Shown one piece after another: positions 1 through 56,914 of a stretch of DNA of 56,914 bases. Each line of letters opens with the position of its first letter. The stretch's first letter is position 1. The position numbers were made by a program, and so were the translations under genes. The notes below the pieces were generated by a model, which was not told the origin of the DNA, made no database searches, and worked only from the letters and a program-made list of their open reading frames with translations. The DNA comes from Ruminiclostridium sp. (lineage in GTDB: Bacteria; Bacillota; Clostridia; Oscillospirales; Ruminococcaceae): the NCBI GenBank assembly GCA_017635095.1, contig JAGBMA010000178.1:1-56914 (forward strand). Direction: 5' to 3'.

Positions 1-150
1 AGGCTGGTAGCCGGGCAGCAGCCCGTCAGGGGCGGTTGCCCGTGCTGCCTGACTATCACAAATATCGAGGCTCGCTGTCAATAGGAACGTGGAATAAATT
101 ATCGCCCAAAAATCATTACGATTTTCGGAGTAGAACCTTTTGAGCCGCAG
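1..150. other. Left edge, no gene recognised
   Basis: No reading frame here looks like a known protein end. Positions 14-49 can fold into a GC-rich hairpin (GGCAGCA paired with TGCTGCC, with an inner GGGC/GCCC pair), but no T-run follows, so I do not call it a terminator. It may be the edge of an upstream feature cut by the window. Confidence 0.4.
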
Positions 151-153
151 GTA

Positions 154-182
154 TTGACATTTACTGCCAGACATGATATAAT
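154..182 (+). promoter_or_regulatory. Sigma-A promoter of the cobalamin uptake operon
   Basis: TTGACA (154-159) and TATAAT (177-182) are separated by exactly 17 bp, with a TGA just before the -10 that makes it an extended -10. Predicted transcription start is near 189, immediately at the riboswitch. Confidence 0.85.
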
Positions 183-184
183 TG

Positions 185-281
185 TTCCCGTAAAAAGCGG
201 ACATTCTGAGAGAAGTGCGGTGAAAATCCGCCGCAGCAGTCACTGCCGTCAAAGCCGGATCGCTCGGTGCCCGCCCGGGAA
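185..281 (+). promoter_or_regulatory. Cobalamin riboswitch (compact type)
   Basis: The region contains the B12-box-like core GGTGAAAATCC (near 219-229), followed by a CACTGC element and a GCCGGAT...GCCCGCC segment that resembles the 3' part of cobalamin aptamers. TTCCCG at 185-190 can pair with CGGGAA at 276-281 to close the domain. At about 100 nt it is shorter than the classical 200-nt B12 element, which suggests a compact (class II-like) version. It precedes an ECF operon whose S component looks like CbrT, which fits cobalamin control. The aptamer class is inferred by eye; a covariance-model search would settle it. Confidence 0.75.
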
Positions 282-316
282 AACGCATTTTCGGACAACG
301 GAAAATGTGCCGATGT

Positions 317-342
317 GCTTTCCTTAAAAGGAAAGCTTTTTT
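317..342 (+). terminator. Riboswitch expression-platform terminator
   Basis: GCTTTCC (317-323), a TTAAAA loop and GGAAAGC (330-336) form a perfect 7-bp stem directly followed by six T residues. It lies between the aptamer and the first gene, as expected for a transcriptional OFF switch when cobalamin is bound. Another hairpin at about 285-310 (GCATTTTC with GAAAATGTGC) could take part in the alternative fold. Confidence 0.8.
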
Positions 343-369
343 GTTGCAAAAAGAAAGGAAGATAAAACC

Positions 370-1260
370 ATGAAAAAGATCGTTTCTGCTGCGGCTGTAC
401 TCGCAGCAATGAGTATGCTCAGCGTATCCGCTTTCGCAGATGTTTATGTTACTATCTCAGATGACAGCGGAAAGCTTGTTGTAGCCCTTGAGCCCACCGA
501 GCTCAGCGACGCTGACGGCGACGGAAAACTCACCGTAAACGACGCACTTTATAACGCACATGAAGCTCTGTTTGACGGCGGAGCAGCAGCAGGCTACGGC
601 TCCGAATCCGGGGACTACGGACTTATGCTCACAAAGCTCTGGGGAGTTGAAAACGGCGGCAGCTACGGCTACTATGTGAACAACGCCTCCGCAATGAGCC
701 TTGCCGATGAGATAAACGACGGCGACACCGTAAACGCTTTTGTTTTTACTGACACAGCCGCTTTTTCCGATACATACTGCTACTTCGACTCAAACCGGAT
801 CGACTGCTCCGACTCAGCTCCGGACTCTTCAGTAACTACAGAACTTACGCTTACTGCAGCAACTTTCGACGAGAACTGGGCACCGATCAGCGTGCCCGTT
901 GCCGGTGCCACTATCACCATAAACGGCGAAAAGACCGACTTCGTAACAGATGAAAACGGCTGGGTAAGCGTTGACCTCCCCAAGGAGGACGGACAATACA
1001 CAGTAAGCGCAGTCTCCGACACACAGACTCTCGTTCCCCCCGTGTGCATCGTGACCGTTTCCTATGCGGAAGATCTGACTGTTCCCGAGGGTACACCGAA
1101 CGACAATGCACTCGACACCGCCCCGTCGGCAGGAAATGTTGACGCAGCAACAGACAGCTCAAAGGGCTCTCCTGACACAGGTATCGCCGATGTCGCTGCA
1201 GTTGCCGGTATTGCGGTAATAGCTGCAGGCGCGTTCGTCCTTTCCAGGAACAGAAAGTAA
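370..1260 (+). CDS. Secreted, cell-surface protein with transcobalamin-like (DUF4430-type) domain
   Basis: This 296-residue protein has a signal peptide ending about residue 23. Residues 26-130 resemble the DUF4430/transcobalamin C-terminal fold, with a short TAT-like beta pattern and a YGYYVNN segment followed by a DGDTV turn. A perfect EF-hand/dockerin-style calcium loop, DADGDGKLTVND, sits at residues 47-58. Residues 155-235 look like an Ig-type carboxypeptidase-regulatory domain. The C-terminus carries SPDTG (267-271), a hydrophobic helix and SRNRK, a non-canonical sortase-like anchor. The start follows a clear AAAGGAAG ribosome binding site. As the first gene behind a cobalamin riboswitch and upstream of an ECF transporter, it probably captures cobalamin or a related corrinoid at the surface. 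That role is inferred from domain type and context. Confidence 0.75.
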   Translation: MKKIVSAAAVLAAMSMLSVSAFADVYVTISDDSGKLVVALEPTELSDADGDGKLTVNDALYNAHEALFDGGAAAGYGSESGDYGLMLTKLWGVENGGSYGYYVNNASAMSLADEINDGDTVNAFVFTDTAAFSDTYCYFDSNRIDCSDSAPDSSVTTELTLTAATFDENWAPISVPVAGATITINGEKTDFVTDENGWVSVDLPKEDGQYTVSAVSDTQTLVPPVCIVTVSYAEDLTVPEGTPNDNALDTAPSAGNVDAATDSSKGSPDTGIADVAAVAGIAVIAAGAFVLSRNRK

Positions 1261-2897
1261 TGAAAAAACGCATAATCTCACTGATCCTTGCAATAGTAAC
1301 AGCCGCGTCCGCTTTGTCGTGCGCGGCTTTTGCCGGTTCAGACGAAATTTCTGAGGCAGAAGAAGCCATAAGCGGCATAATCGCATATGAACTGCAAGCC
1401 AGCGGCGCCGCAGATATTCAGGATTGGATAGACGCAAGCCTTACAGAAAACGCCGGGAAAAGCTCGGAGTGGTTTGCTATAGCTTTGGCGCAGGACGACA
1501 CAGAAAATGCCGATCTCACCGGCTACAGGAATGCCCTTGAAAAATATATTGCAGAGACCGATGTAAGATCGGCGACCTCGCGTATGAAAAACGCGCTTGC
1601 GCTGCTTGCAGTCTCCGGAAGCAGGCAGCTTGCAGATGAAGCCGCCGAAAGCTCTGTTGGAGAACAGGGTGTAATGAGCCTTATCTACGGGCTGCATCTT
1701 CTGAACAACGGCTGCAGCTGCACAAAGTACACGGTTTCATCGCTCACCGACGAACTGCTTTCCATGCAGTTCGATGACGGCGGTTGGGCAATTATGGGTG
1801 AAAACGGGGACATCGACGTTACGGCTATGGCAGTCCAGGCTCTTGCACCGCAGTATGATACCAGTGATCCTGTCCGGTCGTCGGTGGACAAGGCTCTCGG
1901 GTTTCTGTCCGCAAAACAGCAGGACGACGGAGGTTATGTGAGCTTCGGAACGCCCAATCCGGAAAGTGCGGCACAGGTACTTATAGCAGTCTCCGCCGTG
2001 GGACTCAATGTGACCGATCCCCGCTTCATCAAGAACGGCAGCAGTCTCATCGACGGCATTCTCAAATACCGTCTTGACGACGGAAGCTTCTGTCATTCCG
2101 AGGGCGGAGATACAAATGATACTGCCACAGTTCAGGCTCTTCTGTCACTCGAAGCATACGTTCTTATGCAGCGTTCGGGAAAACGGCTTTATGATATGCC
2201 GCGCGAGGAAGTTCCCATTACCTCTGAACCCGAACAGACAACAGCAGCCGTCTCGCCCTCTGCCGTACAACCTGTTACCATAGCTGCATCAGATGAACAG
2301 CTCCCGCAAGCACAGACGTCCGGAAGTTACAAACCTGCCGCATACTGCATAACAGCGGCCGCCGCTATTATTGCGTGCATAATACTGTTCATGCTGAAAA
2401 AGCGTCGTGTCTCCAATTTTATTGCCGTAGTTATAATTGCAGGTCTTGCATCTGCGTTCATATTCTTTACCGATTTCCGCAGCAGCGAAGATTATTACAG
2501 CTCTTCATCTGTTCACAAAGAAAACGCGATAGGTACAGTAACGATGACAGTGCGCTGTGATACACTTATCGGGAAAAGCAGCTCGGAGTATGTTCCGGAC
2601 AACGGGATCATACTCGATACGACCTCGTTCGAGATAGCCGAAGGAGACACGGTTTATGACATACTCACTGAAGCTGCAAAAAAATACAACATTCAGCTCC
2701 AGGTCAACGGGAACTATATTGCCGGTATAGCATATCTTTATGAATACGACTACGGCGATCTTTCCGGCTGGATCTACCATGTGAACGGCGATTCACCGTT
2801 TGTGATGTGCTCGGATTACAAGCTTTCCGACGGCGATGTCATCGAATGGCTCTACACCTGTGAGCTCGGCAACGACCTTACGACAGATCAACAATAA
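1260..2897 (+). CDS. Intrinsic-factor/transcobalamin-like membrane protein, putative cobalamin capture
   Basis: The protein has 545 residues with a signal sequence at 1-26. Residues about 60-310 form alpha-helical repeats with recurring DDGG(W/Y) motifs near 170, 220 and 272, typical of prenyltransferase/squalene-cyclase alpha/alpha toroids. A Pro/Thr-rich linker follows, then two transmembrane helices (about 359-380 and 386-405) joined by KKRR, and finally a DUF4430/transcobalamin-like domain (about 424-540) with the GWIYHVNG motif. In animal transcobalamin and intrinsic factor an alpha6/alpha6 barrel and a C-terminal beta domain of this type clamp cobalamin between them. Here both would lie outside, tethered by a membrane hairpin. 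It overlaps the previous stop (TAATG), so the genes are translationally coupled. The ligand is inferred from the riboswitch and transporter context. Confidence 0.75.
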   Translation: MKKRIISLILAIVTAASALSCAAFAGSDEISEAEEAISGIIAYELQASGAADIQDWIDASLTENAGKSSEWFAIALAQDDTENADLTGYRNALEKYIAETDVRSATSRMKNALALLAVSGSRQLADEAAESSVGEQGVMSLIYGLHLLNNGCSCTKYTVSSLTDELLSMQFDDGGWAIMGENGDIDVTAMAVQALAPQYDTSDPVRSSVDKALGFLSAKQQDDGGYVSFGTPNPESAAQVLIAVSAVGLNVTDPRFIKNGSSLIDGILKYRLDDGSFCHSEGGDTNDTATVQALLSLEAYVLMQRSGKRLYDMPREEVPITSEPEQTTAAVSPSAVQPVTIAASDEQLPQAQTSGSYKPAAYCITAAAAIIACIILFMLKKRRVSNFIAVVIIAGLASAFIFFTDFRSSEDYYSSSSVHKENAIGTVTMTVRCDTLIGKSSSEYVPDNGIILDTTSFEIAEGDTVYDILTEAAKKYNIQLQVNGNYIAGIAYLYEYDYGDLSGWIYHVNGDSPFVMCSDYKLSDGDVIEWLYTCELGNDLTTDQQ

Positions 2898-2910
2898 GTG
2901 TGGTGTTTTT

Positions 2911-3789
2911 ATGAGAGGGTTCAGGGAGCTTGAACCGGTCGTTATAACGATATACTATGTCTGCGTCATCGGAACAGCAATGTTCATAATGCACCCGGTT
3001 ATTATCATACTGTCGCTGCTGGGAGCTGTTGCAATGTTCCTGACGTTTGACAGGAAGCGTAAAGCGGGGCTTCATGTTTCGTTTTTTCTGCTGTTCATGA
3101 TACTCGCGGTCATCAATCCGATATGGTATCACAACGGAGTAACCGTGCTGTTTGTGGTGAACGACAGCCCCATAACCCTTGAAGCGCTGCTATACGGCAT
3201 TTTCGCCGCCGCCATGATAATAGCCGTACTTTACCGTTTCCGCACGTTCACTATGATAATGACTGCGGACAAGCTTATGCACGTTTTCGGGAAACTGTCG
3301 CCGAAGGTATCGCTCATACTTACCATGGCGCTTCGCTACATACCTATGATGCAGCGCCAGACCGTGAAAGTCCGCAGTACCCAGAAAGCACTCGGGATAT
3401 ACAAGGAAGACAATATCGCAGACACGCTCAAAGGCGAAGCCCGGATCTTCTCGATAATGGCAACATGGTCTCTTGAAAACGGGATCATCACCGCCGACAG
3501 CATGGAGGCGCGAGGTTATGGAACACACAGGAGGACTGCGTTTTCGCTCTTTCGATTCCGTGCATCGGACGCGCTGTTCCTTGCGCTGTGCATTATACCG
3601 ACTGCGATAGTTGCAGTATCCGCGGCACTCGGAGAAACAGATTTCGGCTTCTACCCCGCTATGTCGGAAATATCCTGCAGTCCTCTTGCGCTTGCATCAT
3701 ACATATCATACGGCATATTATCGTTTCTGCCCGCTGTACTCGAATGGAAGGAGGGACTGCGTTGGAAATACTTGATATCAAGGGTCTGA
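2911..3789 (+). CDS. ECF transporter T component (CbiQ/CbrV-like)
   Basis: A 292-residue integral membrane protein with about six hydrophobic segments. It carries the coupling-helix signature of ECF T components (A-R-G type) in the segment ENGIITADSMEARGYG near residues 193-208. T components connect the substrate-binding S protein to the cytoplasmic ATPases. The ATG at 2911 is preferred over an in-frame upstream ATG that lies inside the preceding gene. It lies 13 nt after the preceding stop, and its 3' end overlaps the ATPase start. It corresponds to CbrV in lactobacilli if the substrate is cobalamin. Confidence 0.88.
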   Translation: MRGFRELEPVVITIYYVCVIGTAMFIMHPVIIILSLLGAVAMFLTFDRKRKAGLHVSFFLLFMILAVINPIWYHNGVTVLFVVNDSPITLEALLYGIFAAAMIIAVLYRFRTFTMIMTADKLMHVFGKLSPKVSLILTMALRYIPMMQRQTVKVRSTQKALGIYKEDNIADTLKGEARIFSIMATWSLENGIITADSMEARGYGTHRRTAFSLFRFRASDALFLALCIIPTAIVAVSAALGETDFGFYPAMSEISCSPLALASYISYGILSFLPAVLEWKEGLRWKYLISRV

Positions 3790-5384
3790 GCTTCACATAC
3801 CCCCTCGCAGCCGCCCCGGCTCTCCGTAATATCTCGTTCACGGTAAACGAGGGAGATTTCATAGCGGTCTGCGGAGCGACCGGAAGCGGGAAATCAACTC
3901 TGCTGCGAATGATCAAGCCCGCACTTGCGCCCCTCGGTGAAGTTACAGGGGATATAAAGTTCAAAGGCAGTCCCGTGAGCGAATGTGAGACATCTCAGAT
4001 CGGTTTTGTGATGCAGGATCCCGACCACCAGATCGTTACGGACAAGGTATGGCACGAACTTGCATTCGGGCTCGAAAACCTTGGCGTGCCACAGCCTGCA
4101 ATGACGAGACGCACGGCAGAAATGGCAAGCTATTTCGGCATCGGTGATAAGTTTGACCGGAATATCTCCGAGCTTTCCGGCGGTCAGAAACAGCTCATAA
4201 ATCTTGCCGCCGTCATGGTCACGGAGCCGGAAATGCTCATTCTCGACGAACCCACCGCACAGCTTGACCCGATAACCGCTTCCGATCTGATAAACACCGT
4301 AAAGAAGCTCAACCGCGATCTTGCCCTCACTGTCATTATTGCCGAGCACAGGCTCGAAGACGTAATCCCGGTATGCGACAAGCTTCTCGTGATAGAAAAC
4401 GGGGCTGTGCTCGCTTTCGGAAAGCCCGGGGACGTGCTGCGCCGTCTCTACGGTCACAGCGATATAATGTGCGGTATGCCTGCCGCAGCCCGCATCTCCT
4501 CAATGCTGGGAGAGAAGGAATGCGCGCTCTCCGTAAGAGAAGGCAGAGAACTTGTGCGAAAATACGGGAATAAAAAAACGCTCCCCGGGACGAATACAGA
4601 GGGAGCCTGCAAAAAGAACGCCGTTCTCGTGTTCAAAGACGTTTTCTTCCGCTACGAGCGCAGTTCACCGGATATTCTGAGAGGAACGGGCTTTGATGTT
4701 TACGAGAACGAGATATTCTGCATACTCGGCGGGAACGGCTCAGGAAAAACCACTGCGCTTTCCTGCGCTTCCGGCATTCTTCGTCCATACTCCGGCACGA
4801 TCACCGTATTCGGAAGAAAAATAAAGGACTACAGGAACCAGTCGCTGTACAAAGAATGTCTTGCATTGCTGCCTCAGGACATAAGCACGGTATTTCTGCG
4901 CAATTCCGTCCGCGAGGAACTTGAAGACGCGGGTGGGGATAACGGGGCTCTTCCCTTCGACCTTACCCCTCATCTCGACAAGCACCCCTACGACCTGTCC
5001 GGCGGCGAAAAACAGCTTGTGGCGCTCGCAAAGGTACTTGCCCTGAAGCCGAAACTGCTGCTTCTCGACGAGCCGACAAAAGGACTTGACGCGGCATCAA
5101 AGCAGCGAATGATCGTGCTTCTGCGAAAGCTCACCGAAAACGGCATGACAATCGTAACGGTAACTCACGACGTTGAATTTGCTGCCGAGTGCGCGGACCG
5201 GTGCGCACTTTTCTTCCGCGGCGAAGTTGTGTCTGCCGCAGCTCCGGAGGAGTTCTTCTCGGAGAACAGCTTCTATACAACTGCCGCAAGCAGGATCACC
5301 CGCGGGCATTTCATTAACGCCGTAACAGCCGGAAAAGCCGCGGAACTTTGCAGACTCAACGGAAGAAAGGCGGAAGAAACATGA
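3762..5384 (+). CDS. ECF transporter double ATPase (fused A and A' subunits)
   Basis: This 540-residue protein contains two ABC ATPase domains in tandem. The first has Walker A GATGSGKST (about residue 38), signature LSGGQKQ (about 137) and Walker B LILDEP (about 160). The second has Walker A GGNGSGKTT (about 322), signature LSGGEKQ (about 410) and Walker B LLLDEP (about 433). ECF transporters normally use two ATPases, and here they are one chain, as with CbrU-type proteins. The TTG at 3762 has a GGAGGG ribosome binding site 6 nt upstream; an ATG at 3744 lies before that site and is less likely. The gene overlaps the T component by 28 nt and the S component through an ATGA junction. Confidence 0.9.
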   Translation: MEILDIKGLSFTYPLAAAPALRNISFTVNEGDFIAVCGATGSGKSTLLRMIKPALAPLGEVTGDIKFKGSPVSECETSQIGFVMQDPDHQIVTDKVWHELAFGLENLGVPQPAMTRRTAEMASYFGIGDKFDRNISELSGGQKQLINLAAVMVTEPEMLILDEPTAQLDPITASDLINTVKKLNRDLALTVIIAEHRLEDVIPVCDKLLVIENGAVLAFGKPGDVLRRLYGHSDIMCGMPAAARISSMLGEKECALSVREGRELVRKYGNKKTLPGTNTEGACKKNAVLVFKDVFFRYERSSPDILRGTGFDVYENEIFCILGGNGSGKTTALSCASGILRPYSGTITVFGRKIKDYRNQSLYKECLALLPQDISTVFLRNSVREELEDAGGDNGALPFDLTPHLDKHPYDLSGGEKQLVALAKVLALKPKLLLLDEPTKGLDAASKQRMIVLLRKLTENGMTIVTVTHDVEFAAECADRCALFFRGEVVSAAAPEEFFSENSFYTTAASRITRGHFINAVTAGKAAELCRLNGRKAEET

Positions 5385-6067
5385 TAGCGATAAAAAGCGC
5401 AGGCGCACGCAGCTTCATAAGGATCGCCTTCCCTTTCGTTATAATACCTCTTTTCACCCTGATCGGGACAGTCGTTTTCGACAGCGGCAAGCATCTTGTC
5501 ATATCCCTCGGAGTAACAGCAATGACGCTTCTCGTGTTCGTTTCGGGATACGAGAAAAAAAAGACAGGCACAAGGCGTATGGTGATAGCATCGGTGATGA
5601 TCGCGCTGTGCGTTCTCGGCAGATTTATCCCCATATTCAAGCCGATAACCGCGCTCACAATAATCACCGGAATGTATCTCGGCGGCGAGACCGGATTTCT
5701 TGTGGGGGCGCTCTCGGCCGTCATCTCGAACATCTTTGCAGGTCAGGGACCGTGGACGGCATTCCAGATGCTTGCATGGGGACTAATAGGGCTTATCGCC
5801 GGTACAGCGTCAGTGCCGCTTAAAAGACACCGGTGGCTTTTGCTGACATATGGCGCGGTGACAGGTATCGCCTACTCGTTCATCATGGATATATGGACAA
5901 CTCTCTGGTACAGCGGCGGATTTGACGCTTCCGTATATCTCTCCGCGCTTGTGACAGCTATACCGTACACTGTGAGTTACGCCGTCTCGAACTTTATCTT
6001 TCTGCTTTTTCTTGCAAAACCTTTCGGCGAGAAACTTGAGAGACTGCACATAAAATACGGGATATAA
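5381..6067 (+). CDS. cbrT: ECF transporter S component, probably cobalamin-specific (CbrT-like)
   Basis: A 228-residue protein with about six transmembrane segments. The central block (about residues 88-150) has the pattern of the CbrT/YpdP-like ECF-S group: a GRF(I/V)P turn, GMYLGGETGFLVG, and an NIFAGQGPWTAFQM stretch. S components bind the vitamin and dock on the shared T/A module. Cobalamin is assigned because the operon begins with a cobalamin riboswitch and includes transcobalamin-like proteins; the sequence of the S subunit alone would not prove it. The start overlaps the ATPase stop (ATGA). Confidence 0.8.
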   Translation: MIAIKSAGARSFIRIAFPFVIIPLFTLIGTVVFDSGKHLVISLGVTAMTLLVFVSGYEKKKTGTRRMVIASVMIALCVLGRFIPIFKPITALTIITGMYLGGETGFLVGALSAVISNIFAGQGPWTAFQMLAWGLIGLIAGTASVPLKRHRWLLLTYGAVTGIAYSFIMDIWTTLWYSGGFDASVYLSALVTAIPYTVSYAVSNFIFLLFLAKPFGEKLERLHIKYGI

Positions 6068-6094
6068 CGGTGAAGTGCCGCTATATCCCTTTTT
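6059..6094 (+). terminator. Terminator of the cobalamin operon
   Basis: GGGATATA (6059-6066) pairs with TATATCCC (6082-6089), with an inner CGG/CCG pair, followed by TTTTT. The stem includes the stop codon of the S-component gene. Confidence 0.75.
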
Positions 6095-6144
6095 CCATAT
6101 TTTTTCGTTTTTTCTCCCGTTGAACGCTTTAGGCAATGACCCGC

Positions 6145-6582
6145 TTATGCGCTTTCGTTCCCGAGTATCTTGTAAAGCAGTTTATACAGCGTTCCTGCCT
6201 CCTCGGGAGAGAGCGCGACACAGCACGCTATCTTCGGAGGGATCTCCGCAGCCTGCTCCTTGAGGGCTTCACCTTCATCGGTTATACCTACTATGAGAAC
6301 TCGCTCGTCCTCGGAGGAACGTGTGCGGGTGACGAGCCCCTTCGACTCCAGGCTTTTGAGCACAGGAGTCAGCGTGCCGGAATCAAGGTAAAGCTTCTCG
6401 CCGAGCTCCTTTACACTGACGTGCTTTTTTTCCCACATGACCATCATCACTATGTACTGGGTATAAGTGAGTCCGATCTCGTCGAGATGCGGATGATATT
6501 TCTTCACGATCTCGCGGGAACAGGCGTAAAGCGGAAAGCAAAGCTGGTTCTCCAGTTTCAGCATATCATAATTTTTTTCCAT
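6145..6582 (-). CDS. ohrR: OhrR-type peroxide-sensing MarR regulator
   Basis: A 145-residue winged-helix protein. The N-terminus (MEKNYDMLKLENQLCFPLY) is nearly that of Bacillus OhrR, including the redox-sensing cysteine at position 15. The DNA-reading region contains LYLDSGTLTPVLK and the wing DER motif that are hallmarks of the OhrR branch. Family members repress organic hydroperoxide resistance genes and release DNA when the cysteine is oxidised. It is the second gene of a two-gene operon behind a promoter with OhrR-like operator half-sites, so it probably represses itself and its TSCPD partner. No ohr peroxidase gene is adjacent, which is unusual. Confidence 0.9.
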   Translation of the reverse strand: MEKNYDMLKLENQLCFPLYACSREIVKKYHPHLDEIGLTYTQYIVMMVMWEKKHVSVKELGEKLYLDSGTLTPVLKSLESKGLVTRTRSSEDERVLIVGITDEGEALKEQAAEIPPKIACCVALSPEEAGTLYKLLYKILGNESA

Positions 6583-6592
6583 AGTCCCCTCC

Positions 6593-6853
6593 TTACGCAG
6601 ATCTGCTCTCGTCGTAAGCCTGTCTTACTGCTTTTGCAAGCTGGTCGGCGCATGAGGTGGGACGTCCGTTGCAGGTGTTTCCGCCGAGCTTTTCCTCAAT
6701 GTCGCTTACCGTCATTCCGTCAACGAGCTTGGATATAGCTTTGAGATTGCCGTTGCAGCCGCCCTTGAATGACACTCCGCGGACAACATCGCCGTCAAGA
6801 GTGAAATTTATCTCTGTTGAACATACCATTCTTGTTTTGTATTTGTACTCCAT
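6593..6853 (-). CDS. TSCPD-domain protein
   Basis: An 86-residue protein with four conserved cysteines in the layout of the TIGR03905/TSCPD family: C11, then GGCNGN, then NTCNGRPTSCADQLA. TSCPD domains also occur at the end of class II ribonucleotide reductases, and the short stand-alone proteins are thought to bind metal, but their reaction is not known. It lies 10 nt upstream of ohrR and has its own good promoter, suggesting a link to redox or peroxide stress. Confidence 0.85.
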   Translation of the reverse strand: MEYKYKTRMVCSTEINFTLDGDVVRGVSFKGGCNGNLKAISKLVDGMTVSDIEEKLGGNTCNGRPTSCADQLAKAVRQAYDESRSA

Positions 6854-6897
6854 ATCATTCTCTCCTTACTGCATTTTTATACCGTCTGCTATTGCCT

Positions 6898-6952
6898 CAA
6901 TTAAATTGCTTTCAATTAAATTTATTATACACTATATGCGGGAAAATGTCAA
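6898..6952 (-). promoter_or_regulatory. Promoter and putative OhrR operator of the TSCPD-ohrR operon
   Basis: On the minus strand TTGACA (6947-6952) and TATAAT (6924-6929) are 17 bp apart. Just downstream of the -10 are CAATTAAATTG (6898-6908) and the similar CAATTAAATTT (6913-6923). These resemble the AT-rich inverted repeats bound by OhrR proteins and would block the start site. Confidence 0.75.
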
Positions 6953-6978
6953 GGGGTAAAATTGCAGTTTGTCTTTTG

Positions 6979-7007
6979 TTGACATTTACTTAATTTCGCG
7001 GTATAAT
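6979..7007 (+). promoter_or_regulatory. Sigma-A promoter upstream of the recD2 operon
   Basis: TTGACA (6979-6984), 17-bp spacer, TATAAT (7002-7007). It is divergent from the ohrR promoter, only 26 bp away, so an OhrR-bound complex could affect both. Confidence 0.8.
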
Positions 7008-7096
7008 AAAATGATATGAAATATCAGCCTGTATGCCCGGAGATGAGCTTTGACCGCCGGCGGAAATAATGCATATAATGACACAGGGGTGTTCTT

Positions 7097-7258
7097 ATGC
7101 AGGGTGTTATGTTCTTTCTGACGGTCTTCTGCGGTATCTTCGGCGCTTACATACTTGCGGGAATGATCTTTAACGCGATCATCTCGCTTATCGGAAAAGG
7201 AAGATCGTCAGATGGCGGAAAACACGGAAGAAATAATAACAATAACCGGCACGGCTGA
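7097..7258 (+). CDS. Small membrane protein, 53 residues, overlapping recD2
   Basis: An open frame from ATG 7097 encodes one hydrophobic helix (about residues 4-32) followed by a hydrophilic tail rich in Gly, Asn and Arg. It is the first frame after the promoter at 6979-7007 and overlaps the start of recD2 by 47 nt. The ribosome binding site is weak (GGGGTG 9 nt upstream). I know no family. It may be a genuine small protein or a translated leader. Confidence 0.4.
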   Translation: MQGVMFFLTVFCGIFGAYILAGMIFNAIISLIGKGRSSDGGKHGRNNNNNRHG

Positions 7259-9431
7259 GGAAATAGTATATAAAAACCCGGACAACGGCTATATCGTGAT
7301 AACAATGGATATCGACGGCGCTCCGGAAACTGTCGTCGGCACTCTCGGGGACATTGTGGAAGGCGAGTCTCTTATACTGCGCGGGAATTATATTGCAAGC
7401 GCAAAGTACGGCAGACAGTTCAAGGCTGTTACCTGTGAACGCAAGCTCCCAACCACAGCCGAGGAGATCCGCCGCTATCTCGGGAGCGGTATAATAAAAG
7501 GCATAGGTCCCGCTATGGCAAAAAAGATAGTCCACGCTTTCGGTGAGGAATCCCTCGATATCATTGAGAATGACCCGAAGCGCCTTTCAACGCTGAACGG
7601 GATATCCGTTGACAAAGCACTCTACATAGGCACCGAATTCCGTAAGCTCTGCGGGATCCGCACGATAATAGAATTTCTCCAGAGATACGAGATAAGTCCC
7701 CTCACCGCTTCACTTGTATGGAAAGCATACGAGGGTGAGAGCGTACTCAACGTAAGAAGTGACCCGTATCTTCTCTGCAATGACGAATTCGGAGTTGACT
7801 TTTCCCAGGCGGACAGAATAGCAAGCGACCTCGGGCTTTCGCCTTTCAGCATGAGCAGGATAAAAGCGGGTATAACCTATGTTCTGCGGGAAAATGCAGC
7901 CGCCGGTCATACCTGTGTACCGCGTGCGAGCCTCACGGAAGTAGTGTGTCCGCTTATACGCGTAGGAGAAGACGACTTCGACAAAGCGCTCATCGAAGGA
8001 ACAGACGAGCACATCTTCGTATCATATGAGACCTCACGCCGGGAATACATCTATCTTGCCGAGTACTATAACGCGGAAGCGTACATAAGCAAAAAGATCG
8101 CGACTATGCTGAAACTGTCCGCGCCTCTCGCCAAAGACTACTCCGATGATATCGCGGGTATAGAATGGGAGGAGAACATTCAGTACGAAGAGCTTCAGAA
8201 AGCAGCGATAAATGCGGCACTCGGAAACAACATCTTCATTCTTACCGGCGGTCCCGGCACAGGTAAGACCACCACGCTCAACGCGGTCATCAGGCTGTGT
8301 GAGATGAAGAAGAAACGGCTTATGCTCGCGGCGCCTACGGGAAGAGCAGCAAAAAGAATGTCCGATCTTACAGGAAGACCCGCAAAAACAATACACAGAC
8401 TGCTTGAAGTGGATTTCTCCAACAAATCCGGCAAGCCGAAATTCAAGCATCATGACAAAAACCCGCTTAATGCCGACGTTATCATAATAGACGAGATGTC
8501 AATGGTCGATACGCTGCTGTTTGAGGCGCTGCTGAGGGCAGTGAAGCTCGAAAGCAAGCTGATAATGGTCGGAGACTCAAACCAGCTCCCGAGCGTCGGT
8601 GCCGGAAATGTGCTCCGAGACCTCATCACCTCCAGAATGATACCAACGGTGGAACTGAAAGAGATATTCCGCCAGGCTGCCGAGAGCCTTATAATCACCA
8701 ACGCCCATAAAATAGTACATGGGGAGATGCCGGAGCTCGACAACAGGAAGAAAGATTTCTTCTTTATGCCCACCGCAAGCGACGAGGAGACCGCTCAGCT
8801 CGTCATAGGGCTTGCAAAGACGCGGCTGCCTAAAACATACGAATACTCACCTATCGACGATATCCAGGTGCTCTCGCCGACAAAAATGGGGACGGCAGGT
8901 ACAAAAGAGCTCAACCGCTCACTGCAGCTCGCCCTCAATCCACCCTCCCGCATGAAGAAAGAGATCCGCTTCTTCGACAGCGTGTTCCGCACCGGTGACA
9001 AGGTAATGCAGATAAAGAACGACTATGATGTCGTCTGGAAGCGCGGCTCGGACAGCGGCACGGGCATATTCAACGGCGATATCGGTATCATATTCGAGGT
9101 CGATGTGAGCAATTCCCTGCTGCATATAGATTTCGACGGGCGTAAGGCGGTATATACGAGCGAAATGTTCAGCAAGCTTGAACACGCTTACGCCGTAACG
9201 ATACACAAAAGCCAGGGCAGCGAGTACAAGGCTGTGATAATGCCGCTCACGCTCTATTCCAACAACCTGCTTTACCGGAACCTGCTCTATACGGGCGTTA
9301 CCCGCGCGAAGGAGATACTGATAATCGTCGGGACGCGTGAAGCTGTCGTGAGAATGGTGGAAAACAACAAGAAAACGAACCGTTTTTCCTGCATAAAGGA
9401 TATGCTTGAAGCGGAATACGGGGAAAACTGA
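7212..9431 (+). CDS. recD2: RecD2-type ATP-dependent DNA helicase
   Basis: A 739-residue SF1B helicase. The N-terminal OB-like region (residues about 10-80) is followed by tandem helix-hairpin-helix motifs (IIKGIGPAMAKKIVHAFG near 94-111). The helicase core has Walker A GGPGTGKTTT (about 346), Walker B IIIDEMSM (about 423), a GDSNQLPSVG motif III (about 453) and VTIHKSQGSEY near 660. RecD2 acts without RecBC in Firmicutes, unwinding 5' to 3' during repair and fork rescue. Its length and domain order are normal for the family. It is the first large gene of a run of closely packed plus-strand genes. Confidence 0.96.
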   Translation: MAENTEEIITITGTAEEIVYKNPDNGYIVITMDIDGAPETVVGTLGDIVEGESLILRGNYIASAKYGRQFKAVTCERKLPTTAEEIRRYLGSGIIKGIGPAMAKKIVHAFGEESLDIIENDPKRLSTLNGISVDKALYIGTEFRKLCGIRTIIEFLQRYEISPLTASLVWKAYEGESVLNVRSDPYLLCNDEFGVDFSQADRIASDLGLSPFSMSRIKAGITYVLRENAAAGHTCVPRASLTEVVCPLIRVGEDDFDKALIEGTDEHIFVSYETSRREYIYLAEYYNAEAYISKKIATMLKLSAPLAKDYSDDIAGIEWEENIQYEELQKAAINAALGNNIFILTGGPGTGKTTTLNAVIRLCEMKKKRLMLAAPTGRAAKRMSDLTGRPAKTIHRLLEVDFSNKSGKPKFKHHDKNPLNADVIIIDEMSMVDTLLFEALLRAVKLESKLIMVGDSNQLPSVGAGNVLRDLITSRMIPTVELKEIFRQAAESLIITNAHKIVHGEMPELDNRKKDFFFMPTASDEETAQLVIGLAKTRLPKTYEYSPIDDIQVLSPTKMGTAGTKELNRSLQLALNPPSRMKKEIRFFDSVFRTGDKVMQIKNDYDVVWKRGSDSGTGIFNGDIGIIFEVDVSNSLLHIDFDGRKAVYTSEMFSKLEHAYAVTIHKSQGSEYKAVIMPLTLYSNNLLYRNLLYTGVTRAKEILIIVGTREAVVRMVENNKKTNRFSCIKDMLEAEYGEN

Positions 9432-9443
9432 AACGAGGATAAA

Positions 9444-9926
9444 ATGAACTGTACGATAAGAGAGATGAGAAAAGATGAATATCCGTTCCTCGCCGATTTT
9501 CTTTACGAGGCGATATTCATTCCCGAGGGAGTCGCCCCCCCGCCCCGCGATATAATACTGCAGGACGAGCTTCAGGTATATATCCGCGATTTCGGAGAAA
9601 AGCCGGACGATATCTGTTTTGCGGCGGAATGCGGCGGCAGGGTCGTCGGTGCAGTCTGGGTGCGGATAATGGACGACTACGGTCATATCGACGACGAGAC
9701 CCCATCATTCGCCATATCACTGTACAAGGAGTACCGGGGTCAGGGCACAGGAACGGAACTCATGCGTACTATGACAGCCGAGCTTAAAAAGCGCGGGTAT
9801 AAGCGTGCCTCCCTTGCGGTCCAGAAAGCCAATTACGCGGTAAAGATGTACAAGGCTGTGGGATTTGAAATAACGGGAGAGAACGAGGAAGAATACATTA
9901 TGACAATAAAGCTGAATGAGGAATGA
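9444..9926 (+). CDS. GNAT-family N-acetyltransferase
   Basis: A 160-residue acetyltransferase of the GNAT fold. The acetyl-CoA binding loop appears as YRGQGTGTELM near residues 95-105, and the end shows the NYAVKMYKAVGF pattern of the RimI-like group. It has its own ribosome binding site (GAGGA) 12 nt after recD2 and overlaps the next gene through ATGA. The substrate cannot be told from sequence. Confidence 0.88.
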   Translation: MNCTIREMRKDEYPFLADFLYEAIFIPEGVAPPPRDIILQDELQVYIRDFGEKPDDICFAAECGGRVVGAVWVRIMDDYGHIDDETPSFAISLYKEYRGQGTGTELMRTMTAELKKRGYKRASLAVQKANYAVKMYKAVGFEITGENEEEYIMTIKLNEE

Positions 9927-10411
9927 CTATGGAAATAATCGAGTATTTTTCTTCCGACCGGAAAGATCACTGGCTCGCGCGGCTCGGAAAATGCAGGTGG
10001 AGTGCCGGCAAGCTGCTGTACTCACTGCTGAAAAACGGCACTTCCGAGCAGTTTCTCGGAGAACACCCGAGAGTGCTCATGCTCATCGACGGCGACAAGC
10101 TCGTTTCTTTCTGCACACTCGCACAGAAAGATGATATTCCCGATTACAGGCTCACTCCGTGGATAGGATTCGTCTATACATTCCCGGAATACCGTGGTCA
10201 CCGCTTTGTGGGAAAGCTTATCACAAAGGCAGAACGAACTGCTTACGCCGAAGGGTTCAGAAATATATACATCTCCACCGGGCATACCGGGCTATATGAG
10301 AAATACGGCTACACATTCTATGAAAAGAAAAAGGACATAAACGGTCATAATTCAAGGATCTACATAAAAAGGCTGAAGCAGAATGACGATCAACTTACAG
10401 AAAACCGCTGA
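9923..10411 (+). CDS. GNAT-family N-acetyltransferase
   Basis: A 162-residue GNAT protein with the acetyl-CoA loop YRGHRFVGKLI near residues 91-101 and a GLYEKYGY C-terminal motif. It belongs to a different GNAT branch from the preceding gene, so the pair is not a recent duplication. It starts in an ATGA overlap and its end overlaps the next gene by 29 nt, implying translational coupling. Confidence 0.85.
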   Translation: MTMEIIEYFSSDRKDHWLARLGKCRWSAGKLLYSLLKNGTSEQFLGEHPRVLMLIDGDKLVSFCTLAQKDDIPDYRLTPWIGFVYTFPEYRGHRFVGKLITKAERTAYAEGFRNIYISTGHTGLYEKYGYTFYEKKKDINGHNSRIYIKRLKQNDDQLTENR

Positions 10412-10751
10412 ATATTACAAAACAGCAGAACCATGCGACTGTGCATACTGCAGGAATTACTGCAGCAAGATAAAGGCGCAGAGACCGGATATCGCGGAGC
10501 ATCTCGCCGGAATGGGCGTTGATATAGAAAAGCCGTTCGAGCTGTTTTTCGTTGAGGACGATGTTCATAAAACAGTCTTATACTGCTGCTGTATGTACGT
10601 CGTTTACGGGGAATGTGAAAAAGATCTTGACTACGATCTCGGAGGGCTTCGATTCACCAACAATACTGACTGCCACCCGAGCACAGATATAACGGAAGAA
10701 CATTTTATCCTCGACTTCGGGGAGATAACTTTGGATATGGAGGAAATATGA
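10383..10751 (+). CDS. Conserved cysteine-rich protein of unknown function
   Basis: A 122-residue soluble protein beginning with a YYKTAEPCDCAYCRNYC block (residues 11-27), which has a C-x-C-x2-C-x3-C pattern, and a later CCC run near 68-70. It ends in an HPST...EEHFILDF motif. I recall similar short proteins in Clostridia, all uncharacterised. The cysteines suggest metal or Fe-S binding. The start overlaps the acetyltransferase gene by 29 nt and the stop almost touches the dipeptidase gene. Confidence 0.75.
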   Translation: MTINLQKTAEYYKTAEPCDCAYCRNYCSKIKAQRPDIAEHLAGMGVDIEKPFELFFVEDDVHKTVLYCCCMYVVYGECEKDLDYDLGGLRFTNNTDCHPSTDITEEHFILDFGEITLDMEEI

Positions 10752-10752
10752 G

Positions 10753-12153
10753 ATGCACGAGAAAATAAGGGAGTACATCTATAACAACAAGGAACGTATG
10801 CTTTCTATGATATGCGACCTTGTTTCAGTCCACAGCGTCAAAGGCGAACCGGCGGAGGGAGCGCCTTTCGGGGTCGGTCCCCGCGCCGCACTCGACAAGA
10901 TGATAGGTATATGCAGAGACGAGGGATTTGATACAAGGCTCTGTTATGACGTGGTCGGAACAGCCGACCTCATGCCGCGGTACAACAAGGATATGCCCGC
11001 ACTCGGTATCCTGTGCCATCTCGATGTTGTGCCGGCTGAGGGACAGGAAGGCTGGAACACGGATCCATTCAAGATGACAGAAAAGGACGGTACGATCTGC
11101 GGACGCGGAGTTATTGATGACAAGGGACCTGTTTGCGCCGCGTTCATGGCAATGAAATGCATAAAGGATCTCGGGATACCGCTGAAAAAGGGCGTAAGGC
11201 TCATTTTCGGGACTGATGAGGAGAACGGCTCGGAAGATCTCGATATTTATCTTGCAAACGAAAAGCTGCCGGAAAATGTATTCACGCCTGATGCCGCGTT
11301 CCCGATAATAAACATCGAAAAGGGCATGATGCGCTCAAACTTCTCGGGAAGCTACAGAGGCGGCAATATCGTATGCTTTCACGGCGGAAACATTCCAAAC
11401 GCTGTCCCGGACAGCTCATACTGCATTATATCCGGTATAGATACGGACGAAGTGCGGAAAGCGATCGAGCTTTACAGCGGATGCAAAGCCGATTTCTTCA
11501 TAACGGAAGCGGACGGAAAAATACGGATAGACTGCAAAGGCAGATCGGCTCACGCGTCAACTCCCGAAACCGGCATAAATGCGGTAACCGCGCTTATTGC
11601 CCTTTTGTGCAGGCTTCCCCTTGAGGGCGGAAAGCAGAAGGAAATTCTACGCGGGCTGAACGACGCGTTTCCGTACGGTGAGACTGACGGATTCGACGCG
11701 GGTCTGCGCCGCTCGGACGAAAGATCCGGTGCTCTTACACTTGTGTTCAGCATTTTTCATATGGAGAACGGTAAATGCAGCGGCACGATAGATGTAAGAT
11801 TTCCTGCCTGCATGACCCTCGCCGAGGTTGAAGCGGCAGAGAACGCGGCTCTTAAAAAAGCGGGCTGCAAATTAGACGGGTACATGGGCGACGAAGCCCA
11901 TATAACGGACGAAAACAGTGAATTTGTACAGAAGCTCATGAGTGTTTATGAACGCTGTGAAGGCGAAAAAGGAAAGTGCATCGCTATAGGCGGCGGCACA
12001 TATGTACACAACGTACCGGGAGGCGTAGCGTTCGGTGTCGAGCGCGGAAACACCGACTATAAGATGCACGGGGCAAACGAATGGATAAGCGTTGACGAGC
12101 TGCTCAGAGACGCTGTGATCTTTACGGAAGCGATAATTGAAATATGCGGATAA
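10753..12153 (+). CDS. pepV: M20-family dipeptidase (PepV-like)
   Basis: A 466-residue zinc peptidase. Metal and catalytic motifs are visible: CHLDVVP (His about 90), DDKGP (Asp about 121), the catalytic DEENGSED pair (about 155-156), and a late HGANEWISVDEL block. PepV enzymes cleave dipeptides, including beta-Ala and D-amino acid forms, in the cytoplasm. Its length fits PepV (about 465). It overlaps the following membrane gene by 10 nt. The exact peptide substrate is not determinable. Confidence 0.9.
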   Translation: MHEKIREYIYNNKERMLSMICDLVSVHSVKGEPAEGAPFGVGPRAALDKMIGICRDEGFDTRLCYDVVGTADLMPRYNKDMPALGILCHLDVVPAEGQEGWNTDPFKMTEKDGTICGRGVIDDKGPVCAAFMAMKCIKDLGIPLKKGVRLIFGTDEENGSEDLDIYLANEKLPENVFTPDAAFPIINIEKGMMRSNFSGSYRGGNIVCFHGGNIPNAVPDSSYCIISGIDTDEVRKAIELYSGCKADFFITEADGKIRIDCKGRSAHASTPETGINAVTALIALLCRLPLEGGKQKEILRGLNDAFPYGETDGFDAGLRRSDERSGALTLVFSIFHMENGKCSGTIDVRFPACMTLAEVEAAENAALKKAGCKLDGYMGDEAHITDENSEFVQKLMSVYERCEGEKGKCIAIGGGTYVHNVPGGVAFGVERGNTDYKMHGANEWISVDELLRDAVIFTEAIIEICG

Positions 12154-12794
12154 ATACAAAAGACCTGCCCAAAAGGCTTGCGGCTTACTTCTTCGGACTT
12201 TTCATAATGACAGCGGGGATAGCGTTCTCCGTACAGTCCGATCTCGGTGTTTCACCGCTCAGTACGCTTCCCTACGCAGTTGAACTGTGGACGGGTTTTG
12301 ATATGGGGCTCGGGACTATGGTGATGCACGCCGGGTTCGTTCTTATACAGATAATACTGCTCCGAAAGAAGTTCAAACCGGTGATGCTTCTCCAGATACC
12401 GGCGGGGATAGTTTTCGGCTGGTTCACCACGCTCTGCAACGGGCTCGTTCTTATGCTGCCCCGCAGCGAATTTCTCCCGCTGCAGGTAATACTCCAGCTA
12501 ATAAGCATTCTGCTGGTGGCGGTGGGTATCCATTTCTACCTCCCGGCAAATCTGATCCCGCTTGCGGGTGAAGGTATCGTCAGCGCGATAGCGGAAGTGT
12601 CGGGCTGGAAATTCCACATCGTCAAGATCGGATTCGATGTTGCAGTCGTAATTATCTCGGGCGTACTGTGCCTGCTAACGGTGGGACGGCTCGGAAGCGT
12701 GGGCATAGGCACGGTGATGTCGGCTCTGCTTACAGGTACATTCATAGCATGGATAGATAAACTTGCGAAGAAACTTAAAAAAGAAAGACAATAA
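12144..12794 (+). CDS. YczE/YitT-like integral membrane protein
   Basis: A 216-residue protein with five or six transmembrane helices. The opening AYFFGLFIMTAGIAFSV and LGVSPLSTLPYA motifs are characteristic of the YczE/DUF6198 family. In Bacillus, YczE sits next to surfactin and transporter regulation genes, but its biochemical function is unknown. Here it is the last gene of the recD2-pepV run. Confidence 0.85.
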   Translation: MRINTKDLPKRLAAYFFGLFIMTAGIAFSVQSDLGVSPLSTLPYAVELWTGFDMGLGTMVMHAGFVLIQIILLRKKFKPVMLLQIPAGIVFGWFTTLCNGLVLMLPRSEFLPLQVILQLISILLVAVGIHFYLPANLIPLAGEGIVSAIAEVSGWKFHIVKIGFDVAVVIISGVLCLLTVGRLGSVGIGTVMSALLTGTFIAWIDKLAKKLKKERQ

Positions 12795-12801
12795 AAAATA
12801 C

Positions 12802-12829
12802 TTGCATTTTTACGATAATGTGGTATAAT
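12802..12829 (+). promoter_or_regulatory. Promoter of ychF
   Basis: TTGCAT (12802-12807), 16-bp spacer, TATAAT (12824-12829), with TGG before the -10. The start codon of ychF lies about 40 nt downstream. Confidence 0.7.
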
Positions 12830-12870
12830 GATAAAGTATGCATACATAAAATGAAAGGATATATGATAAA

Positions 12871-13965
12871 ATGAAACTCGGTATGGTAGGACTTCCAAAT
12901 GTCGGAAAAAGTACTTTATTCAACGCACTGACAAACGCGGGCGCGGAAAGCGCGAATTACCCGTTCTGCACGATAGAACCGAATGTGGGTGTTGTATCCG
13001 TTCCCGACGAGCGGCTCGACAAGATTGCGGAGATGTACAAACCCGAAAAGTTCACTCCCGCAGTTCTCGAATTCGTTGATATTGCAGGTCTCGTAAAAGG
13101 CGCTTCCAACGGAGAGGGTCTCGGCAACAAGTTCCTTGCAAATATCCGTGAGGTAGATGCGATCGTACACGTTGTGCGGTGCTTCGAGAATGACAACATC
13201 GTGCACGTTGACGGCTCGATCGGTGCAAAACGCGATATCGAGACTATAAACCTTGAACTTATCTTCAGCGATATGGAGATACTCGCAAGACGCATAGACC
13301 GCGAGAAGAAGCTTGCCAAAGGTGATAAGTCGCTGCAGAAGGAGATAGACTTCCTTGAAAAGCTCCAGGCTCACCTTGAAGAAGGAAAGTCCGCACGTTC
13401 ATTCGGCTTCACGGAAGAAGAGGCCGATATAATAAAAAGCACTCCCCTGCTCTCAAACAAGCCTGTTATATATGCCGCAAACCTCAGCGAGGACGATTTC
13501 CGCGGCGGCTACGAGAAGAATGAACAGTATCAGGCTGTCAAGGCAATTGCCGACGAGGAACACAGCGCGGTGATGCCGATATGCGCACAGATAGAAGCGG
13601 ATATCGCCGACATGGACGCGGAGGAGAAAGAGCTTTTCCTTTCCGACCTCAACCTCACCGAGTCCGGTCTTGCCCGTATAATCAAAGCCGGTTACAGCCT
13701 TCTCGGTCTTATCTCGTTCCTTACCGCAGGTCCCCAGGAAGTTCGCGCATGGACCATCACAAAGGGCACCAAGGCGCCCCAGGCTGCAGGAAAGATACAC
13801 ACGGATTTCGAGAAAGGCTTCATAAGAGCCGAGGTCGTTTCGTTCGACGACCTTGTGAACTGCGGCGGAATGACCGGAGCTAAGGAAAAAGGACTTGTGC
13901 GCCTTGAAGGAAAAGACTATGTAATGCAGGACGGAGATGTCGTTCTGTTCAGGTTCAACGTATAA
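12871..13965 (+). CDS. ychF: Redox-regulated P-loop ATPase YchF (Obg family)
   Basis: A 364-residue TRAFAC NTPase. G1 is GLPNVGKST (residues 6-14), G3 is DIAGLVKGAS, and the specificity motif reads NLSED in place of NKxD, as in YchF, which prefers ATP. A central coiled coil and a C-terminal TGS domain (about 280-364) complete the standard architecture. YchF binds ribosomes and is linked to stress responses. The next gene starts inside its stop (TAATG). Confidence 0.97.
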   Translation: MKLGMVGLPNVGKSTLFNALTNAGAESANYPFCTIEPNVGVVSVPDERLDKIAEMYKPEKFTPAVLEFVDIAGLVKGASNGEGLGNKFLANIREVDAIVHVVRCFENDNIVHVDGSIGAKRDIETINLELIFSDMEILARRIDREKKLAKGDKSLQKEIDFLEKLQAHLEEGKSARSFGFTEEEADIIKSTPLLSNKPVIYAANLSEDDFRGGYEKNEQYQAVKAIADEEHSAVMPICAQIEADIADMDAEEKELFLSDLNLTESGLARIIKAGYSLLGLISFLTAGPQEVRAWTITKGTKAPQAAGKIHTDFEKGFIRAEVVSFDDLVNCGGMTGAKEKGLVRLEGKDYVMQDGDVVLFRFNV

Positions 13966-14732
13966 TGAAAGTTTATAAAAGCAGAAATCCAAATAAGTTC
14001 AAAATAGGCGCCCTGTTCGTGATGCAGGTCATCTTCGGTTCGCTTCCCGCGATACTGTTCATAATATTCGCTGTGGATATTATGCGCAGAGCAAGCGAAA
14101 ACGCGGAAAACCCCGCCACTTTCCCGAACTATATCGGAGCTTATGTTTCCGCTGCAGCTATCGTACTCTGCGCTATCGCCTACTTTATCCTCGGACGCAG
14201 ATACAATGTTCTCCTCTCGGGGGTAAAGGGTGAGAGATCGCTTGAGCGTATCGCCAAAAAATACCGGAATGAGTACGATATCTTCATAAACTGCCGCGTA
14301 CAATACAAACACAGCCGCTCGGAAGTGGATATGATAATGCTCGGAAAGAACGGGCTTATCATTATCGAGGTAAAAAACCACTCCGGTACCGTCATAGGCA
14401 CAGATACCGACGAGAAATGGACGCAATACAAGCACTACAAGGACGGAAGGAACACCGAGGCGGAGATGAAAAACCCGATAAAACAGATCACCCGCCAGCG
14501 TGATATACTCAAAAGCATACTGCACGCAGAGGGCGTTGATGTCTGGATCGACAGCATAGTTTACTTCTCAAACCCTCTCACAAGGCTAAAACTAAGTCTC
14601 AAAAGCAAGAGCAGCATAGTCTGCTCCGGCGAAAAAGAGCTCGAACAGTTCATCTCCACTTACCATTCTCCCCGCCCCATAAGTAAAAAAGATCTGGAAA
14701 AGATAAGGAATATCCTTACTTCTCTTATCTGA
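13965..14732 (+). CDS. NERD-domain protein with two membrane helices
   Basis: A 255-residue protein. Two N-terminal helices (about 10-35 and 50-72) anchor it. Residues about 85-200 form a NERD (nuclease-related) domain with the core motif EVDMIMLG...GLIIIEVKNHSG, containing the D...E-x-K residues of this endonuclease-like fold. NERD proteins may be DNA-processing or signalling proteins, but activity is unproven for most. It overlaps the ychF stop codon and is probably co-transcribed with it. Confidence 0.85.
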   Translation: MKVYKSRNPNKFKIGALFVMQVIFGSLPAILFIIFAVDIMRRASENAENPATFPNYIGAYVSAAAIVLCAIAYFILGRRYNVLLSGVKGERSLERIAKKYRNEYDIFINCRVQYKHSRSEVDMIMLGKNGLIIIEVKNHSGTVIGTDTDEKWTQYKHYKDGRNTEAEMKNPIKQITRQRDILKSILHAEGVDVWIDSIVYFSNPLTRLKLSLKSKSSIVCSGEKELEQFISTYHSPRPISKKDLEKIRNILTSLI

Positions 14733-14738
14733 CATTTA

Positions 14739-14765
14739 CAGTGTGTTATGTAACCACACTGAAAA
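14739..14765 (+). terminator. Weak terminator after the NERD gene
   Basis: CAGTGTG (14739-14745) pairs with CACACTG (14755-14761), but only AAAAT follows, so termination would be inefficient. Confidence 0.3.
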
Positions 14766-14855
14766 TACAGATTGTAACTTCCCACAATTTTGTCACCGTC
14801 TTTTTGGAGAATCGTCTAAATTTCTTGTTTTTGTTGGATTTTTTTGTATAAGATA

Positions 14856-14900
14856 TTGACAAACCGTTGATTGTACGCTATAATAAGCTTGTAATCAACG
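14856..14900 (+). promoter_or_regulatory. Promoter flanked by an inverted repeat, upstream of a candidate small RNA
   Basis: TTGACA (14856-14861), 17-bp spacer, TATAAT (14879-14884). CGTTGATT (14865-14872) and AATCAACG (14893-14900) are perfect 8-bp inverted repeats placed symmetrically around the -10, as expected for a repressor operator. No open reading frame with a ribosome binding site follows. Confidence 0.7.
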
Positions 14901-15005
14901 ACAAGTCGCTTACATCAATTTAGTTTTTTAGTTGTCTCCTTTCTTTTGTTCTACACATTATACATTATTTCAGTTTGAGAACCGGTTTCGGTTCTCTCTT
15001 TTTTT
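14891..15005 (+). ncRNA. Candidate small RNA of about 115 nt
   Basis: A consensus promoter (14856-14884) is followed about 90 nt later by a strong intrinsic terminator: GAGAACCG (14977-14984), GTTT loop, CGGTTCTC (14989-14996) and a T-rich tail to 15005. There is no credible gene between them. The middle is U-rich and largely unstructured and includes TCTCCTTTCTTTT (14935-14947), complementary to Shine-Dalgarno sequences such as AAAAGAAAGGA. Such C/U-rich loops are typical of regulatory RNAs that block ribosome binding sites. Function is inferred. Confidence 0.55.
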
Positions 15006-15025
15006 GTCAAAATAACACTTTTATA

Positions 15026-15054
15026 TTGAAATTTCCGGCAGAATGTGGTATAAT
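15026..15054 (+). promoter_or_regulatory. Promoter of the structured leader and aminotransferase gene
   Basis: TTGAAA (15026-15031), 17-bp spacer, TATAAT (15049-15054) with TGG before it. The predicted start is near 15061, exactly where the outer stem of the leader structure begins. Confidence 0.75.
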
Positions 15055-15061
15055 AATTAAC

Positions 15062-15301
15062 GTGTCCTCAATAACTGCCTTTTGGCAGTTATTGCCTGAA
15101 AGTCTGTAAAACAGACTTTCAGATGTTGTTCCAATGCACCTGCGGCGCATTTAAACAACGGACACATTCCTTGGTGTCAAGCTCATTTCGTCCTTCAGAC
15201 GAACAAAAGTGCAAGGAAAATCCTATAATATAAAAATTTTCCTTGCACTTTTGCAACCGTGAAAAGCCTTCAAGCTGCGCTATGAAGACTTTTCGCGGTT
15301 G
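15062..15301 (+). other. Highly structured 5' leader with five stable hairpins
   Basis: GTGTCC (15062-15067) pairs with GGACAC (15160-15165) and encloses three hairpins. Hairpin 1 is AATAACTGCC/GGCAGTTATT (15070-15093), hairpin 2 is CTGAAAGTCTG/CAGACTTTCAG (15096-15122), and hairpin 3 is GTTGTT/AACAAC with inner ATGC/GCAT (15125-15159). Together they make a cloverleaf-like four-way junction. Downstream lie a perfect 17-bp stem (15205-15221 with 15236-15252) and a 19-bp stem with one mismatch and one wobble (15254-15272 with 15283-15301). None is followed by a T-run. It matches no riboswitch class I can recognise by eye. Confidence 0.65.
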
Positions 15302-15350
15302 ATGAGCAGACATTAATTAAGTATTTTTGAAAAGAAAGGACGTTTCAACC

Positions 15351-16538
15351 ATGGTCGCATTTTCAGACAGAATAAAGACTTTACAGCCCTCCGCTATCCG
15401 TGAGATTCTCAAGTTCACGGCATATCCGGACGTAATAAGCTTCGCAGGCGGAAATCCAGCACCCGAAGCGTTCCCCGTCGCTCAGATCAAGGAGATCATG
15501 AACGATATCATGGACACAGACCCCGTTACTGCGCTCCAGTACTCCGTATCCGAGGGTTACACTCCCCTGCGCGACTGGATAAAGGACGATCTCGCAAAAA
15601 AGAACATCTTCAACTGGAACCGCGATGATCTCATCATCACCGCCGGCGCTCAGCAGTGTATGGAGATGACAGCAAAGGTACTCTGCAACGAGGGCGAGAC
15701 TATAATCTGCGAGGAGCCCAGCTTCATCGGCTCTCTCAACTCTTTCCGCTCATATAATGCAAAGCTCGTGGGCGTTCCTATGGACGATGAGGGTATAGAC
15801 CCCGAGAAGCTTGAACAGGCTCTCAAAGACAATCCCCGCACCGCGTTCATCTACCTTATCCCCAATTTCCAGAACCCCACCGGACGTACTATGAGCCTCG
15901 AAAGAAGAAAACAGGTACTCGAACTTGCATACAAGTACAAGACACATATCATCGAGGACAATCCCTACGGTGATCTCCGCTTCTCCGGCGACGATGTTGC
16001 AGCTATCAGGACAATGGACACAGAGGGTCGCGTGATATATGCAGGTACTTTCTCAAAAACTGTCGCACCGGGACTTCGCGTAGGCTTCATGTGCGCGGAA
16101 AAGAGCCTTATCGCAAAGGCTACCGTTGCTCTTCAGGTCTCTACCGTTCACACCAGCATTCTTTCGCAGATGATCGTTCACAGATTTGTGACGAAGTACG
16201 ATTACAACGCGCATCTTGAAAAGATCCGCTCGATCTACGGGAAAAAGTGCGATCTTATGCTCACTAATCTCAAACTTAAAATGCCCCAGTCAATTAAATT
16301 CACTGAGCCTGACGGCGGTCTGTTCATCTGGGGAACGCTCCCGGACGGAGACATGGATTATTTCGTAAAGAAAGTCATAGATCAGAAGGTGGCTATCGTT
16401 ACAGGTAAGGCTTTCCTTGTTGACGAGCGCAAGCCTACCCTTTCATTCAGACTCAACTACTCCACCCCTACGGACGAGCAGATCTTAAAGGGCGTGGATA
16501 TACTCGCCGAGACTGCAAAAAGCATATACAAGTCATAA
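15351..16538 (+). CDS. PLP-dependent aminotransferase, fold type I
   Basis: A 395-residue class I/II aminotransferase of the group that includes 2-aminoadipate and aromatic aminotransferases and the C-terminal part of MocR regulators. Features include ISFAGGNPAPEAFP at the start, IITAGAQQCME, NPTGRTMS, EDNPYGDLRF and the PLP lysine in FSKTVAPGLRVGF. It probably moves amino groups between 2-oxoglutarate and a branched-chain, aromatic or aminoadipate substrate. The ATG at 15351 is chosen because AGAAAGGA lies 10 nt upstream. A very long structured leader precedes it, suggesting RNA-level regulation. TrpS follows 24 nt downstream. Confidence 0.9.
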   Translation: MVAFSDRIKTLQPSAIREILKFTAYPDVISFAGGNPAPEAFPVAQIKEIMNDIMDTDPVTALQYSVSEGYTPLRDWIKDDLAKKNIFNWNRDDLIITAGAQQCMEMTAKVLCNEGETIICEEPSFIGSLNSFRSYNAKLVGVPMDDEGIDPEKLEQALKDNPRTAFIYLIPNFQNPTGRTMSLERRKQVLELAYKYKTHIIEDNPYGDLRFSGDDVAAIRTMDTEGRVIYAGTFSKTVAPGLRVGFMCAEKSLIAKATVALQVSTVHTSILSQMIVHRFVTKYDYNAHLEKIRSIYGKKCDLMLTNLKLKMPQSIKFTEPDGGLFIWGTLPDGDMDYFVKKVIDQKVAIVTGKAFLVDERKPTLSFRLNYSTPTDEQILKGVDILAETAKSIYKS

Positions 16539-16562
16539 CCGCCATTTTACGGAGGATAACCG

Positions 16563-17669
16563 ATGAACGAAAAAAATATCATACTTACAGGCGACCGCCC
16601 CACCGGGCGTCTTCACCTCGGACACTATGTGGGTTCCCTCAAAAGAAGAGTGGAACTCCAGAATTCCGGAAAGTTCGATGAAATAAACATTCTTATCGCA
16701 GATGACCAGGCGCTTACCGACAACGCAGACGATCCCGGAAAGATTCGCGACAACATCGTGAATGTTGTGCTCGATTACCTCTCCGTGGGCATCGACCCCG
16801 CCAAGACAACTATCTGTGTGCAGTCCGCACTTCCCGCTCTCCACGCGCTCACATTCTACTACATGAATCTTGTGACCACCGCGAGACTTTCCCGCAATCC
16901 CACTATCAAAGCTGAGATCCAGATGAGAGGCTTTTCGGAAGAGGGTCTGCCTGCAGGCTTTTTCACCTACCCGGTATCACAGACCGCAGATATCACAGCC
17001 TTTGACGCAAATGTCGTACCTGTCGGCGAAGACCAGCTCCCTATGCTCGAACAGGCAAGAGAGATCGTGGAGAAATTCAACAAGATCTACGGCGAGACAC
17101 TTGTCCTCCCCAAAGCCATGATACCCGAGAACGAGTTCCAGCGCAGACTTCCCGGTGTTGACGGCAAGGCAAAGATGAGCAAGTCCCTCGGAAACTGTAT
17201 CTATCTTTCCGATACCTCAGCAGCCGTGAAAAAGCAGGTAAACGGAAAAATGTACACCGACCCGCTTCATCTCCAGATAAGCGACCCCGGTCATACAGAG
17301 GGCAACGTTGTCTTCACATACCTTGATGCGCTCTGCACCGACGAGCATTTTGCAGAATACCTCCCAGAATACGCAAACCTTGAAGAAATGAAGGCGCACT
17401 ACCGCAAAGGCGGGCTCGGCGACGGAGTCTGCAAGAAGTTCCTTATCAATGTTCTCGAAGAGACCCTCTCCCCGATAAGAGCCGAGCGCGAAAAGTGGGC
17501 AAACGACATAGGCTCCGTGTACGATATCATCTCGTCCGGCACCGCAAAGGCTGTCGAGACGACAAACAAGACACTTGAACGCGTTCGTAAGGCGATGAGG
17601 ATCGACTATTTCGTTGACCGCTCGATAGTTAAAGAATGGGAGAACCTGCTTAAGAAATCCGGACAATGA
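16563..17669 (+). CDS. trpS: Tryptophanyl-tRNA synthetase
   Basis: A 368-residue class Ic aminoacyl-tRNA synthetase. The HIGH-type motif is GRLHLGHYVGSL (residues 15-26) and the KMSKS motif is present as AKMSKSLGN (about 202). VPVGEDQLPMLEQAREI marks the tryptophan enzyme. It is somewhat longer than the usual 330-residue bacterial form. It has its own GGAGG site and its stop overlaps the start of the phosphoesterase gene (ATGA). Confidence 0.96.
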   Translation: MNEKNIILTGDRPTGRLHLGHYVGSLKRRVELQNSGKFDEINILIADDQALTDNADDPGKIRDNIVNVVLDYLSVGIDPAKTTICVQSALPALHALTFYYMNLVTTARLSRNPTIKAEIQMRGFSEEGLPAGFFTYPVSQTADITAFDANVVPVGEDQLPMLEQAREIVEKFNKIYGETLVLPKAMIPENEFQRRLPGVDGKAKMSKSLGNCIYLSDTSAAVKKQVNGKMYTDPLHLQISDPGHTEGNVVFTYLDALCTDEHFAEYLPEYANLEEMKAHYRKGGLGDGVCKKFLINVLEETLSPIRAEREKWANDIGSVYDIISSGTAKAVETTNKTLERVRKAMRIDYFVDRSIVKEWENLLKKSGQ

Positions 17670-18475
17670 CAAGAAAGAAGTTCATCGCCCTCACCGCGAT
17701 CGTATCAGCGGTTGCAATAGCCATTCCCTTCATGTGCAGCGAGTCTCTCTCTGTGACACCCTATTCCCTGCATTCAGACAAGGTGACTGCTCCGGTAAAG
17801 ATCGCATTCATCTCCGACCTGCACAACACTCTTTACGGCAAGGATATGTCGGAGCTTGCAGATTCGGTGGACAGGTTTTCTCCCGATGTTGTCATTCTCG
17901 GCGGCGACTTTTTCAATTATGTCTGGGGAGAGGAAAACTCTGTACGATTTGCAGAGATCGTCTCGGACAGGTACCCGTGCTTCTACACTCTCGGGAACCA
18001 TGAGTTCAAGCGCGGTCAGCAGGACATCATCAAAAAAGAGATGTCCGCAATGGGAATAAATGTACTTGACGGGAAGTACGCCGATATTGCAGGTATCCGC
18101 ATTCACGGCATCGACGGCGGTTCGTTCAGAGAACAGCTCGGAAACTGCACATCGGCAATCGCGGCGGACAGATACAACATTCTCATAAACCACTATCCGG
18201 AGGAATACCCGAAACTGAGCGGGCTCGGATTTGATCTGATACTGAGCGGTCACGCTCACGGCGGACAATGGCGCTTTCCGCCGTTTCTGCCCAACGGTGT
18301 TTTCTGCCCGGGCGAAGGGCTTTTCCCTCATTACACCGGCGGAGTTTACTCTGAAAACAGCTCCATGATGATAGTAAGCCGCGGTCTCCAGCGCTGTCCC
18401 CGTGATCTTATCATTCCCCGCATTTTTAATCGACCTGAAATAATTTTCATCACATTGGACGCGGGACAGAAGTAG
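17666..18475 (+). CDS. Membrane-anchored metallophosphoesterase (YkuE-like)
   Basis: A 269-residue calcineurin-like phosphoesterase. An N-terminal hydrophobic stretch (about 7-24) is a signal anchor. Metal-binding motifs appear in order: ISDLHN (Asp, His), GGDFFN, LGNHEF and the terminal SGHAHGGQ. YkuE-like enzymes act at the outer face of the membrane, but the substrate is not known. It begins within the trpS stop codon, so the pair is co-transcribed. Confidence 0.9.
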   Translation: MTRKKFIALTAIVSAVAIAIPFMCSESLSVTPYSLHSDKVTAPVKIAFISDLHNTLYGKDMSELADSVDRFSPDVVILGGDFFNYVWGEENSVRFAEIVSDRYPCFYTLGNHEFKRGQQDIIKKEMSAMGINVLDGKYADIAGIRIHGIDGGSFREQLGNCTSAIAADRYNILINHYPEEYPKLSGLGFDLILSGHAHGGQWRFPPFLPNGVFCPGEGLFPHYTGGVYSENSSMMIVSRGLQRCPRDLIIPRIFNRPEIIFITLDAGQK

Positions 18476-18495
18476 AGAAACCAATTTTGCATAAA

Positions 18496-18527
18496 AAAAC
18501 AGCAGACCCGTAAGATCTGCTGTTTTT
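18496..18527. terminator. Bidirectional terminator between phosphoesterase and metK
   Basis: AAAACAGCAGA (18496-18506) pairs with TCTGCTGTTTT (18516-18526). It has a T-run on the plus strand and an A-run on the other side, so it can end transcripts from both converging genes. Confidence 0.85.
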
Positions 18528-18541
18528 ATTGTTATAGCTTA

Positions 18542-19711
18542 TCAGAGAGCCGCTTTGAGTGCATCTGCCTTGTCTGTCTTCTCCCATGCAACGCCAAGCT
18601 CTTCGCGTCCCATGTGACCGTAAGCTGCAAGAGCCTTGTACTGGGGCTTTCTGAGGTCGAGCATCTTTATGATCGAAGCCGGACGAAGATCGAACACCTT
18701 CTCTACCGCTGCGCTTATCTGCTCATCACTGTATTTGCCCGTGCCGAATGTATCAACAAGTACGGATACCGGCTTAGCAACGCCGATAGCGTATGCAAGC
18801 TCAACTTCGCACTTGTCTGCAAGACCTGCCGCAACTATGTTCTTTGCGACATAGCGCGCTGCATAAGCAGCGGAACGGTCAACCTTTGTCGGATCCTTAC
18901 CGGAGAATGCTCCGCCGCCGTGACGGGAATATCCGCCGTATGTATCAACGATTATCTTTCTGCCGGTAAGTCCGCTGTCACCCTGGGGACCGCCTACAAC
19001 GAAACGTCCGGTGGGGTTCACGAAGTACTTTGTGTTCTCATCAAGGAGCTCTGCGGGGATAGTTGTTTTGATTATCTTCTCGATAACGTCCTTGCGGATC
19101 TGTTCGAGTGTAGCGCTTGCCTTATGCTGAGAAGAAATAACGACTGTATCCACTCTTGCGGGCTTTCCGTCAACATACTCAACAGTTACCTGGGATTTTC
19201 CGTCGGGGAGGAGATAATCTATCTCTCCGCTCTTGCGTACTTCGGTGAGCTTCTTTGTAAGCTTGTGAGCAAGGCTTATAGGCAGCGGCATAAGCTCGGG
19301 TGTCTCATTGCAAGCAAAGCCGAACATCATGCCCTGGTCACCGGCGCCGGTATCCATTGCGTTCTCTTCCCTGCCCTCAAGGGCATTATCAACGCCCATT
19401 GCGATATCGGGAGACTGCTTGTCGAGGGTAGTCATAACAGCGCAGGTATTGCAGTCAAAACCGTACTCCGCATTGTCATAGCCGATCTCTCTTACCGTCT
19501 CACGAACGATCGCGGGGATATCGACCACAGCCTTTGTGGTTATCTCGCCCATTACCATTACAAGACCGGTGGTGGTGCAGGTCTCGCAGGCTACGCGGGA
19601 CATGGGATCCTGCTCGAGAAGAGCGTCGAGCACGCTGTCCGAGATCTTATCGCAGATCTTGTCGGGATGTCCTTCCGTAACGCTTTCGGAAGTGAATAAA
19701 AATTTTGCCAT
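18542..19711 (-). CDS. metK: S-adenosylmethionine synthetase
   Basis: A 389-residue enzyme that makes SAM from methionine and ATP. It begins [18 protein letters not shown] and contains the [15 protein letters not shown] hexapeptide region and the [20 protein letters not shown]-loop-like motif. The start is set at 19711, the normal N-terminus; the frame stays open upstream through the riboswitch but that part is not protein. It is governed by a SAM-I riboswitch and its own promoter, giving direct feedback by the product. Confidence 0.97.
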
Positions 19712-19744
19712 TTGTGTTATCCTTTCGTTTGTTAAAATTTCAAC

Positions 19745-19767
19745 AAAAAAGCTCCCTCTCAGGGAGC
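19745..19767 (-). terminator. Terminator of the metK riboswitch
   Basis: On the minus strand GCTCCCT and AGGGAGC (19751-19767) form a stem followed by TTTTTT (19745-19750). A competing antiterminator can form between GGGAG (19781-19785) and CTCCC (19762-19766). Confidence 0.85.
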
Positions 19768-19780
19768 CATGATATATGAA

Positions 19781-19895
19781 CTCCCTCATCTTCCACCGCG
19801 CATATTTGCGCGATGCGGGAATTGGCACCATTTGCATTTCTGCCGGTTGCCGCGGCTTCACAGGACCCGGTTCCTCCGCCGCTCTTGATAAGGAC
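19781..19895 (-). promoter_or_regulatory. SAM-I (S-box) riboswitch
   Basis: Read on the minus strand, the S-box consensus is clear: CTTATCAAGAGCGGCGGAGG, GAAGCCGCGGCAACC, GGTGCCAATTCC and finally GGAAGATGAGG. High SAM favours the downstream terminator and lowers metK expression. Confidence 0.95.
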
Positions 19896-19912
19896 AAATT
19901 GTCGATATATGT

Positions 19913-19941
19913 ATTGTATCATACATTTATGCTTTTGTCAA
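19913..19941 (-). promoter_or_regulatory. Promoter of metK
   Basis: TTGACA (19936-19941) and TACAAT (19913-19918) on the minus strand with a 17-bp spacer and an extended TGA before the -10. The S-box begins shortly downstream. Confidence 0.85.
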
Positions 19942-19975
19942 CAAAATTTATACAATATATTGATTTTTTTTGTAT

Positions 19976-20539
19976 TTATTTTTTTGAAGGCGCTATTCTT
20001 CTGCGCTTTTGTTCACTTGCGATGTGCTTTATGAACGTTTCATTTCCGTATTTGTTCATACCCAACGTCTCAAGAAGTGAACAATACTTGTCGGCTGCAC
20101 ACACCAGCCAGCTTTCCCTGTACCGCGGCAGCTTCGTAAGTGTGAGCGGCCACATATGCTTCCTTATTATGTCGAGCTCCCGCCTGTTCAGGCGGAAATA
20201 CTTGACTGCGTTCTTGGAGGCGGTATTCGGATGGGCGAACCCGTGGAGCCCGTCGCCGACATTGTTTATCTTATGCCAGTCGTAAAGGAAGAAATCGTGC
20301 AGCAAAGCACCGCGAATGAGACTCCGGCGGTCGTATTCTATTCCGAGCTTCTCGGCGAGCTTTACGCTGTATGCGGCGACTGCGAGAGAGTGGGCAAAAA
20401 CCGACACATTACCGTGCTGGACGAGCTTCTTTGTAGCCTGCATCTTATGGTGGCTGACTATCGGTGCCGCCGTCTTTTCAAAGAAGTGGGGATCAGACTT
20501 CGTTCGTATTTTCGTCTGTGTTCGTGTCGCTGAACTCAT
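19976..20539 (-). CDS. HD-domain phosphohydrolase
   Basis: About 187 residues if the ATG at 20539 is used; the frame stays open further up, and the start is uncertain because it overlaps the preceding gene. The HD metal motif appears as GALLHDFFLYDW, preceded by HGNVSVFAHSLAVA and followed by GFAHPNTASKNA and HMWPLT. This is a common uncharacterised HD group in Firmicutes, probably acting on nucleotides or phosphoesters. It is the third gene of the minus-strand operon starting at 22168. Confidence 0.85.
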   Translation of the reverse strand: MSSATRTQTKIRTKSDPHFFEKTAAPIVSHHKMQATKKLVQHGNVSVFAHSLAVAAYSVKLAEKLGIEYDRRSLIRGALLHDFFLYDWHKINNVGDGLHGFAHPNTASKNAVKYFRLNRRELDIIRKHMWPLTLTKLPRYRESWLVCAADKYCSLLETLGMNKYGNETFIKHIASEQKRRRIAPSKK

Positions 20540-21218
20540 CGATGATCTCTTCATCATCATCTTCCTCATCAATGTTGAATTTCATATTGGCGAAAAGCTC
20601 GTTGAACCGCTCATGGCGCTTCAGTACTGCACCGCCTATCTGAATGAACTTTTCGGTCATGATCTTCTTCGCCTTCTCGTAAGGGAGCTTTTTGATCTGC
20701 TCTCGAAAAGAGATCTGGCTTGAGATCGTAATTATCGTATCTGCGATCATAGCTATGCCCATAGCAATATCATAAGAAAGCATGAACACCGGATCTGCTA
20801 CTCCCACGAGCCAGTCCATGACACCGTAAAGAACGTACACCATGAACAGCGCGAGCAGCCCCCAGAAAAGCGATGAAAGCAGCGAAATGCGGTTCTTGTA
20901 CGTCAGCCTCAGCATACTGTAATCCCAGAACTGCTTATGGAACAGCTTCTCCATGAGCCAGCCCACGAAGTATTCAAGCACCGTACAGCTCAGAAGTCCG
21001 ACGAAATAGACTGCAAAACCGTTTTCCTTGAATGGCATACACAAGATAAGTATGACCATTCCGCCGATACCGTAGATAGGTATATACGGTCCTTTAAGAA
21101 ATCCTCTGTTTATCGGTCTTCTGTGATACAGGGATTCAATTATTGATTCCTGCACCCAACCGTAATTGCAGAATATAAAGAACATGAAAAATATCTGTTC
21201 CAAAGAATAATCAAGCAT
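20493..21218 (-). CDS. CmpB-like putative ABC transporter permease
   Basis: A 241-residue membrane protein of the ABC_trans_CmpB family (PF06541). It has about five transmembrane helices, the conserved GYVQES-like NYGWVQESIIESL start, NRGFLKGPYIPIYG, and the FWDYS motif. The C-terminus is a long acidic tail rich in Asp and Glu. No ATPase partner is adjacent, so actual transport is doubtful. It overlaps the HD gene, suggesting a functional pair. Confidence 0.85.
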   Translation of the reverse strand: MLDYSLEQIFFMFFIFCNYGWVQESIIESLYHRRPINRGFLKGPYIPIYGIGGMVILILCMPFKENGFAVYFVGLLSCTVLEYFVGWLMEKLFHKQFWDYSMLRLTYKNRISLLSSLFWGLLALFMVYVLYGVMDWLVGVADPVFMLSYDIAMGIAMIADTIITISSQISFREQIKKLPYEKAKKIMTEKFIQIGGAVLKRHERFNELFANMKFNIDEEDDDEEIIDEFSDTNTDENTNEV

Positions 21219-21259
21219 CTTTCAACTCTCCGTTCATTTCATATGCACAGTATGAACGA

Positions 21260-22168
21260 TCACTGTGCAGCCGTCTCTTCCACAGGCTTTATGAGCGCTT
21301 TATTTATCATTGTGCAGTCTATCTTTATCCACCCCGGAGTTCCGATCTGTATCTCCTTATCCGCAGCGATGATCGCGTCGGAATAGCTTTTCAGATTGGC
21401 TGCAAGTATTCTCTCCGCCGGATCGTCGCTGTCGTGCATTTTCTGATATCTGCGGCTCTCCGTATCAAGAGTATAGTACACATTTATCTTATTCGGATCA
21501 TCACGGTATATAACTACATGATACATATCCGTCTCTTCCGACTCACCGTCCATTGTCACCGCATACAGCATACATTCCTCAGCCGATGCGGAATTACGGA
21601 CATAAGCTTTATAAACATACATCTCGCTGCCCCTGGCAAGCATGCTGTCAACCGCGGCTGCCGCCTTTATGGAGAACTCCTCCTCCGGGGTCTTGAGAAC
21701 GTCCGTGAAGAATACAAGGCACACAAGGTAACCGAGCACAAGAGCTACCACGATCGCAGCGGCTATGAGCATTTTCGCGAGTGTAGCCTTGTCAAGAGGT
21801 TTTTTCTCTTTCTTTACCTTAGGCTTTTTTTCTTTCTTCTTCTTCTCTTTTACTTCGTTTTCTTCGGCTGCTGCCTGGGCATCGGCGGAAATTCCCTCTC
21901 TGAGCCGGTCTGCTATTGCAGTATCTTCGTCCGCGTAATCCGCCGGCGTATCATCTCCGGAAGAGCCACCCGCGTTATCCGAACCGGAACCTGATGTACC
22001 TGTCGCGTCAGGGACATCGTCATCGTTGTCCGCAAGCATAGCTTCTATCTGTGCCTGTGAAAGAGATGAGCCGCCTTCCTTTGAGCCGACGTGCTTCTGT
22101 GCCGCATTCAGCATTGAATTGAACTGTTCAGATTCTTCGTCCTCACGAACGGTCTCATTATCCGCCAA
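21260..22168 (-). CDS. Membrane-anchored protein with charged N-terminal cytoplasmic region
   Basis: A 302-residue protein I do not recognise as a family. Residues 1-110 are polar and acidic and include SLSQAQIEAMLAD (about 35-47), which resembles the short N-terminal peptide of flagellar FliM. A Lys-rich KKEKKPKVKKEKK stretch follows, then one transmembrane helix (about 130-155), and an extracellular domain of about 145 residues without recognisable motifs. It starts the operon 21260-CmpB-HD, and its promoter is at 22264-22292. Confidence 0.65.
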   Translation of the reverse strand: MADNETVREDEESEQFNSMLNAAQKHVGSKEGGSSLSQAQIEAMLADNDDDVPDATGTSGSGSDNAGGSSGDDTPADYADEDTAIADRLREGISADAQAAAEENEVKEKKKKEKKPKVKKEKKPLDKATLAKMLIAAAIVVALVLGYLVCLVFFTDVLKTPEEEFSIKAAAAVDSMLARGSEMYVYKAYVRNSASAEECMLYAVTMDGESEETDMYHVVIYRDDPNKINVYYTLDTESRRYQKMHDSDDPAERILAANLKSYSDAIIAADKEIQIGTPGWIKIDCTMINKALIKPVEETAAQ

Positions 22169-22263
22169 AACTATCTTCCTTTCCCGGGCAATAAATGTCC
22201 CGCAGGCAGCAATTACTGCAACAAAACAAGCAGGACGGGATCAATGCATAGTTATAATTATAT

Positions 22264-22292
22264 GTATTATAGCATATAATGTCGAAAAAAGC
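22264..22292 (-). promoter_or_regulatory. Promoter of the 22168-19976 operon
   Basis: TTGCTT (22287-22292) and TATAAT (22264-22269) on the minus strand with 17-bp spacing. Confidence 0.65.
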
Positions 22293-22330
22293 AATAGATT
22301 TATAAAATTTAATAAAATTTGTAAAACCTA

Positions 22331-22359
22331 TTGACAAAACTGTATTGGTATGATACAAT
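22331..22359 (+). promoter_or_regulatory. Promoter of cysK
   Basis: TTGACA (22331-22336), 17-bp spacer, TACAAT (22354-22359) with an extended TGA. The leader of about 110 nt contains a hairpin (ATGTTGCAG with CTGC...CAACAT, about 22420-22456) that is not a terminator and not a recognisable T-box. Confidence 0.8.
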
Positions 22360-22476
22360 ATAAGCATATCATACAGATAGGAATTATAAGAGATATGGAC
22401 ACCTACACAAAAAAACGATGTTGCAGCCGGTCTTAACTGCACACAACAACATTTATATTAAAAAGGAGCAAAAATC

Positions 22477-23403
22477 ATGTCAGTTTATAAGAAAATCAGT
22501 GACCTCATCGGAAAAACCCCCCTTCTCGAACTCACAAACATCGAGAAAAACCTCGGACTTGAAGCAAAAGTCGTTGCAAAGCTCGAATACTTCAATCCCG
22601 CAGGAAGCGTAAAGGACAGGATCGCAAAAGGTATGATAGATGATGCGGAAGCAAGCGGAAAGTTAAAGCCCGGAAGCGTTATCATTGAGCCTACAAGCGG
22701 CAACACCGGCATAGGTCTTGCTTCCGTCGCTGCCGCACGCGGATACAGACTTATCATCACAATGCCCGAGACCATGAGCATCGAGCGCAGAAAGCTCATG
22801 AAAGCATACGGCGCGGAGCTCGTACTTACAGAAGGCGCAAAGGGTATGAAAGGCGCTATCGAAAAGGCTGAACAGCTCGCAAAAGAAATAGAGAACAGCT
22901 TTATCCCCTCTCAGTTCTCTAACCCCGCAAACCCCGCCACTCATGAAAAAACCACTGGTCCCGAGATCTGGGAAGACACTGACGGCGAAGTGGATATCTT
23001 CGTTGCGGGCGTCGGCACCGGCGGTACTATTTCCGGCATAGGAAAATATCTTAAGTCAAAGAAAGCAGATGTCAAGGTGGTCGCTGTCGAGCCCAAGGAC
23101 TCCCCCGTTCTTTCCGAGGGTAAATCCGGTCCCCATAAGATCCAGGGAATCGGCGCAGGCTTCGTTCCGGATACTCTCAATACCGGTATCTATGACGAGA
23201 TCCTCCCGGTTGCAAATGAAGACGCTTTTGAGACCGGCAGACTTATCGCAAAGACCGAGGGCGTTCTTGTGGGTATTTCTTCCGGCGCGGCGCTTTATGC
23301 AGCTATCCAGCTTGCAAAACGTCCCGAAAACAAGGGTAAGACGATCGTTGCACTTCTCCCCGACACCGGCGAACGCTATCTCTCCACACCTATGTTTGAC
23401 TGA
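22477..23403 (+). CDS. cysK: Cysteine synthase A (O-acetylserine sulfhydrylase)
   Basis: A 308-residue fold type II PLP enzyme that forms cysteine from O-acetylserine and sulfide. The PLP lysine lies in [11 protein letters not shown] (about residue 46), the substrate loop is [11 protein letters not shown], the phosphate-binding loop is [10 protein letters not shown], and VGISSGAA is present near the end. Length and motifs are normal for CysK. The start has an AAAAAGGAG site. A strong terminator follows. Confidence 0.96.
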
Positions 23404-23415
23404 TCGACATAATAG

Positions 23416-23455
23416 AAAAACCACTGTGATCCGTTCACAGTGGTTTTGTTTTTAT
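23416..23455. terminator. Bidirectional terminator between cysK and the DUF389 gene
   Basis: AAAACCACTGTGA (23417-23429) pairs with TCACAGTGGTTTT (23435-23447), followed by GTTTTTATT. It lies between converging genes. Confidence 0.85.
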
Positions 23456-24999
23456 TCCGTATCTTCGTAACGAACAGTATCTACCGCTTCTTCTGTGACT
23501 GCTCCGGTATTAAAGGGATATCTTACCGTTATTTTCACAACGCACTCTTCTTCGCCGGATTCCGTTCTGAACCAGTTCCGTATGGTTTCCTCCCTCTTCT
23601 CGTCAAGCGGATAGTCGGTATCCGCCGTAAACACCACATAATACCCGTTTCCGGACGACATATACCCACAGGCACAGTTTTCGAGTTCCTCAAATATCGC
23701 CGGCGCTTTTTCAGCTGTTCTTGAAAAATCCGTGACATTCTTTGCATCGTCCTGCATTTTCTTCAGCTCATTTTCAAGCTCGCTGTACTCCGCTTCACGG
23801 CGGCTCAGCTCGGCATTAAGTTCGTTTATCTTACTCTCCTGCACTGCTATGGTTATGCGCTCGGTATCATCTGTCTGAGAAAAATCCGGCAGCATATTCT
23901 GCGTTACCCGGAGCTTATAATCTGCCAGCCCGTAATTTGCAAGCTGGCCGCGAAGCACGTCTATCGTCGCTTCCGGAAGATGCTCACCTATTACCGAGAC
24001 ATTTATCGTCTTGCTCTCATTATCGGTATCTGTCATGACCACCTGAGAATCCGAAAAGATGAACTCGTGAGCTATGTAACTGTCTATGTTTGCATTGACC
24101 ACGGAGTTCACAACAGTTTTTGCGCCTATGTAAACGCTCGGAACTATAGCGATAACGGTAACTGCACCGAGCCAGAAATTCACCCGCTTCTGGCGCTCCG
24201 GCGCAAGCTTGCGTACATGAGGAACTCTCAGCACGACTGTCACAAAAGCGCAGGAAAGCGCAATGAACAAAGTGTTTATGAGAAACAGGTATCCCGCGCC
24301 GAGTATGAAACGAAGATCGAGCCTTGCAATACCGTAGCCCACAGTGCAGAGCGGCGGCATGAGAGCCGTTGCTATAGCTACTCCGGGAACAACGTTGCCC
24401 TTGACCCTTCGGGTGTTGCCTATCATTCCCGCTATCCCTCCGAACAGAGCTATCAGCACGTCCCAGATCGTCGGGCTCGTTCTCGCTATCATCTCCGTTG
24501 TAGGCTCGGAAAGCGGCGATATCAGGAAGTACAGGGTCGATGCGATAAGACTTATTATCACCTGGGTACCGAATCTCATTATCGCCTTTTCAAGGAGCGA
24601 CAGATCCCGGACTGCAAGAGAATAGCCCATAGACATGATACCGCTCATAAGCGGCGAAACAAGCATTGCGCCTATTATTACCGCGGTCGAGTTCACATTC
24701 AGTCCGATAGACGCGATAAATATGGCAAGCATAAGGATCCACATATTTGAGCCGTGTATCTCGGTATTCTCGTCCATCATACGGCCTATCTCGTCGTAGC
24801 TCATCATATCTCCGCGCATATCCAGCAGGCTCTTGAAATACTTTTTGGCACCGCTTATACGCTTTACTTCCTTCTGTACCTCTTCGTTCTGCAATATCTC
24901 GTTTCTTATTTTGCTTCGCATCTCTTCATGCTTTTCGATCTTCTTCCCGATCTCCTCTTTTATCTCACGATGTTTTTCATGTATCTTTTCGCTGTCCAT
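23452..24999 (-). CDS. DUF389 / TIGR00341 family membrane protein
   Basis: A 515-residue protein. A charged helical N-terminus (residues 1-60, likely coiled coil) leads into a membrane block of about six helices with the DUF389 hallmark AVIIGAMLVSPLMSGI (about 115-130) and VPGVAIATALMPPLCTVGYG. The C-terminal half includes a TIGR00271-like domain and another coiled coil (about 415-440). The function of the family is unknown. The ATG at 24999 follows a GTGGA site. It is convergent with cysK and downstream of sigG, but has its own promoter. Confidence 0.85.
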   Translation of the reverse strand: MDSEKIHEKHREIKEEIGKKIEKHEEMRSKIRNEILQNEEVQKEVKRISGAKKYFKSLLDMRGDMMSYDEIGRMMDENTEIHGSNMWILMLAIFIASIGLNVNSTAVIIGAMLVSPLMSGIMSMGYSLAVRDLSLLEKAIMRFGTQVIISLIASTLYFLISPLSEPTTEMIARTSPTIWDVLIALFGGIAGMIGNTRRVKGNVVPGVAIATALMPPLCTVGYGIARLDLRFILGAGYLFLINTLFIALSCAFVTVVLRVPHVRKLAPERQKRVNFWLGAVTVIAIVPSVYIGAKTVVNSVVNANIDSYIAHEFIFSDSQVVMTDTDNESKTINVSVIGEHLPEATIDVLRGQLANYGLADYKLRVTQNMLPDFSQTDDTERITIAVQESKINELNAELSRREAEYSELENELKKMQDDAKNVTDFSRTAEKAPAIFEELENCACGYMSSGNGYYVVFTADTDYPLDEKREETIRNWFRTESGEEECVVKITVRYPFNTGAVTEEAVDTVRYEDTE

Positions 25000-25029
25000 T
25001 CCACGTCTGCCTTTCAGAAAATATGTGTT

Positions 25030-25079
25030 ATTATAACATTTTTGCGGCAATTTGTAAAGAGATTTTTACAAATTGCCGC
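25030..25079 (-). promoter_or_regulatory. Hairpin after sigG that contains the DUF389 promoter
   Basis: GCGGCAATTTGTAAA (25044-25058) and TTTACAAATTGCCGC (about 25065-25079) form a 15-bp stem just after the sigG stop. The minus-strand -35 TTTACA (25053-25058) lies in one arm and TATAAT (25030-25035) lies 17 bp downstream, so the terminator-like hairpin and the next promoter share DNA. Confidence 0.6.
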
Positions 25080-25087
25080 TTAACCGT

Positions 25088-25858
25088 TCATATCTCATTT
25101 TTGATCTTGCAAAGGGCGCTTTTCTCAAGCCGTGAGACCTGCGCCTGGCTTATCCCTATCTCATCTGCGACTTCGACCTGTGTTTTTCCCTGCAGGAACC
25201 GAAGATTCAGTATCTTCTTTTCCCTGCTGCCGAGGGCGGATATCGCGTCTTTCAGCGCTATCTCATCGAGCCAGTTGTTGTCATCGTTGTTATCGCCTAT
25301 CTGATCCATCACATAGACTGTATCGCCGGACTCCGAGAATACCGGCTCATATAATGATATCGGTTCGCTCACGGCCTCGAACGCTATGACAACGTCCTCT
25401 CTGCGGCAGCACACACGCTCGGCGATCTCATCTATGGTAGGATCACGCCTTAGCTCCGCGGTAAGCTGTTCCTTCGCCTGCATTGCCTTGTAGGCGGTAT
25501 CCCTGAGGGATCTGCTCACCCGTATCTGTCCGCTGTCACGGATATGGCGCTTGACTTCACCTTCTATCATCGGAACTGCATAAGTGCTGAACCGGACGCC
25601 GAACTCAGCCGAGAAGTTATCTATAGCCTTTATAAGACCGATACAGCCGACCTGAAAAAGATCATCGGGACTTTCTCCCCTGCCGGTGAACTTCTGTATC
25701 ACGCTCAGCACAAGTCGCAGATTGCCGTTTATGAGCTCCTCGCGCGCTTTCATATCGCCTTTTGCGACACGCTCAAGAAGCGCGGTCTTTTCCGCTTCCG
25801 TAAGGACTTTTAGCTTTGATGTATTTATGCCGCTTATCTCAACTTTACCGTAATACAT
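25088..25858 (-). CDS. sigG: Sporulation sigma factor sigma-G
   Basis: A 256-residue sigma-70 factor close to Bacillus SigG. It has the N-terminal VEISGINTSKLKVL block, region 2 DLFQVGCIGLIKAIDNF, the HIRDSGQIRVSRSLRD motif, and region 4 ending EVADEIGISQAQVSRLEK. Sigma-G drives late transcription in the forespore. In many Clostridia it lies behind spoIIGA-sigE, but here it stands alone. A perfect palindrome TTTTCTTGCAAGAAAA (25876-25891) lies 18 nt upstream of the start. This gene shows that the organism is, or recently was, spore-forming. Confidence 0.95.
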   Translation of the reverse strand: MYYGKVEISGINTSKLKVLTEAEKTALLERVAKGDMKAREELINGNLRLVLSVIQKFTGRGESPDDLFQVGCIGLIKAIDNFSAEFGVRFSTYAVPMIEGEVKRHIRDSGQIRVSRSLRDTAYKAMQAKEQLTAELRRDPTIDEIAERVCCRREDVVIAFEAVSEPISLYEPVFSESGDTVYVMDQIGDNNDDNNWLDEIALKDAISALGSREKKILNLRFLQGKTQVEVADEIGISQAQVSRLEKSALCKIKNEI

Positions 25859-25979
25859 TCCGAACGCCCCCGTTTTTTTCTTGCAAGAAAAGTATTGACA
25901 TCCGGGGCGCTTATATTCCCGTAAGAATTTGGTAATACTTATGATCGGACGACAGATAAAAAGTGCATTTTTAACGCCG

Positions 25980-26822
25980 TTAAGACATTATTTCTATTTC
26001 GGCATTGTTTTCCATGACAGAACCTTCGGTTATGATCTCACCTATACTGTCTGCCGAGATCCTGCCCGAACGGGGATTCTTCACAGAGTCGATGTTACCA
26101 ATGATATCCGCTTCCACATCTGAATACTCGAACGCCAGGTCACAGTCCGTCATCTCGCATCCTATCAGCGTCAGATCCTTGCAGTAACACAGCGGCTGAG
26201 TACCGGATATCCTGCATCTTACCAGCGTGAGACCCTCGGAGAACCATGCGAGATACTCTCCCTTGATGACAGAATCCGACACCGTTACATTCTTTGAATG
26301 CCAGAAAGCGTCTTTTGTATCAAGTACGGAATTCTTTATATCTGCATTCTCAACATACTGAAACGAGTATTTTCCCTTAAAATCAATTCCTTCTATAAGG
26401 ATATTCTTTGCGTCAAGGAATATGTACTCGGATATTATACTGCTGTCGCGTATATTCGTATCGTACGTTTTCCAACCGAACTCCGGCGAATTTATCCTGC
26501 AGTTCCGGATCACCGTTCTGCTGCATTCGCGCAGAGCTTTCACGCCTCTTATATCGGTGTTCTCTATTCTGCCGTCGTCCGAATACCAGAGTGCCGCTCT
26601 TGTTTTTTCGTCAAGATCCGAATTTATAAGCGAATACTTTTTTGCGTGCCATATCGGATAGCGTAAAGAAAAAGAACAGTCCTCGACAATTATATCCCGC
26701 GTTTCTTTCAGCACCGATTCTCCGTCGCAAGCCCCCGCAAAGGTACAGCCTTTTACAAGTGTGTGCTGCAGATTATACAGCGCCCTTTCTTCATCAAATG
26801 TTTTATTTTCAATAAGATCCAT
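25980..26822 (-). CDS. DUF3737 family protein
   Basis: A 280-residue protein built from short repeating strands (patterns such as LIGCEM, NSVLDTKDAF, SDSVIKGEY), which predicts a right-handed beta-helix. It starts MDLIENKTFDEERALYNLQ and contains FSLRYPIWHAKKY and EGIDFKGKYSFQYVEN, typical of DUF3737. The function is unknown. The start at 26822 gives the family length; the frame extends upstream but without family similarity. Confidence 0.85.
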   Translation of the reverse strand: MDLIENKTFDEERALYNLQHTLVKGCTFAGACDGESVLKETRDIIVEDCSFSLRYPIWHAKKYSLINSDLDEKTRAALWYSDDGRIENTDIRGVKALRECSRTVIRNCRINSPEFGWKTYDTNIRDSSIISEYIFLDAKNILIEGIDFKGKYSFQYVENADIKNSVLDTKDAFWHSKNVTVSDSVIKGEYLAWFSEGLTLVRCRISGTQPLCYCKDLTLIGCEMTDCDLAFEYSDVEADIIGNIDSVKNPRSGRISADSIGEIITEGSVMENNAEIEIMS

Positions 26823-27267
26823 TATCACAGCCCCTGTCTTTTTCCCCGAAATTACAGTACCATCACCGGTTTTATCGGGATATGTGCTTTTCTTTTTACC
26901 GGTTAAGGTGAATAAAATGCAGCAGCACGCGTTTTTCATACGGAATATGTTTATAAGATATGCGGTGAATGAAGCAGTGGCGAGCTTATTGAGGACACAT
27001 TATTTATCACCTTGCTGCTGCCATACATCAGCAATATATAAAGCACAATATCCGCCGTGACCATTATACTGATCGAAGCGGATATTGCCTTATTTTTTTC
27101 CTTCAAGCTGAAGGCAGCTCAGCGGAAGATATATTAATATAGATACCGCGATCCGATAAATGTTACAAAGCCGTAAACATATACCTGATCATATAGGAAC
27201 CCGCCGCCGGATAGCATCTGCACAACGGGATCGCAGAACACCGTTCCGGCACCGTGAACAGAACAGA
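26823..27267. other. Intergenic stretch with terminator-like hairpin and possible gene remnants
   Basis: CAATATCCGC (near 27046) pairs with GCGGATATTG (near 27078), followed by CCTTATTTTTTT on the plus strand. On the minus strand two short frames encode hydrophobic segments, about 45 residues (27140-27270) and about 50 residues (26950-27095), neither with a good start site. They could be remains of a membrane protein or chance. Nothing else is visible. Confidence 0.35.
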
Positions 27268-27564
27268 TCACTCTATATTGAGCAGATCGATAAATCCTGT
27301 TACCTCAAAGATCTCCATTATAGCTTCATTTGCGCCTGTTACCTTCATAGAGCCCTGCTTGTTCATGGTCTTCTGTGCGGAAAGAAGAACACGCAGACCT
27401 GCGGAAGAGATATACTCAAGAGTGGAAATGTCGAGAACAAGTGTCTTGATCCCGTCAAGAGAAGCTTTGAGCTCAGATTCAAGCTGAGGAGCGGTAACGG
27501 TGTCAAGTCTGCCCTCAATGGAAATTGTAAGTACGTCTCCATTCTTATTCTTGTTGATTGTCAT
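27268..27564 (-). CDS. STAS-domain anti-sigma factor antagonist
   Basis: A 98-residue SpoIIAA/RsbV-like protein. The phosphorylatable serine region is present as EYISSAGLRVLLSAQK, preceded by the GRLDTVTAPQLE strand. These proteins bind RsbW-type kinases when unphosphorylated and free a sigma factor or other target. The ATG at 27564 is used because GGAGG lies just upstream. No kinase is adjacent; the closest relatives in this window are the two STAS genes at 51 kb, and its C-terminus (VTGF.DLLNIE) closely matches one of them. Confidence 0.9.
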   Translation of the reverse strand: MTINKNKNGDVLTISIEGRLDTVTAPQLESELKASLDGIKTLVLDISTLEYISSAGLRVLLSAQKTMNKQGSMKVTGANEAIMEIFEVTGFIDLLNIE

Positions 27565-27652
27565 GGTTTTATCCTCCATTTTGAATTTTATATCAGTTAC
27601 TAAATTTGTGATGATACATCAAAATGATGCCCGGTTCACCTTTTACTCATAT

Positions 27653-27681
27653 ATTATATCACATTTTTTCATATTTGTCTA
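27653..27681 (-). promoter_or_regulatory. Promoter of the single STAS gene
   Basis: TAGACA (27676-27681) and TATAAT (27653-27658) on the minus strand with a 17-bp spacer and extended TGA. The leader is about 85 nt. Confidence 0.65.
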
Positions 27682-27693
27682 CATACATTAATA

Positions 27694-27728
27694 AAAATTT
27701 TACCGCATTCACATAGAATGCGGTAAAA
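27694..27728 (-). terminator. Terminator of the Big_14-type surface protein gene
   Basis: On the minus strand TTTTACCGCATTC (27716-27728) pairs with GAATGCGGTAAAA (27698-27710), with a T-rich tail after the stem. Confidence 0.8.
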
Positions 27729-27734
27729 ATAATA

Positions 27735-29597
27735 TCAGCTTATTATAAAATCGGCGTTCGCGTATTTAAGATGACCGGTCTGATCGGTGATCTTGAGCTT
27801 TATACGGTATGTGCCGGCTGTAAGATCGGGATAGTGACTGCTGACGTCAAGGACTGTTTTTACTGTCCTGTCGAGGGGCAGATCAACTGTATCATAATCG
27901 CTTCCGTTGATGGCGGAAGTGCTCTTGTAGAGCTTGAATACGCCCTTGCTGTTCTTTTTGTAGATATCGAAACCGTGATCCCAGTAAACGCTGCCCGAGT
28001 ACTTGCCCGAGCGGGTAAGTGCAAGAGTAAGGCTTCCGGCGGAGGCTTTCGTTACAGAAATATCGAGAGTATAGTCTCCGATATTGACCGATCCGGCGTC
28101 GATCGTAAACGTACAGTACATAGTTCTGCTCACCGCAGGAGGGTTGAGCGATGAGTTGCCGTAAGAATAGAAGGTCTTGGATATGCGGTAGGTGCCTTTC
28201 GCAAGCTTGCCGTATATGCTGCTCCAGTTCACCGTCAGCTTTCTCGTATCATTCTCCGGGAGTATTATGCCTAAATCGTTCCAGTAGATCTCTCCGTCCT
28301 CTGTCACCGGTTCAAGCGCCTCCCAGTCCCCGTCTTTGCCGAGATGCTCGATCTCATAATCCTCGCCGGTCCATATATCCCCATAGATATTTGCGGTAGA
28401 AGCGGAAGTGACACCTGCATATAAAGTGATACCCGTTTCGCTCGCATCGCTCTCACAGCCGAAAGATACTCCCCAGCTGTTCGGTGTGTCGGCGGTGATA
28501 TCAAATTCCGCATATGCGGGAAGCGTGCCTTTTACGTTATTGCAGTTTCCCGTGAATATCCGTTTTATGCGGTAGTGACCCGCGGAAAGCTCTCCGGTAT
28601 AGAAATCTATCTTATCGCGTGCGGAATTTACTTCAACATCGCCTTTCGCCTTTGCTGAACTGTTGCTGAAAATAACATCGAGATCCGGGAACACCGCTTT
28701 CTTTCTTGCAGCCTTATTGACTTCCGACCACTCACCGGTCTTTTCCTGAATTTCGAGGGTATATCCGCCGCTCCAGCTCACATCGCCGACATAGTTGCTG
28801 TTCTGTGTTATGTTTATCGCAAGGCCGTCGGTGGTGACCTCTGAAACGCTCATATTTATGCCCCACGCAGCTTCGGCGGTATCGACCACCTTCACGGTGA
28901 AAGGAATGTACAGCGTTTTCTGATCATACTTCGCGGCGTTCGGCAGCTTCACGGTATAGGTCTTTGTCAGGCGGTATTCACCCGCGTCAAGCTTGCCGTA
29001 GACAGACTCCCAGTTAAGTTCTTCCGTTCGCTGGACAAGTCTTCCCTCGCTGAAAAACTTAACACCGAGATCTGTGAAAACCTGATTCTGCTTATAAAGC
29101 ACCGGCTGCGCTTCCCATTTGCCGGAGGCGGTCAGGCGCTCTATGCCGAACGCCTGACCCGTTGAGACAACAACTTTGTCATCTCCGAGCGCTATGCCGT
29201 TCAGCGTCAGCGTTATACCGGAACGCGTCGCTCTGCTGCCCTTGGCTTCAATACCGTAGATCACACGTCCGTCCTGACCGAAATAATATATCTTCGTACC
29301 GAGGATAAGCTCACCGGTCGCCATTTTTCCGTCCGAGCCGAAATAATATGTACGCTTTCCGTTCATTTTCAGCCAGGTGTCCTTTATCCTCACTCCGTCC
29401 TTGTAATAATACTTCGCGCCGCTTTTGAGAGTAGTCCAGCCGTTGTATTTTCCGAGCTGTTTTTTTCCGTCATCGGAGTATTTATACCGTACCCCGTCAA
29501 TCGTCTTTATCTTATACGCGGACGCGCCCACAGACGCAAATGTCATAGCTGTCACAGCGGCGAGAGATGCCGCAAGAAGTTTTAATGACCTTTTCAT
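27735..29597 (-). CDS. Secreted cell-wall-binding protein with four Big_14-like domains
   Basis: A 620-residue protein. A signal peptide (1-27) is followed by cell-wall/choline-binding-type repeats (about 28-120), seen as YYYKDG, TYYFGSDGKMATG and IYYFGQDGRV. The rest consists of four immunoglobulin-like domains of about 120 residues, each with the pattern LEN.W.S.YGKL..G.YR(I/L).K.(F/Y), as in the Big_14 family. It probably sits on the cell wall with the Ig domains exposed. Its partner is unknown. It has its own promoter and terminator. Confidence 0.85.
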   Translation of the reverse strand: MKRSLKLLAASLAAVTAMTFASVGASAYKIKTIDGVRYKYSDDGKKQLGKYNGWTTLKSGAKYYYKDGVRIKDTWLKMNGKRTYYFGSDGKMATGELILGTKIYYFGQDGRVIYGIEAKGSRATRSGITLTLNGIALGDDKVVVSTGQAFGIERLTASGKWEAQPVLYKQNQVFTDLGVKFFSEGRLVQRTEELNWESVYGKLDAGEYRLTKTYTVKLPNAAKYDQKTLYIPFTVKVVDTAEAAWGINMSVSEVTTDGLAINITQNSNYVGDVSWSGGYTLEIQEKTGEWSEVNKAARKKAVFPDLDVIFSNSSAKAKGDVEVNSARDKIDFYTGELSAGHYRIKRIFTGNCNNVKGTLPAYAEFDITADTPNSWGVSFGCESDASETGITLYAGVTSASTANIYGDIWTGEDYEIEHLGKDGDWEALEPVTEDGEIYWNDLGIILPENDTRKLTVNWSSIYGKLAKGTYRISKTFYSYGNSSLNPPAVSRTMYCTFTIDAGSVNIGDYTLDISVTKASAGSLTLALTRSGKYSGSVYWDHGFDIYKKNSKGVFKLYKSTSAINGSDYDTVDLPLDRTVKTVLDVSSHYPDLTAGTYRIKLKITDQTGHLKYANADFIIS

Positions 29598-29676
29598 TCG
29601 TTTCCTCCTTTGATCGTATATCTGTCCTTTGCAGGATCATATTGCAAATGCTTTTACCAAAATATCATTTTCATTT

Positions 29677-29705
29677 ATTATACCACATTACGGCTGCAAA
29701 AGCAA
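29677..29705 (-). promoter_or_regulatory. Promoter of the Big_14-type surface protein gene
   Basis: TTGCTT (29700-29705) and TATAAT (29677-29682) on the minus strand, 17-bp spacing, with TGG before the -10. Confidence 0.65.
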
Positions 29706-29835
29706 TATTATCCCGCAATAATGCAGACTTCCGGACTGATGTTTTTTGCTTTCTGTAAATATAAACGCTGTAAAAAACAGAAAAGTGACAGGTTATCACG
29801 GAAATTTTTGCAGAAAACGTGATTTTTGTGCAAAT

Positions 29836-29867
29836 GCAACAAAACAGCAAAGCGAGTGCCCTGCTGT
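29836..29867 (-). terminator. Terminator of the 795-residue lipoprotein gene
   Basis: On the minus strand ACAGCA (29862-29867) and TGCTGT (29844-29849) form a stem followed by TTTGTTG. Confidence 0.6.
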
Positions 29868-29880
29868 CTTGTCATTTATA

Positions 29881-32268
29881 TCACTTTTCTTCTCCGCCCC
29901 ATTCAACAAGGGTGAATCCATTCCGTTCGTAATGCGGCAGTATCTGCTCCGGTATGTCAACAGGTTCTTCGCTTCCGTACCAGGTCATGAACACGCGGAT
30001 CTGCGAATCGGGCGCAGGCGATACCGTGAGCGGTATGCTCCGGGCGTAATCGTCCGTGTGCAGTGTAATGACGTTGTACGGGTTATCCTGCATCCTCGGC
30101 AGCCAGTAGATGATGAACTCGTTGGCTTCGCGGGCAGATAGTCCTATGTACATCAGCTTTTCCCGCAGGAACGCCGCAGTGTCCTTCCCTGCCACGCAGA
30201 AGCCGGTATCGCTCCGCATAGCGTCGCTTCCCACGCCCTCCCAGTACAGGCAGTAATACTCGTCGCCGTTACTGTCATACAGTGTTCCGTCGGACATCGC
30301 GGTAACATTCCAGCCGTTTCCGTATTCCGGATATGTGCAGGTAAATCCGCCGCCGTAAGGGAACGATACCTCCACGGAAACGTCGGTCTTTTCCTCGGGA
30401 TAGAGGTAGATCACCGGCTTTTCCTTTCCTCCCTCAAACGACAGACCGTAGTAGAGTTCGTATTCCTCTTTCAGTTCTCCAGTAAAGAACGCGTCAAGGG
30501 AATCATATGGGAACCTTGCCGTAGGCTCGATGTGATCGGGTGCCCCTTCCTCCGACCACATATCTATCTTCATGCGCACAAAGCGCTTAGATATGGTCTT
30601 GAAATACATATCCGACACGCGCTCATAGAGCATATCATATACTGCATACGGCTCAAAGCCCATTACCGACCAGCCGAGGGAATTGCCGCTCACCCATTTG
30701 TAGTATGTACCGGTCTCGCCCTTGAGCGGATTGTATGTTTCATACGGTTCAACAACTATCTTCTCGCCTAAGAAGTAGTAGTCGTATATATCCCAGCCGT
30801 TTTCGTCCTTCTCACGGGATCTTGCTGAAGTGATCTCAAGAATGTCAAGCTTTCCGTTTTCGAGAGAAAGGAAGTTATGGGATTTAGCGTCCAGGAAATG
30901 CCAGCCATGCTTGTTCTCAGGCAAATATATGACTTCGTCAAATGTCGTGTAATCAACACACATATCAAAATCGCCGAGCTTTGTGAGCGAGCTGCCGCTT
31001 AGTCCGTAAACGGAAGTGTGGGCTGTTGCATAAGGTCCGTAAAGATCGTCGGGATCGTCGTAATACTGGACGATAACTTCGGGCTTACCGTCGAAATCGA
31101 GATCGAGCAGCTCAAATGATACGGTCTTATCCGTGAACAGTGTGTCTTTTGCGGCAATCAGCGCATCTGCATACTCGTCGTAGCCCTCAACGTTGTTCAG
31201 GCGGAAGCTGCCGTTTATAACACTGTCCGTATCAGTTGTCAGCAGTCTTATATCACCCACCTGCGAGCTGACATATGCGCCTTCGAGATTGTTGAACATG
31301 AAGCGCGGTCCCATGAGCGCGACCTGTGCATATACGAAACCGTTATTGCCGAGGATATCGGACATGGACTTGTTGTTGATATAGGATATCGTTTTTCCCT
31401 TGCCGATCATAGTGTCGGCATAGAATTCCGTACCGTTCACCTCAAACTTCATCTTATCCGGATCATATCCCATCATCGGAAACCGCAGTCCGCTCATTGA
31501 CGCAGGGTCGATAATGAATTCAAGCCTCTTCTCACCGAATTTGGTATCCGGTTCACCGGTCGCACGGATAAACGCGTTCACTACGATGAAATTATCATTG
31601 TACTCCGTTCTGTAGCCGTACTCTATCTTGTTCATATAAACCGCATCTTCTTCGACACGGTCAAAGTAGAATTCTGTGGGACACGCAGTCCAGAAACCGC
31701 TCTGATTATAGCTGAAATCCTGTGCGGTTCCGTTGCCGTTTACCTTTGCCGCGAAATCCTCATCACATTCTTTTGACAGGGCTCCGCTCGAAATACGGGC
31801 ACAAGGGAGCCAGCGATAATCTTTCGCATCAAAACTGAATACCGGGACTTTATCATCGCTCTCGGACTGATATTCTTCTTTCGGGGCTGCACCTTCATCA
31901 AATCCCATGCTGAGATCTCCGTAGCTGAATCTGACAGTTTCGGAGTTCTCGCACTCTATCGGCTTTCCGATAAGATCACCATAACGCAGGTCGAGATATG
32001 CCTTGTTTTCCTCTACATCTTCCTCCACGCTGTACCCGGTTTCGTCCGTATAGGTGTCCGCTTCATCTCCGATCGCGGAGACCGCAGTTGTCGTCGTAGT
32101 TGTATCAGATGTTTCCTGCGATGAGACAGAGGTCGTGGTGCTTTCTTCCGATGCGGAAGCGGCAGGCTCTTCCTCAATGCTGTGCGCTTCCACGCTTGGA
32201 TTGCCGCAGCCGGAGATCAGCAGAGCCGCGGACAATGCCAATAAAACCGTTGTATTCTTACGTTTCAT
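29881..32268 (-). CDS. Large lipoprotein with a KPVIYLYPE domain
   Basis: A 795-residue protein with a lipobox (LISGC, Cys 21) and a Ser/Thr-rich linker (about 30-70). The middle part includes LLDLDFDGKPEVIVQYYDD, an FG-GAP/VCBS-like calcium motif. The C-terminal 190 residues start KPVIYLYPEEKTDVSVEV and include GYGNGWNVTA-like and YCLYWEG motifs. I recognise this tail as a recurrent module in Clostridia surface proteins, but no function is known to me. It is anchored on the outer face of the membrane. Confidence 0.75.
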   Translation of the reverse strand: MKRKNTTVLLALSAALLISGCGNPSVEAHSIEEEPAASASEESTTTSVSSQETSDTTTTTTAVSAIGDEADTYTDETGYSVEEDVEENKAYLDLRYGDLIGKPIECENSETVRFSYGDLSMGFDEGAAPKEEYQSESDDKVPVFSFDAKDYRWLPCARISSGALSKECDEDFAAKVNGNGTAQDFSYNQSGFWTACPTEFYFDRVEEDAVYMNKIEYGYRTEYNDNFIVVNAFIRATGEPDTKFGEKRLEFIIDPASMSGLRFPMMGYDPDKMKFEVNGTEFYADTMIGKGKTISYINNKSMSDILGNNGFVYAQVALMGPRFMFNNLEGAYVSSQVGDIRLLTTDTDSVINGSFRLNNVEGYDEYADALIAAKDTLFTDKTVSFELLDLDFDGKPEVIVQYYDDPDDLYGPYATAHTSVYGLSGSSLTKLGDFDMCVDYTTFDEVIYLPENKHGWHFLDAKSHNFLSLENGKLDILEITSARSREKDENGWDIYDYYFLGEKIVVEPYETYNPLKGETGTYYKWVSGNSLGWSVMGFEPYAVYDMLYERVSDMYFKTISKRFVRMKIDMWSEEGAPDHIEPTARFPYDSLDAFFTGELKEEYELYYGLSFEGGKEKPVIYLYPEEKTDVSVEVSFPYGGGFTCTYPEYGNGWNVTAMSDGTLYDSNGDEYYCLYWEGVGSDAMRSDTGFCVAGKDTAAFLREKLMYIGLSAREANEFIIYWLPRMQDNPYNVITLHTDDYARSIPLTVSPAPDSQIRVFMTWYGSEEPVDIPEQILPHYERNGFTLVEWGGEEK

Positions 32269-32390
32269 TATGTCCTCCTTGTATTTCCGGAATGTGCTTC
32301 CATAAATATAAACGAAATATCATGCGTAAAGGTTACACTTTTTTCTGAAAAAATTATTTTTCGTGCATATGCACAAAACAATTGAACAAT

Positions 32391-32426
32391 AATGCCCCGT
32401 ATCCTGCAGGAGGAACACGGGGCATT
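32391..32426 (-). terminator. Hairpin terminator after nhaC
   Basis: AATGCCCCGT (32391-32400) pairs with ACGGGGCATT (32417-32426). On the minus strand it follows the nhaC stop by a few bases. Confidence 0.7.
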
Positions 32427-32430
32427 AATA

Positions 32431-34074
32431 TCATTTCTGTTCAGCTGCGTGCTTCCCTGATTTTGATTTTTCTATCGCTTTTATTGCGAAAAGCACAGCT
32501 ATCATCATTACTACCGATGCACCGAGCACCACAAATACGTTCTGCACAAATCCGGATATTATATATCCGACCGCGCATACTCCAGCTACCGTAAACACAT
32601 ACGGCATCTGGGTGGAGACGTGGTTCACATGATCGCACTGGGCACCCGTTGACGCCATTATCGTCGTATCGGAGATCGGTGAGCAGTGATCTCCGCACAC
32701 GGCTCCGGCAAGGCAGGCGGAAATGCAGATTATTACCATTTCGGGGATAATTCCCGTTTCAGCTGTGGCAGCGAGTTCCTGTGAGAATACACCGGTCACG
32801 ATCGGGATAAGGATACCGAATGTTCCCCACGATGTTCCCGTTGCAAAGGAAAGACCGATAGCGACTGCGAAAAGAATGAGCGGAAGAAGTATGCGTATCG
32901 CAGCGGCGCTCTTTACAAGCTCGGAAACGAACGGCCCTGCTTCAAGGAGCGATGTCATAGACTTGAGCGTCCATGCGAAGCAGAGGATAAGTATAGCAGG
33001 CACCATCTGCTTGAATCCGGCAGCTATACTGTCCATGCATTCCGTGAATTTAAGCACCCTTCGGGCGAGGAAATAAACGATGTCTATTATGAGAGCACCG
33101 ACCGATCCGAGCGCAAGTCCATAGGACGCGTCGCATTCGGAGAATGCCGTGATGAAATCAACGCCCTCAAAAAACCCGCCGGTATAGATCATGCCGATCA
33201 CGCACATAACGATAAGCACTATCACCGGGAGAACAAGATCTATCACCTTTCCTCTCGAATGAGAAGGCTTGTCGTCCTCGGGATAATCCTTATTGCTCGT
33301 GGTGAAGAGATCGCCTTTGCGGGCATTGTCCTCGTGGATCTTCATAAGGCCGTAATCCGTACCGCTCAGAGCTATGAACACCACCATTACTATAGTAAGC
33401 AGCGCATATAGATTGTAAGGTATCGTGTCAATGAAAAGCTGAATGCCGTTCACGCCATCGACAGTTCCGGCTACCGCAGCCGCCCATGATGAGATCGGTG
33501 CGATTATGCAGATAGGAGCGGCTGTCGCATCTATTAGATAAGCGAGCTTTGCACGGGACACATTATGTTTATCCGTTACCGGGCGCATTACCGAACCTAC
33601 GGTCAGACAGTTGAAATAGTCGTCCACGAATATCAGTGCACCCAGCAGGAATGTGGAAAGACAGGCGCCTTTGCGTGTCTTTATATGAGCCGCAGCCCAT
33701 TCACCGTATGCACGGCTTCCTCCGGCGCGGTTCATCAGAACGACTATGATACCGAGGGCTACGAGGAACACAAGAATGCCAACGTTATATGAATCGGCTA
33801 TATTGCTTATGATGCCCTCTTTAATTACGGTATTGAACATACCTTCAAATCCCGTTCCGGCAGACAATGCGTAAATGACGCCGCCGGTAATGATCCCTAT
33901 AAAGAGCGACGAATAAACTTCCTTGGTGATCAGCGCAAGTCCGATCGCAACTATCGGCGGAAGAAGCGACCACAGCGAACCGATCGCTTCAGTGACCGGG
34001 GTAAGGACTGCACAGCACACGATAAATGCAACTACGATAAGCGCAAAAACGATTTTACTTATATACTTCTTCAT
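32431..34074 (-). CDS. nhaC: Na+/H+ antiporter, NhaC family
   Basis: A 547-residue membrane protein with about 12 helices. Conserved motifs include GALIFVDDYFNCLTVGSVMRP (about 145-165), LAYLIDATAAPICIIAPISSW, FATGTSWGTFGI and GDHCSPISDTT. NhaC-type antiporters exchange sodium for protons; some relatives exchange organic acids or amino acids, so the ion is likely but not certain. It follows the AT-hook gene, separated by a hairpin that might attenuate readthrough. Confidence 0.9.
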   Translation of the reverse strand: MKKYISKIVFALIVVAFIVCCAVLTPVTEAIGSLWSLLPPIVAIGLALITKEVYSSLFIGIITGGVIYALSAGTGFEGMFNTVIKEGIISNIADSYNVGILVFLVALGIIVVLMNRAGGSRAYGEWAAAHIKTRKGACLSTFLLGALIFVDDYFNCLTVGSVMRPVTDKHNVSRAKLAYLIDATAAPICIIAPISSWAAAVAGTVDGVNGIQLFIDTIPYNLYALLTIVMVVFIALSGTDYGLMKIHEDNARKGDLFTTSNKDYPEDDKPSHSRGKVIDLVLPVIVLIVMCVIGMIYTGGFFEGVDFITAFSECDASYGLALGSVGALIIDIVYFLARRVLKFTECMDSIAAGFKQMVPAILILCFAWTLKSMTSLLEAGPFVSELVKSAAAIRILLPLILFAVAIGLSFATGTSWGTFGILIPIVTGVFSQELAATAETGIIPEMVIICISACLAGAVCGDHCSPISDTTIMASTGAQCDHVNHVSTQMPYVFTVAGVCAVGYIISGFVQNVFVVLGASVVMMIAVLFAIKAIEKSKSGKHAAEQK

Positions 34075-34091
34075 TTTAACCTCTTTTTCAA

Positions 34092-34121
34092 GAACAACGA
34101 GCCGATCATAAACCGGCTCGT
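34092..34121 (-). terminator. Terminator or attenuator between the AT-hook gene and nhaC
   Basis: ACGAGCCG (34097-34104) pairs with CGGCTCGT (34114-34121), followed on the minus strand by TGTTCTT. No separate nhaC promoter is obvious, so partial readthrough is likely. Confidence 0.6.
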
Positions 34122-34148
34122 ACCTGAGATCATTTAATTCAGATGTTT

Positions 34149-34838
34149 TCAGAGATCTATCTTCGATCCGTCCTTGCCGTTGATAACATAATATACGGCT
34201 CTGTCCTCGGGCTTGACGTAAATATCGACAGTCTTCACACCGCGCTTCTTGCTCTGCTTTACAGCTTCGTCAACTCTGGTCTTTATCTGTTCGATATCGT
34301 AATCAACACCTGCAAACTGGAGAACAAAAGACGACTTTGAAGCTGTAGTTTCTGCAGCCGCATTTTTCTCCGCAGCGGGCTTTCTTCCGGGCTTTTTCTT
34401 CTCTGCAACAGGCTTTGCTTCTTCGGTTTTTGCCGCAGCGGGCTTTCTTCCGGGCTTTTTCTTCTCTGCGGCGGGTTTTGCTTCTGCGGTCTTTGCTGCG
34501 GCGGGTTTTGCTTCTGCGGTCTTTGCTGCAGCGGGTTTTGCTTCTGCGGTCTTTGCTGCAGCAGGTTTTCTTCCGGGCTTCTTCTTTTCCGTTACGGCGG
34601 GTTTTGTTTCCGCTGTCTCAGAGACCACTGCATCTGCAATCTTCTCTGCCGTTGTATTTTTTACGGTTTCAGCTTTCTTAGCTGCGGCAGGTTTTCTGCC
34701 GGGCTTTTTCTTTTCAGTTGCAGCTGCTTTTTTTTCAGCAATTGCATCATCAACTTTCTTTATCTCTTTTTCTGTTTTCACAGCAGCTTTTTTCAGCGTT
34801 TCTTTCTTTTCTGCAGCTGCCTTCTTAGGTCTTGCCAT
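34149..34838 (-). CDS. AT-hook, histone H1-like DNA-binding protein (DUF6465-type)
   Basis: A 229-residue protein. Residues 1-165 are a low-complexity Lys/Ala/Pro tail containing five copies of KKPGRKPAA, an AT-hook-like minor-groove binding motif. Between them are KTAEAKPAA repeats. The C-terminal 60 residues are a folded domain (FVLQFAGVDYDIEQIKTRVDEAV) of DUF6465 type. It probably acts as a nucleoid-associated protein. It has a perfect promoter and strong GGAGG site, suggesting high expression. Confidence 0.8.
   Translation of the reverse strand: MARPKKAAAEKKETLKKAAVKTEKEIKKVDDAIAEKKAAATEKKKPGRKPAAAKKAETVKNTTAEKIADAVVSETAETKPAVTEKKKPGRKPAAAKTAEAKPAAAKTAEAKPAAAKTAEAKPAAEKKKPGRKPAAAKTEEAKPVAEKKKPGRKPAAEKNAAAETTASKSSFVLQFAGVDYDIEQIKTRVDEAVKQSKKRGVKTVDIYVKPEDRAVYYVINGKDGSKIDL
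34471..34560. repeat. Three tandem 30-bp repeats inside the AT-hook gene
   Basis: Units begin at 34471, 34501 and 34531 and are identical except for the last base. They encode the KTAEAKPAAA repeats. Copy number is likely to vary between strains by slippage. Confidence 0.9.
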
Positions 34839-34865
34839 TTTATGGTCCTCCTTATATTTTTATTT

Positions 34866-34894
34866 ATTATACAATTTAAATCCACCGTTGTCAA
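34866..34894 (-). promoter_or_regulatory. Promoter of the AT-hook gene
   Basis: TTGACA (34889-34894) and TATAAT (34866-34871) on the minus strand, 17-bp spacing, both consensus. Confidence 0.85.
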
Positions 34895-34963
34895 TACTTT
34901 TTTCGATTTATCGTCAAATAAAACGGACATTATCGAAGAAAAAACGATAATGTACATAAAATA

Positions 34964-37291
34964 TCATGTCTTCTGTTTCTTTTTCCGGGATAAAAATACC
35001 GCAAATACCACGACCGCCGCAATTATAACTGCGCATGACACGATAACTGCAATTATAACAGCTGTTCCGTCGGTGATCGAGATATTCTTTTTTACAGTTC
35101 CGGAATAAACATTTTTCCCGCTTATCTCAATGCTGTAATTTCCTGCATTTTCGGGCGCTTCTATCTCATTGCCGCCCGCATCGAGATATCTTACAGAATA
35201 ATCTTTTTCCGGTTCAAGAACATTTCCGAGCCTCGAAACGGATATGATCTCAGAGCTGTTTTCTTTAAGACCTATCTCTGTATTTTCCGCATTAATGAAC
35301 AACGGATCTATGCGCAGTCCGAGTTCCGCAGAAAAACACCGGTCGCTGTGTTCGACATCATATATACCGATCTCCGCAGTGTATTCACATGGCAGATACG
35401 GAGCATCATTGCTTCCGGAAAAGGTTATCGCAGTAATACCTATCTCTTCCGGAAACCCGTCGCTTATAACTGCATTTACCGATGCGCGTTCTCCGTCATA
35501 TACCTTATCTTCGCCAACGAGAGAAACCGTGAAGCGCTTGTCTGTACCGTAATCACAATCCTTTGCGGAACATCTCACGGAAACTTCACTGCCGTGCTGT
35601 TCAAATACCCAGCGGTGAAAATGCGGGAACACAGCCGTGAATGTTTTTTCGGCAGTTCCGGTGTAACTTCCCACGCCGGCAACGACTGCGGTATATTCTC
35701 CGGATTCGGCCGGCTCGACTGTATCTCCGTTCACGTCGCGGTATGTAACGGAATAATCCGTTCCCGGTGCAAGCACAGCATTTCCGATCTTTACGGAGAC
35801 CACATCTGCGGTAGTTTCATCTACCGTTATCTCCGCACCGGATATCTGTTCAGGAGAATAGTAATTATCTTCCGCTTTCACAAGTTCATATATCTTATCG
35901 GGAAAATGCCATACGATGATCTCTTCGAAATAGCCGGATAAGCCCAATATATTCGCCATACCCTCGCCTTCGCCCGATCTCATAAGCGGGACAGCTATTG
36001 CAGAAAAATCCGGCACAGCATCACGGAGCTTCCTGAAATCCTCATCGCTCATCACGCCGCTGTGATCCGTGCTGTCAAGGGCATCTGTCAGCATTGATGA
36101 CGCGGTGTTCACTGCTTCATCGGGTCCCGTTTCGGCCGAAAGAATACGCATGGTATTGTAAATTTTCATAAAATCGCCGGTAAAGGCTTTTGCAAAAACA
36201 TCTTTGAAATACTCGGCAAACCCGGTGAAAAAAACAGTGTCCGAGTCCAGGACAAAGGAAAGAAAATCACAGATACCGTCGTTATGCACATCAAACTCCG
36301 ATCTGCTTACCGTCGTTGTGAGCCAGTCGGTTATCATTGCACTATAATCCGCCACATTCGTCGGTACAGCCTTTTTGCTTTCGGAAATGACAGCGGGATC
36401 CGCGAGAGGAAACGATGACGCGCCGGATAGCGTATCATTCTGCCAGCCGGTCTCGGAAAGCTTTACCTCCGACCGGAAGCTTTCTGTGACTCCCGACCGG
36501 TACATTCCCCAGTTTTTCGAGTAAAAACGCGGTATGATATCATTCTCGCAGACTACGTTGTGTATATTTTCAAACCCGTTCTCGGTGCCGGAGACTGACG
36601 GCGCTTCAAAGGTGTAGATATAGATATCGTCTTCCGTCAGTCCGAAATCGCTGAGCGACATATTGATGTATTTTCCGGCGAGGTCGGAAACTCCGCCGCC
36701 GCGGCTGAATCCGGTCATCCATATCTTTGCGCCGGAAAGCCCGTATTTCTCCTCATACGAGCGGATCCTCCCAACGACTTTGTGCGCGGCTTCGGAAAAA
36801 CCTGCGGCATCTCCGGTCTCCCCTACATCAAGGTTGCTCACCCACTCCGTACTGTATCCGAAGCCCCTCACCGCGACTGCGATGACCTCGCCGTGATCGG
36901 TGTTCTTATGGGAAATGACGGTGCCTATTGAGTCCGCTGTGGGCGTTTCTTCCATCTGCTCGGCGACGGTGTCCTCCGCGGAAAAACCGATATCGGAAAG
37001 AAGCACCGGAGCATATCCCGATGCAAACATACTCTCCGGATCACTGAATGCGGAGACTGCAAGACAAAGAGACATCGTTCTTAGATGCGTATTCAGTTCT
37101 TTTCCGGACGCGGAAAAATAATCGTCACTGTAGAAATACTCGTAAACCGGTTCGTCCTCATTCTCTTTCCCGCTAAGCAGAACATGGCCGGAAACTATGC
37201 GCGGTTCGATACTTACCGCGCTCACAGGCACCGAATTCAGCACGGCGGATACCGCGACTGCGGCAGCAATAACAATTCTTGATATTTTCAT
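34964..37291 (-). CDS. Secreted, membrane-anchored lipase-like alpha/beta hydrolase
   Basis: A 775-residue protein. After a signal peptide (1-25), residues about 50-290 form a lipase class 3-like hydrolase domain with the nucleophile elbow GFSRGG (about 197). The segment FEAPSV and a VVCENDIIPRF stretch fit the rest of the active site. Two beta-rich MBG-like domains follow (patterns VTYRDVNGDTVEP and GVGSYTGTAEKTF, repeated near the end). The C-terminus has a transmembrane helix and SRKKKQKT, so the enzyme is held on the outside of the cell. The substrate is unknown. Confidence 0.8.
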   Translation of the reverse strand: MKISRIVIAAAVAVSAVLNSVPVSAVSIEPRIVSGHVLLSGKENEDEPVYEYFYSDDYFSASGKELNTHLRTMSLCLAVSAFSDPESMFASGYAPVLLSDIGFSAEDTVAEQMEETPTADSIGTVISHKNTDHGEVIAVAVRGFGYSTEWVSNLDVGETGDAAGFSEAAHKVVGRIRSYEEKYGLSGAKIWMTGFSRGGGVSDLAGKYINMSLSDFGLTEDDIYIYTFEAPSVSGTENGFENIHNVVCENDIIPRFYSKNWGMYRSGVTESFRSEVKLSETGWQNDTLSGASSFPLADPAVISESKKAVPTNVADYSAMITDWLTTTVSRSEFDVHNDGICDFLSFVLDSDTVFFTGFAEYFKDVFAKAFTGDFMKIYNTMRILSAETGPDEAVNTASSMLTDALDSTDHSGVMSDEDFRKLRDAVPDFSAIAVPLMRSGEGEGMANILGLSGYFEEIIVWHFPDKIYELVKAEDNYYSPEQISGAEITVDETTADVVSVKIGNAVLAPGTDYSVTYRDVNGDTVEPAESGEYTAVVAGVGSYTGTAEKTFTAVFPHFHRWVFEQHGSEVSVRCSAKDCDYGTDKRFTVSLVGEDKVYDGERASVNAVISDGFPEEIGITAITFSGSNDAPYLPCEYTAEIGIYDVEHSDRCFSAELGLRIDPLFINAENTEIGLKENSSEIISVSRLGNVLEPEKDYSVRYLDAGGNEIEAPENAGNYSIEISGKNVYSGTVKKNISITDGTAVIIAVIVSCAVIIAAVVVFAVFLSRKKKQKT

Positions 37292-37338
37292 CTCGTTCCT
37301 TCTCTGTTATAATGGCGGAAGCTATTAAATAAGGGTGT

Positions 37339-37968
37339 TCAGTCTGTTCCGAAGATCCTGTCTCCGGCATCTCCGAGTCCCGGCACGATATACGCGTTCT
37401 CGTTGAGCCCCTTGTCGAGAGTTCCCACATATATATCTATGTCCGGGTGTGCTTTTTCGAGCGCGGAAAGCCCCTCTGGAGCAGCGATTATGCACATGAA
37501 TTTTATTCCCCTGCAGCCGTGTTTCTTGACGAAATCCACCGCGTGTATCGCAGATCCGCCTGTTGCAAGCATAGGATCCGGTAGTATTACGAGCCGTTCC
37601 TCTATATGCTTCGGCATATTCACATAGTATTCGCGAGGCTCATGAGTTACCTCGTCGCGGCACAGTCCGATATGCCCCACCTTCGCCGAGGGCATCACCG
37701 AAAGAAGTCCGTTCACCATTCCGAGACCTGCACGGAGTATAGGCACGATCGCCGGCTTTCTTCCGGAAAGCACCGGTACGCTCGCATCGCCTATCGGAGT
37801 ACGGATATCCACATTCTCCGTGGGAAGATCGCGGAAAACTTCGTATGCCATAAGCGCCGCTATCTCCTCAACAATATTCCTGAAATCCCTTGTCCCGGTT
37901 CTCTCGTCCCGAAGAAGCGAGATCTTATGTGATATGAGCGGGTGATCTATGATCGTTGTTTTTCCCAT
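37339..37968 (-). CDS. upp: Uracil phosphoribosyltransferase
   Basis: A 209-residue enzyme that converts uracil and PRPP to UMP in pyrimidine salvage. The PRPP-binding motif is [12 protein letters not shown] (about 126-137) with the preceding [11 protein letters not shown], and the uracil-binding end [12 protein letters not shown] is intact. The ATG at 37968 has AGGAG 7 nt upstream. The lipase-like gene follows 47 nt downstream and may be co-transcribed. Confidence 0.95.
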
Positions 37969-38014
37969 AATCACTCTCCTGTCTGCGTTTTCAACGCGTT
38001 ATTTTTCTAAATTC

Positions 38015-38043
38015 ATTATATAACAAATAAACAGAAAAGTCAA
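38015..38043 (-). promoter_or_regulatory. Promoter of upp
   Basis: TTGACT (38038-38043) and TATAAT (38015-38020) on the minus strand with a 17-bp spacer. Confidence 0.75.
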
Positions 38044-38103
38044 CAATATACTGCATCAAACGCCATGACGCGGCAATATCATTGACTTTGTTCCCTATAG
38101 TTT

Positions 38104-39114
38104 TCAGGCTGCACTATCCGCTTCCTGCTCTGCGATAAATGCATCCAGTCGCTTTGAAACGTTTTTCTGCAGGCTCCTGTAGAAGAACTTGAAATCGTAC
38201 AGATGAAATACACCTTCGTCGAAAAGCTTTGCCGGATAATCGCTCTCCGAAACATCGGGGACTTTGAGCGTACCGCGTTTTTCATCTATATACGCACCGG
38301 TGAATGCGGGTATCTCGGAAGTTATCTTTCCGCTGCGGTCAACGAAGCAGGCGCCGGGATTGAGTGATTTGTCCGCATAAGTGCCGTCGGTCTTCCAGTT
38401 AAGCGGATTTATGCTGTAAGTATGAATATCTGCGCCCACGATCGGAGACGATGAAACGTGCTCTGCCTCGGTGCTGTACATTATGATAACGCCGGTGTCG
38501 GTCTCGCCCTGCGCCGGTCTCAGCCACGGATAGTTCTCCGTCTGTTCTTCCGTGAGCCGCCAGCCTATCGCGTAAGCTGCCGCAAGTCTGTCGGAATACC
38601 TGCTTTCATCAAACAGCTCGGACATAAGACGTATAACCATATCCGCACCCTGGGAATATCCCGCAAGTATCAGTGGTCTGGTCTCATCGCAGTTCTCGCT
38701 GTAGTATATGAACGCGTCCTTTACATCGCTGTAGGCGAGCTGCAAATACGGCTCACCCTCTTCTTCATTCATGGAATATACCGGGAAAGAAGCCTGACGG
38801 TAGAACGGCGCGTAGATGCTTGCTTCGCCGGAATAGATCCCGAGTTCCATATTAAGAGCGCCGACGAAACTGTTACGGTAACTCTGGGAATACATATCCC
38901 CGTTCATATTGCCGTTCCTTCCCATATCCACAGTCGGGCACACAATGAAAACATCTGCGGGCTTACTTTCGTCGCTGTTCCAAAACGCCCAGTTATTCTT
39001 ATCGGAATAATCGGGTGCTTTATCCGCGATATCACCGCTCCCGGAACAAGATGAAAGAATCAGGGCTGCTGCAAGAAATCCGGAAACCGAAAGTGCAAAC
39101 TTGTTATATGACAT
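38104..39114 (-). CDS. DUF3089 alpha/beta-hydrolase lipoprotein
   Basis: A 336-residue lipoprotein with lipobox LSSC (about residue 23). The DUF3089 hydrolase domain shows DVFIVCPTVD, then the nucleophile elbow LAGYSQGADM and a HTYSINPLNWKTD block near the active-site histidine. The substrate is unknown. The ATG at 39114 follows an AGGAG site. It is one of several exposed hydrolases in this region. Confidence 0.85.
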   Translation of the reverse strand: MSYNKFALSVSGFLAAALILSSCSGSGDIADKAPDYSDKNNWAFWNSDESKPADVFIVCPTVDMGRNGNMNGDMYSQSYRNSFVGALNMELGIYSGEASIYAPFYRQASFPVYSMNEEEGEPYLQLAYSDVKDAFIYYSENCDETRPLILAGYSQGADMVIRLMSELFDESRYSDRLAAAYAIGWRLTEEQTENYPWLRPAQGETDTGVIIMYSTEAEHVSSSPIVGADIHTYSINPLNWKTDGTYADKSLNPGACFVDRSGKITSEIPAFTGAYIDEKRGTLKVPDVSESDYPAKLFDEGVFHLYDFKFFYRSLQKNVSKRLDAFIAEQEADSAA

Positions 39115-39201
39115 AAATATCTCCTGCTTAAAAAAAACTTTTCCGCACAAGGCGTGTTAGAGGATCTTCTTTGTGCAAACTGTTGTCTGAATGTTATCAT
39201 A

Positions 39202-39230
39202 ATAATAACATAAACAAAAACATATGTCAA
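39202..39230 (-). promoter_or_regulatory. Promoter of the DUF3089 lipoprotein gene
   Basis: TTGACA (39225-39230) and TATTAT (39202-39207) on the minus strand with a 17-bp spacer. Confidence 0.7.
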
Positions 39231-39250
39231 TTATTTTTCGGGGATATTGA

Positions 39251-39408
39251 GGGAACCTCTAAAAACCCAATTTGAGAGAAAAAGAGCTAGCCACGCCGTC
39301 TACTGCGTCAAACCTCCTAACCGGGCGCCAGCCCGGTTTCGTCGGCTTTCCTTGTATCCGACGCTGCTATCTCATTTTCTCTTTTCAAAGCGGTTTTTAG
39401 AGGTACCC
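39251..39408. mobile_element. MITE-like element, about 158 bp
   Basis: The ends are imperfect inverted repeats: GGGAACCTCTAAAAACC on the left and GGTTTTTAGAGGTACCC on the right. TTGA directly flanks both sides (39247-39250 and 39409-39412), like a 4-bp target duplication. Inside are two hairpins, ACCGGGC/GCCCGGT and GTCGG/CCGAC. There is no coding capacity. A related copy starts at 56775 in inverted orientation. It needs a transposase supplied elsewhere. Confidence 0.75.
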
Positions 39409-39456
39409 TTGAGGCAATACCGCGCAATCTCCGCACGCTATTTGTGTGGTATAGAC

Positions 39457-39485
39457 TTGACATATCATCTGTTTTATTATATAAT
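39457..39485 (+). promoter_or_regulatory. Promoter of the aldo-keto reductase gene
   Basis: TTGACA (39457-39462), 17-bp spacer, TATAAT (39480-39485). It lies 48 bp beyond the MITE-like element. Confidence 0.85.
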
Positions 39486-39590
39486 TTTTTCAGAAAGTGA
39501 TCTCCCGTTTTAATCACCCGACAAGTGTGCAGCGCCCCGGTGTATTATCCGGGAAGTCACATTTCAGAACACCGCAAGGAGGATATCAAT

Positions 39591-40586
39591 ATGTACGTTT
39601 CCGACAATAACAGATACTCGGATATGCAGTATGTACACTGCGGAAAGAGCGGGCTGAGACTTCCGCCGGTCTCTCTCGGGCTCTGGCAGAATTTCGGCTT
39701 CGGCTCCGATTTTACCAAAGCCGAAAAGATGTGTCATACCGCGTTCGATCTCGGTATAACCCATTTCGATCTTGCAAACAATTACGGTCACCCCTACAAC
39801 GGCTCCGCAGAGGAAAACTTCGGAAAGATCCTCGAACGCGGGCTCGGCGCATACCGTGATGAGCTCTGTATCTCGACCAAAGCAGGCTACGAGATGTGGG
39901 ACGGTCCTTACGGCGACAGGAACGGTTCCCGCAAATACCTCACCGCGTCCCTTGACCAGAGCCTTAAAAGAATGAAACTCGACTATGTGGATATCTTCTA
40001 TCACCATGTTTTCGACCCGAATACACCGCCGGAGGAAACTGCACTCGCCCTCGACAATGCGGTAAAACAAGGCAAGGCTCTTTATGTCGGCATTTCCAAC
40101 TACAACAAGCAGCAGACTGCTGCGATCAAGGCCATTTTTGATGAGCTTAAAACACCGTTTATCGTGAACCAGCCGTCTTACTCGATGCTCAACCGCTGGG
40201 TCGAAGATGACGGGCTCGATGAGTACTGCGCGGAGAACGGCATCGGGCTCGCTGTGTTCTCTCCGCTCTACCAGGGCTTCCTCACAGACCGCTACCTGAA
40301 CGGTATCCCCGCGGATTCCCGCATCGGCAAGGGCAATACATGGATTGCTCAGCAGCTCGACGAGAAGATGCTCGCAAAACTCAACAAGCTTAATGATATT
40401 GCAGCAAACCGCGGTCAGAAGCTTTCACAGATGGCTATAGCGTGGCTTCTGAACAACAAGGCTGTGGCGACCGTCCTTATCGGTGCAAGCCGTCCGGAGC
40501 AGATCACAGACAACGTGCAGGCTCTCAAAAACACGGTATTTTCCGCCGAAGAACTCGCGGAGATCAACAGGATCCTCGGCGAATAA
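39591..40586 (+). CDS. Aldo-keto reductase (YghZ-like)
   Basis: A 331-residue NADPH-dependent reductase of the AKR superfamily, close to the L-glyceraldehyde-3-phosphate reductase YghZ group. The catalytic tetrad is visible: Asp in HFDLANNYGHP with its Tyr, Lys in CISTKAGYEMW and His in IFYHHVFD. VGISNY and LIGASRPEQI form the cofactor site. YghZ enzymes detoxify methylglyoxal-type aldehydes. The ATG at 39591 has a perfect AAGGAGG site. It is a single-gene unit. Confidence 0.92.
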   Translation: MYVSDNNRYSDMQYVHCGKSGLRLPPVSLGLWQNFGFGSDFTKAEKMCHTAFDLGITHFDLANNYGHPYNGSAEENFGKILERGLGAYRDELCISTKAGYEMWDGPYGDRNGSRKYLTASLDQSLKRMKLDYVDIFYHHVFDPNTPPEETALALDNAVKQGKALYVGISNYNKQQTAAIKAIFDELKTPFIVNQPSYSMLNRWVEDDGLDEYCAENGIGLAVFSPLYQGFLTDRYLNGIPADSRIGKGNTWIAQQLDEKMLAKLNKLNDIAANRGQKLSQMAIAWLLNNKAVATVLIGASRPEQITDNVQALKNTVFSAEELAEINRILGE

Positions 40587-40716
40587 TAAGCCCGCCATGC
40601 ATGGCTCCGGCAAAATACCGTTTATGTCTGCGAAAAGGCAAAAAAACAGAGCCCGGAACCGATCCTGCGACCGAAAGTTCCGGAGCTCCGAATGATATTC
40701 AGCATTATCAGCTCAG

Positions 40717-40754
40717 AAGTAGTGTGAGTTCCCTCACATTACTTCTTCTTTTTT
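40717..40754 (+). terminator. Terminator of the aldo-keto reductase gene
   Basis: AAGTAGTGTGAG (40717-40728) pairs, with one mismatch, with CTCACATTACTT (40733-40744), followed by CTTCTTTTTT. It overlaps the end of the convergent prsW gene. Confidence 0.75.
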
Positions 40755-41374
40755 CTCTGGCGTATCTGATAGAAGATAACAGGCAGATACAATGACATAG
40801 GAAGCAGGAACGCCGCTATACGGAACGAAGACTGGACAAGCACATTGAATGTCGCGTGGAACAGTATCGCCGCGATAAGAAGCGCTACAGTGCCGCAGAA
40901 GAACAGTTTTCTGCGCTTCCGTATGTAGCTCATTCCCATACCCACCATTGCCGTGCAGGCACCGTGCATGAGCGCCGCGCCTACCACTCGGGTGAATGCC
41001 CAGCCCAGAGATATCGCCGACGGGTTCTGAGCAAGTATTACCGCGTCCTCAAGTATCGCAAATCCCACGCCGAGCGCAAATGACGCGGAAAGAAGCGTCT
41101 CACGGTCGTCCGTGAAGAATATTGCAAGATAGAGCACGGGGATCGCTTTCAGGACTTCCTCGCTTATAGGCGTTATAGTAGTCGTGACATAAAGCATATC
41201 ACCATTGAAGATCTGCAGCAGAAACAGGTTCAATGCGCCCGCCATAAGACATATCAGCGAACCTACCATGAGGTAACCGACGAACAGACGCGATTTTTTG
41301 TCCGGAAGCACAAACAGCATCGGTATCATCGGCATTACTATACAGATAAACAGTATCTCGCTTATTTGCTCCAT
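40739..41374 (-). CDS. prsW: PrsW-family intramembrane protease
   Basis: A 211-residue membrane protein with about seven helices. The glutamate pair typical of PrsW/CAAX-type proteases appears in PISEEVLKAIP (about 69-79), with FAILEDAV and HGACTAMVGM further on, and a late FHATFNV histidine. In Bacillus, PrsW cuts an anti-sigma factor to activate sigma-W. An ECF sigma factor and putative anti-sigma gene lie 4 kb away, so a link is possible but unproven. The start has a GGGGGTG site. Confidence 0.85.
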   Translation of the reverse strand: MEQISEILFICIVMPMIPMLFVLPDKKSRLFVGYLMVGSLICLMAGALNLFLLQIFNGDMLYVTTTITPISEEVLKAIPVLYLAIFFTDDRETLLSASFALGVGFAILEDAVILAQNPSAISLGWAFTRVVGAALMHGACTAMVGMGMSYIRKRRKLFFCGTVALLIAAILFHATFNVLVQSSFRIAAFLLPMSLYLPVIFYQIRQRKKKK

Positions 41375-42030
41375 TTCTGCACCCCCTTGTCCATTGCCGG
41401 AACGAGAAGAAGCGAAACTACGCACTCAAGCAGGCAGACTGTCACTCTGAATACCGTAAAACCGCCGTTGGCAGCCGACATTATCTCAAGCATACACAGC
41501 AGACCGTATGCAAGCGCCAGCGCGTTGTATATGCGAAGGCAGTTCACAACGCCATAGTCTATATCGGGTATGATGATGTGCTTTAAATGGAAGTACGATG
41601 CCGCAGCTATACTTACCGCAACTACTCCGTCGATGATCTTTTCAGCTGTGGGCGCAGGTCCGAGCAGAATGAACAGATACATTGCCGCAGTGACGATAAT
41701 TGCAGATAAAGAGATCAGACGGTACTTTAAGAATGTTCCCCCGCCGTCGTCAACGAGCGAGTCGATCTGGCCGAAGTTTGCGGAGAAGAAAAATGCGAAT
41801 GCACCCACCGTTCCGAGCATACCCACATGGAATATGCCCTCGATCTCAAGCCCGGTTATGATCCGGAGTATCGTGTATGCCTTCCCGATCATTATACAGC
41901 CCACTCCGAGCACGATCATGGAAGCGTACAGCGGCTTCCGGGGTCTTAGATATTTTACGGCGCCGATAAAGAAACCTACAGCCGCCGCAGCAAGCATTGC
42001 AAGATAAATATAAACGATAAATCCTTCCAC
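41362..42030 (-). CDS. Seven-helix membrane protein of unknown function
   Basis: About 222 residues from a GTG at 42030 with AGGTGAT upstream; an ATG further in is possible. Six or seven hydrophobic helices are predicted, with a charged NFGQIDSLVDDGGG loop in the middle. I do not recognise a family. It overlaps prsW by 13 nt, so the two probably work together. Confidence 0.65.
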   Translation of the reverse strand: MEGFIVYIYLAMLAAAAVGFFIGAVKYLRPRKPLYASMIVLGVGCIMIGKAYTILRIITGLEIEGIFHVGMLGTVGAFAFFFSANFGQIDSLVDDGGGTFLKYRLISLSAIIVTAAMYLFILLGPAPTAEKIIDGVVAVSIAAASYFHLKHIIIPDIDYGVVNCLRIYNALALAYGLLCMLEIMSAANGGFTVFRVTVCLLECVVSLLLVPAMDKGVQKWSK

Positions 42031-42063
42031 TTTATCACCTTTCAGGAAACAGATTATAATACC

Positions 42064-42098
42064 CCAAAACTCTGCCCGCATTATTCTGCGGGCAGAGT
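42064..42098 (-). terminator. Terminator of the InlB-repeat protein gene
   Basis: ACTCTGCCCGCA (42069-42080) pairs with TGCGGGCAGAGT (42087-42098). On the minus strand the stem is followed by TTTTGGGG. Confidence 0.75.
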
Positions 42099-42146
42099 CC
42101 TGATCGGGAATTATTCTTTTTTCAGCCTTACGGCTTTTTCAAGGAC

Positions 42147-44801
42147 TTACTTTTCCTCTTTGTCCTTATTCTCTGTGGTGTCGGTATTGCCGTTCTTCTT
42201 CTTCTTGTTGATGATAACGCCTGCTGCAACACCGCCGCCTACTACTGCCACACCGCCTGCGATAGCAGCTATGAGACCTGCACCGCCGAATGTGGAACCG
42301 TAATCATATCCGTTATCGTTGTATTCAGAATCCAGTGAGTAGTTAGGATCAACTTCATAATATGCGTAGTATGTCTTGTTGCTGTAAACTTCGAATGGTC
42401 TGAATTCGTAGCCGTCGTTGTCATACCAGCCTGTGAATTTCATGCCTTCGAGGTACGGATTTCCGCCCGCCGGTCCGTAGCAGGTTTCGCCTTCCTTTAA
42501 TGTAAGCGTTACATTGCTCTGACCGCTAGTGAAACTACCGCCAACTGCGTCGAATGTTACCGTGTATGTTGCAGTTACCTTCTGCTTTGCGTAGAGATAA
42601 GCGTCGCCGGATACATAATAGCTGGAACCTGCGGAACGTGTGCAGCCGGGGTCCATGTACCAGCCGTCATATTCGTGGCCGCCGATATACAGAGCGGGCA
42701 TCGAATTCGACGGGATAGAGTCGCCGACAGTTGTTGTGATAGAGTCACCTACAGTGCCGTCATAGCAGAAATAGATCGTTGCGTACTGAGTAATAGTCTG
42801 AGCGTAGAGAGTTGCGTTGCCGGATACATAGTAGCTTGAACCAACATAGTTCGTACAGCTGCTGTTTGTGTACCAGCCGTCGGTATAGCTGTCGAGGAGT
42901 ATCGGGAAGTCAAGGATACCTATTGTGTCACCCACTTTGGCAGTCATGCTCGAAGCAAATCTGCCGTCGATGTAGAAGTTGAGGGTAGCTGTAGCTTCTT
43001 TTTCCCACTTTGCGTAGAGAGTCATATCTTCATAGATACCGGAGTTCTCATTGAATCTGTTTCTAAGGTTGTAATCTGTGTACCAGCCTACGAATGTATA
43101 ACCTTCTCTTGTAACATAAGGCATTACGGGGATCGACTTTCCTGCAGTTACAGTCTTCGGTCCTATATACTGACCGTTGTTTGCCTCGAAGTAAACTGTG
43201 TATGTGCCGTCAGACCACTTAGCATAGAGGGTCATGTTCTGATTTACGGTCGTGTATCTGTAGTCGAACTTGGTTCTGAGGTTACTGTCTGTGTACCAGC
43301 CTTCAAAAGTATATCCTCTTCTTGTAGGTGTGGGGATAGATCTCATGTAGCTGTTCGCGGATACTGTAACGGGAGAAACATAGTTACCGCCGTTTGTCTC
43401 GAAAGATACCGTATAAGCGGATACAGAGGAGGTGAGCTTGGTGTTGTTGATGTTTCTCGAATTAGCTACCTGACCGTCGGAGGTGTACATCGTCTTTAAG
43501 AAGCTGACGTTGCCGCTGAAGGAAGAAGCTGTGATGCTGTCATCGCTGCTTGTGTAGCTGAGTCTGATGGAGGAGTTGCCGGCATTGTTACCGCTTCCTA
43601 CACCAGCTGCACTGGAACCGCCTGTTGCAGTTACCTTACCGCCGAGGATATCTACTGTGGAGCCTCTATCTTTGTAACCGCTTCCGATACCTGCGCCGTA
43701 GAGTCCGCCTGTCGCGTTTACATTACCGCCGAGGATCTGTACGTCAGCCGTGCTTCCGCCGATACCTGCCGCATATTTGCCGCCGTTTGCATAGACTGTA
43801 CCGCTGTTTATGATAATGGTACCCGCTCTGTTTCCGCTCTCGGAACCGATACCTGCGTTGTAATCTTCTGCGTATGAAGAATAACCGTTACTTGTACCTG
43901 CGTAGAGCTTACCGCCGTTACCGTAGATATTGAGGGTATCGCTGCTTGCAACTGTGATACCTTCATCGGCAGTAAGAACGCCGCCGCGTGCGAGGTAAAG
44001 CTCAACGTTACCTTCCGCAAGTATTCTGTCAATAACATTTACGTTGTCATAAACCACATATGCGCCGTTTTTCATTAACGTTGTGTTTTTGTCAACGATC
44101 TGTGCAGCCTTCAGTGTAGTGCCGCTGAGAGAGCTTGCGGAAACGCTGCTGTTGTTGTATGCGGCGCCGTTCTTCTTATCGGCGAAGGAGCTGAGGATCT
44201 GTACAGTGGAGCTGTAGGAAGAAGCGTAGATGGAATCTGTCGGGTTTGTCCAGTAAAGGTGGATATCGCTTCCGTAGATACCGTGAGCGTCAACGCCGCC
44301 TACTGCGTAAACATTACCGCCGACTATGTTGATCTTAGCGCCCTTGCCGCCGATACCGCAGTTGCCGTATCCTGCTGTTCTGTTGCTTCCGTTCGATGTA
44401 CCTGCGTAGAGTGCCGCAGAAGCGTTCTCCTGGGTGTAAACATTGAACTTTACACCGGACGCCACGTCGATACCGCCTTCTACGGTAAGTCTGCTTCCGT
44501 CTGTGAGGATTATGTAGGTATCGTCGAGGACTTTAAGTCTTCCCTCTATCGTTACCTTGCCGCTAACTGCGTACCAGCCGCCGTCAAGTCTTGTTGTGCC
44601 CGAGTCGATCATCGTGTAGGAGCTGCGGGTCTTGTTCTCGCCTGTTGCACCGATGTATCCTAATTTATCAGCTGCACTTGCGTTGATGCTGAGATCGGGC
44701 ATGATACCGAATGAATATCCTGCCATCGGCATTGCGCCTAAGCACATTACCGCAGTCGCTGCTGCGATAATACTTGTTACTTTCTTCTTGATGTTGTTCA
44801 T
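42147..44801 (-). CDS. Secreted surface protein with InlB B-repeats
   Basis: An 884-residue protein. The signal peptide ends about residue 44. Residues about 65-430 are repeats rich in Gly, Asn and Ser with recurrent GAGIGSG and GG.VYA.GG patterns, predicting a beta-helix. Residues about 465-620 contain two InlB/Listeria-Bacteroides B-repeats (RRGYTFEGWYTD, REGYTFVGWYTD) and three more divergent copies follow. The C-terminus has a Gly-rich transmembrane helix and KKKK tail. It likely projects from the cell surface and binds host or matrix material. It sits behind an ECF-type promoter motif. Confidence 0.85.
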   Translation of the reverse strand: MNNIKKKVTSIIAAATAVMCLGAMPMAGYSFGIMPDLSINASAADKLGYIGATGENKTRSSYTMIDSGTTRLDGGWYAVSGKVTIEGRLKVLDDTYIILTDGSRLTVEGGIDVASGVKFNVYTQENASAALYAGTSNGSNRTAGYGNCGIGGKGAKINIVGGNVYAVGGVDAHGIYGSDIHLYWTNPTDSIYASSYSSTVQILSSFADKKNGAAYNNSSVSASSLSGTTLKAAQIVDKNTTLMKNGAYVVYDNVNVIDRILAEGNVELYLARGGVLTADEGITVASSDTLNIYGNGGKLYAGTSNGYSSYAEDYNAGIGSESGNRAGTIIINSGTVYANGGKYAAGIGGSTADVQILGGNVNATGGLYGAGIGSGYKDRGSTVDILGGKVTATGGSSAAGVGSGNNAGNSSIRLSYTSSDDSITASSFSGNVSFLKTMYTSDGQVANSRNINNTKLTSSVSAYTVSFETNGGNYVSPVTVSANSYMRSIPTPTRRGYTFEGWYTDSNLRTKFDYRYTTVNQNMTLYAKWSDGTYTVYFEANNGQYIGPKTVTAGKSIPVMPYVTREGYTFVGWYTDYNLRNRFNENSGIYEDMTLYAKWEKEATATLNFYIDGRFASSMTAKVGDTIGILDFPILLDSYTDGWYTNSSCTNYVGSSYYVSGNATLYAQTITQYATIYFCYDGTVGDSITTTVGDSIPSNSMPALYIGGHEYDGWYMDPGCTRSAGSSYYVSGDAYLYAKQKVTATYTVTFDAVGGSFTSGQSNVTLTLKEGETCYGPAGGNPYLEGMKFTGWYDNDGYEFRPFEVYSNKTYYAYYEVDPNYSLDSEYNDNGYDYGSTFGGAGLIAAIAGGVAVVGGGVAAGVIINKKKKNGNTDTTENKDKEEK

Positions 44802-44868
44802 GATAATTTTCCTTTCTTCGACAATTATCTTTATGAATAGCCTTGAGCTTTTTGCTCTCTTGCCCTTT

Positions 44869-44911
44869 CACCTATGTAAGCAATTTTTTTGCGGTGCGCG
44901 TTGCACTTTTT
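44869..44911 (-). promoter_or_regulatory. ECF-type promoter upstream of the InlB-repeat gene
   Basis: On the minus strand GTGCAACGCG (44897-44906), 16 bp, then CTTACATAG (44872-44880). The same motif and spacing occur at 45263-45305, and both are preceded by an A-rich tract. The sequence does not look like a sigma-A promoter. Confidence 0.65.
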
Positions 44912-44923
44912 CCAAAATTTTTT

Positions 44924-45235
44924 TTATTCTTTTTTATTTTTTATTATGAGAGCCGCTATTGCAAGCGCCGCGAGCAGCGATGCAGCCAGCAGGATCATCA
45001 GCAACCCTCCCTCCGAAAACAGACTCGCCGTGTCAGGTCCGGTGACAGCGATCCCAGCTTCTTCCGCGGGGTTGACTGCCATCATCACTGCCGTTGTCAC
45101 CGAGAGCACAAGGCAAGCTGCGAGAGCTGTCCATTGCTGCCACTTTATCGGTTTTTTGCGCGGCTTTTTGTCTGCGTTTTCGATAAAAGCAGGATCTATC
45201 AGATCCATTTTATCAAGCAGATATTTTCCGTTCAC
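44924..45235 (-). CDS. Putative anti-sigma factor, two-helix membrane protein
   Basis: A 103-residue protein starting MNGKYLLDKMDLIDPAFIE, a pattern I associate with proteins encoded next to ECF-type sigma factors in Ruminococcus relatives. Two transmembrane helices (about 36-53 and 76-96) frame a short extracellular loop. Its N-terminal 30 residues would face the cytoplasm and could hold the sigma factor. It follows the sigma gene by 80 nt and has its own ECF-type promoter. The role is inferred. Confidence 0.6.
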   Translation of the reverse strand: MNGKYLLDKMDLIDPAFIENADKKPRKKPIKWQQWTALAACLVLSVTTAVMMAVNPAEEAGIAVTGPDTASLFSEGGLLMILLAASLLAALAIAALIIKNKKE

Positions 45236-45262
45236 ATTTCCTTACCTCCGTTCAAGTGTCTT

Positions 45263-45305
45263 CAACTATATAAGCAGATTTTCTGACGGACGCGTTGCAC
45301 TTTTT
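45263..45305 (-). promoter_or_regulatory. ECF-type promoter upstream of the putative anti-sigma gene
   Basis: On the minus strand GTGCAACGCG (45291-45300), 16 bp, then CTTATATAG (45266-45274), with an A-tract before it. It is probably recognised by the sigma factor encoded just upstream. Confidence 0.65.
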
Positions 45306-45315
45306 CAAAAATTTT

Positions 45316-45876
45316 TTAAACTACGATACCGTCTTTTTCAAGCTGTTCTCTGAGTTTTCCGCGAAGCCGCATGAGCAAAGACTTTATTTTGCTCTCGGAA
45401 TATCCGAAGCGGTCCGCGATCTCTGCTATATCATCAAAAAACCAGTACCTTCTAATGAAGATGTTCCGTTTTTCCTCATCGAGCTCGCCGAGAAATCTGT
45501 TCAGCGACTCCCTGAGCACCATATCGTCCACGACTCTCTCGGTGTTGTCCGGAGAAGAGAAGCATTCATCAAGCTCATCACCGAGATCAACATACTGGCC
45601 GTTTCTCTTCGCCGCGTGTTCCTTTTTACATCGGTTCAGCGATATATGACGCGCTATCCTTGCAAGGAACGGATAGAAATATGTACGCGGTTCATTCGGC
45701 GGTATGCTGTTCCATGTCTGTATATATGTATCATTCACACACTCGTCCGCAGTGAAGTCGTCACCGGTGATATGCTTTGAAAGAGATGTGAGCCGGTTCC
45801 CGTATTTGTCCGCAGTTTCGGTAATTGCACTTTCGTCTCGCTTCAGATATAGTTCCACAATGCTCTCGTCGTCCAA
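45316..45876 (-). CDS. ECF-like sigma-70 factor
   Basis: About 186 residues. Region 2 includes DDFTADECVNDTYIQTWNSIPP, and region 4 ends with EIADRFGYSESKIKSLLMRLR. The alternative start at 45894 adds six residues; the TTG at 45876 is chosen because GGGGTGAT lies just upstream and it matches the usual MDDESIVELY start. It follows the ABC permease by 37 nt and is probably co-transcribed with it. Confidence 0.85.
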   Translation of the reverse strand: MDDESIVELYLKRDESAITETADKYGNRLTSLSKHITGDDFTADECVNDTYIQTWNSIPPNEPRTYFYPFLARIARHISLNRCKKEHAAKRNGQYVDLGDELDECFSSPDNTERVVDDMVLRESLNRFLGELDEEKRNIFIRRYWFFDDIAEIADRFGYSESKIKSLLMRLRGKLREQLEKDGIVV

Positions 45877-45913
45877 ATCATCACCCCGCTTCATACATAC
45901 TTTATATATTTTT

Positions 45914-46894
45914 TTATCTCTTGTCCTTATCAATGAACTCAAGAGCTGCCACCGACAATATCGGGAAGATCACTATCGCTGTCCCGATATTGAGCCAGCA
46001 GTTAATGATATTGTCGCCGTCGGATCTGTAATCTTCGACATAAGCCATCTCACCGCAGGTATATATGAACTTCTCTCTGAGCTCCGGATCACGCATACCC
46101 TCCTGAAGAATTTCGGCTGCATCTGCGACTGTGATGCCCGCACCTCCGGATATGTCGGTCTCCGAATAGTCACTGCTGAGTTTACTTACGTCTATATTAT
46201 CTATGGTAGCAAGTATCATTTCGTTGGGCAGTGAGTTATAATCGCTTATTGCACACATAGCGCACAATCCCCATCTGGAGACTGCAAAATCGGTAAGGGT
46301 GTGTGCAAAACCGCTGAGCGCAAAGATACCGCCAGAGAATATGAGCTGGAATATCATCACAAAAGGCATAACCGTCATTGCCGTGGTAGTATTACGGACT
46401 ATCGCGGAAACAAACAGGGAGATCATATCGGAAGCATAGCTTATGAGGAACATCGTGATGAAAAGATCCGCGTCAACGCTTCCCGTAACATGGCTCAAAG
46501 ACGGGAAGCTTACATTTGAAATATGCAGTACCACGATTATTATGCCGGTCTGACAAAGGCATATAAACGCCTGATATATCATATGGGCGCCGATGTATGA
46601 TGTCATATGAAGTCCCGAGCGATGTTCACGCTTTACGATGGGTCTTTCACGGCATATAGCCTGTATGGAGTTGAAACAGCCGTTCCATACGCATATACTG
46701 GTCAGTCCGAATGTACCCATGAGAGTGCCCGCCATATTGACAAAAAGCGTGCTTCCGACTACATACGAGACTATCGCCGCGATTATAGCTGCCATAGGCA
46801 GCATCTTCCAGTCATTCTGCAGTACGAACATTCTGAAAAGCTTACCGGTGTAGATGAAAAGCTGGCTGATACGGCCGGAATGTTTAATTTCCAT
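45914..46894 (-). CDS. ABC-2 type permease
   Basis: A 326-residue membrane protein with about six or seven helices. It has the ABCG-like order with a first block VGSTLFVNMAG...SICVWNGCFNSIQAICRERPIVKREHRSG, a motif typical of White/ABCG half-transporters. A long extracellular loop (about 215-295) precedes the last helix. It overlaps the ATPase stop (TAATG), so it forms an exporter with it. The substrate is unknown. Confidence 0.88.
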   Translation of the reverse strand: MEIKHSGRISQLFIYTGKLFRMFVLQNDWKMLPMAAIIAAIVSYVVGSTLFVNMAGTLMGTFGLTSICVWNGCFNSIQAICRERPIVKREHRSGLHMTSYIGAHMIYQAFICLCQTGIIIVVLHISNVSFPSLSHVTGSVDADLFITMFLISYASDMISLFVSAIVRNTTTAMTVMPFVMIFQLIFSGGIFALSGFAHTLTDFAVSRWGLCAMCAISDYNSLPNEMILATIDNIDVSKLSSDYSETDISGGAGITVADAAEILQEGMRDPELREKFIYTCGEMAYVEDYRSDGDNIINCWLNIGTAIVIFPILSVAALEFIDKDKR

Positions 46895-48228
46895 TATGCC
46901 TCACCCCCTGCGGTCTGAAGTAACGCATCGAACTTGTTCACAAATTCTTCCGCTCTTCCCTCTCCGCCTTCTTCTTTCTGGTTTATGGCGAGGAGTATCT
47001 CTTCCGCTGTCGTGCAGCCGAAGAACCCGAAAGCCTCATCAACGGGGCCGTAGAATGCGAGACGTCCCGTGCGGGCATGGTCTTTCGCGAGAACTATGAT
47101 GTCATCAAAAAGATCCATGACTCTGCCCGGAGTATGTGTTATTACTATCACTATCTTTCCGGTATCGGCTATCTCACGGAGTTTAAGGAAAAGATTGCGT
47201 GCAACGACACCGTCAAGTCCGGAATCCGGTTCGTCGAGTATGAACAGCGTCGGGAATGATATGTACTCAAGCGCTATGGAAAGACGTTTGCGCTGGCCGC
47301 CGGAAAGCTTCGAGACAAGATTTCCTCTCAGAGCCGAAAGCCCGAATATTTCAAGCACTTCATCTACGCGCGCCTTTTTCTCGGCGTACTTCATATTTTT
47401 GGGAAGACGCAGCGACGCCGCATCGGAGATAGTGCGGTAAACCGTGTCGCTTCCGCGCATAAGATCCTGCTGAGGCACGAATCCCACGTCGTATTTCATC
47501 TTGTTGTAGTCGCGGTAAACGTTCCACTTTCCGAGCTCTACGTCGGCATCGGCTTTCTCATAGCCCGTGACCGCATTCAGGAACGTGGTCTTTCCTGCGC
47601 CGGAGCCTCCGAGAAGCAGCACCATATGACCTGTGGGTATAGTGAGGTGAAGATCGCGGAGAAGTGTTACCTTGCTGAAGAAGTTGTTTACACTGCGCTT
47701 TCTGATGTTTACGGAGAGGTCTCTGCCGTTTCCGGTGACGTTTATACCGCTGAGTTCTTCGCTGGCATGGTCGTTGAGATGCAGGTACGACTCTTTGGGC
47801 TGGATCTTCTTATTTATTCCGAAATAGATGGCACAGATCCATTTTGTTGAATCCAGCAGCCACAGTATCACCCAGAGCCTGCGTTTGCCGAAAGCCTCAC
47901 ACAATCCCATATACACACGGATAGTGAAAACGGCATACGGTACAAACATTATCAACGAAACGAGTGAAAGGATCAGCTCTTCATCCGAGTTTTCGGGGAA
48001 AAAGGCTACTGCGCTGGATACGATGTTGAAAGCGACGCTGAACAAGGCCATAAAAAAGCCGTCTCTTTCCTTGCCGCAGCACTCACCGAGTTTATATTCG
48101 CACACGAGCGGTATGATAGCATACCACCCTTTTTTGCCGAACTTACTGAATATCATCCATGTTCCTACGATGCAGACAACACCGATAACAAGACGTATGA
48201 CTGTAAAAATTATCTGTAAAGAATCCAT
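46894..48228 (-). CDS. ABC ATPase with fused N-terminal DUF5684 membrane domain
   Basis: A 444-residue protein. Residues 1-135 hold about four membrane helices of DUF5684 type (KFGKKGWYAIIPLVCEYKLGE). An ABCG-like ATPase follows, with Walker A GGSGAGKTT (about 205), signature KLSGGQRKRLSIALE (about 309), Walker B LFILDEPDSGLDG (about 332) and the switch histidine ITHTPGR. A membrane domain fused ahead of the ATPase is unusual. It starts the operon ABC-permease-sigma under the palindrome-bearing promoter. Confidence 0.88.
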   Translation of the reverse strand: MDSLQIIFTVIRLVIGVVCIVGTWMIFSKFGKKGWYAIIPLVCEYKLGECCGKERDGFFMALFSVAFNIVSSAVAFFPENSDEELILSLVSLIMFVPYAVFTIRVYMGLCEAFGKRRLWVILWLLDSTKWICAIYFGINKKIQPKESYLHLNDHASEELSGINVTGNGRDLSVNIRKRSVNNFFSKVTLLRDLHLTIPTGHMVLLLGGSGAGKTTFLNAVTGYEKADADVELGKWNVYRDYNKMKYDVGFVPQQDLMRGSDTVYRTISDAASLRLPKNMKYAEKKARVDEVLEIFGLSALRGNLVSKLSGGQRKRLSIALEYISFPTLFILDEPDSGLDGVVARNLFLKLREIADTGKIVIVITHTPGRVMDLFDDIIVLAKDHARTGRLAFYGPVDEAFGFFGCTTAEEILLAINQKEEGGEGRAEEFVNKFDALLQTAGGEA

Positions 48229-48318
48229 ATGCAGTTTTCCTCAAATCAAAGATAATATTGTACCGCAGCCCGTTTTTCTGCATCCGTATCACATTATCCG
48301 GATACCATAATTCATATA

Positions 48319-48364
48319 ATTATAACTTATCTTCATCCTCTTTTCATTGACCAGGTTGGTCAAT
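48319..48364 (-). promoter_or_regulatory. Promoter and palindromic operator of the ABC/sigma operon
   Basis: ATTGACCA-GGT-TGGTCAAT (48346-48364) overlaps by 2 bp a weak -35 ATGAAA (48342-48347), followed after 17 bp by TATAAT (48319-48324), all read on the minus strand. The same geometry occurs at 51924-51969. The remaining sequence between the divergent genes holds the kinase promoter at 48458. Confidence 0.75.
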
Positions 48365-48457
48365 TCTACAAAATTATGTCATTGCACAAATTATACTAAT
48401 AAATACACTTATTTATAGTAACATTGCACAAAATATTCTATACGCTATGTTTTGCTC

Positions 48458-48486
48458 GTGACAAAGAACTTTTTTCCTGTTATAAT
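48458..48486 (+). promoter_or_regulatory. Promoter of the histidine kinase/response regulator operon
   Basis: GTGACA (48458-48463), 17-bp spacer, TATAAT (48481-48486). No palindrome of the shared type overlaps it. Confidence 0.65.
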
Positions 48487-48567
48487 ATATCACAAGGTCA
48501 TCCGAGCCAGCCGCAGCCTGCTGCAATAAACGGCGTGCATTATCTCGGTATCTCTGGAGGATACGGA

Positions 48568-49839
48568 ATGAGTATTATTACCGATTATTTCGTCACAAAC
48601 TATATAACGCTTATGATACTTTCCGCTGTAGCTGTACTCATGATAGTCAACAGGAACATAAAGATCCCCGCGTCTCAGCTCATCGCGCTGAACATTACCC
48701 TGCTCATCGCCGTCACGATCATGGACATGGTCTCAGAACAGTCGGAGATTGCGGGTAATTCTCAGTTTCTCATTACGCTCCACACTTTTTCCGAGACTCT
48801 GAAATATATCCTGCGGCCCGCGATAATCATGACCGAGCTGCTTATAATCCAGACTGACAAAAAATTCAGACCCTTATATGTAATACCCGCTGTCATCAAC
48901 GGAATGATCTACCTCACCGCGCTTTTCGGCTCCGATATCGCTTTCAGCATCGACAGCAGCAATCACTGGCAGGGCGGGACTTTCCTGAGGTACTCCGTTT
49001 ATGTCACTCAGCTCATTTACGTTCTGCTGCTCCTTGTGCATACCGTGAAATTCTTCCGCAGAAAAAACACCATCGGCAGTCTTATCGTTCTTCTGATATT
49101 TGCCCAGTCCCTGAGCGTGGCGCTCCTTGAATACCTCGATTACAGCGGATTTGTTGACCCGATAACCGCTCTCGGCATTCTCGAATATTATATTTACCTG
49201 TCTGTGGTGTATCAGCAGGAGATAAGCGCAGAGGTCTCACGCAAGGAGATCGACCTTATGAAAAGCAATCTCACCGTTCTCCGCAACCAGATCCAGCCTC
49301 ATTTTATCAAAAATACCCTCGGGATCATCCGCTACCTCACCAAGCGTGACAGCAAAGCAGCAGTGAAATGCATCGACCAGTTCTCAAAATATCTCAAAGC
49401 TCACATGGACGCGATACACAGCGAGGATATGATCCCCTTTGAGCGCGAACTCGAAAATGTCAAGGACTATATCGCTCTGGTGCAGATCGACTATACCAGA
49501 AAAATGGAAGTAAACTACGAACTCGGATCCACGGACTTCCTTATCCCGCCCCTTTCACTTGAACCGATCGTTGAAAATGCAATAGACCACGGTATAAGCC
49601 GAGAAGGGGGTACGATCACGCTCCGGACTTTTACGGAAAACGGAAACAATGTTATCGTCGTGAAAGACAGCGGTAATGCAAAAAGCGATCCGCAGGAATA
49701 TACTTCCGTCCATAACGGAGTCGGACTTGAAAATACCCGGAAACGCATCGAGATACAATGCGGGGGGACGCTTGACATCAATATAACCGGGAACGGCGCA
49801 GAAGTTACCATAACTCTGCCGGAAAAGAGATATAAATGA
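48568..49839 (+). CDS. LytS-type sensor histidine kinase
   Basis: A 423-residue kinase. About six transmembrane helices fill residues 1-215. The phospho-acceptor histidine lies in QIQPHFIKNTL (His 245), typical of the His_kinase/LytS family. The ATPase part has PIVENAIDHGI (N box) and GVGLENTRKR (G box). No separate sensor domain is visible, so the membrane part probably senses the signal. The ATG at 48568 has a GGAGG site. The next gene overlaps its stop (ATGA). Confidence 0.92.
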   Translation: MSIITDYFVTNYITLMILSAVAVLMIVNRNIKIPASQLIALNITLLIAVTIMDMVSEQSEIAGNSQFLITLHTFSETLKYILRPAIIMTELLIIQTDKKFRPLYVIPAVINGMIYLTALFGSDIAFSIDSSNHWQGGTFLRYSVYVTQLIYVLLLLVHTVKFFRRKNTIGSLIVLLIFAQSLSVALLEYLDYSGFVDPITALGILEYYIYLSVVYQQEISAEVSRKEIDLMKSNLTVLRNQIQPHFIKNTLGIIRYLTKRDSKAAVKCIDQFSKYLKAHMDAIHSEDMIPFERELENVKDYIALVQIDYTRKMEVNYELGSTDFLIPPLSLEPIVENAIDHGISREGGTITLRTFTENGNNVIVVKDSGNAKSDPQEYTSVHNGVGLENTRKRIEIQCGGTLDINITGNGAEVTITLPEKRYK

Positions 49840-50462
49840 AAGGAGACGCGCCCCGGCGGGTGCGGGTCACAGAAATGAACATACTTATCGCAGATGATCA
49901 CGAGATGATCGTTGAGGATCTTAAAGACGAGATCGGCGAGCTAATGCCCGACGCGTTATGCATAGGCACCACCGACCCGGGCTCGATAATGCCGCTTTTC
50001 AGACAATACCGCTTCAATATCGTGTTCATGGATATAGAGATGCCGGGTGCAAACGGTATCAGGATAGCAAAAAGTATCCTTGACGAAGAGCCCCTCACCA
50101 ACATCATCTATATAACCGGCTATACCAGGTATGCCGCACAGTCATATCAGACTTACGCAAGCGCTTTTCTTGAAAAGCCCATAACCACGGAGATGCTCAG
50201 TGACGCCCTTGCTCATCTTCGTCATCCTGTTTCGGACATCACCGATGAAATGATCGAGCGGGAGTACGCGGGCAAAGCCGTTATCGGGAAAAAGATCGAG
50301 AAATGGCGCGAGGAAAGAGGTATGTCACGTCAGGAATTCGCAGATGCGCTCAGCGTCGAGGTTCGTACAGTCTATCGCTGGGAAAGTGCAGAACGCACCC
50401 CGGATATCGCGACCTACATGAAGATACTCCAGGTACTCGGCAAAAGCAAGTATATCATATAA
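49836..50462 (+). CDS. Response regulator with XRE-type helix-turn-helix output
   Basis: A 208-residue protein. The receiver domain (about residues 14-130) includes ILIADDHEM, the phospho-acceptor Asp in VFMDIEMPG (Asp 66; Asp 53 if the ATG at 49875 is used), YITGYT and FLEKPI with its Lys. The C-terminal 60 residues form a Cro/C1 helix-turn-helix, WREERGMSRQEFADALSVE followed by RTVYRWESAERTPDIATY. LytS partners normally have LytTR output domains, so this is unusual. It is a good candidate to bind the palindromes at 48.35 and 51.96 kb. Confidence 0.9.
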   Translation: MKGDAPRRVRVTEMNILIADDHEMIVEDLKDEIGELMPDALCIGTTDPGSIMPLFRQYRFNIVFMDIEMPGANGIRIAKSILDEEPLTNIIYITGYTRYAAQSYQTYASAFLEKPITTEMLSDALAHLRHPVSDITDEMIEREYAGKAVIGKKIEKWREERGMSRQEFADALSVEVRTVYRWESAERTPDIATYMKILQVLGKSKYII

Positions 50463-50468
50463 TGCAGA

Positions 50469-50506
50469 AGGCAGCATCGTACAGACTGTGCGCTGCTGCC
50501 TCTTTC
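50469..50506. terminator. Hairpin between the convergent regulator and RsbW-like genes
   Basis: AGGCAGCA (50469-50476) pairs with TGCTGCCT (50494-50501), followed by CTTTC. The T-run is weak. Confidence 0.5.
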
Positions 50507-50507
50507 A

Positions 50508-51116
50508 TCAGAATTTCTTTTTTACGGTTATCTCAACCTTGCCGCCGATGATACCAACGGTAACATCGTCTGCGATATTGGCGATTATAGATCTTTCGAG
50601 TTCGTCCCATTCCTCGGTATCCGAGTTTACGGACTTTCTGTAATCTCCGAGAGACCACACTCCCCCGCCCGCGTAAGGGTCGGCAAGACCCGCATCGTAA
50701 AATCCGAAGGAAGACGAGTCATAGGGAAGCGTTCCCGCAGCAGTGTTAGTAAGGGCGTAGTTGGCAAGCATGACCTCCGCAGCGATCCTGATCTTGTTCA
50801 TTATGCCTTTAGCTGCGGAATTCTTTCCGGAACTCGATACCTTGAGTATATCTTCCCTCACAAGGCTCGTGAGCAGGTCGTCCGCTTCTACCACGGAATG
50901 TATCTCCACTTTCTTCTTATCTGTTTCGATCCAGAATTCGCCGTTTCCGAACTGCAAAAGATTCGGGAGCATCTCAACAAGCTCCTCGCAGAGAAGCATG
51001 AGCTTAAGGGACTGCTTCTTGTCAAGTTCACAGTACTGAGCCGCTTTTTCCGCAAGTCCGTTTATACTTGCAATATCGGTGGTGGATCTTTCAAACTTGT
51101 AAACATCTGTTTTCAT
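50508..51116 (-). CDS. RsbW-like ATPase, divergent GHKL fold
   Basis: A 202-residue protein. Residues about 40-60 have CEELVEMLPNLLQFG, resembling the E-x3-N N box of RsbW/SpoIIAB anti-sigma kinases. I cannot see a clear DxGxG motif, so ATP binding may be altered. It lies directly after two STAS genes, the classic antagonist/kinase arrangement of partner-switching modules. The target is unknown. An ORF of this size is longer than typical RsbW (about 150). Confidence 0.65.
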   Translation of the reverse strand: MKTDVYKFERSTTDIASINGLAEKAAQYCELDKKQSLKLMLLCEELVEMLPNLLQFGNGEFWIETDKKKVEIHSVVEADDLLTSLVREDILKVSSSGKNSAAKGIMNKIRIAAEVMLANYALTNTAAGTLPYDSSSFGFYDAGLADPYAGGGVWSLGDYRKSVNSDTEEWDELERSIIANIADDVTVGIIGGKVEITVKKKF

Positions 51117-51156
51117 ATAACAAAACCTCGTTTCTGATATCGGTTGCTTTTCCGCA

Positions 51157-51456
51157 TCAGCGGATAACGATCAGATCGGAAAATCCGGTAAGCTCAAACA
51201 CCGAGCGAACCGTGTCATTCATATGTCTTACGACGACAAAGTCCTCTTTTTCCACGTTCTGCTTTTTGAGCCACAGCAGAACTCTGAGACCTGCGGAAGA
51301 GATATATTCGACATTTTTAAAATCGATCTCTACCGAACCGACGCCCTCTATATTATCCTTCAGATAAGCCTCAAGCTCCGTAGATGTATCAAGGTCTATC
51401 CTTCCATCGACCTTTATATGCAGAACGTTCTTTTTTACCTTTCCTTCTATCTTCAC
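51157..51456 (-). CDS. STAS-domain anti-sigma factor antagonist
   Basis: A 99-residue SpoIIAA-like protein. The phosphoserine motif is EYISSAGLRVLL (about 50-61) after the GRIDLDTSTELE strand. It sits between the first STAS gene and the RsbW-like gene, with gaps of 72 and 40 nt. Confidence 0.92.
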   Translation of the reverse strand: MKIEGKVKKNVLHIKVDGRIDLDTSTELEAYLKDNIEGVGSVEIDFKNVEYISSAGLRVLLWLKKQNVEKEDFVVVRHMNDTVRSVFELTGFSDLIVIR

Positions 51457-51528
51457 CTTTGTTCTCCTTCCGCCGCGTTATCGCAGCTTTATTCACCGCA
51501 CCGCGGCATAAACTGCACAAAACGAGCT

Positions 51529-51837
51529 TTATTCAATATTCAGCACATCGCCGAATCCTGTGACCTGGAAAACCTCGGTGACCATTTTTGTAGGGTTCTT
51601 TATCACGAGACTTCCGCCTTTCGCTATCATGATCTTATGGAAACTGAGCAGCACGCGCAGGCCGGCAGAAGATATGTAGCTGAGCTTGCCGAACTCCATA
51701 ATAAGCGAGGTTATACCTTCGAGTGAAGACCTGATATCACTGTCGAACTGTACGGATGTGGCAGAATCTATTCTTCCCTCCGCAACTACAGTAAGTACCT
51801 CACCGTTCTGCTGCTTGCTTATATTAAGTACGCTCAT
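51529..51837 (-). CDS. STAS-domain anti-sigma factor antagonist
   Basis: A 102-residue SpoIIAA/RsbV-like protein with SYISSAGLRVLLSFHK (about 55-70). Its C-terminus FQVTGFGDVLNIE is close to the single STAS protein at 27.3 kb, so they are paralogs. It is the first gene after the palindrome-bearing promoter at 51924-51969, and the start has a GGAGT site. Confidence 0.92.
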   Translation of the reverse strand: MSVLNISKQQNGEVLTVVAEGRIDSATSVQFDSDIRSSLEGITSLIMEFGKLSYISSAGLRVLLSFHKIMIAKGGSLVIKNPTKMVTEVFQVTGFGDVLNIE

Positions 51838-51923
51838 TTTCTTTACTCCTTTATGTTCTTCCGGCGTTCAATACAGTCCTGCCGTAATTTACCCGACGCC
51901 TATGCGCCCAAAAATACACATAT

Positions 51924-51969
51924 ATTATAATACTTTGCTTTAAAATTTTCATTGACCAATCTGGTCAAT
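51924..51969 (-). promoter_or_regulatory. Promoter and palindromic operator of the STAS/RsbW-like operon
   Basis: ATTGACCA-ATC-TGGTCAAT (51951-51969) overlaps by 2 bp a weak -35 ATGAAA (51947-51952), followed after 17 bp by TATAAT (51924-51929) on the minus strand. The layout is the same as at 48319-48364. A weak -35 next to a palindrome is the pattern of an activator-dependent promoter. Confidence 0.75.
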
Positions 51970-52023
51970 TCAAAACAGCACTTCCCCGCCCAACTGTCCT
52001 GTCTCTTTATCTCTTGCAGCGCC

Positions 52024-52052
52024 TTGACAAGAGACGCTTCTGATGATAAAAT
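52024..52052 (+). promoter_or_regulatory. Promoter of apbE
   Basis: TTGACA (52024-52029), 17-bp spacer, TAAAAT (52047-52052) with extended TGA. The start codon follows only 6 bp after the -10, so the transcript may begin at or next to the ATG. Confidence 0.75.
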
Positions 52053-52058
52053 AATCAT

Positions 52059-53069
52059 ATGAAAAAGATCAGGATCATTATTGCGGCATTGCTCACGGCA
52101 CTGCTTTCTTCCTGCGGAAATGCAGAACAGAACGAAGCTTCCCGCGAGCTATTTGCCATGGACACGCTCGTTTCCGTAAAAGCATACGGCACTGAAAGCG
52201 AACAGGCTGTAAATGCGGCGGCAGACAGGATAACAGAGCTCGAAAAGCTTCTCTCCGTCACCGACGAGACAAGTGACATCTTTCGCCTCAACAGCAGCGG
52301 AAGTGCTATTGTTTCCGAAGAGACCGCCGAACTGACAGCCGATGCGCTGAGTCTGTGCAGGCTCACCGGCGGAGCTCTTGACATCTCCTTATACCCCGTT
52401 CTCAGGGAATGGGGATTTACCACCGACGAAAAACACGTCCCGACCGATGAGGAGATAGAAGCGGCGCTTGCAAAAACCGGCTATGAGAAAATCATCATCG
52501 AAGGCGACCGTATCAGCCTGCCGGAGGGGCATATGATCGACCTCGGTTCATGCGCGAAAGGCAGAGCCGGAGATGAAATGATCGCTGCCGTTTCAGAGGT
52601 CGGCGTGACTTCCGCAATAATCAACCTCGGCGGAAATGTCCAGACCCTCGGCTCAAAGCCGGACGGTTCGGAATGGTCGGTGGGGATCGCGAACCCGTTC
52701 TCGCCAAATGAACTGCTCGGGATAGTGCGCGTCCGCGATAAGGCGGTGGTCACTTCCGGCGGCTACCAGCGCTATTTCACCGACGACGACGGAAACGTAT
52801 ATATCCACATTCTCGACCCGGACACCGGACGCCCCGCAGACAGCGGACTTGCAAGCGTAACGGTGATCGGCGACTGCGGCATGACCTGTGACGGGCTTTC
52901 CACCGCTCTGTTCGTTATGGGTAAGGACAAGGCTGTGCGGTTCCGCAGGGAAAACGGAGGATTTGACATGGTGCTCGTGGATAACAGCGGGACTGTCTTC
53001 ATAACGCCGGATATTGCCGGAAGCTTTGTGAACAGCTCCGGCGCACCCGTGGAGATCATTTATGAGTGA
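52059..53069 (+). CDS. apbE: FAD:protein FMN transferase lipoprotein (ApbE)
   Basis: A 336-residue lipoprotein (lipobox LSSC, about residue 20) that attaches FMN to Thr/Ser of exported redox proteins. MDTLVSVKAYG starts the ApbE fold. The core motif reads IDLGSCAKGRAGDE where many members have DLGGIAKGYA, followed by INLGGNVQTLG and VVTSGGYQRYF, and the CDGLSTALFV magnesium site. It has no ribosome binding site, consistent with a leaderless transcript. Its last codons overlap the next gene. Confidence 0.92.
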   Translation: MKKIRIIIAALLTALLSSCGNAEQNEASRELFAMDTLVSVKAYGTESEQAVNAAADRITELEKLLSVTDETSDIFRLNSSGSAIVSEETAELTADALSLCRLTGGALDISLYPVLREWGFTTDEKHVPTDEEIEAALAKTGYEKIIIEGDRISLPEGHMIDLGSCAKGRAGDEMIAAVSEVGVTSAIINLGGNVQTLGSKPDGSEWSVGIANPFSPNELLGIVRVRDKAVVTSGGYQRYFTDDDGNVYIHILDPDTGRPADSGLASVTVIGDCGMTCDGLSTALFVMGKDKAVRFRRENGGFDMVLVDNSGTVFITPDIAGSFVNSSGAPVEIIYE

Positions 53070-53568
53070 AAACAACAAACTTCCGGTCAAAAAGCTCGCC
53101 GAACTCGCTCTGCTCACCGCTGTGGCTCTGATAATATTCGTCGTCGAGCTCAGGATACCCGATCTTTCCCCCATATACGGAGTCAAGCTCGGTCTTGCCA
53201 ATATAATCACAGTCTTCTGCGTTTACCGCTACAGACCGTGGGAAACCGCACTTGTAGTGGGGTGCCGCGTTTTTCTCGGCGCAGTATTCGCCTCCAGCTT
53301 TTCTACGCTGCTTTTCAGCGCCTCCGGGGCTTTTCTCTGCCTCGCCGGAATGATACCCGTTTCACGGCTTTTTCCGAAACTTCCGATATGGGTATGCAGT
53401 ATGATCGGCGCTGTGCTCCACAACATCGGACAGACTATAGCCGCGGTCATATATCTCGGCTCCTTCGCATCGGTGATGTATCTTCCCATACTGCTGGTGA
53501 GCGGAGTCATAGCCGGCGCTTTCACCGGCGTCTGCGCACAGATCGTTACGGAGAGACTGCATATATGA
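53062..53568 (+). CDS. Gx transporter family membrane protein (EetB-like)
   Basis: A 168-residue membrane protein of the PF07456 Gx family, earlier called heptaprenyl diphosphate synthase component I. It shows GVKLGLANIITVF and VGCRVFLGAVF motifs and five or six helices. In flavin-based extracellular electron transfer loci of Firmicutes a Gx protein (EetB) occurs with ApbE and a NusG-II protein. Here it overlaps apbE by 8 nt, so they are coupled, but no other electron-transfer gene is adjacent. Confidence 0.88.
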   Translation: MSENNKLPVKKLAELALLTAVALIIFVVELRIPDLSPIYGVKLGLANIITVFCVYRYRPWETALVVGCRVFLGAVFASSFSTLLFSASGAFLCLAGMIPVSRLFPKLPIWVCSMIGAVLHNIGQTIAAVIYLGSFASVMYLPILLVSGVIAGAFTGVCAQIVTERLHI

Positions 53569-53612
53569 CCTTTCGTCCGGGAGAATATCTTCCATACCGC
53601 ATTATACAAAAA

Positions 53613-53645
53613 CGGAACCGGATAATACTCCTGTTCCGCTTTTTT
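53613..53645 (+). terminator. Terminator of the apbE-Gx operon
   Basis: CGGAAC (53613-53618) and GTTCCG (53633-53638) form a stem followed by CTTTTTT. Confidence 0.7.
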
Positions 53646-53814
53646 ATGCCCGTTTCAGTACCTTCACAGGTTATTCTTCCGTATGGAGAAGTTCATTACC
53701 CTCACGTTTACCTCACCCTCCGGATATATTCTGCCTCAGGAGCGAAAGAGCGTCGGATACCGTTCTGAATCGGCAATGTAAACACTTGTTGTCAGAAATG
53801 TGAACCCTCTTGTA

Positions 53815-53843
53815 TTGCATTTTACTGCGCATTATGATAAAAT
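53815..53843 (+). promoter_or_regulatory. Promoter of the NCS1 permease operon
   Basis: TTGCAT (53815-53820), 17-bp spacer, TAAAAT (53838-53843) with TGA before the -10. The stretch 53646-53814 shows no other feature. Confidence 0.65.
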
Positions 53844-53884
53844 TAATCAAACAAATCAGGCGGACTTAAAAAGGAGAGATTATT

Positions 53885-54055
53885 ATGACCGAAAAAGATA
53901 TTATCGAACTTGACAAGGAGACCGAAAGAAGGATATCCGAAATGGAAAGCGGTGGGTACGAATTTCCGGAAAGATTTCTTAAACGCGATTACATAATTGC
54001 CGCTTGCGCCGGGATCATATGCCTTGCCCTTGTTATAGCAGGCGCATTTTTATAA
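53885..54055 (+). CDS. Small single-helix membrane protein, 56 residues
   Basis: An ATG at 53885 has a good AAGGAGAG site and encodes a charged cytoplasmic N-terminus (MTEKDIIELDKETERRISEM) and one C-terminal hydrophobic helix (about 36-56). It ends 19 nt before the permease gene and shares its promoter, so it is probably a small subunit or regulator of that permease. I know no named family. Confidence 0.7.
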   Translation: MTEKDIIELDKETERRISEMESGGYEFPERFLKRDYIIAACAGIICLALVIAGAFL

Positions 54056-54074
54056 TGACGGGAGGTTCGGGAAA

Positions 54075-55499
54075 ATGTCGGATATAGAAAAACAGACGGA
54101 GCGTGAAGCCTTTTTCGGAACGCTCCCCATAATGCGTAAAGACAAGATCTACGGCTTCATGGACGCGCTTCTGGTGCTTTCGGGATACTGCATAGCAACC
54201 TGGAGCTACACTCAGGGGTCATATCTTGCAACTCTTGTGGGTTTCAAGCAGCTTCTGATCGGGGCGTTCTTCGGCGCCCTGCTAATGCTCATTATCTATC
54301 AGCTCCCGGTCATACTTTCGGTAAGGTACGGGATAGATATCTGGATATGGCTGCGGGCTGTGTTCGGCGGCAAAGGAACAGTACTGGTAACGGTGGTCAT
54401 AATAATCATAAACTACCCGTGGTACGCGGTCTGCGCCGATCTTTTCGCTTCGTCAATGGGAAATCTCTGCGACCTGTTCGGACTGGAGCTTCCTGAGCAA
54501 GCCCACACAGTGCTCGCGATACTTTGTGTGGTGCTTGGCACGCTCATAGCCTACCGGGGACTCGGCGCGATAACGTGGACGACACGAGTGCTGGTACCGC
54601 TGCTGCTTATACTCGGTGCGGTGGTGACAGTGATAGGCTTCGTTTCCGTACCTTTCGACGTGATATGGGAGTTCAGACCCGAGCGCCCCGATGGTGAACC
54701 GAACATAATCCCATACATCATGTCCGTTGAAGCGAACTTCGCCTTCGTTATCACACTTGTAGGCGGCATGGCGGAGGTCCCGAGACTTTGTAAGAGCGAA
54801 CGCTCCGGCTACTGGGCAGGAGTTCTCGGTCAAGGTATCGCAGGATCGTTCTTCGTTGTGGTGGGCGCGGTAATGGCGATAGCGACACAGTATGTCACAG
54901 GTGAGATGACAGACGACCCGACGCTGATGCTTGCAATGTTCTCCGTACCCGCGCTCGCCCTCAGCTCACTTATGCTCGTCGCGTTCGCGAACATCGGCAC
55001 ACAGGCGGTGGGGTCGTACATATACGGCGTGATGCTGAAATCATCGTTCAGGCGGGCGGATTACCGGGTAATGATAGTGATACTCGGGGCGTATGTCACG
55101 CTGCTCTGCATATGGGGAAAGATCGTGGAGTATTTCGGCTCGTTTCTGACGGTGAGCGCCTGCATTTACGCACCGCTGGCGGCACTGCTGTTCACGGATT
55201 TTCTGATAGTGCGCAGACAGAAGTTCTCCCTTCGCTCGGCGTTCATGCTTAAAGGACACACGGCTTACCGCTTCACGGGAGGATTCAACATAGTAGGGCT
55301 GATCTGCCTTATAGCGGGAGCCGCGATATCACTGCTCATATACGATCCGGTAAGTACGGAGATACACTGTATGCCGCTGTTTTATCTCACTCCCACCGGA
55401 GCGTCGTTCATAGGCACAGCTGTCCTTTATTTCGCACTCAGCCGGATACCTGCAATAAACCGTTATCTCATGAAAGACAGAGGTGAGCTTTCCGTATGA
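54075..55499 (+). CDS. NCS1-family nucleobase/cation permease
   Basis: A 474-residue membrane protein with about 12 helices of the NCS1 (cytosine/purine permease) group, seen in GFMDALLVLSGYCIATWSYTQG, the NYPWYAVCADLF segment and GMAEVPRLCKSERSG. NCS1 proteins carry cytosine, purines, allantoin or hydantoins with Na+ or H+. Its exact substrate is unknown. The ATG overlaps the next gene start (ATGA). Confidence 0.85.
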   Translation: MSDIEKQTEREAFFGTLPIMRKDKIYGFMDALLVLSGYCIATWSYTQGSYLATLVGFKQLLIGAFFGALLMLIIYQLPVILSVRYGIDIWIWLRAVFGGKGTVLVTVVIIIINYPWYAVCADLFASSMGNLCDLFGLELPEQAHTVLAILCVVLGTLIAYRGLGAITWTTRVLVPLLLILGAVVTVIGFVSVPFDVIWEFRPERPDGEPNIIPYIMSVEANFAFVITLVGGMAEVPRLCKSERSGYWAGVLGQGIAGSFFVVVGAVMAIATQYVTGEMTDDPTLMLAMFSVPALALSSLMLVAFANIGTQAVGSYIYGVMLKSSFRRADYRVMIVILGAYVTLLCIWGKIVEYFGSFLTVSACIYAPLAALLFTDFLIVRRQKFSLRSAFMLKGHTAYRFTGGFNIVGLICLIAGAAISLLIYDPVSTEIHCMPLFYLTPTGASFIGTAVLYFALSRIPAINRYLMKDRGELSV

Positions 55500-56773
55500 G
55501 CGAGTTATCCGCAAGAAACAAGAAATGCACCGACCCTACGCCCTTCGACAGATACAAAGTGCCGCCGAAGCAGAACTTTTTTCTGATGCCGCTTATATGG
55601 CTGTACTGCTTTTTCGCCACACGAAGCGGACATCTGAAAATTCACCGTAAAAATATGGAGGGGTTAAAGCCGCCGTTCATCGTGTTCGGTTCGCACCACG
55701 CATGGATGGATTTTTATGTGACTCCCCTGGCGCTTTTCCCACACAGAGCGAATTATGTCTCGGAAATGGAGGGGTTTGAGTTTTTCGGCGAATGGGCGTA
55801 TCGTCAGATAGGCTGTCTCGGCACCCGTAAGTTCGTCAATGACATCGCCCTCGTCCGCAATATCAAGCGCTGCATGGAGCGAAAAGGCATCGTCGTTATC
55901 TACCCGGAGGCAAGATACGCGAATGTGGGTACAAGCTCGGAGCTTCCCGCCTCGGTAGGTAAGCTTGCAAAAAATCTCGGTGTGCCTGTGGTCTGCATCA
56001 ATATGCGCGGAAACTATATCCAATCCCCTATCTGGAACACGAGAAAGCGCAGACAGGCGCGTCTTGACGCCGAGATCGTGCAGCTCATCACACCGGAGCG
56101 GCTGAAAGAAATGACCCACGAGCAGGTTACACAGGCTATTTCGGAATACCTCACCTATGATGATTACGCCTACCAGCTCGAACGCAAGATAAAGATAGAT
56201 GTTCCGTGGCGCGCAGAGGGGCTCCATGAAGTCCTGTACCGCTGTCCGGAATGCAGCAGCGACTTCACGATGCACAGCGAGGGAGCCGATATCTTCTGCG
56301 AGAAATGCGGAAACCGAGTGACTATGAACGAATACGGTCAGCTCGTTAAGGGAGCCGAACCCTACAAATTCAACCATATCCCGGACTGGTACGAATGGGA
56401 GCGGGAATGCGTGATCGGCGAGATCGAACGCGGCGAATACTGTCTTGATGCGCAGGTACACGTTGAGTCTCTCCCCGGAGCAAAGTGCTTTCTTGACTGC
56501 GGGGAGGGTCATCTGACGCACGATATGGACGGATTTACTCTGACATTCACGGACTTCGGCGACAAAGAACCAAAAACTCTGCACTTCTCCCCTGCTTCCA
56601 TGACGTCAGTACACACGGAATACAATTACCGCGGACGTGGGGTCTGCATCACGCTTTCCACGCTGGACTGCACATACTTCCTGTTCCCGCTCACACCCGG
56701 CTTCAATCCCACCAGAATACAGTTTGCTGCCGAATATCTGCATAAACTTTCTTCCGGACAGAAAGGAGCGTAA
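55496..56773 (+). CDS. PlsC-like acyltransferase with C-terminal zinc ribbon
   Basis: A 425-residue protein. Residues about 58-240 are a glycerol-phosphate acyltransferase-type domain with the HHAWMD box (H-x4-D, His 67 to Asp 72) and YPEARYAN. Residues about 250-273 contain two CxxC pairs (CPEC and CEKC), a zinc ribbon, and a beta-rich domain follows to the end. The lipid substrate is unknown. It overlaps the NCS1 gene by 4 nt. The combination of acyltransferase and zinc ribbon is unusual. Confidence 0.85.
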   Translation: MSELSARNKKCTDPTPFDRYKVPPKQNFFLMPLIWLYCFFATRSGHLKIHRKNMEGLKPPFIVFGSHHAWMDFYVTPLALFPHRANYVSEMEGFEFFGEWAYRQIGCLGTRKFVNDIALVRNIKRCMERKGIVVIYPEARYANVGTSSELPASVGKLAKNLGVPVVCINMRGNYIQSPIWNTRKRRQARLDAEIVQLITPERLKEMTHEQVTQAISEYLTYDDYAYQLERKIKIDVPWRAEGLHEVLYRCPECSSDFTMHSEGADIFCEKCGNRVTMNEYGQLVKGAEPYKFNHIPDWYEWERECVIGEIERGEYCLDAQVHVESLPGAKCFLDCGEGHLTHDMDGFTLTFTDFGDKEPKTLHFSPASMTSVHTEYNYRGRGVCITLSTLDCTYFLFPLTPGFNPTRIQFAAEYLHKLSSGQKGA

Positions 56774-56774
56774 T

Positions 56775-56914
56775 GGGTACCTCTAAAAACCGCTTTGAAA
56801 AGAGAAAATGAGAATAGCTCTTATGCCGCTGATTAAAGCGCATCCATGCGCTATTGGGGCGGCATAGTCAGAGCATCCTGCTCTGGCGTCGGATACAAGG
56901 AAAGCCGACGAAGC
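56775..56914. mobile_element. Second MITE-like element, cut by the window edge
   Basis: It starts GGGTACCTCTAAAAACCGC, the same end as the right end of the copy at 39251-39408 read on the other strand, and shares AAAAGAGAAAATGAGA and GTCGGATACAAGG...CCGACGAA. Between these blocks it has about 75 extra bases, including a TGCCGC...GCGGCA hairpin, that the other copy lacks. It begins directly after the stop of the acyltransferase gene. Confidence 0.75.

Follow-up and report, generated by a model that had tools for sequence, protein, structure and literature searches.

An operon on the forward strand of the window (the whole 56,914-nucleotide stretch of Ruminiclostridium sp. DNA analysed) probably serves the B12-repressed uptake of cobalamin or related corrinoids. 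It unites a B12-sensing RNA, a B12-type importer and two surface proteins with domains of the human transcobalamin and intrinsic factor kind. Its five genes, ORF1 (370-1260, 296 aa), ORF2 (1260-2897, 545 aa), EcfT (2911-3789, CbiQ-type transmembrane component), EcfA-A' (3762-5384, TTG start, two ATPase domains in one chain) and EcfS (5381-6067, CbrT-like substrate component), lie in the order and with the overlaps given by an earlier sequence-only reading of this DNA.

The leader begins with a sigma-A type promoter, read from the sequence at 154-182 (TTGACA at 154-159, a 17-base spacer and TATAAT at 177-182); the same promoter pair and 17-base spacer occur in the leaders of two relatives' loci, L032 and L036. 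The sequence-only reading had claimed a compact cobalamin riboswitch and proposed a covariance search as a check. This search matched the AdoCbl-II cobalamin riboswitch aptamer (RF01689) at 198-273 with 32.4 bits (E 9.6e-6, 600 bases searched) against a gathering score of 36.5, and the aptamer is therefore missed by a gathering-level scan of the window. In the Rfam scan of relatives, covering twelve loci, RF01689 scored 38.7 in the leader of L033, above gathering, and the leader of L037 contained RF00174 at 83.2; in the leaders of L032 and L036, RF01689 scored 33.0 and 31.7. Together, the score of the operon's own leader and those of its relatives support the riboswitch. Folding of positions 274-345 gave a conserved hairpin 3' of the aptamer (284-309, with similar letters in relatives), whose loop may meet the aptamer, and an intrinsic terminator (317-342) with an 8-base-pair stem and six U. 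The z value of this fold was -2.79, with 2 of 200 shuffles folding at least as well, confirming the terminator that had been claimed; terminators were also visible in the L032 and L036 leaders.

The last three genes encode together a T component, two ATPase domains and an S component, that is, a full ECF transporter gene set. EcfT matched PF02361 (31.5 bits, cut-off 25), and EcfA-A' matched TIGR04520 in two stretches (333.9 bits, cut-off 315), ABC_tran also matching in two stretches. EcfS matched ECF-CbrT (6fnp) with E values of 3.8e-11 as a single sequence and 6e-20 as a profile, the next structures in the profile search being 4hzu (5.9e-4) and the folate S component 5d3m (4.2); by sequence comparison, the solved S component nearest to EcfS is thus CbrT. 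Among general family models, its best match was the riboflavin-named S family of Pfam (38.5 bits), and the folate-family NCBIfam model gave 28.8 against a cut-off of 60. The CbrT-like S component in a full ECF set had been recognised correctly, with no grouping with another vitamin among solved S components. We rejected cobalt transport, since the Pfam and NCBIfam searches gave no CbiM or CbiN match for any of the five operon proteins and EcfS is nearest CbrT.

The ECF-CbrT transporter of Lactobacillus delbrueckii, assayed by complementation of an E. coli strain without btuF, metE and btuC, was shown to carry out ATP-driven uptake of cobinamide as well as cobalamin (PMC5997447). The host genome gave matches above cut-off for CobS, CbiD, CbiF and CbiL, and it also encodes two long GATase_3 proteins, possibly CbiA and CbiP. 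Corrinoids may already be imported by a BtuC-like permease whose gene follows another cobalamin riboswitch. The need for a B12 scavenger is weakened because much of B12 synthesis is encoded by the host, and both these synthesis genes and the cobinamide transport of CbrT would suit an operon importing a corrinoid other than B12, either cobinamide or another precursor, to be finished by the late enzymes of the host. We consider this rather unlikely, and it may not even be a case separate from B12 uptake, because CbrT carries both ligands.

ORF2 consists of a signal peptide, an alpha/alpha toroid (1335-2177, about residues 26-306), a two-helix membrane hairpin (2331-2468, helices at about residues 358-378 and 384-403, from hydropathy and predicted helices) and a DUF4430 domain (PF14478, 2643-2858, residues 462-533). 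The DUF4430 match, with 58.8 bits against a cut-off of 23.8, is the only one in the host genome; elements of the predicted ORF2 model are E398-407, E425-435, H440-450, E455-458, E461-465, E478-483 and E502-508. Paired hydrophobic stretches occupy the same place in L032, L033, L036, L037, L101 and L115. The description of ORF2 as an exported protein was hence right as to the signal peptide, but a membrane hairpin between the domains means that it is not a plain exported protein.

PF01122, the animal cobalamin-binding alpha domain, did not match ORF2 itself; it matched 2 of 30 aligned toroids (best E 0.0071) and was above cut-off in one of the 40 genomes searched from among the 74 that pair the S component with DUF4430 (see below). 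A protein of L145, the operon locus of a relative, was matched by the ORF2-seeded toroid profile at 676-925 (3.8e-41) and by PF01122 at 705-887 (51.4 bits, above cut-off), and through this relative the ORF2 toroid appears, on profile evidence, homologous to the PF01122 alpha domain. When predicted folds were compared, the best 50 matches of ORF2 were toroid enzymes and transcobalamin was absent from these 50, nor was transcobalamin found with the DUF4430 sequence profile against the PDB. A terpene cyclase was discarded, since the toroid is common to many families and the gene company, the DUF4430 domain and the riboswitch point elsewhere.

ORF1 combines a signal peptide, a transcobalamin-type beta-grasp domain (439-768, residues 24-133), an Ig/CarboxypepD-like domain and a sorting-type C-terminus (1168-1257) with SPDTG, a hydrophobic stretch (residues 270-294) and a basic end. 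The predicted structure of the beta domain has the transcobalamin beta domain fold, nearest to 3u7z and transcobalamin. DUF4430 was absent from the Pfam matches of all 11 members of the ORF1 family, and the profile-profile link between the ORF1 domain and DUF4430 was moderate. Of the two transcobalamin/DUF4430-type exported proteins announced by the sequence-only reading, ORF2 contains DUF4430 itself and ORF1 qualifies by predicted fold, not by Pfam. Searching the PDB with the ORF1-domain profile, EF-hand proteins led (E 0.044 and above) and transcobalamin was absent among the best 60 of 138 matches. An EF-hand-like calcium loop, DADGDGKLTVND, was identified from sequence and alignment at 511-546, inside the beta domain; the Pfam EF-hand matches were weak and came from 2-3 of 11 family members (best E 0.038). 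The sorting-type tail has four further occurrences in the host genome, and scored under the cut-off of NCBIfam models for sortase sorting signals of the NPXTG/LPXTG kind (13.2 versus 23.5 and 11.8 versus 15.9). The motif and tail that had been pointed out are therefore present, although the tail is below the NCBIfam cut-off and the Pfam EF-hand is weak, and ORF1 is probably wall-anchored.

That the surface proteins bind some other ligand (cobalt, another tetrapyrrole or a polysaccharide), the riboswitch reflecting mere co-regulation, seems improbable to us. The family of EcfT is named cobalt transport protein by Pfam, the toroid fold is common to terpene cyclases and sugar enzymes, and 3u7z (RUMGNA_00854 from Ruminococcus gnavus, a solved 96-residue chain) is titled putative metal binding protein; however, the proximity of the S component to CbrT, that of the ORF1 domain to transcobalamin as well as to 3u7z, and the PF01122 match above cut-off in a relative's operon all argue for a corrinoid.

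A survey of co-occurrence, another check proposed with the initial reading, showed that the pairing recurs: of 293 class genomes searched, 94 have the S component, and in at least 74 of these, the host among them, it is co-located with DUF4430, all co-location figures being lower bounds. Among the matches listed, 85 of 92 pairs had DUF4430 upstream of S, and for 24 of 101 S matches, some near contig ends, no DUF4430 was listed on that strand within 6 kb; the 101 exclude fourteen weak matches (E > 1e-8), 3 of them near a listed DUF4430. The corresponding chance figure was 0.4, assuming 2.4 Mb genomes and listed DUF4430 genes only. The association is far above chance, and a chance neighbourhood was rejected. 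Riboswitch and BioY searches covered exactly the 74 genomes with the pair, where RF00174 was the common riboswitch class among the matches listed and RF01689 was above gathering in 1 of 74; by itself, RF01689 is of little use for locating other such operons. Forty relatives' loci were picked, 39 centred on S matches from the set of 101 and the remaining one on a DUF4430 match, and L145 and L146 were added because of their PF01122 matches. Layouts were fused, split or reordered, and in many relatives the toroid and beta domains are separate genes. SLH wall-anchoring and Ig-like domains in relatives' proteins would fit genes associated without a shared task, in which case the surface proteins would be adhesins or wall proteins that are repressed by B12 and take no part in uptake, but the persistence of the pairing across such layouts, with DUF4430 upstream of S, makes this very hard to credit.

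For a B12-repressed uptake operon, we propose that scarcity of adenosylcobalamin would allow the class II riboswitch to let transcription through the terminator, a direction of control taken from its family, so that ORF1 and ORF2 would be made and exported. The toroid and beta-grasp of ORF2, both presumably outside and joined by the hairpin, would represent the two halves of transcobalamin and probably clasp one corrinoid between them beside the membrane. ORF1 would probably catch the ligand further out, or serve as a second lid. The CbrT-like S component would then receive the ligand, and the ECF module would drive import with ATP. External binding proteins are not generally associated with this transporter class. 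More tentatively, and with doubts outweighing our confidence, the membrane-tethered transcobalamin might be a docking receptor of the ECF transporter that opens at S, ORF1 an exchangeable beta lid relaying ligand across the wall, and these operons present-day relatives of the bacterial source from which animal B12 carriers came.

The idea goes back to a 2007 prediction by Burroughs et al., who described Gram-positive transcobalamin-like SLBB surface proteins as proposed scavengers of B12 or its precursors (PMC1796856); we found no bench test of this prediction in the literature. As here, those systems have an exported transcobalamin beta-grasp, to which an alpha/alpha toroid is often added; their predicted operons contain CbiO-like and CbiQ-like genes and encode a second paralogous surface protein. 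In the passages of that article describing them, neither an S component, nor a membrane hairpin between the domains, nor the word "riboswitch" appears, whereas the present operon has all three features; their hosts were described as usually without key B12 synthesis enzymes (PMC1796856), several of which are encoded by the present host.

ECF-CbrT shares the S component family and the ECF module, and no surface partner is mentioned in the passages describing it (PMC5997447); the present operon encodes T, A-A' and S alongside surface proteins, with A fused to A'. In Lacticaseibacillus rhamnosus, an "additional lipoprotein component of putative cobalamin ECF transporter" is listed, a pairing by annotation name only (PMC9963975). 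BtuG and BtuH of gut Bacteroides are likewise B12-capturing surface proteins (PMC6143338, PMC8941943), but their hosts are Gram-negative, and BtuG has been described as a beta-propeller acting together with BtuB (PMC6977713). Human transcobalamin, intrinsic factor and haptocorrin, 17-21% identical to the ORF1 domain, are soluble animal carriers, whereas the operon's proteins would be held by wall or membrane, adjoining an ECF importer. The sequence-only reading had called the system a Gram-positive analogue of intrinsic factor, a comparison that is supported and even understated, since the domains look homologous to transcobalamin, beyond mere analogy. The 2007 proposal that animal B12 carriers originated by transfer from Gram-positive bacteria (PMC1796856) can be tested on genes that neighbour a CbrT-type transporter and in many cases follow a cobalamin riboswitch.

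The segment at 154–6067 reads as a single transcription unit, which by direct reading of the sequence opens, from 154, with a consensus promoter (TTGACA-17-TATAAT). The leader contains a cobalamin aptamer (198–273) and then a conserved hairpin followed by an intrinsic terminator (within 274–345), and precedes, in this order, ORF1 (370–1260), a putative surface protein with a transcobalamin-type beta domain; ORF2 (1260–2897), with an alpha/alpha toroid, a membrane hairpin and DUF4430; EcfT (2911–3789); the fused EcfA-A' (3762–5384); and EcfS (5381–6067). The five genes overlap or all but touch. EcfT is a CbiQ-type protein, above the cut-off, and EcfA contains two ATPase domains and passed the ECF ATPase model. 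The operon combining a riboswitch with a full ECF transporter is real, and the sequence-only reading was correct in outline.

That reading had also proposed a CbrT-like S component. In Pfam, EcfS fell among broad S families and scored highest with the one named for riboflavin; NCBIfam gave a match to a folate-family model, below its cut-off. Among solved structures its best match was 6fnp (E 3.8e-11), and a profile of 26 S components favoured 6fnp (6e-20) over the next chain, 4hzu (5.9e-4), which we take to be an S component of another kind, and over a folate S component (4.2), in agreement with the proposal. The chain 6fnp is described as the B12-specific ECF-CbrT (PMC5997447).

At the Rfam gathering level, no cobalamin riboswitch was detected in the whole window, where the sole riboswitch was a SAM (S-box) element located elsewhere (19783–19894, minus strand; 85.2 bits, E 8.7e-19). 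A permissive covariance search of 600 bases matched the leader to the AdoCbl-II riboswitch RF01689 with 32.4 bits (E 9.6e-6), under the gathering score of 36.5. The aptamer call is supported by the leaders of related loci, which match too: L033 scored 38.7 with RF01689, above the gathering score, L032 and L036 scored 33.0 and 31.7 with the same model, and L037 scored 83.2 with the cobalamin riboswitch RF00174. In the cmscan alignments, the letters of the P1 stem vary among these leaders, yet are mostly paired; we make no numerical claim of covariation because our leader alignments misplace this stem. The hairpin and terminator (274–345) gave a fold z of −2.79, with 2 of 200 shuffles at least as good.

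To place the operon more widely, we surveyed 293 genomes of the class, which we take to be Clostridia; 121 of them carry DUF4430 and 104 an EcfS relative. Counting the matches listed, DUF4430 lay within 6 kb on the same strand of at least 77 of 101 strong S matches, against about 0.4 expected, and in at least 74 of 94 genomes; it was upstream of S in 85 of the 92 listed pairs. In the same 74 genomes the BioY control was within 6 kb of DUF4430 in 0/72 cases and of an RF00174 element in 1/72, among the matches listed. RF00174 was present in 70 of these 74 genomes, and among 150 listed elements at least 42 were followed on the same strand, within 15 kb, by a listed DUF4430 and at least four were preceded by one; S was downstream, within 20 kb, of 26 and upstream of seven. 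The 46 loci fetched contained S (44), DUF4430 (41), the toroid (35) and the ORF1-type domain (10), with S, DUF4430 and toroid together in 33, and five of the 12 scanned with Rfam had a cobalamin-class element at gathering level.

Relatives also varied in composition. A second EcfS relative adjoins the first in L104 and L118, and these paralogs may serve different corrinoids. EcfS and EcfA occur in L102, L103 and L107, with EcfT also in the first two, and no DUF4430, toroid or ORF1-type domain was found in these stretches (L107 starts at a contig end); surface partners may thus not always accompany the transporter. In L108, L116, L117, L134, L145 and L146, the surface proteins bear S-layer homology (SLH) domains in place of a sorting-type tail or membrane hairpin. 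The C-terminal tail of ORF1 is shared by other open frames on host contigs C98, C232 (two close together) and C173, and is perhaps a lineage-specific wall-anchoring signal.

In addition to the operon's own element, the host genome has two of class RF00174. One precedes a frame that, from reading its translation, resembles a binding protein but matched no family; next come a BtuC-like permease, an ATPase and the CbiK-like, CbiD and CbiF proteins, and CobS and two GATase_3 proteins lie later on that contig. Downstream of the other are genes that read as ABC transporter genes, and CbiL lies beyond them. CbiD, CbiF, CbiL and CobS were above cut-off and CbiK and BtuC below; GATase_3 was above cut-off but unspecific, with matches in 14/14 control genomes. 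B12-binding PF02310 had three matches above cut-off. From these synthesis and importer genes, both synthesis and import of corrinoids appear to be within the host's reach. On contig C79 (L143, 5269–6642), a CbiK-like cobaltochelatase domain (residues 77–332; 256 bits, cut-off 400) follows, by eye, an apparent lipoprotein-type signal and a Thr/Ala-rich linker, and is possibly an exported CbiK. A cobalamin riboswitch on contig C2 (L144, ~3702–11416), ahead of ABC transporter genes whose translations look oligopeptide/nickel-type and with CbiL later, may mark a second importer of corrinoids or cobalt.

The main idea, that surface proteins of this kind would scavenge B12 or its precursors, is not new, being already in Burroughs et al. 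2007 (PMC1796856), which describes hosts usually without key B12 synthesis enzymes. In L. rhamnosus, an existing annotation labels a lipoprotein as a component of a putative cobalamin ECF transporter (PMC9963975). We found no experimental test of the idea in the literature searched, which covered few subscription journals and no bioRxiv preprints. To this we add a cobalamin riboswitch and an S component of the CbrT type, counts in 293 genomes with a control, a relative that passes PF01122, the fold of ORF1, the fusion through a hairpin, and the presence of B12 synthesis genes in the host. The operon renders two questions directly testable: B12 capture by Gram-positive gut bacteria and the origin of animal B12 carriers.

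As to the latter, the ORF2 toroid itself did not match PF01122, the animal cobalamin-binding alpha domain, which was above cut-off in one of 40 genomes searched among the 74, at two places. One is a 1419-aa protein of locus L145 that combines a toroid with ORF1-type and DUF4430 domains and is encoded immediately upstream of genes for a toroid, DUF4430, EcfT and EcfA-EcfS. Compared directly with the PDB, part of this protein reached transcobalamin only at E 0.15. A toroid profile seeded by ORF2 and built up on 45 other loci matched its residues 676–925 (3.8e-41), and PF01122 matched residues 705–887 (51.4 bits, cut-off 25). The two matches therefore link the ORF2 toroid by homology to the animal alpha domain, through a relative.
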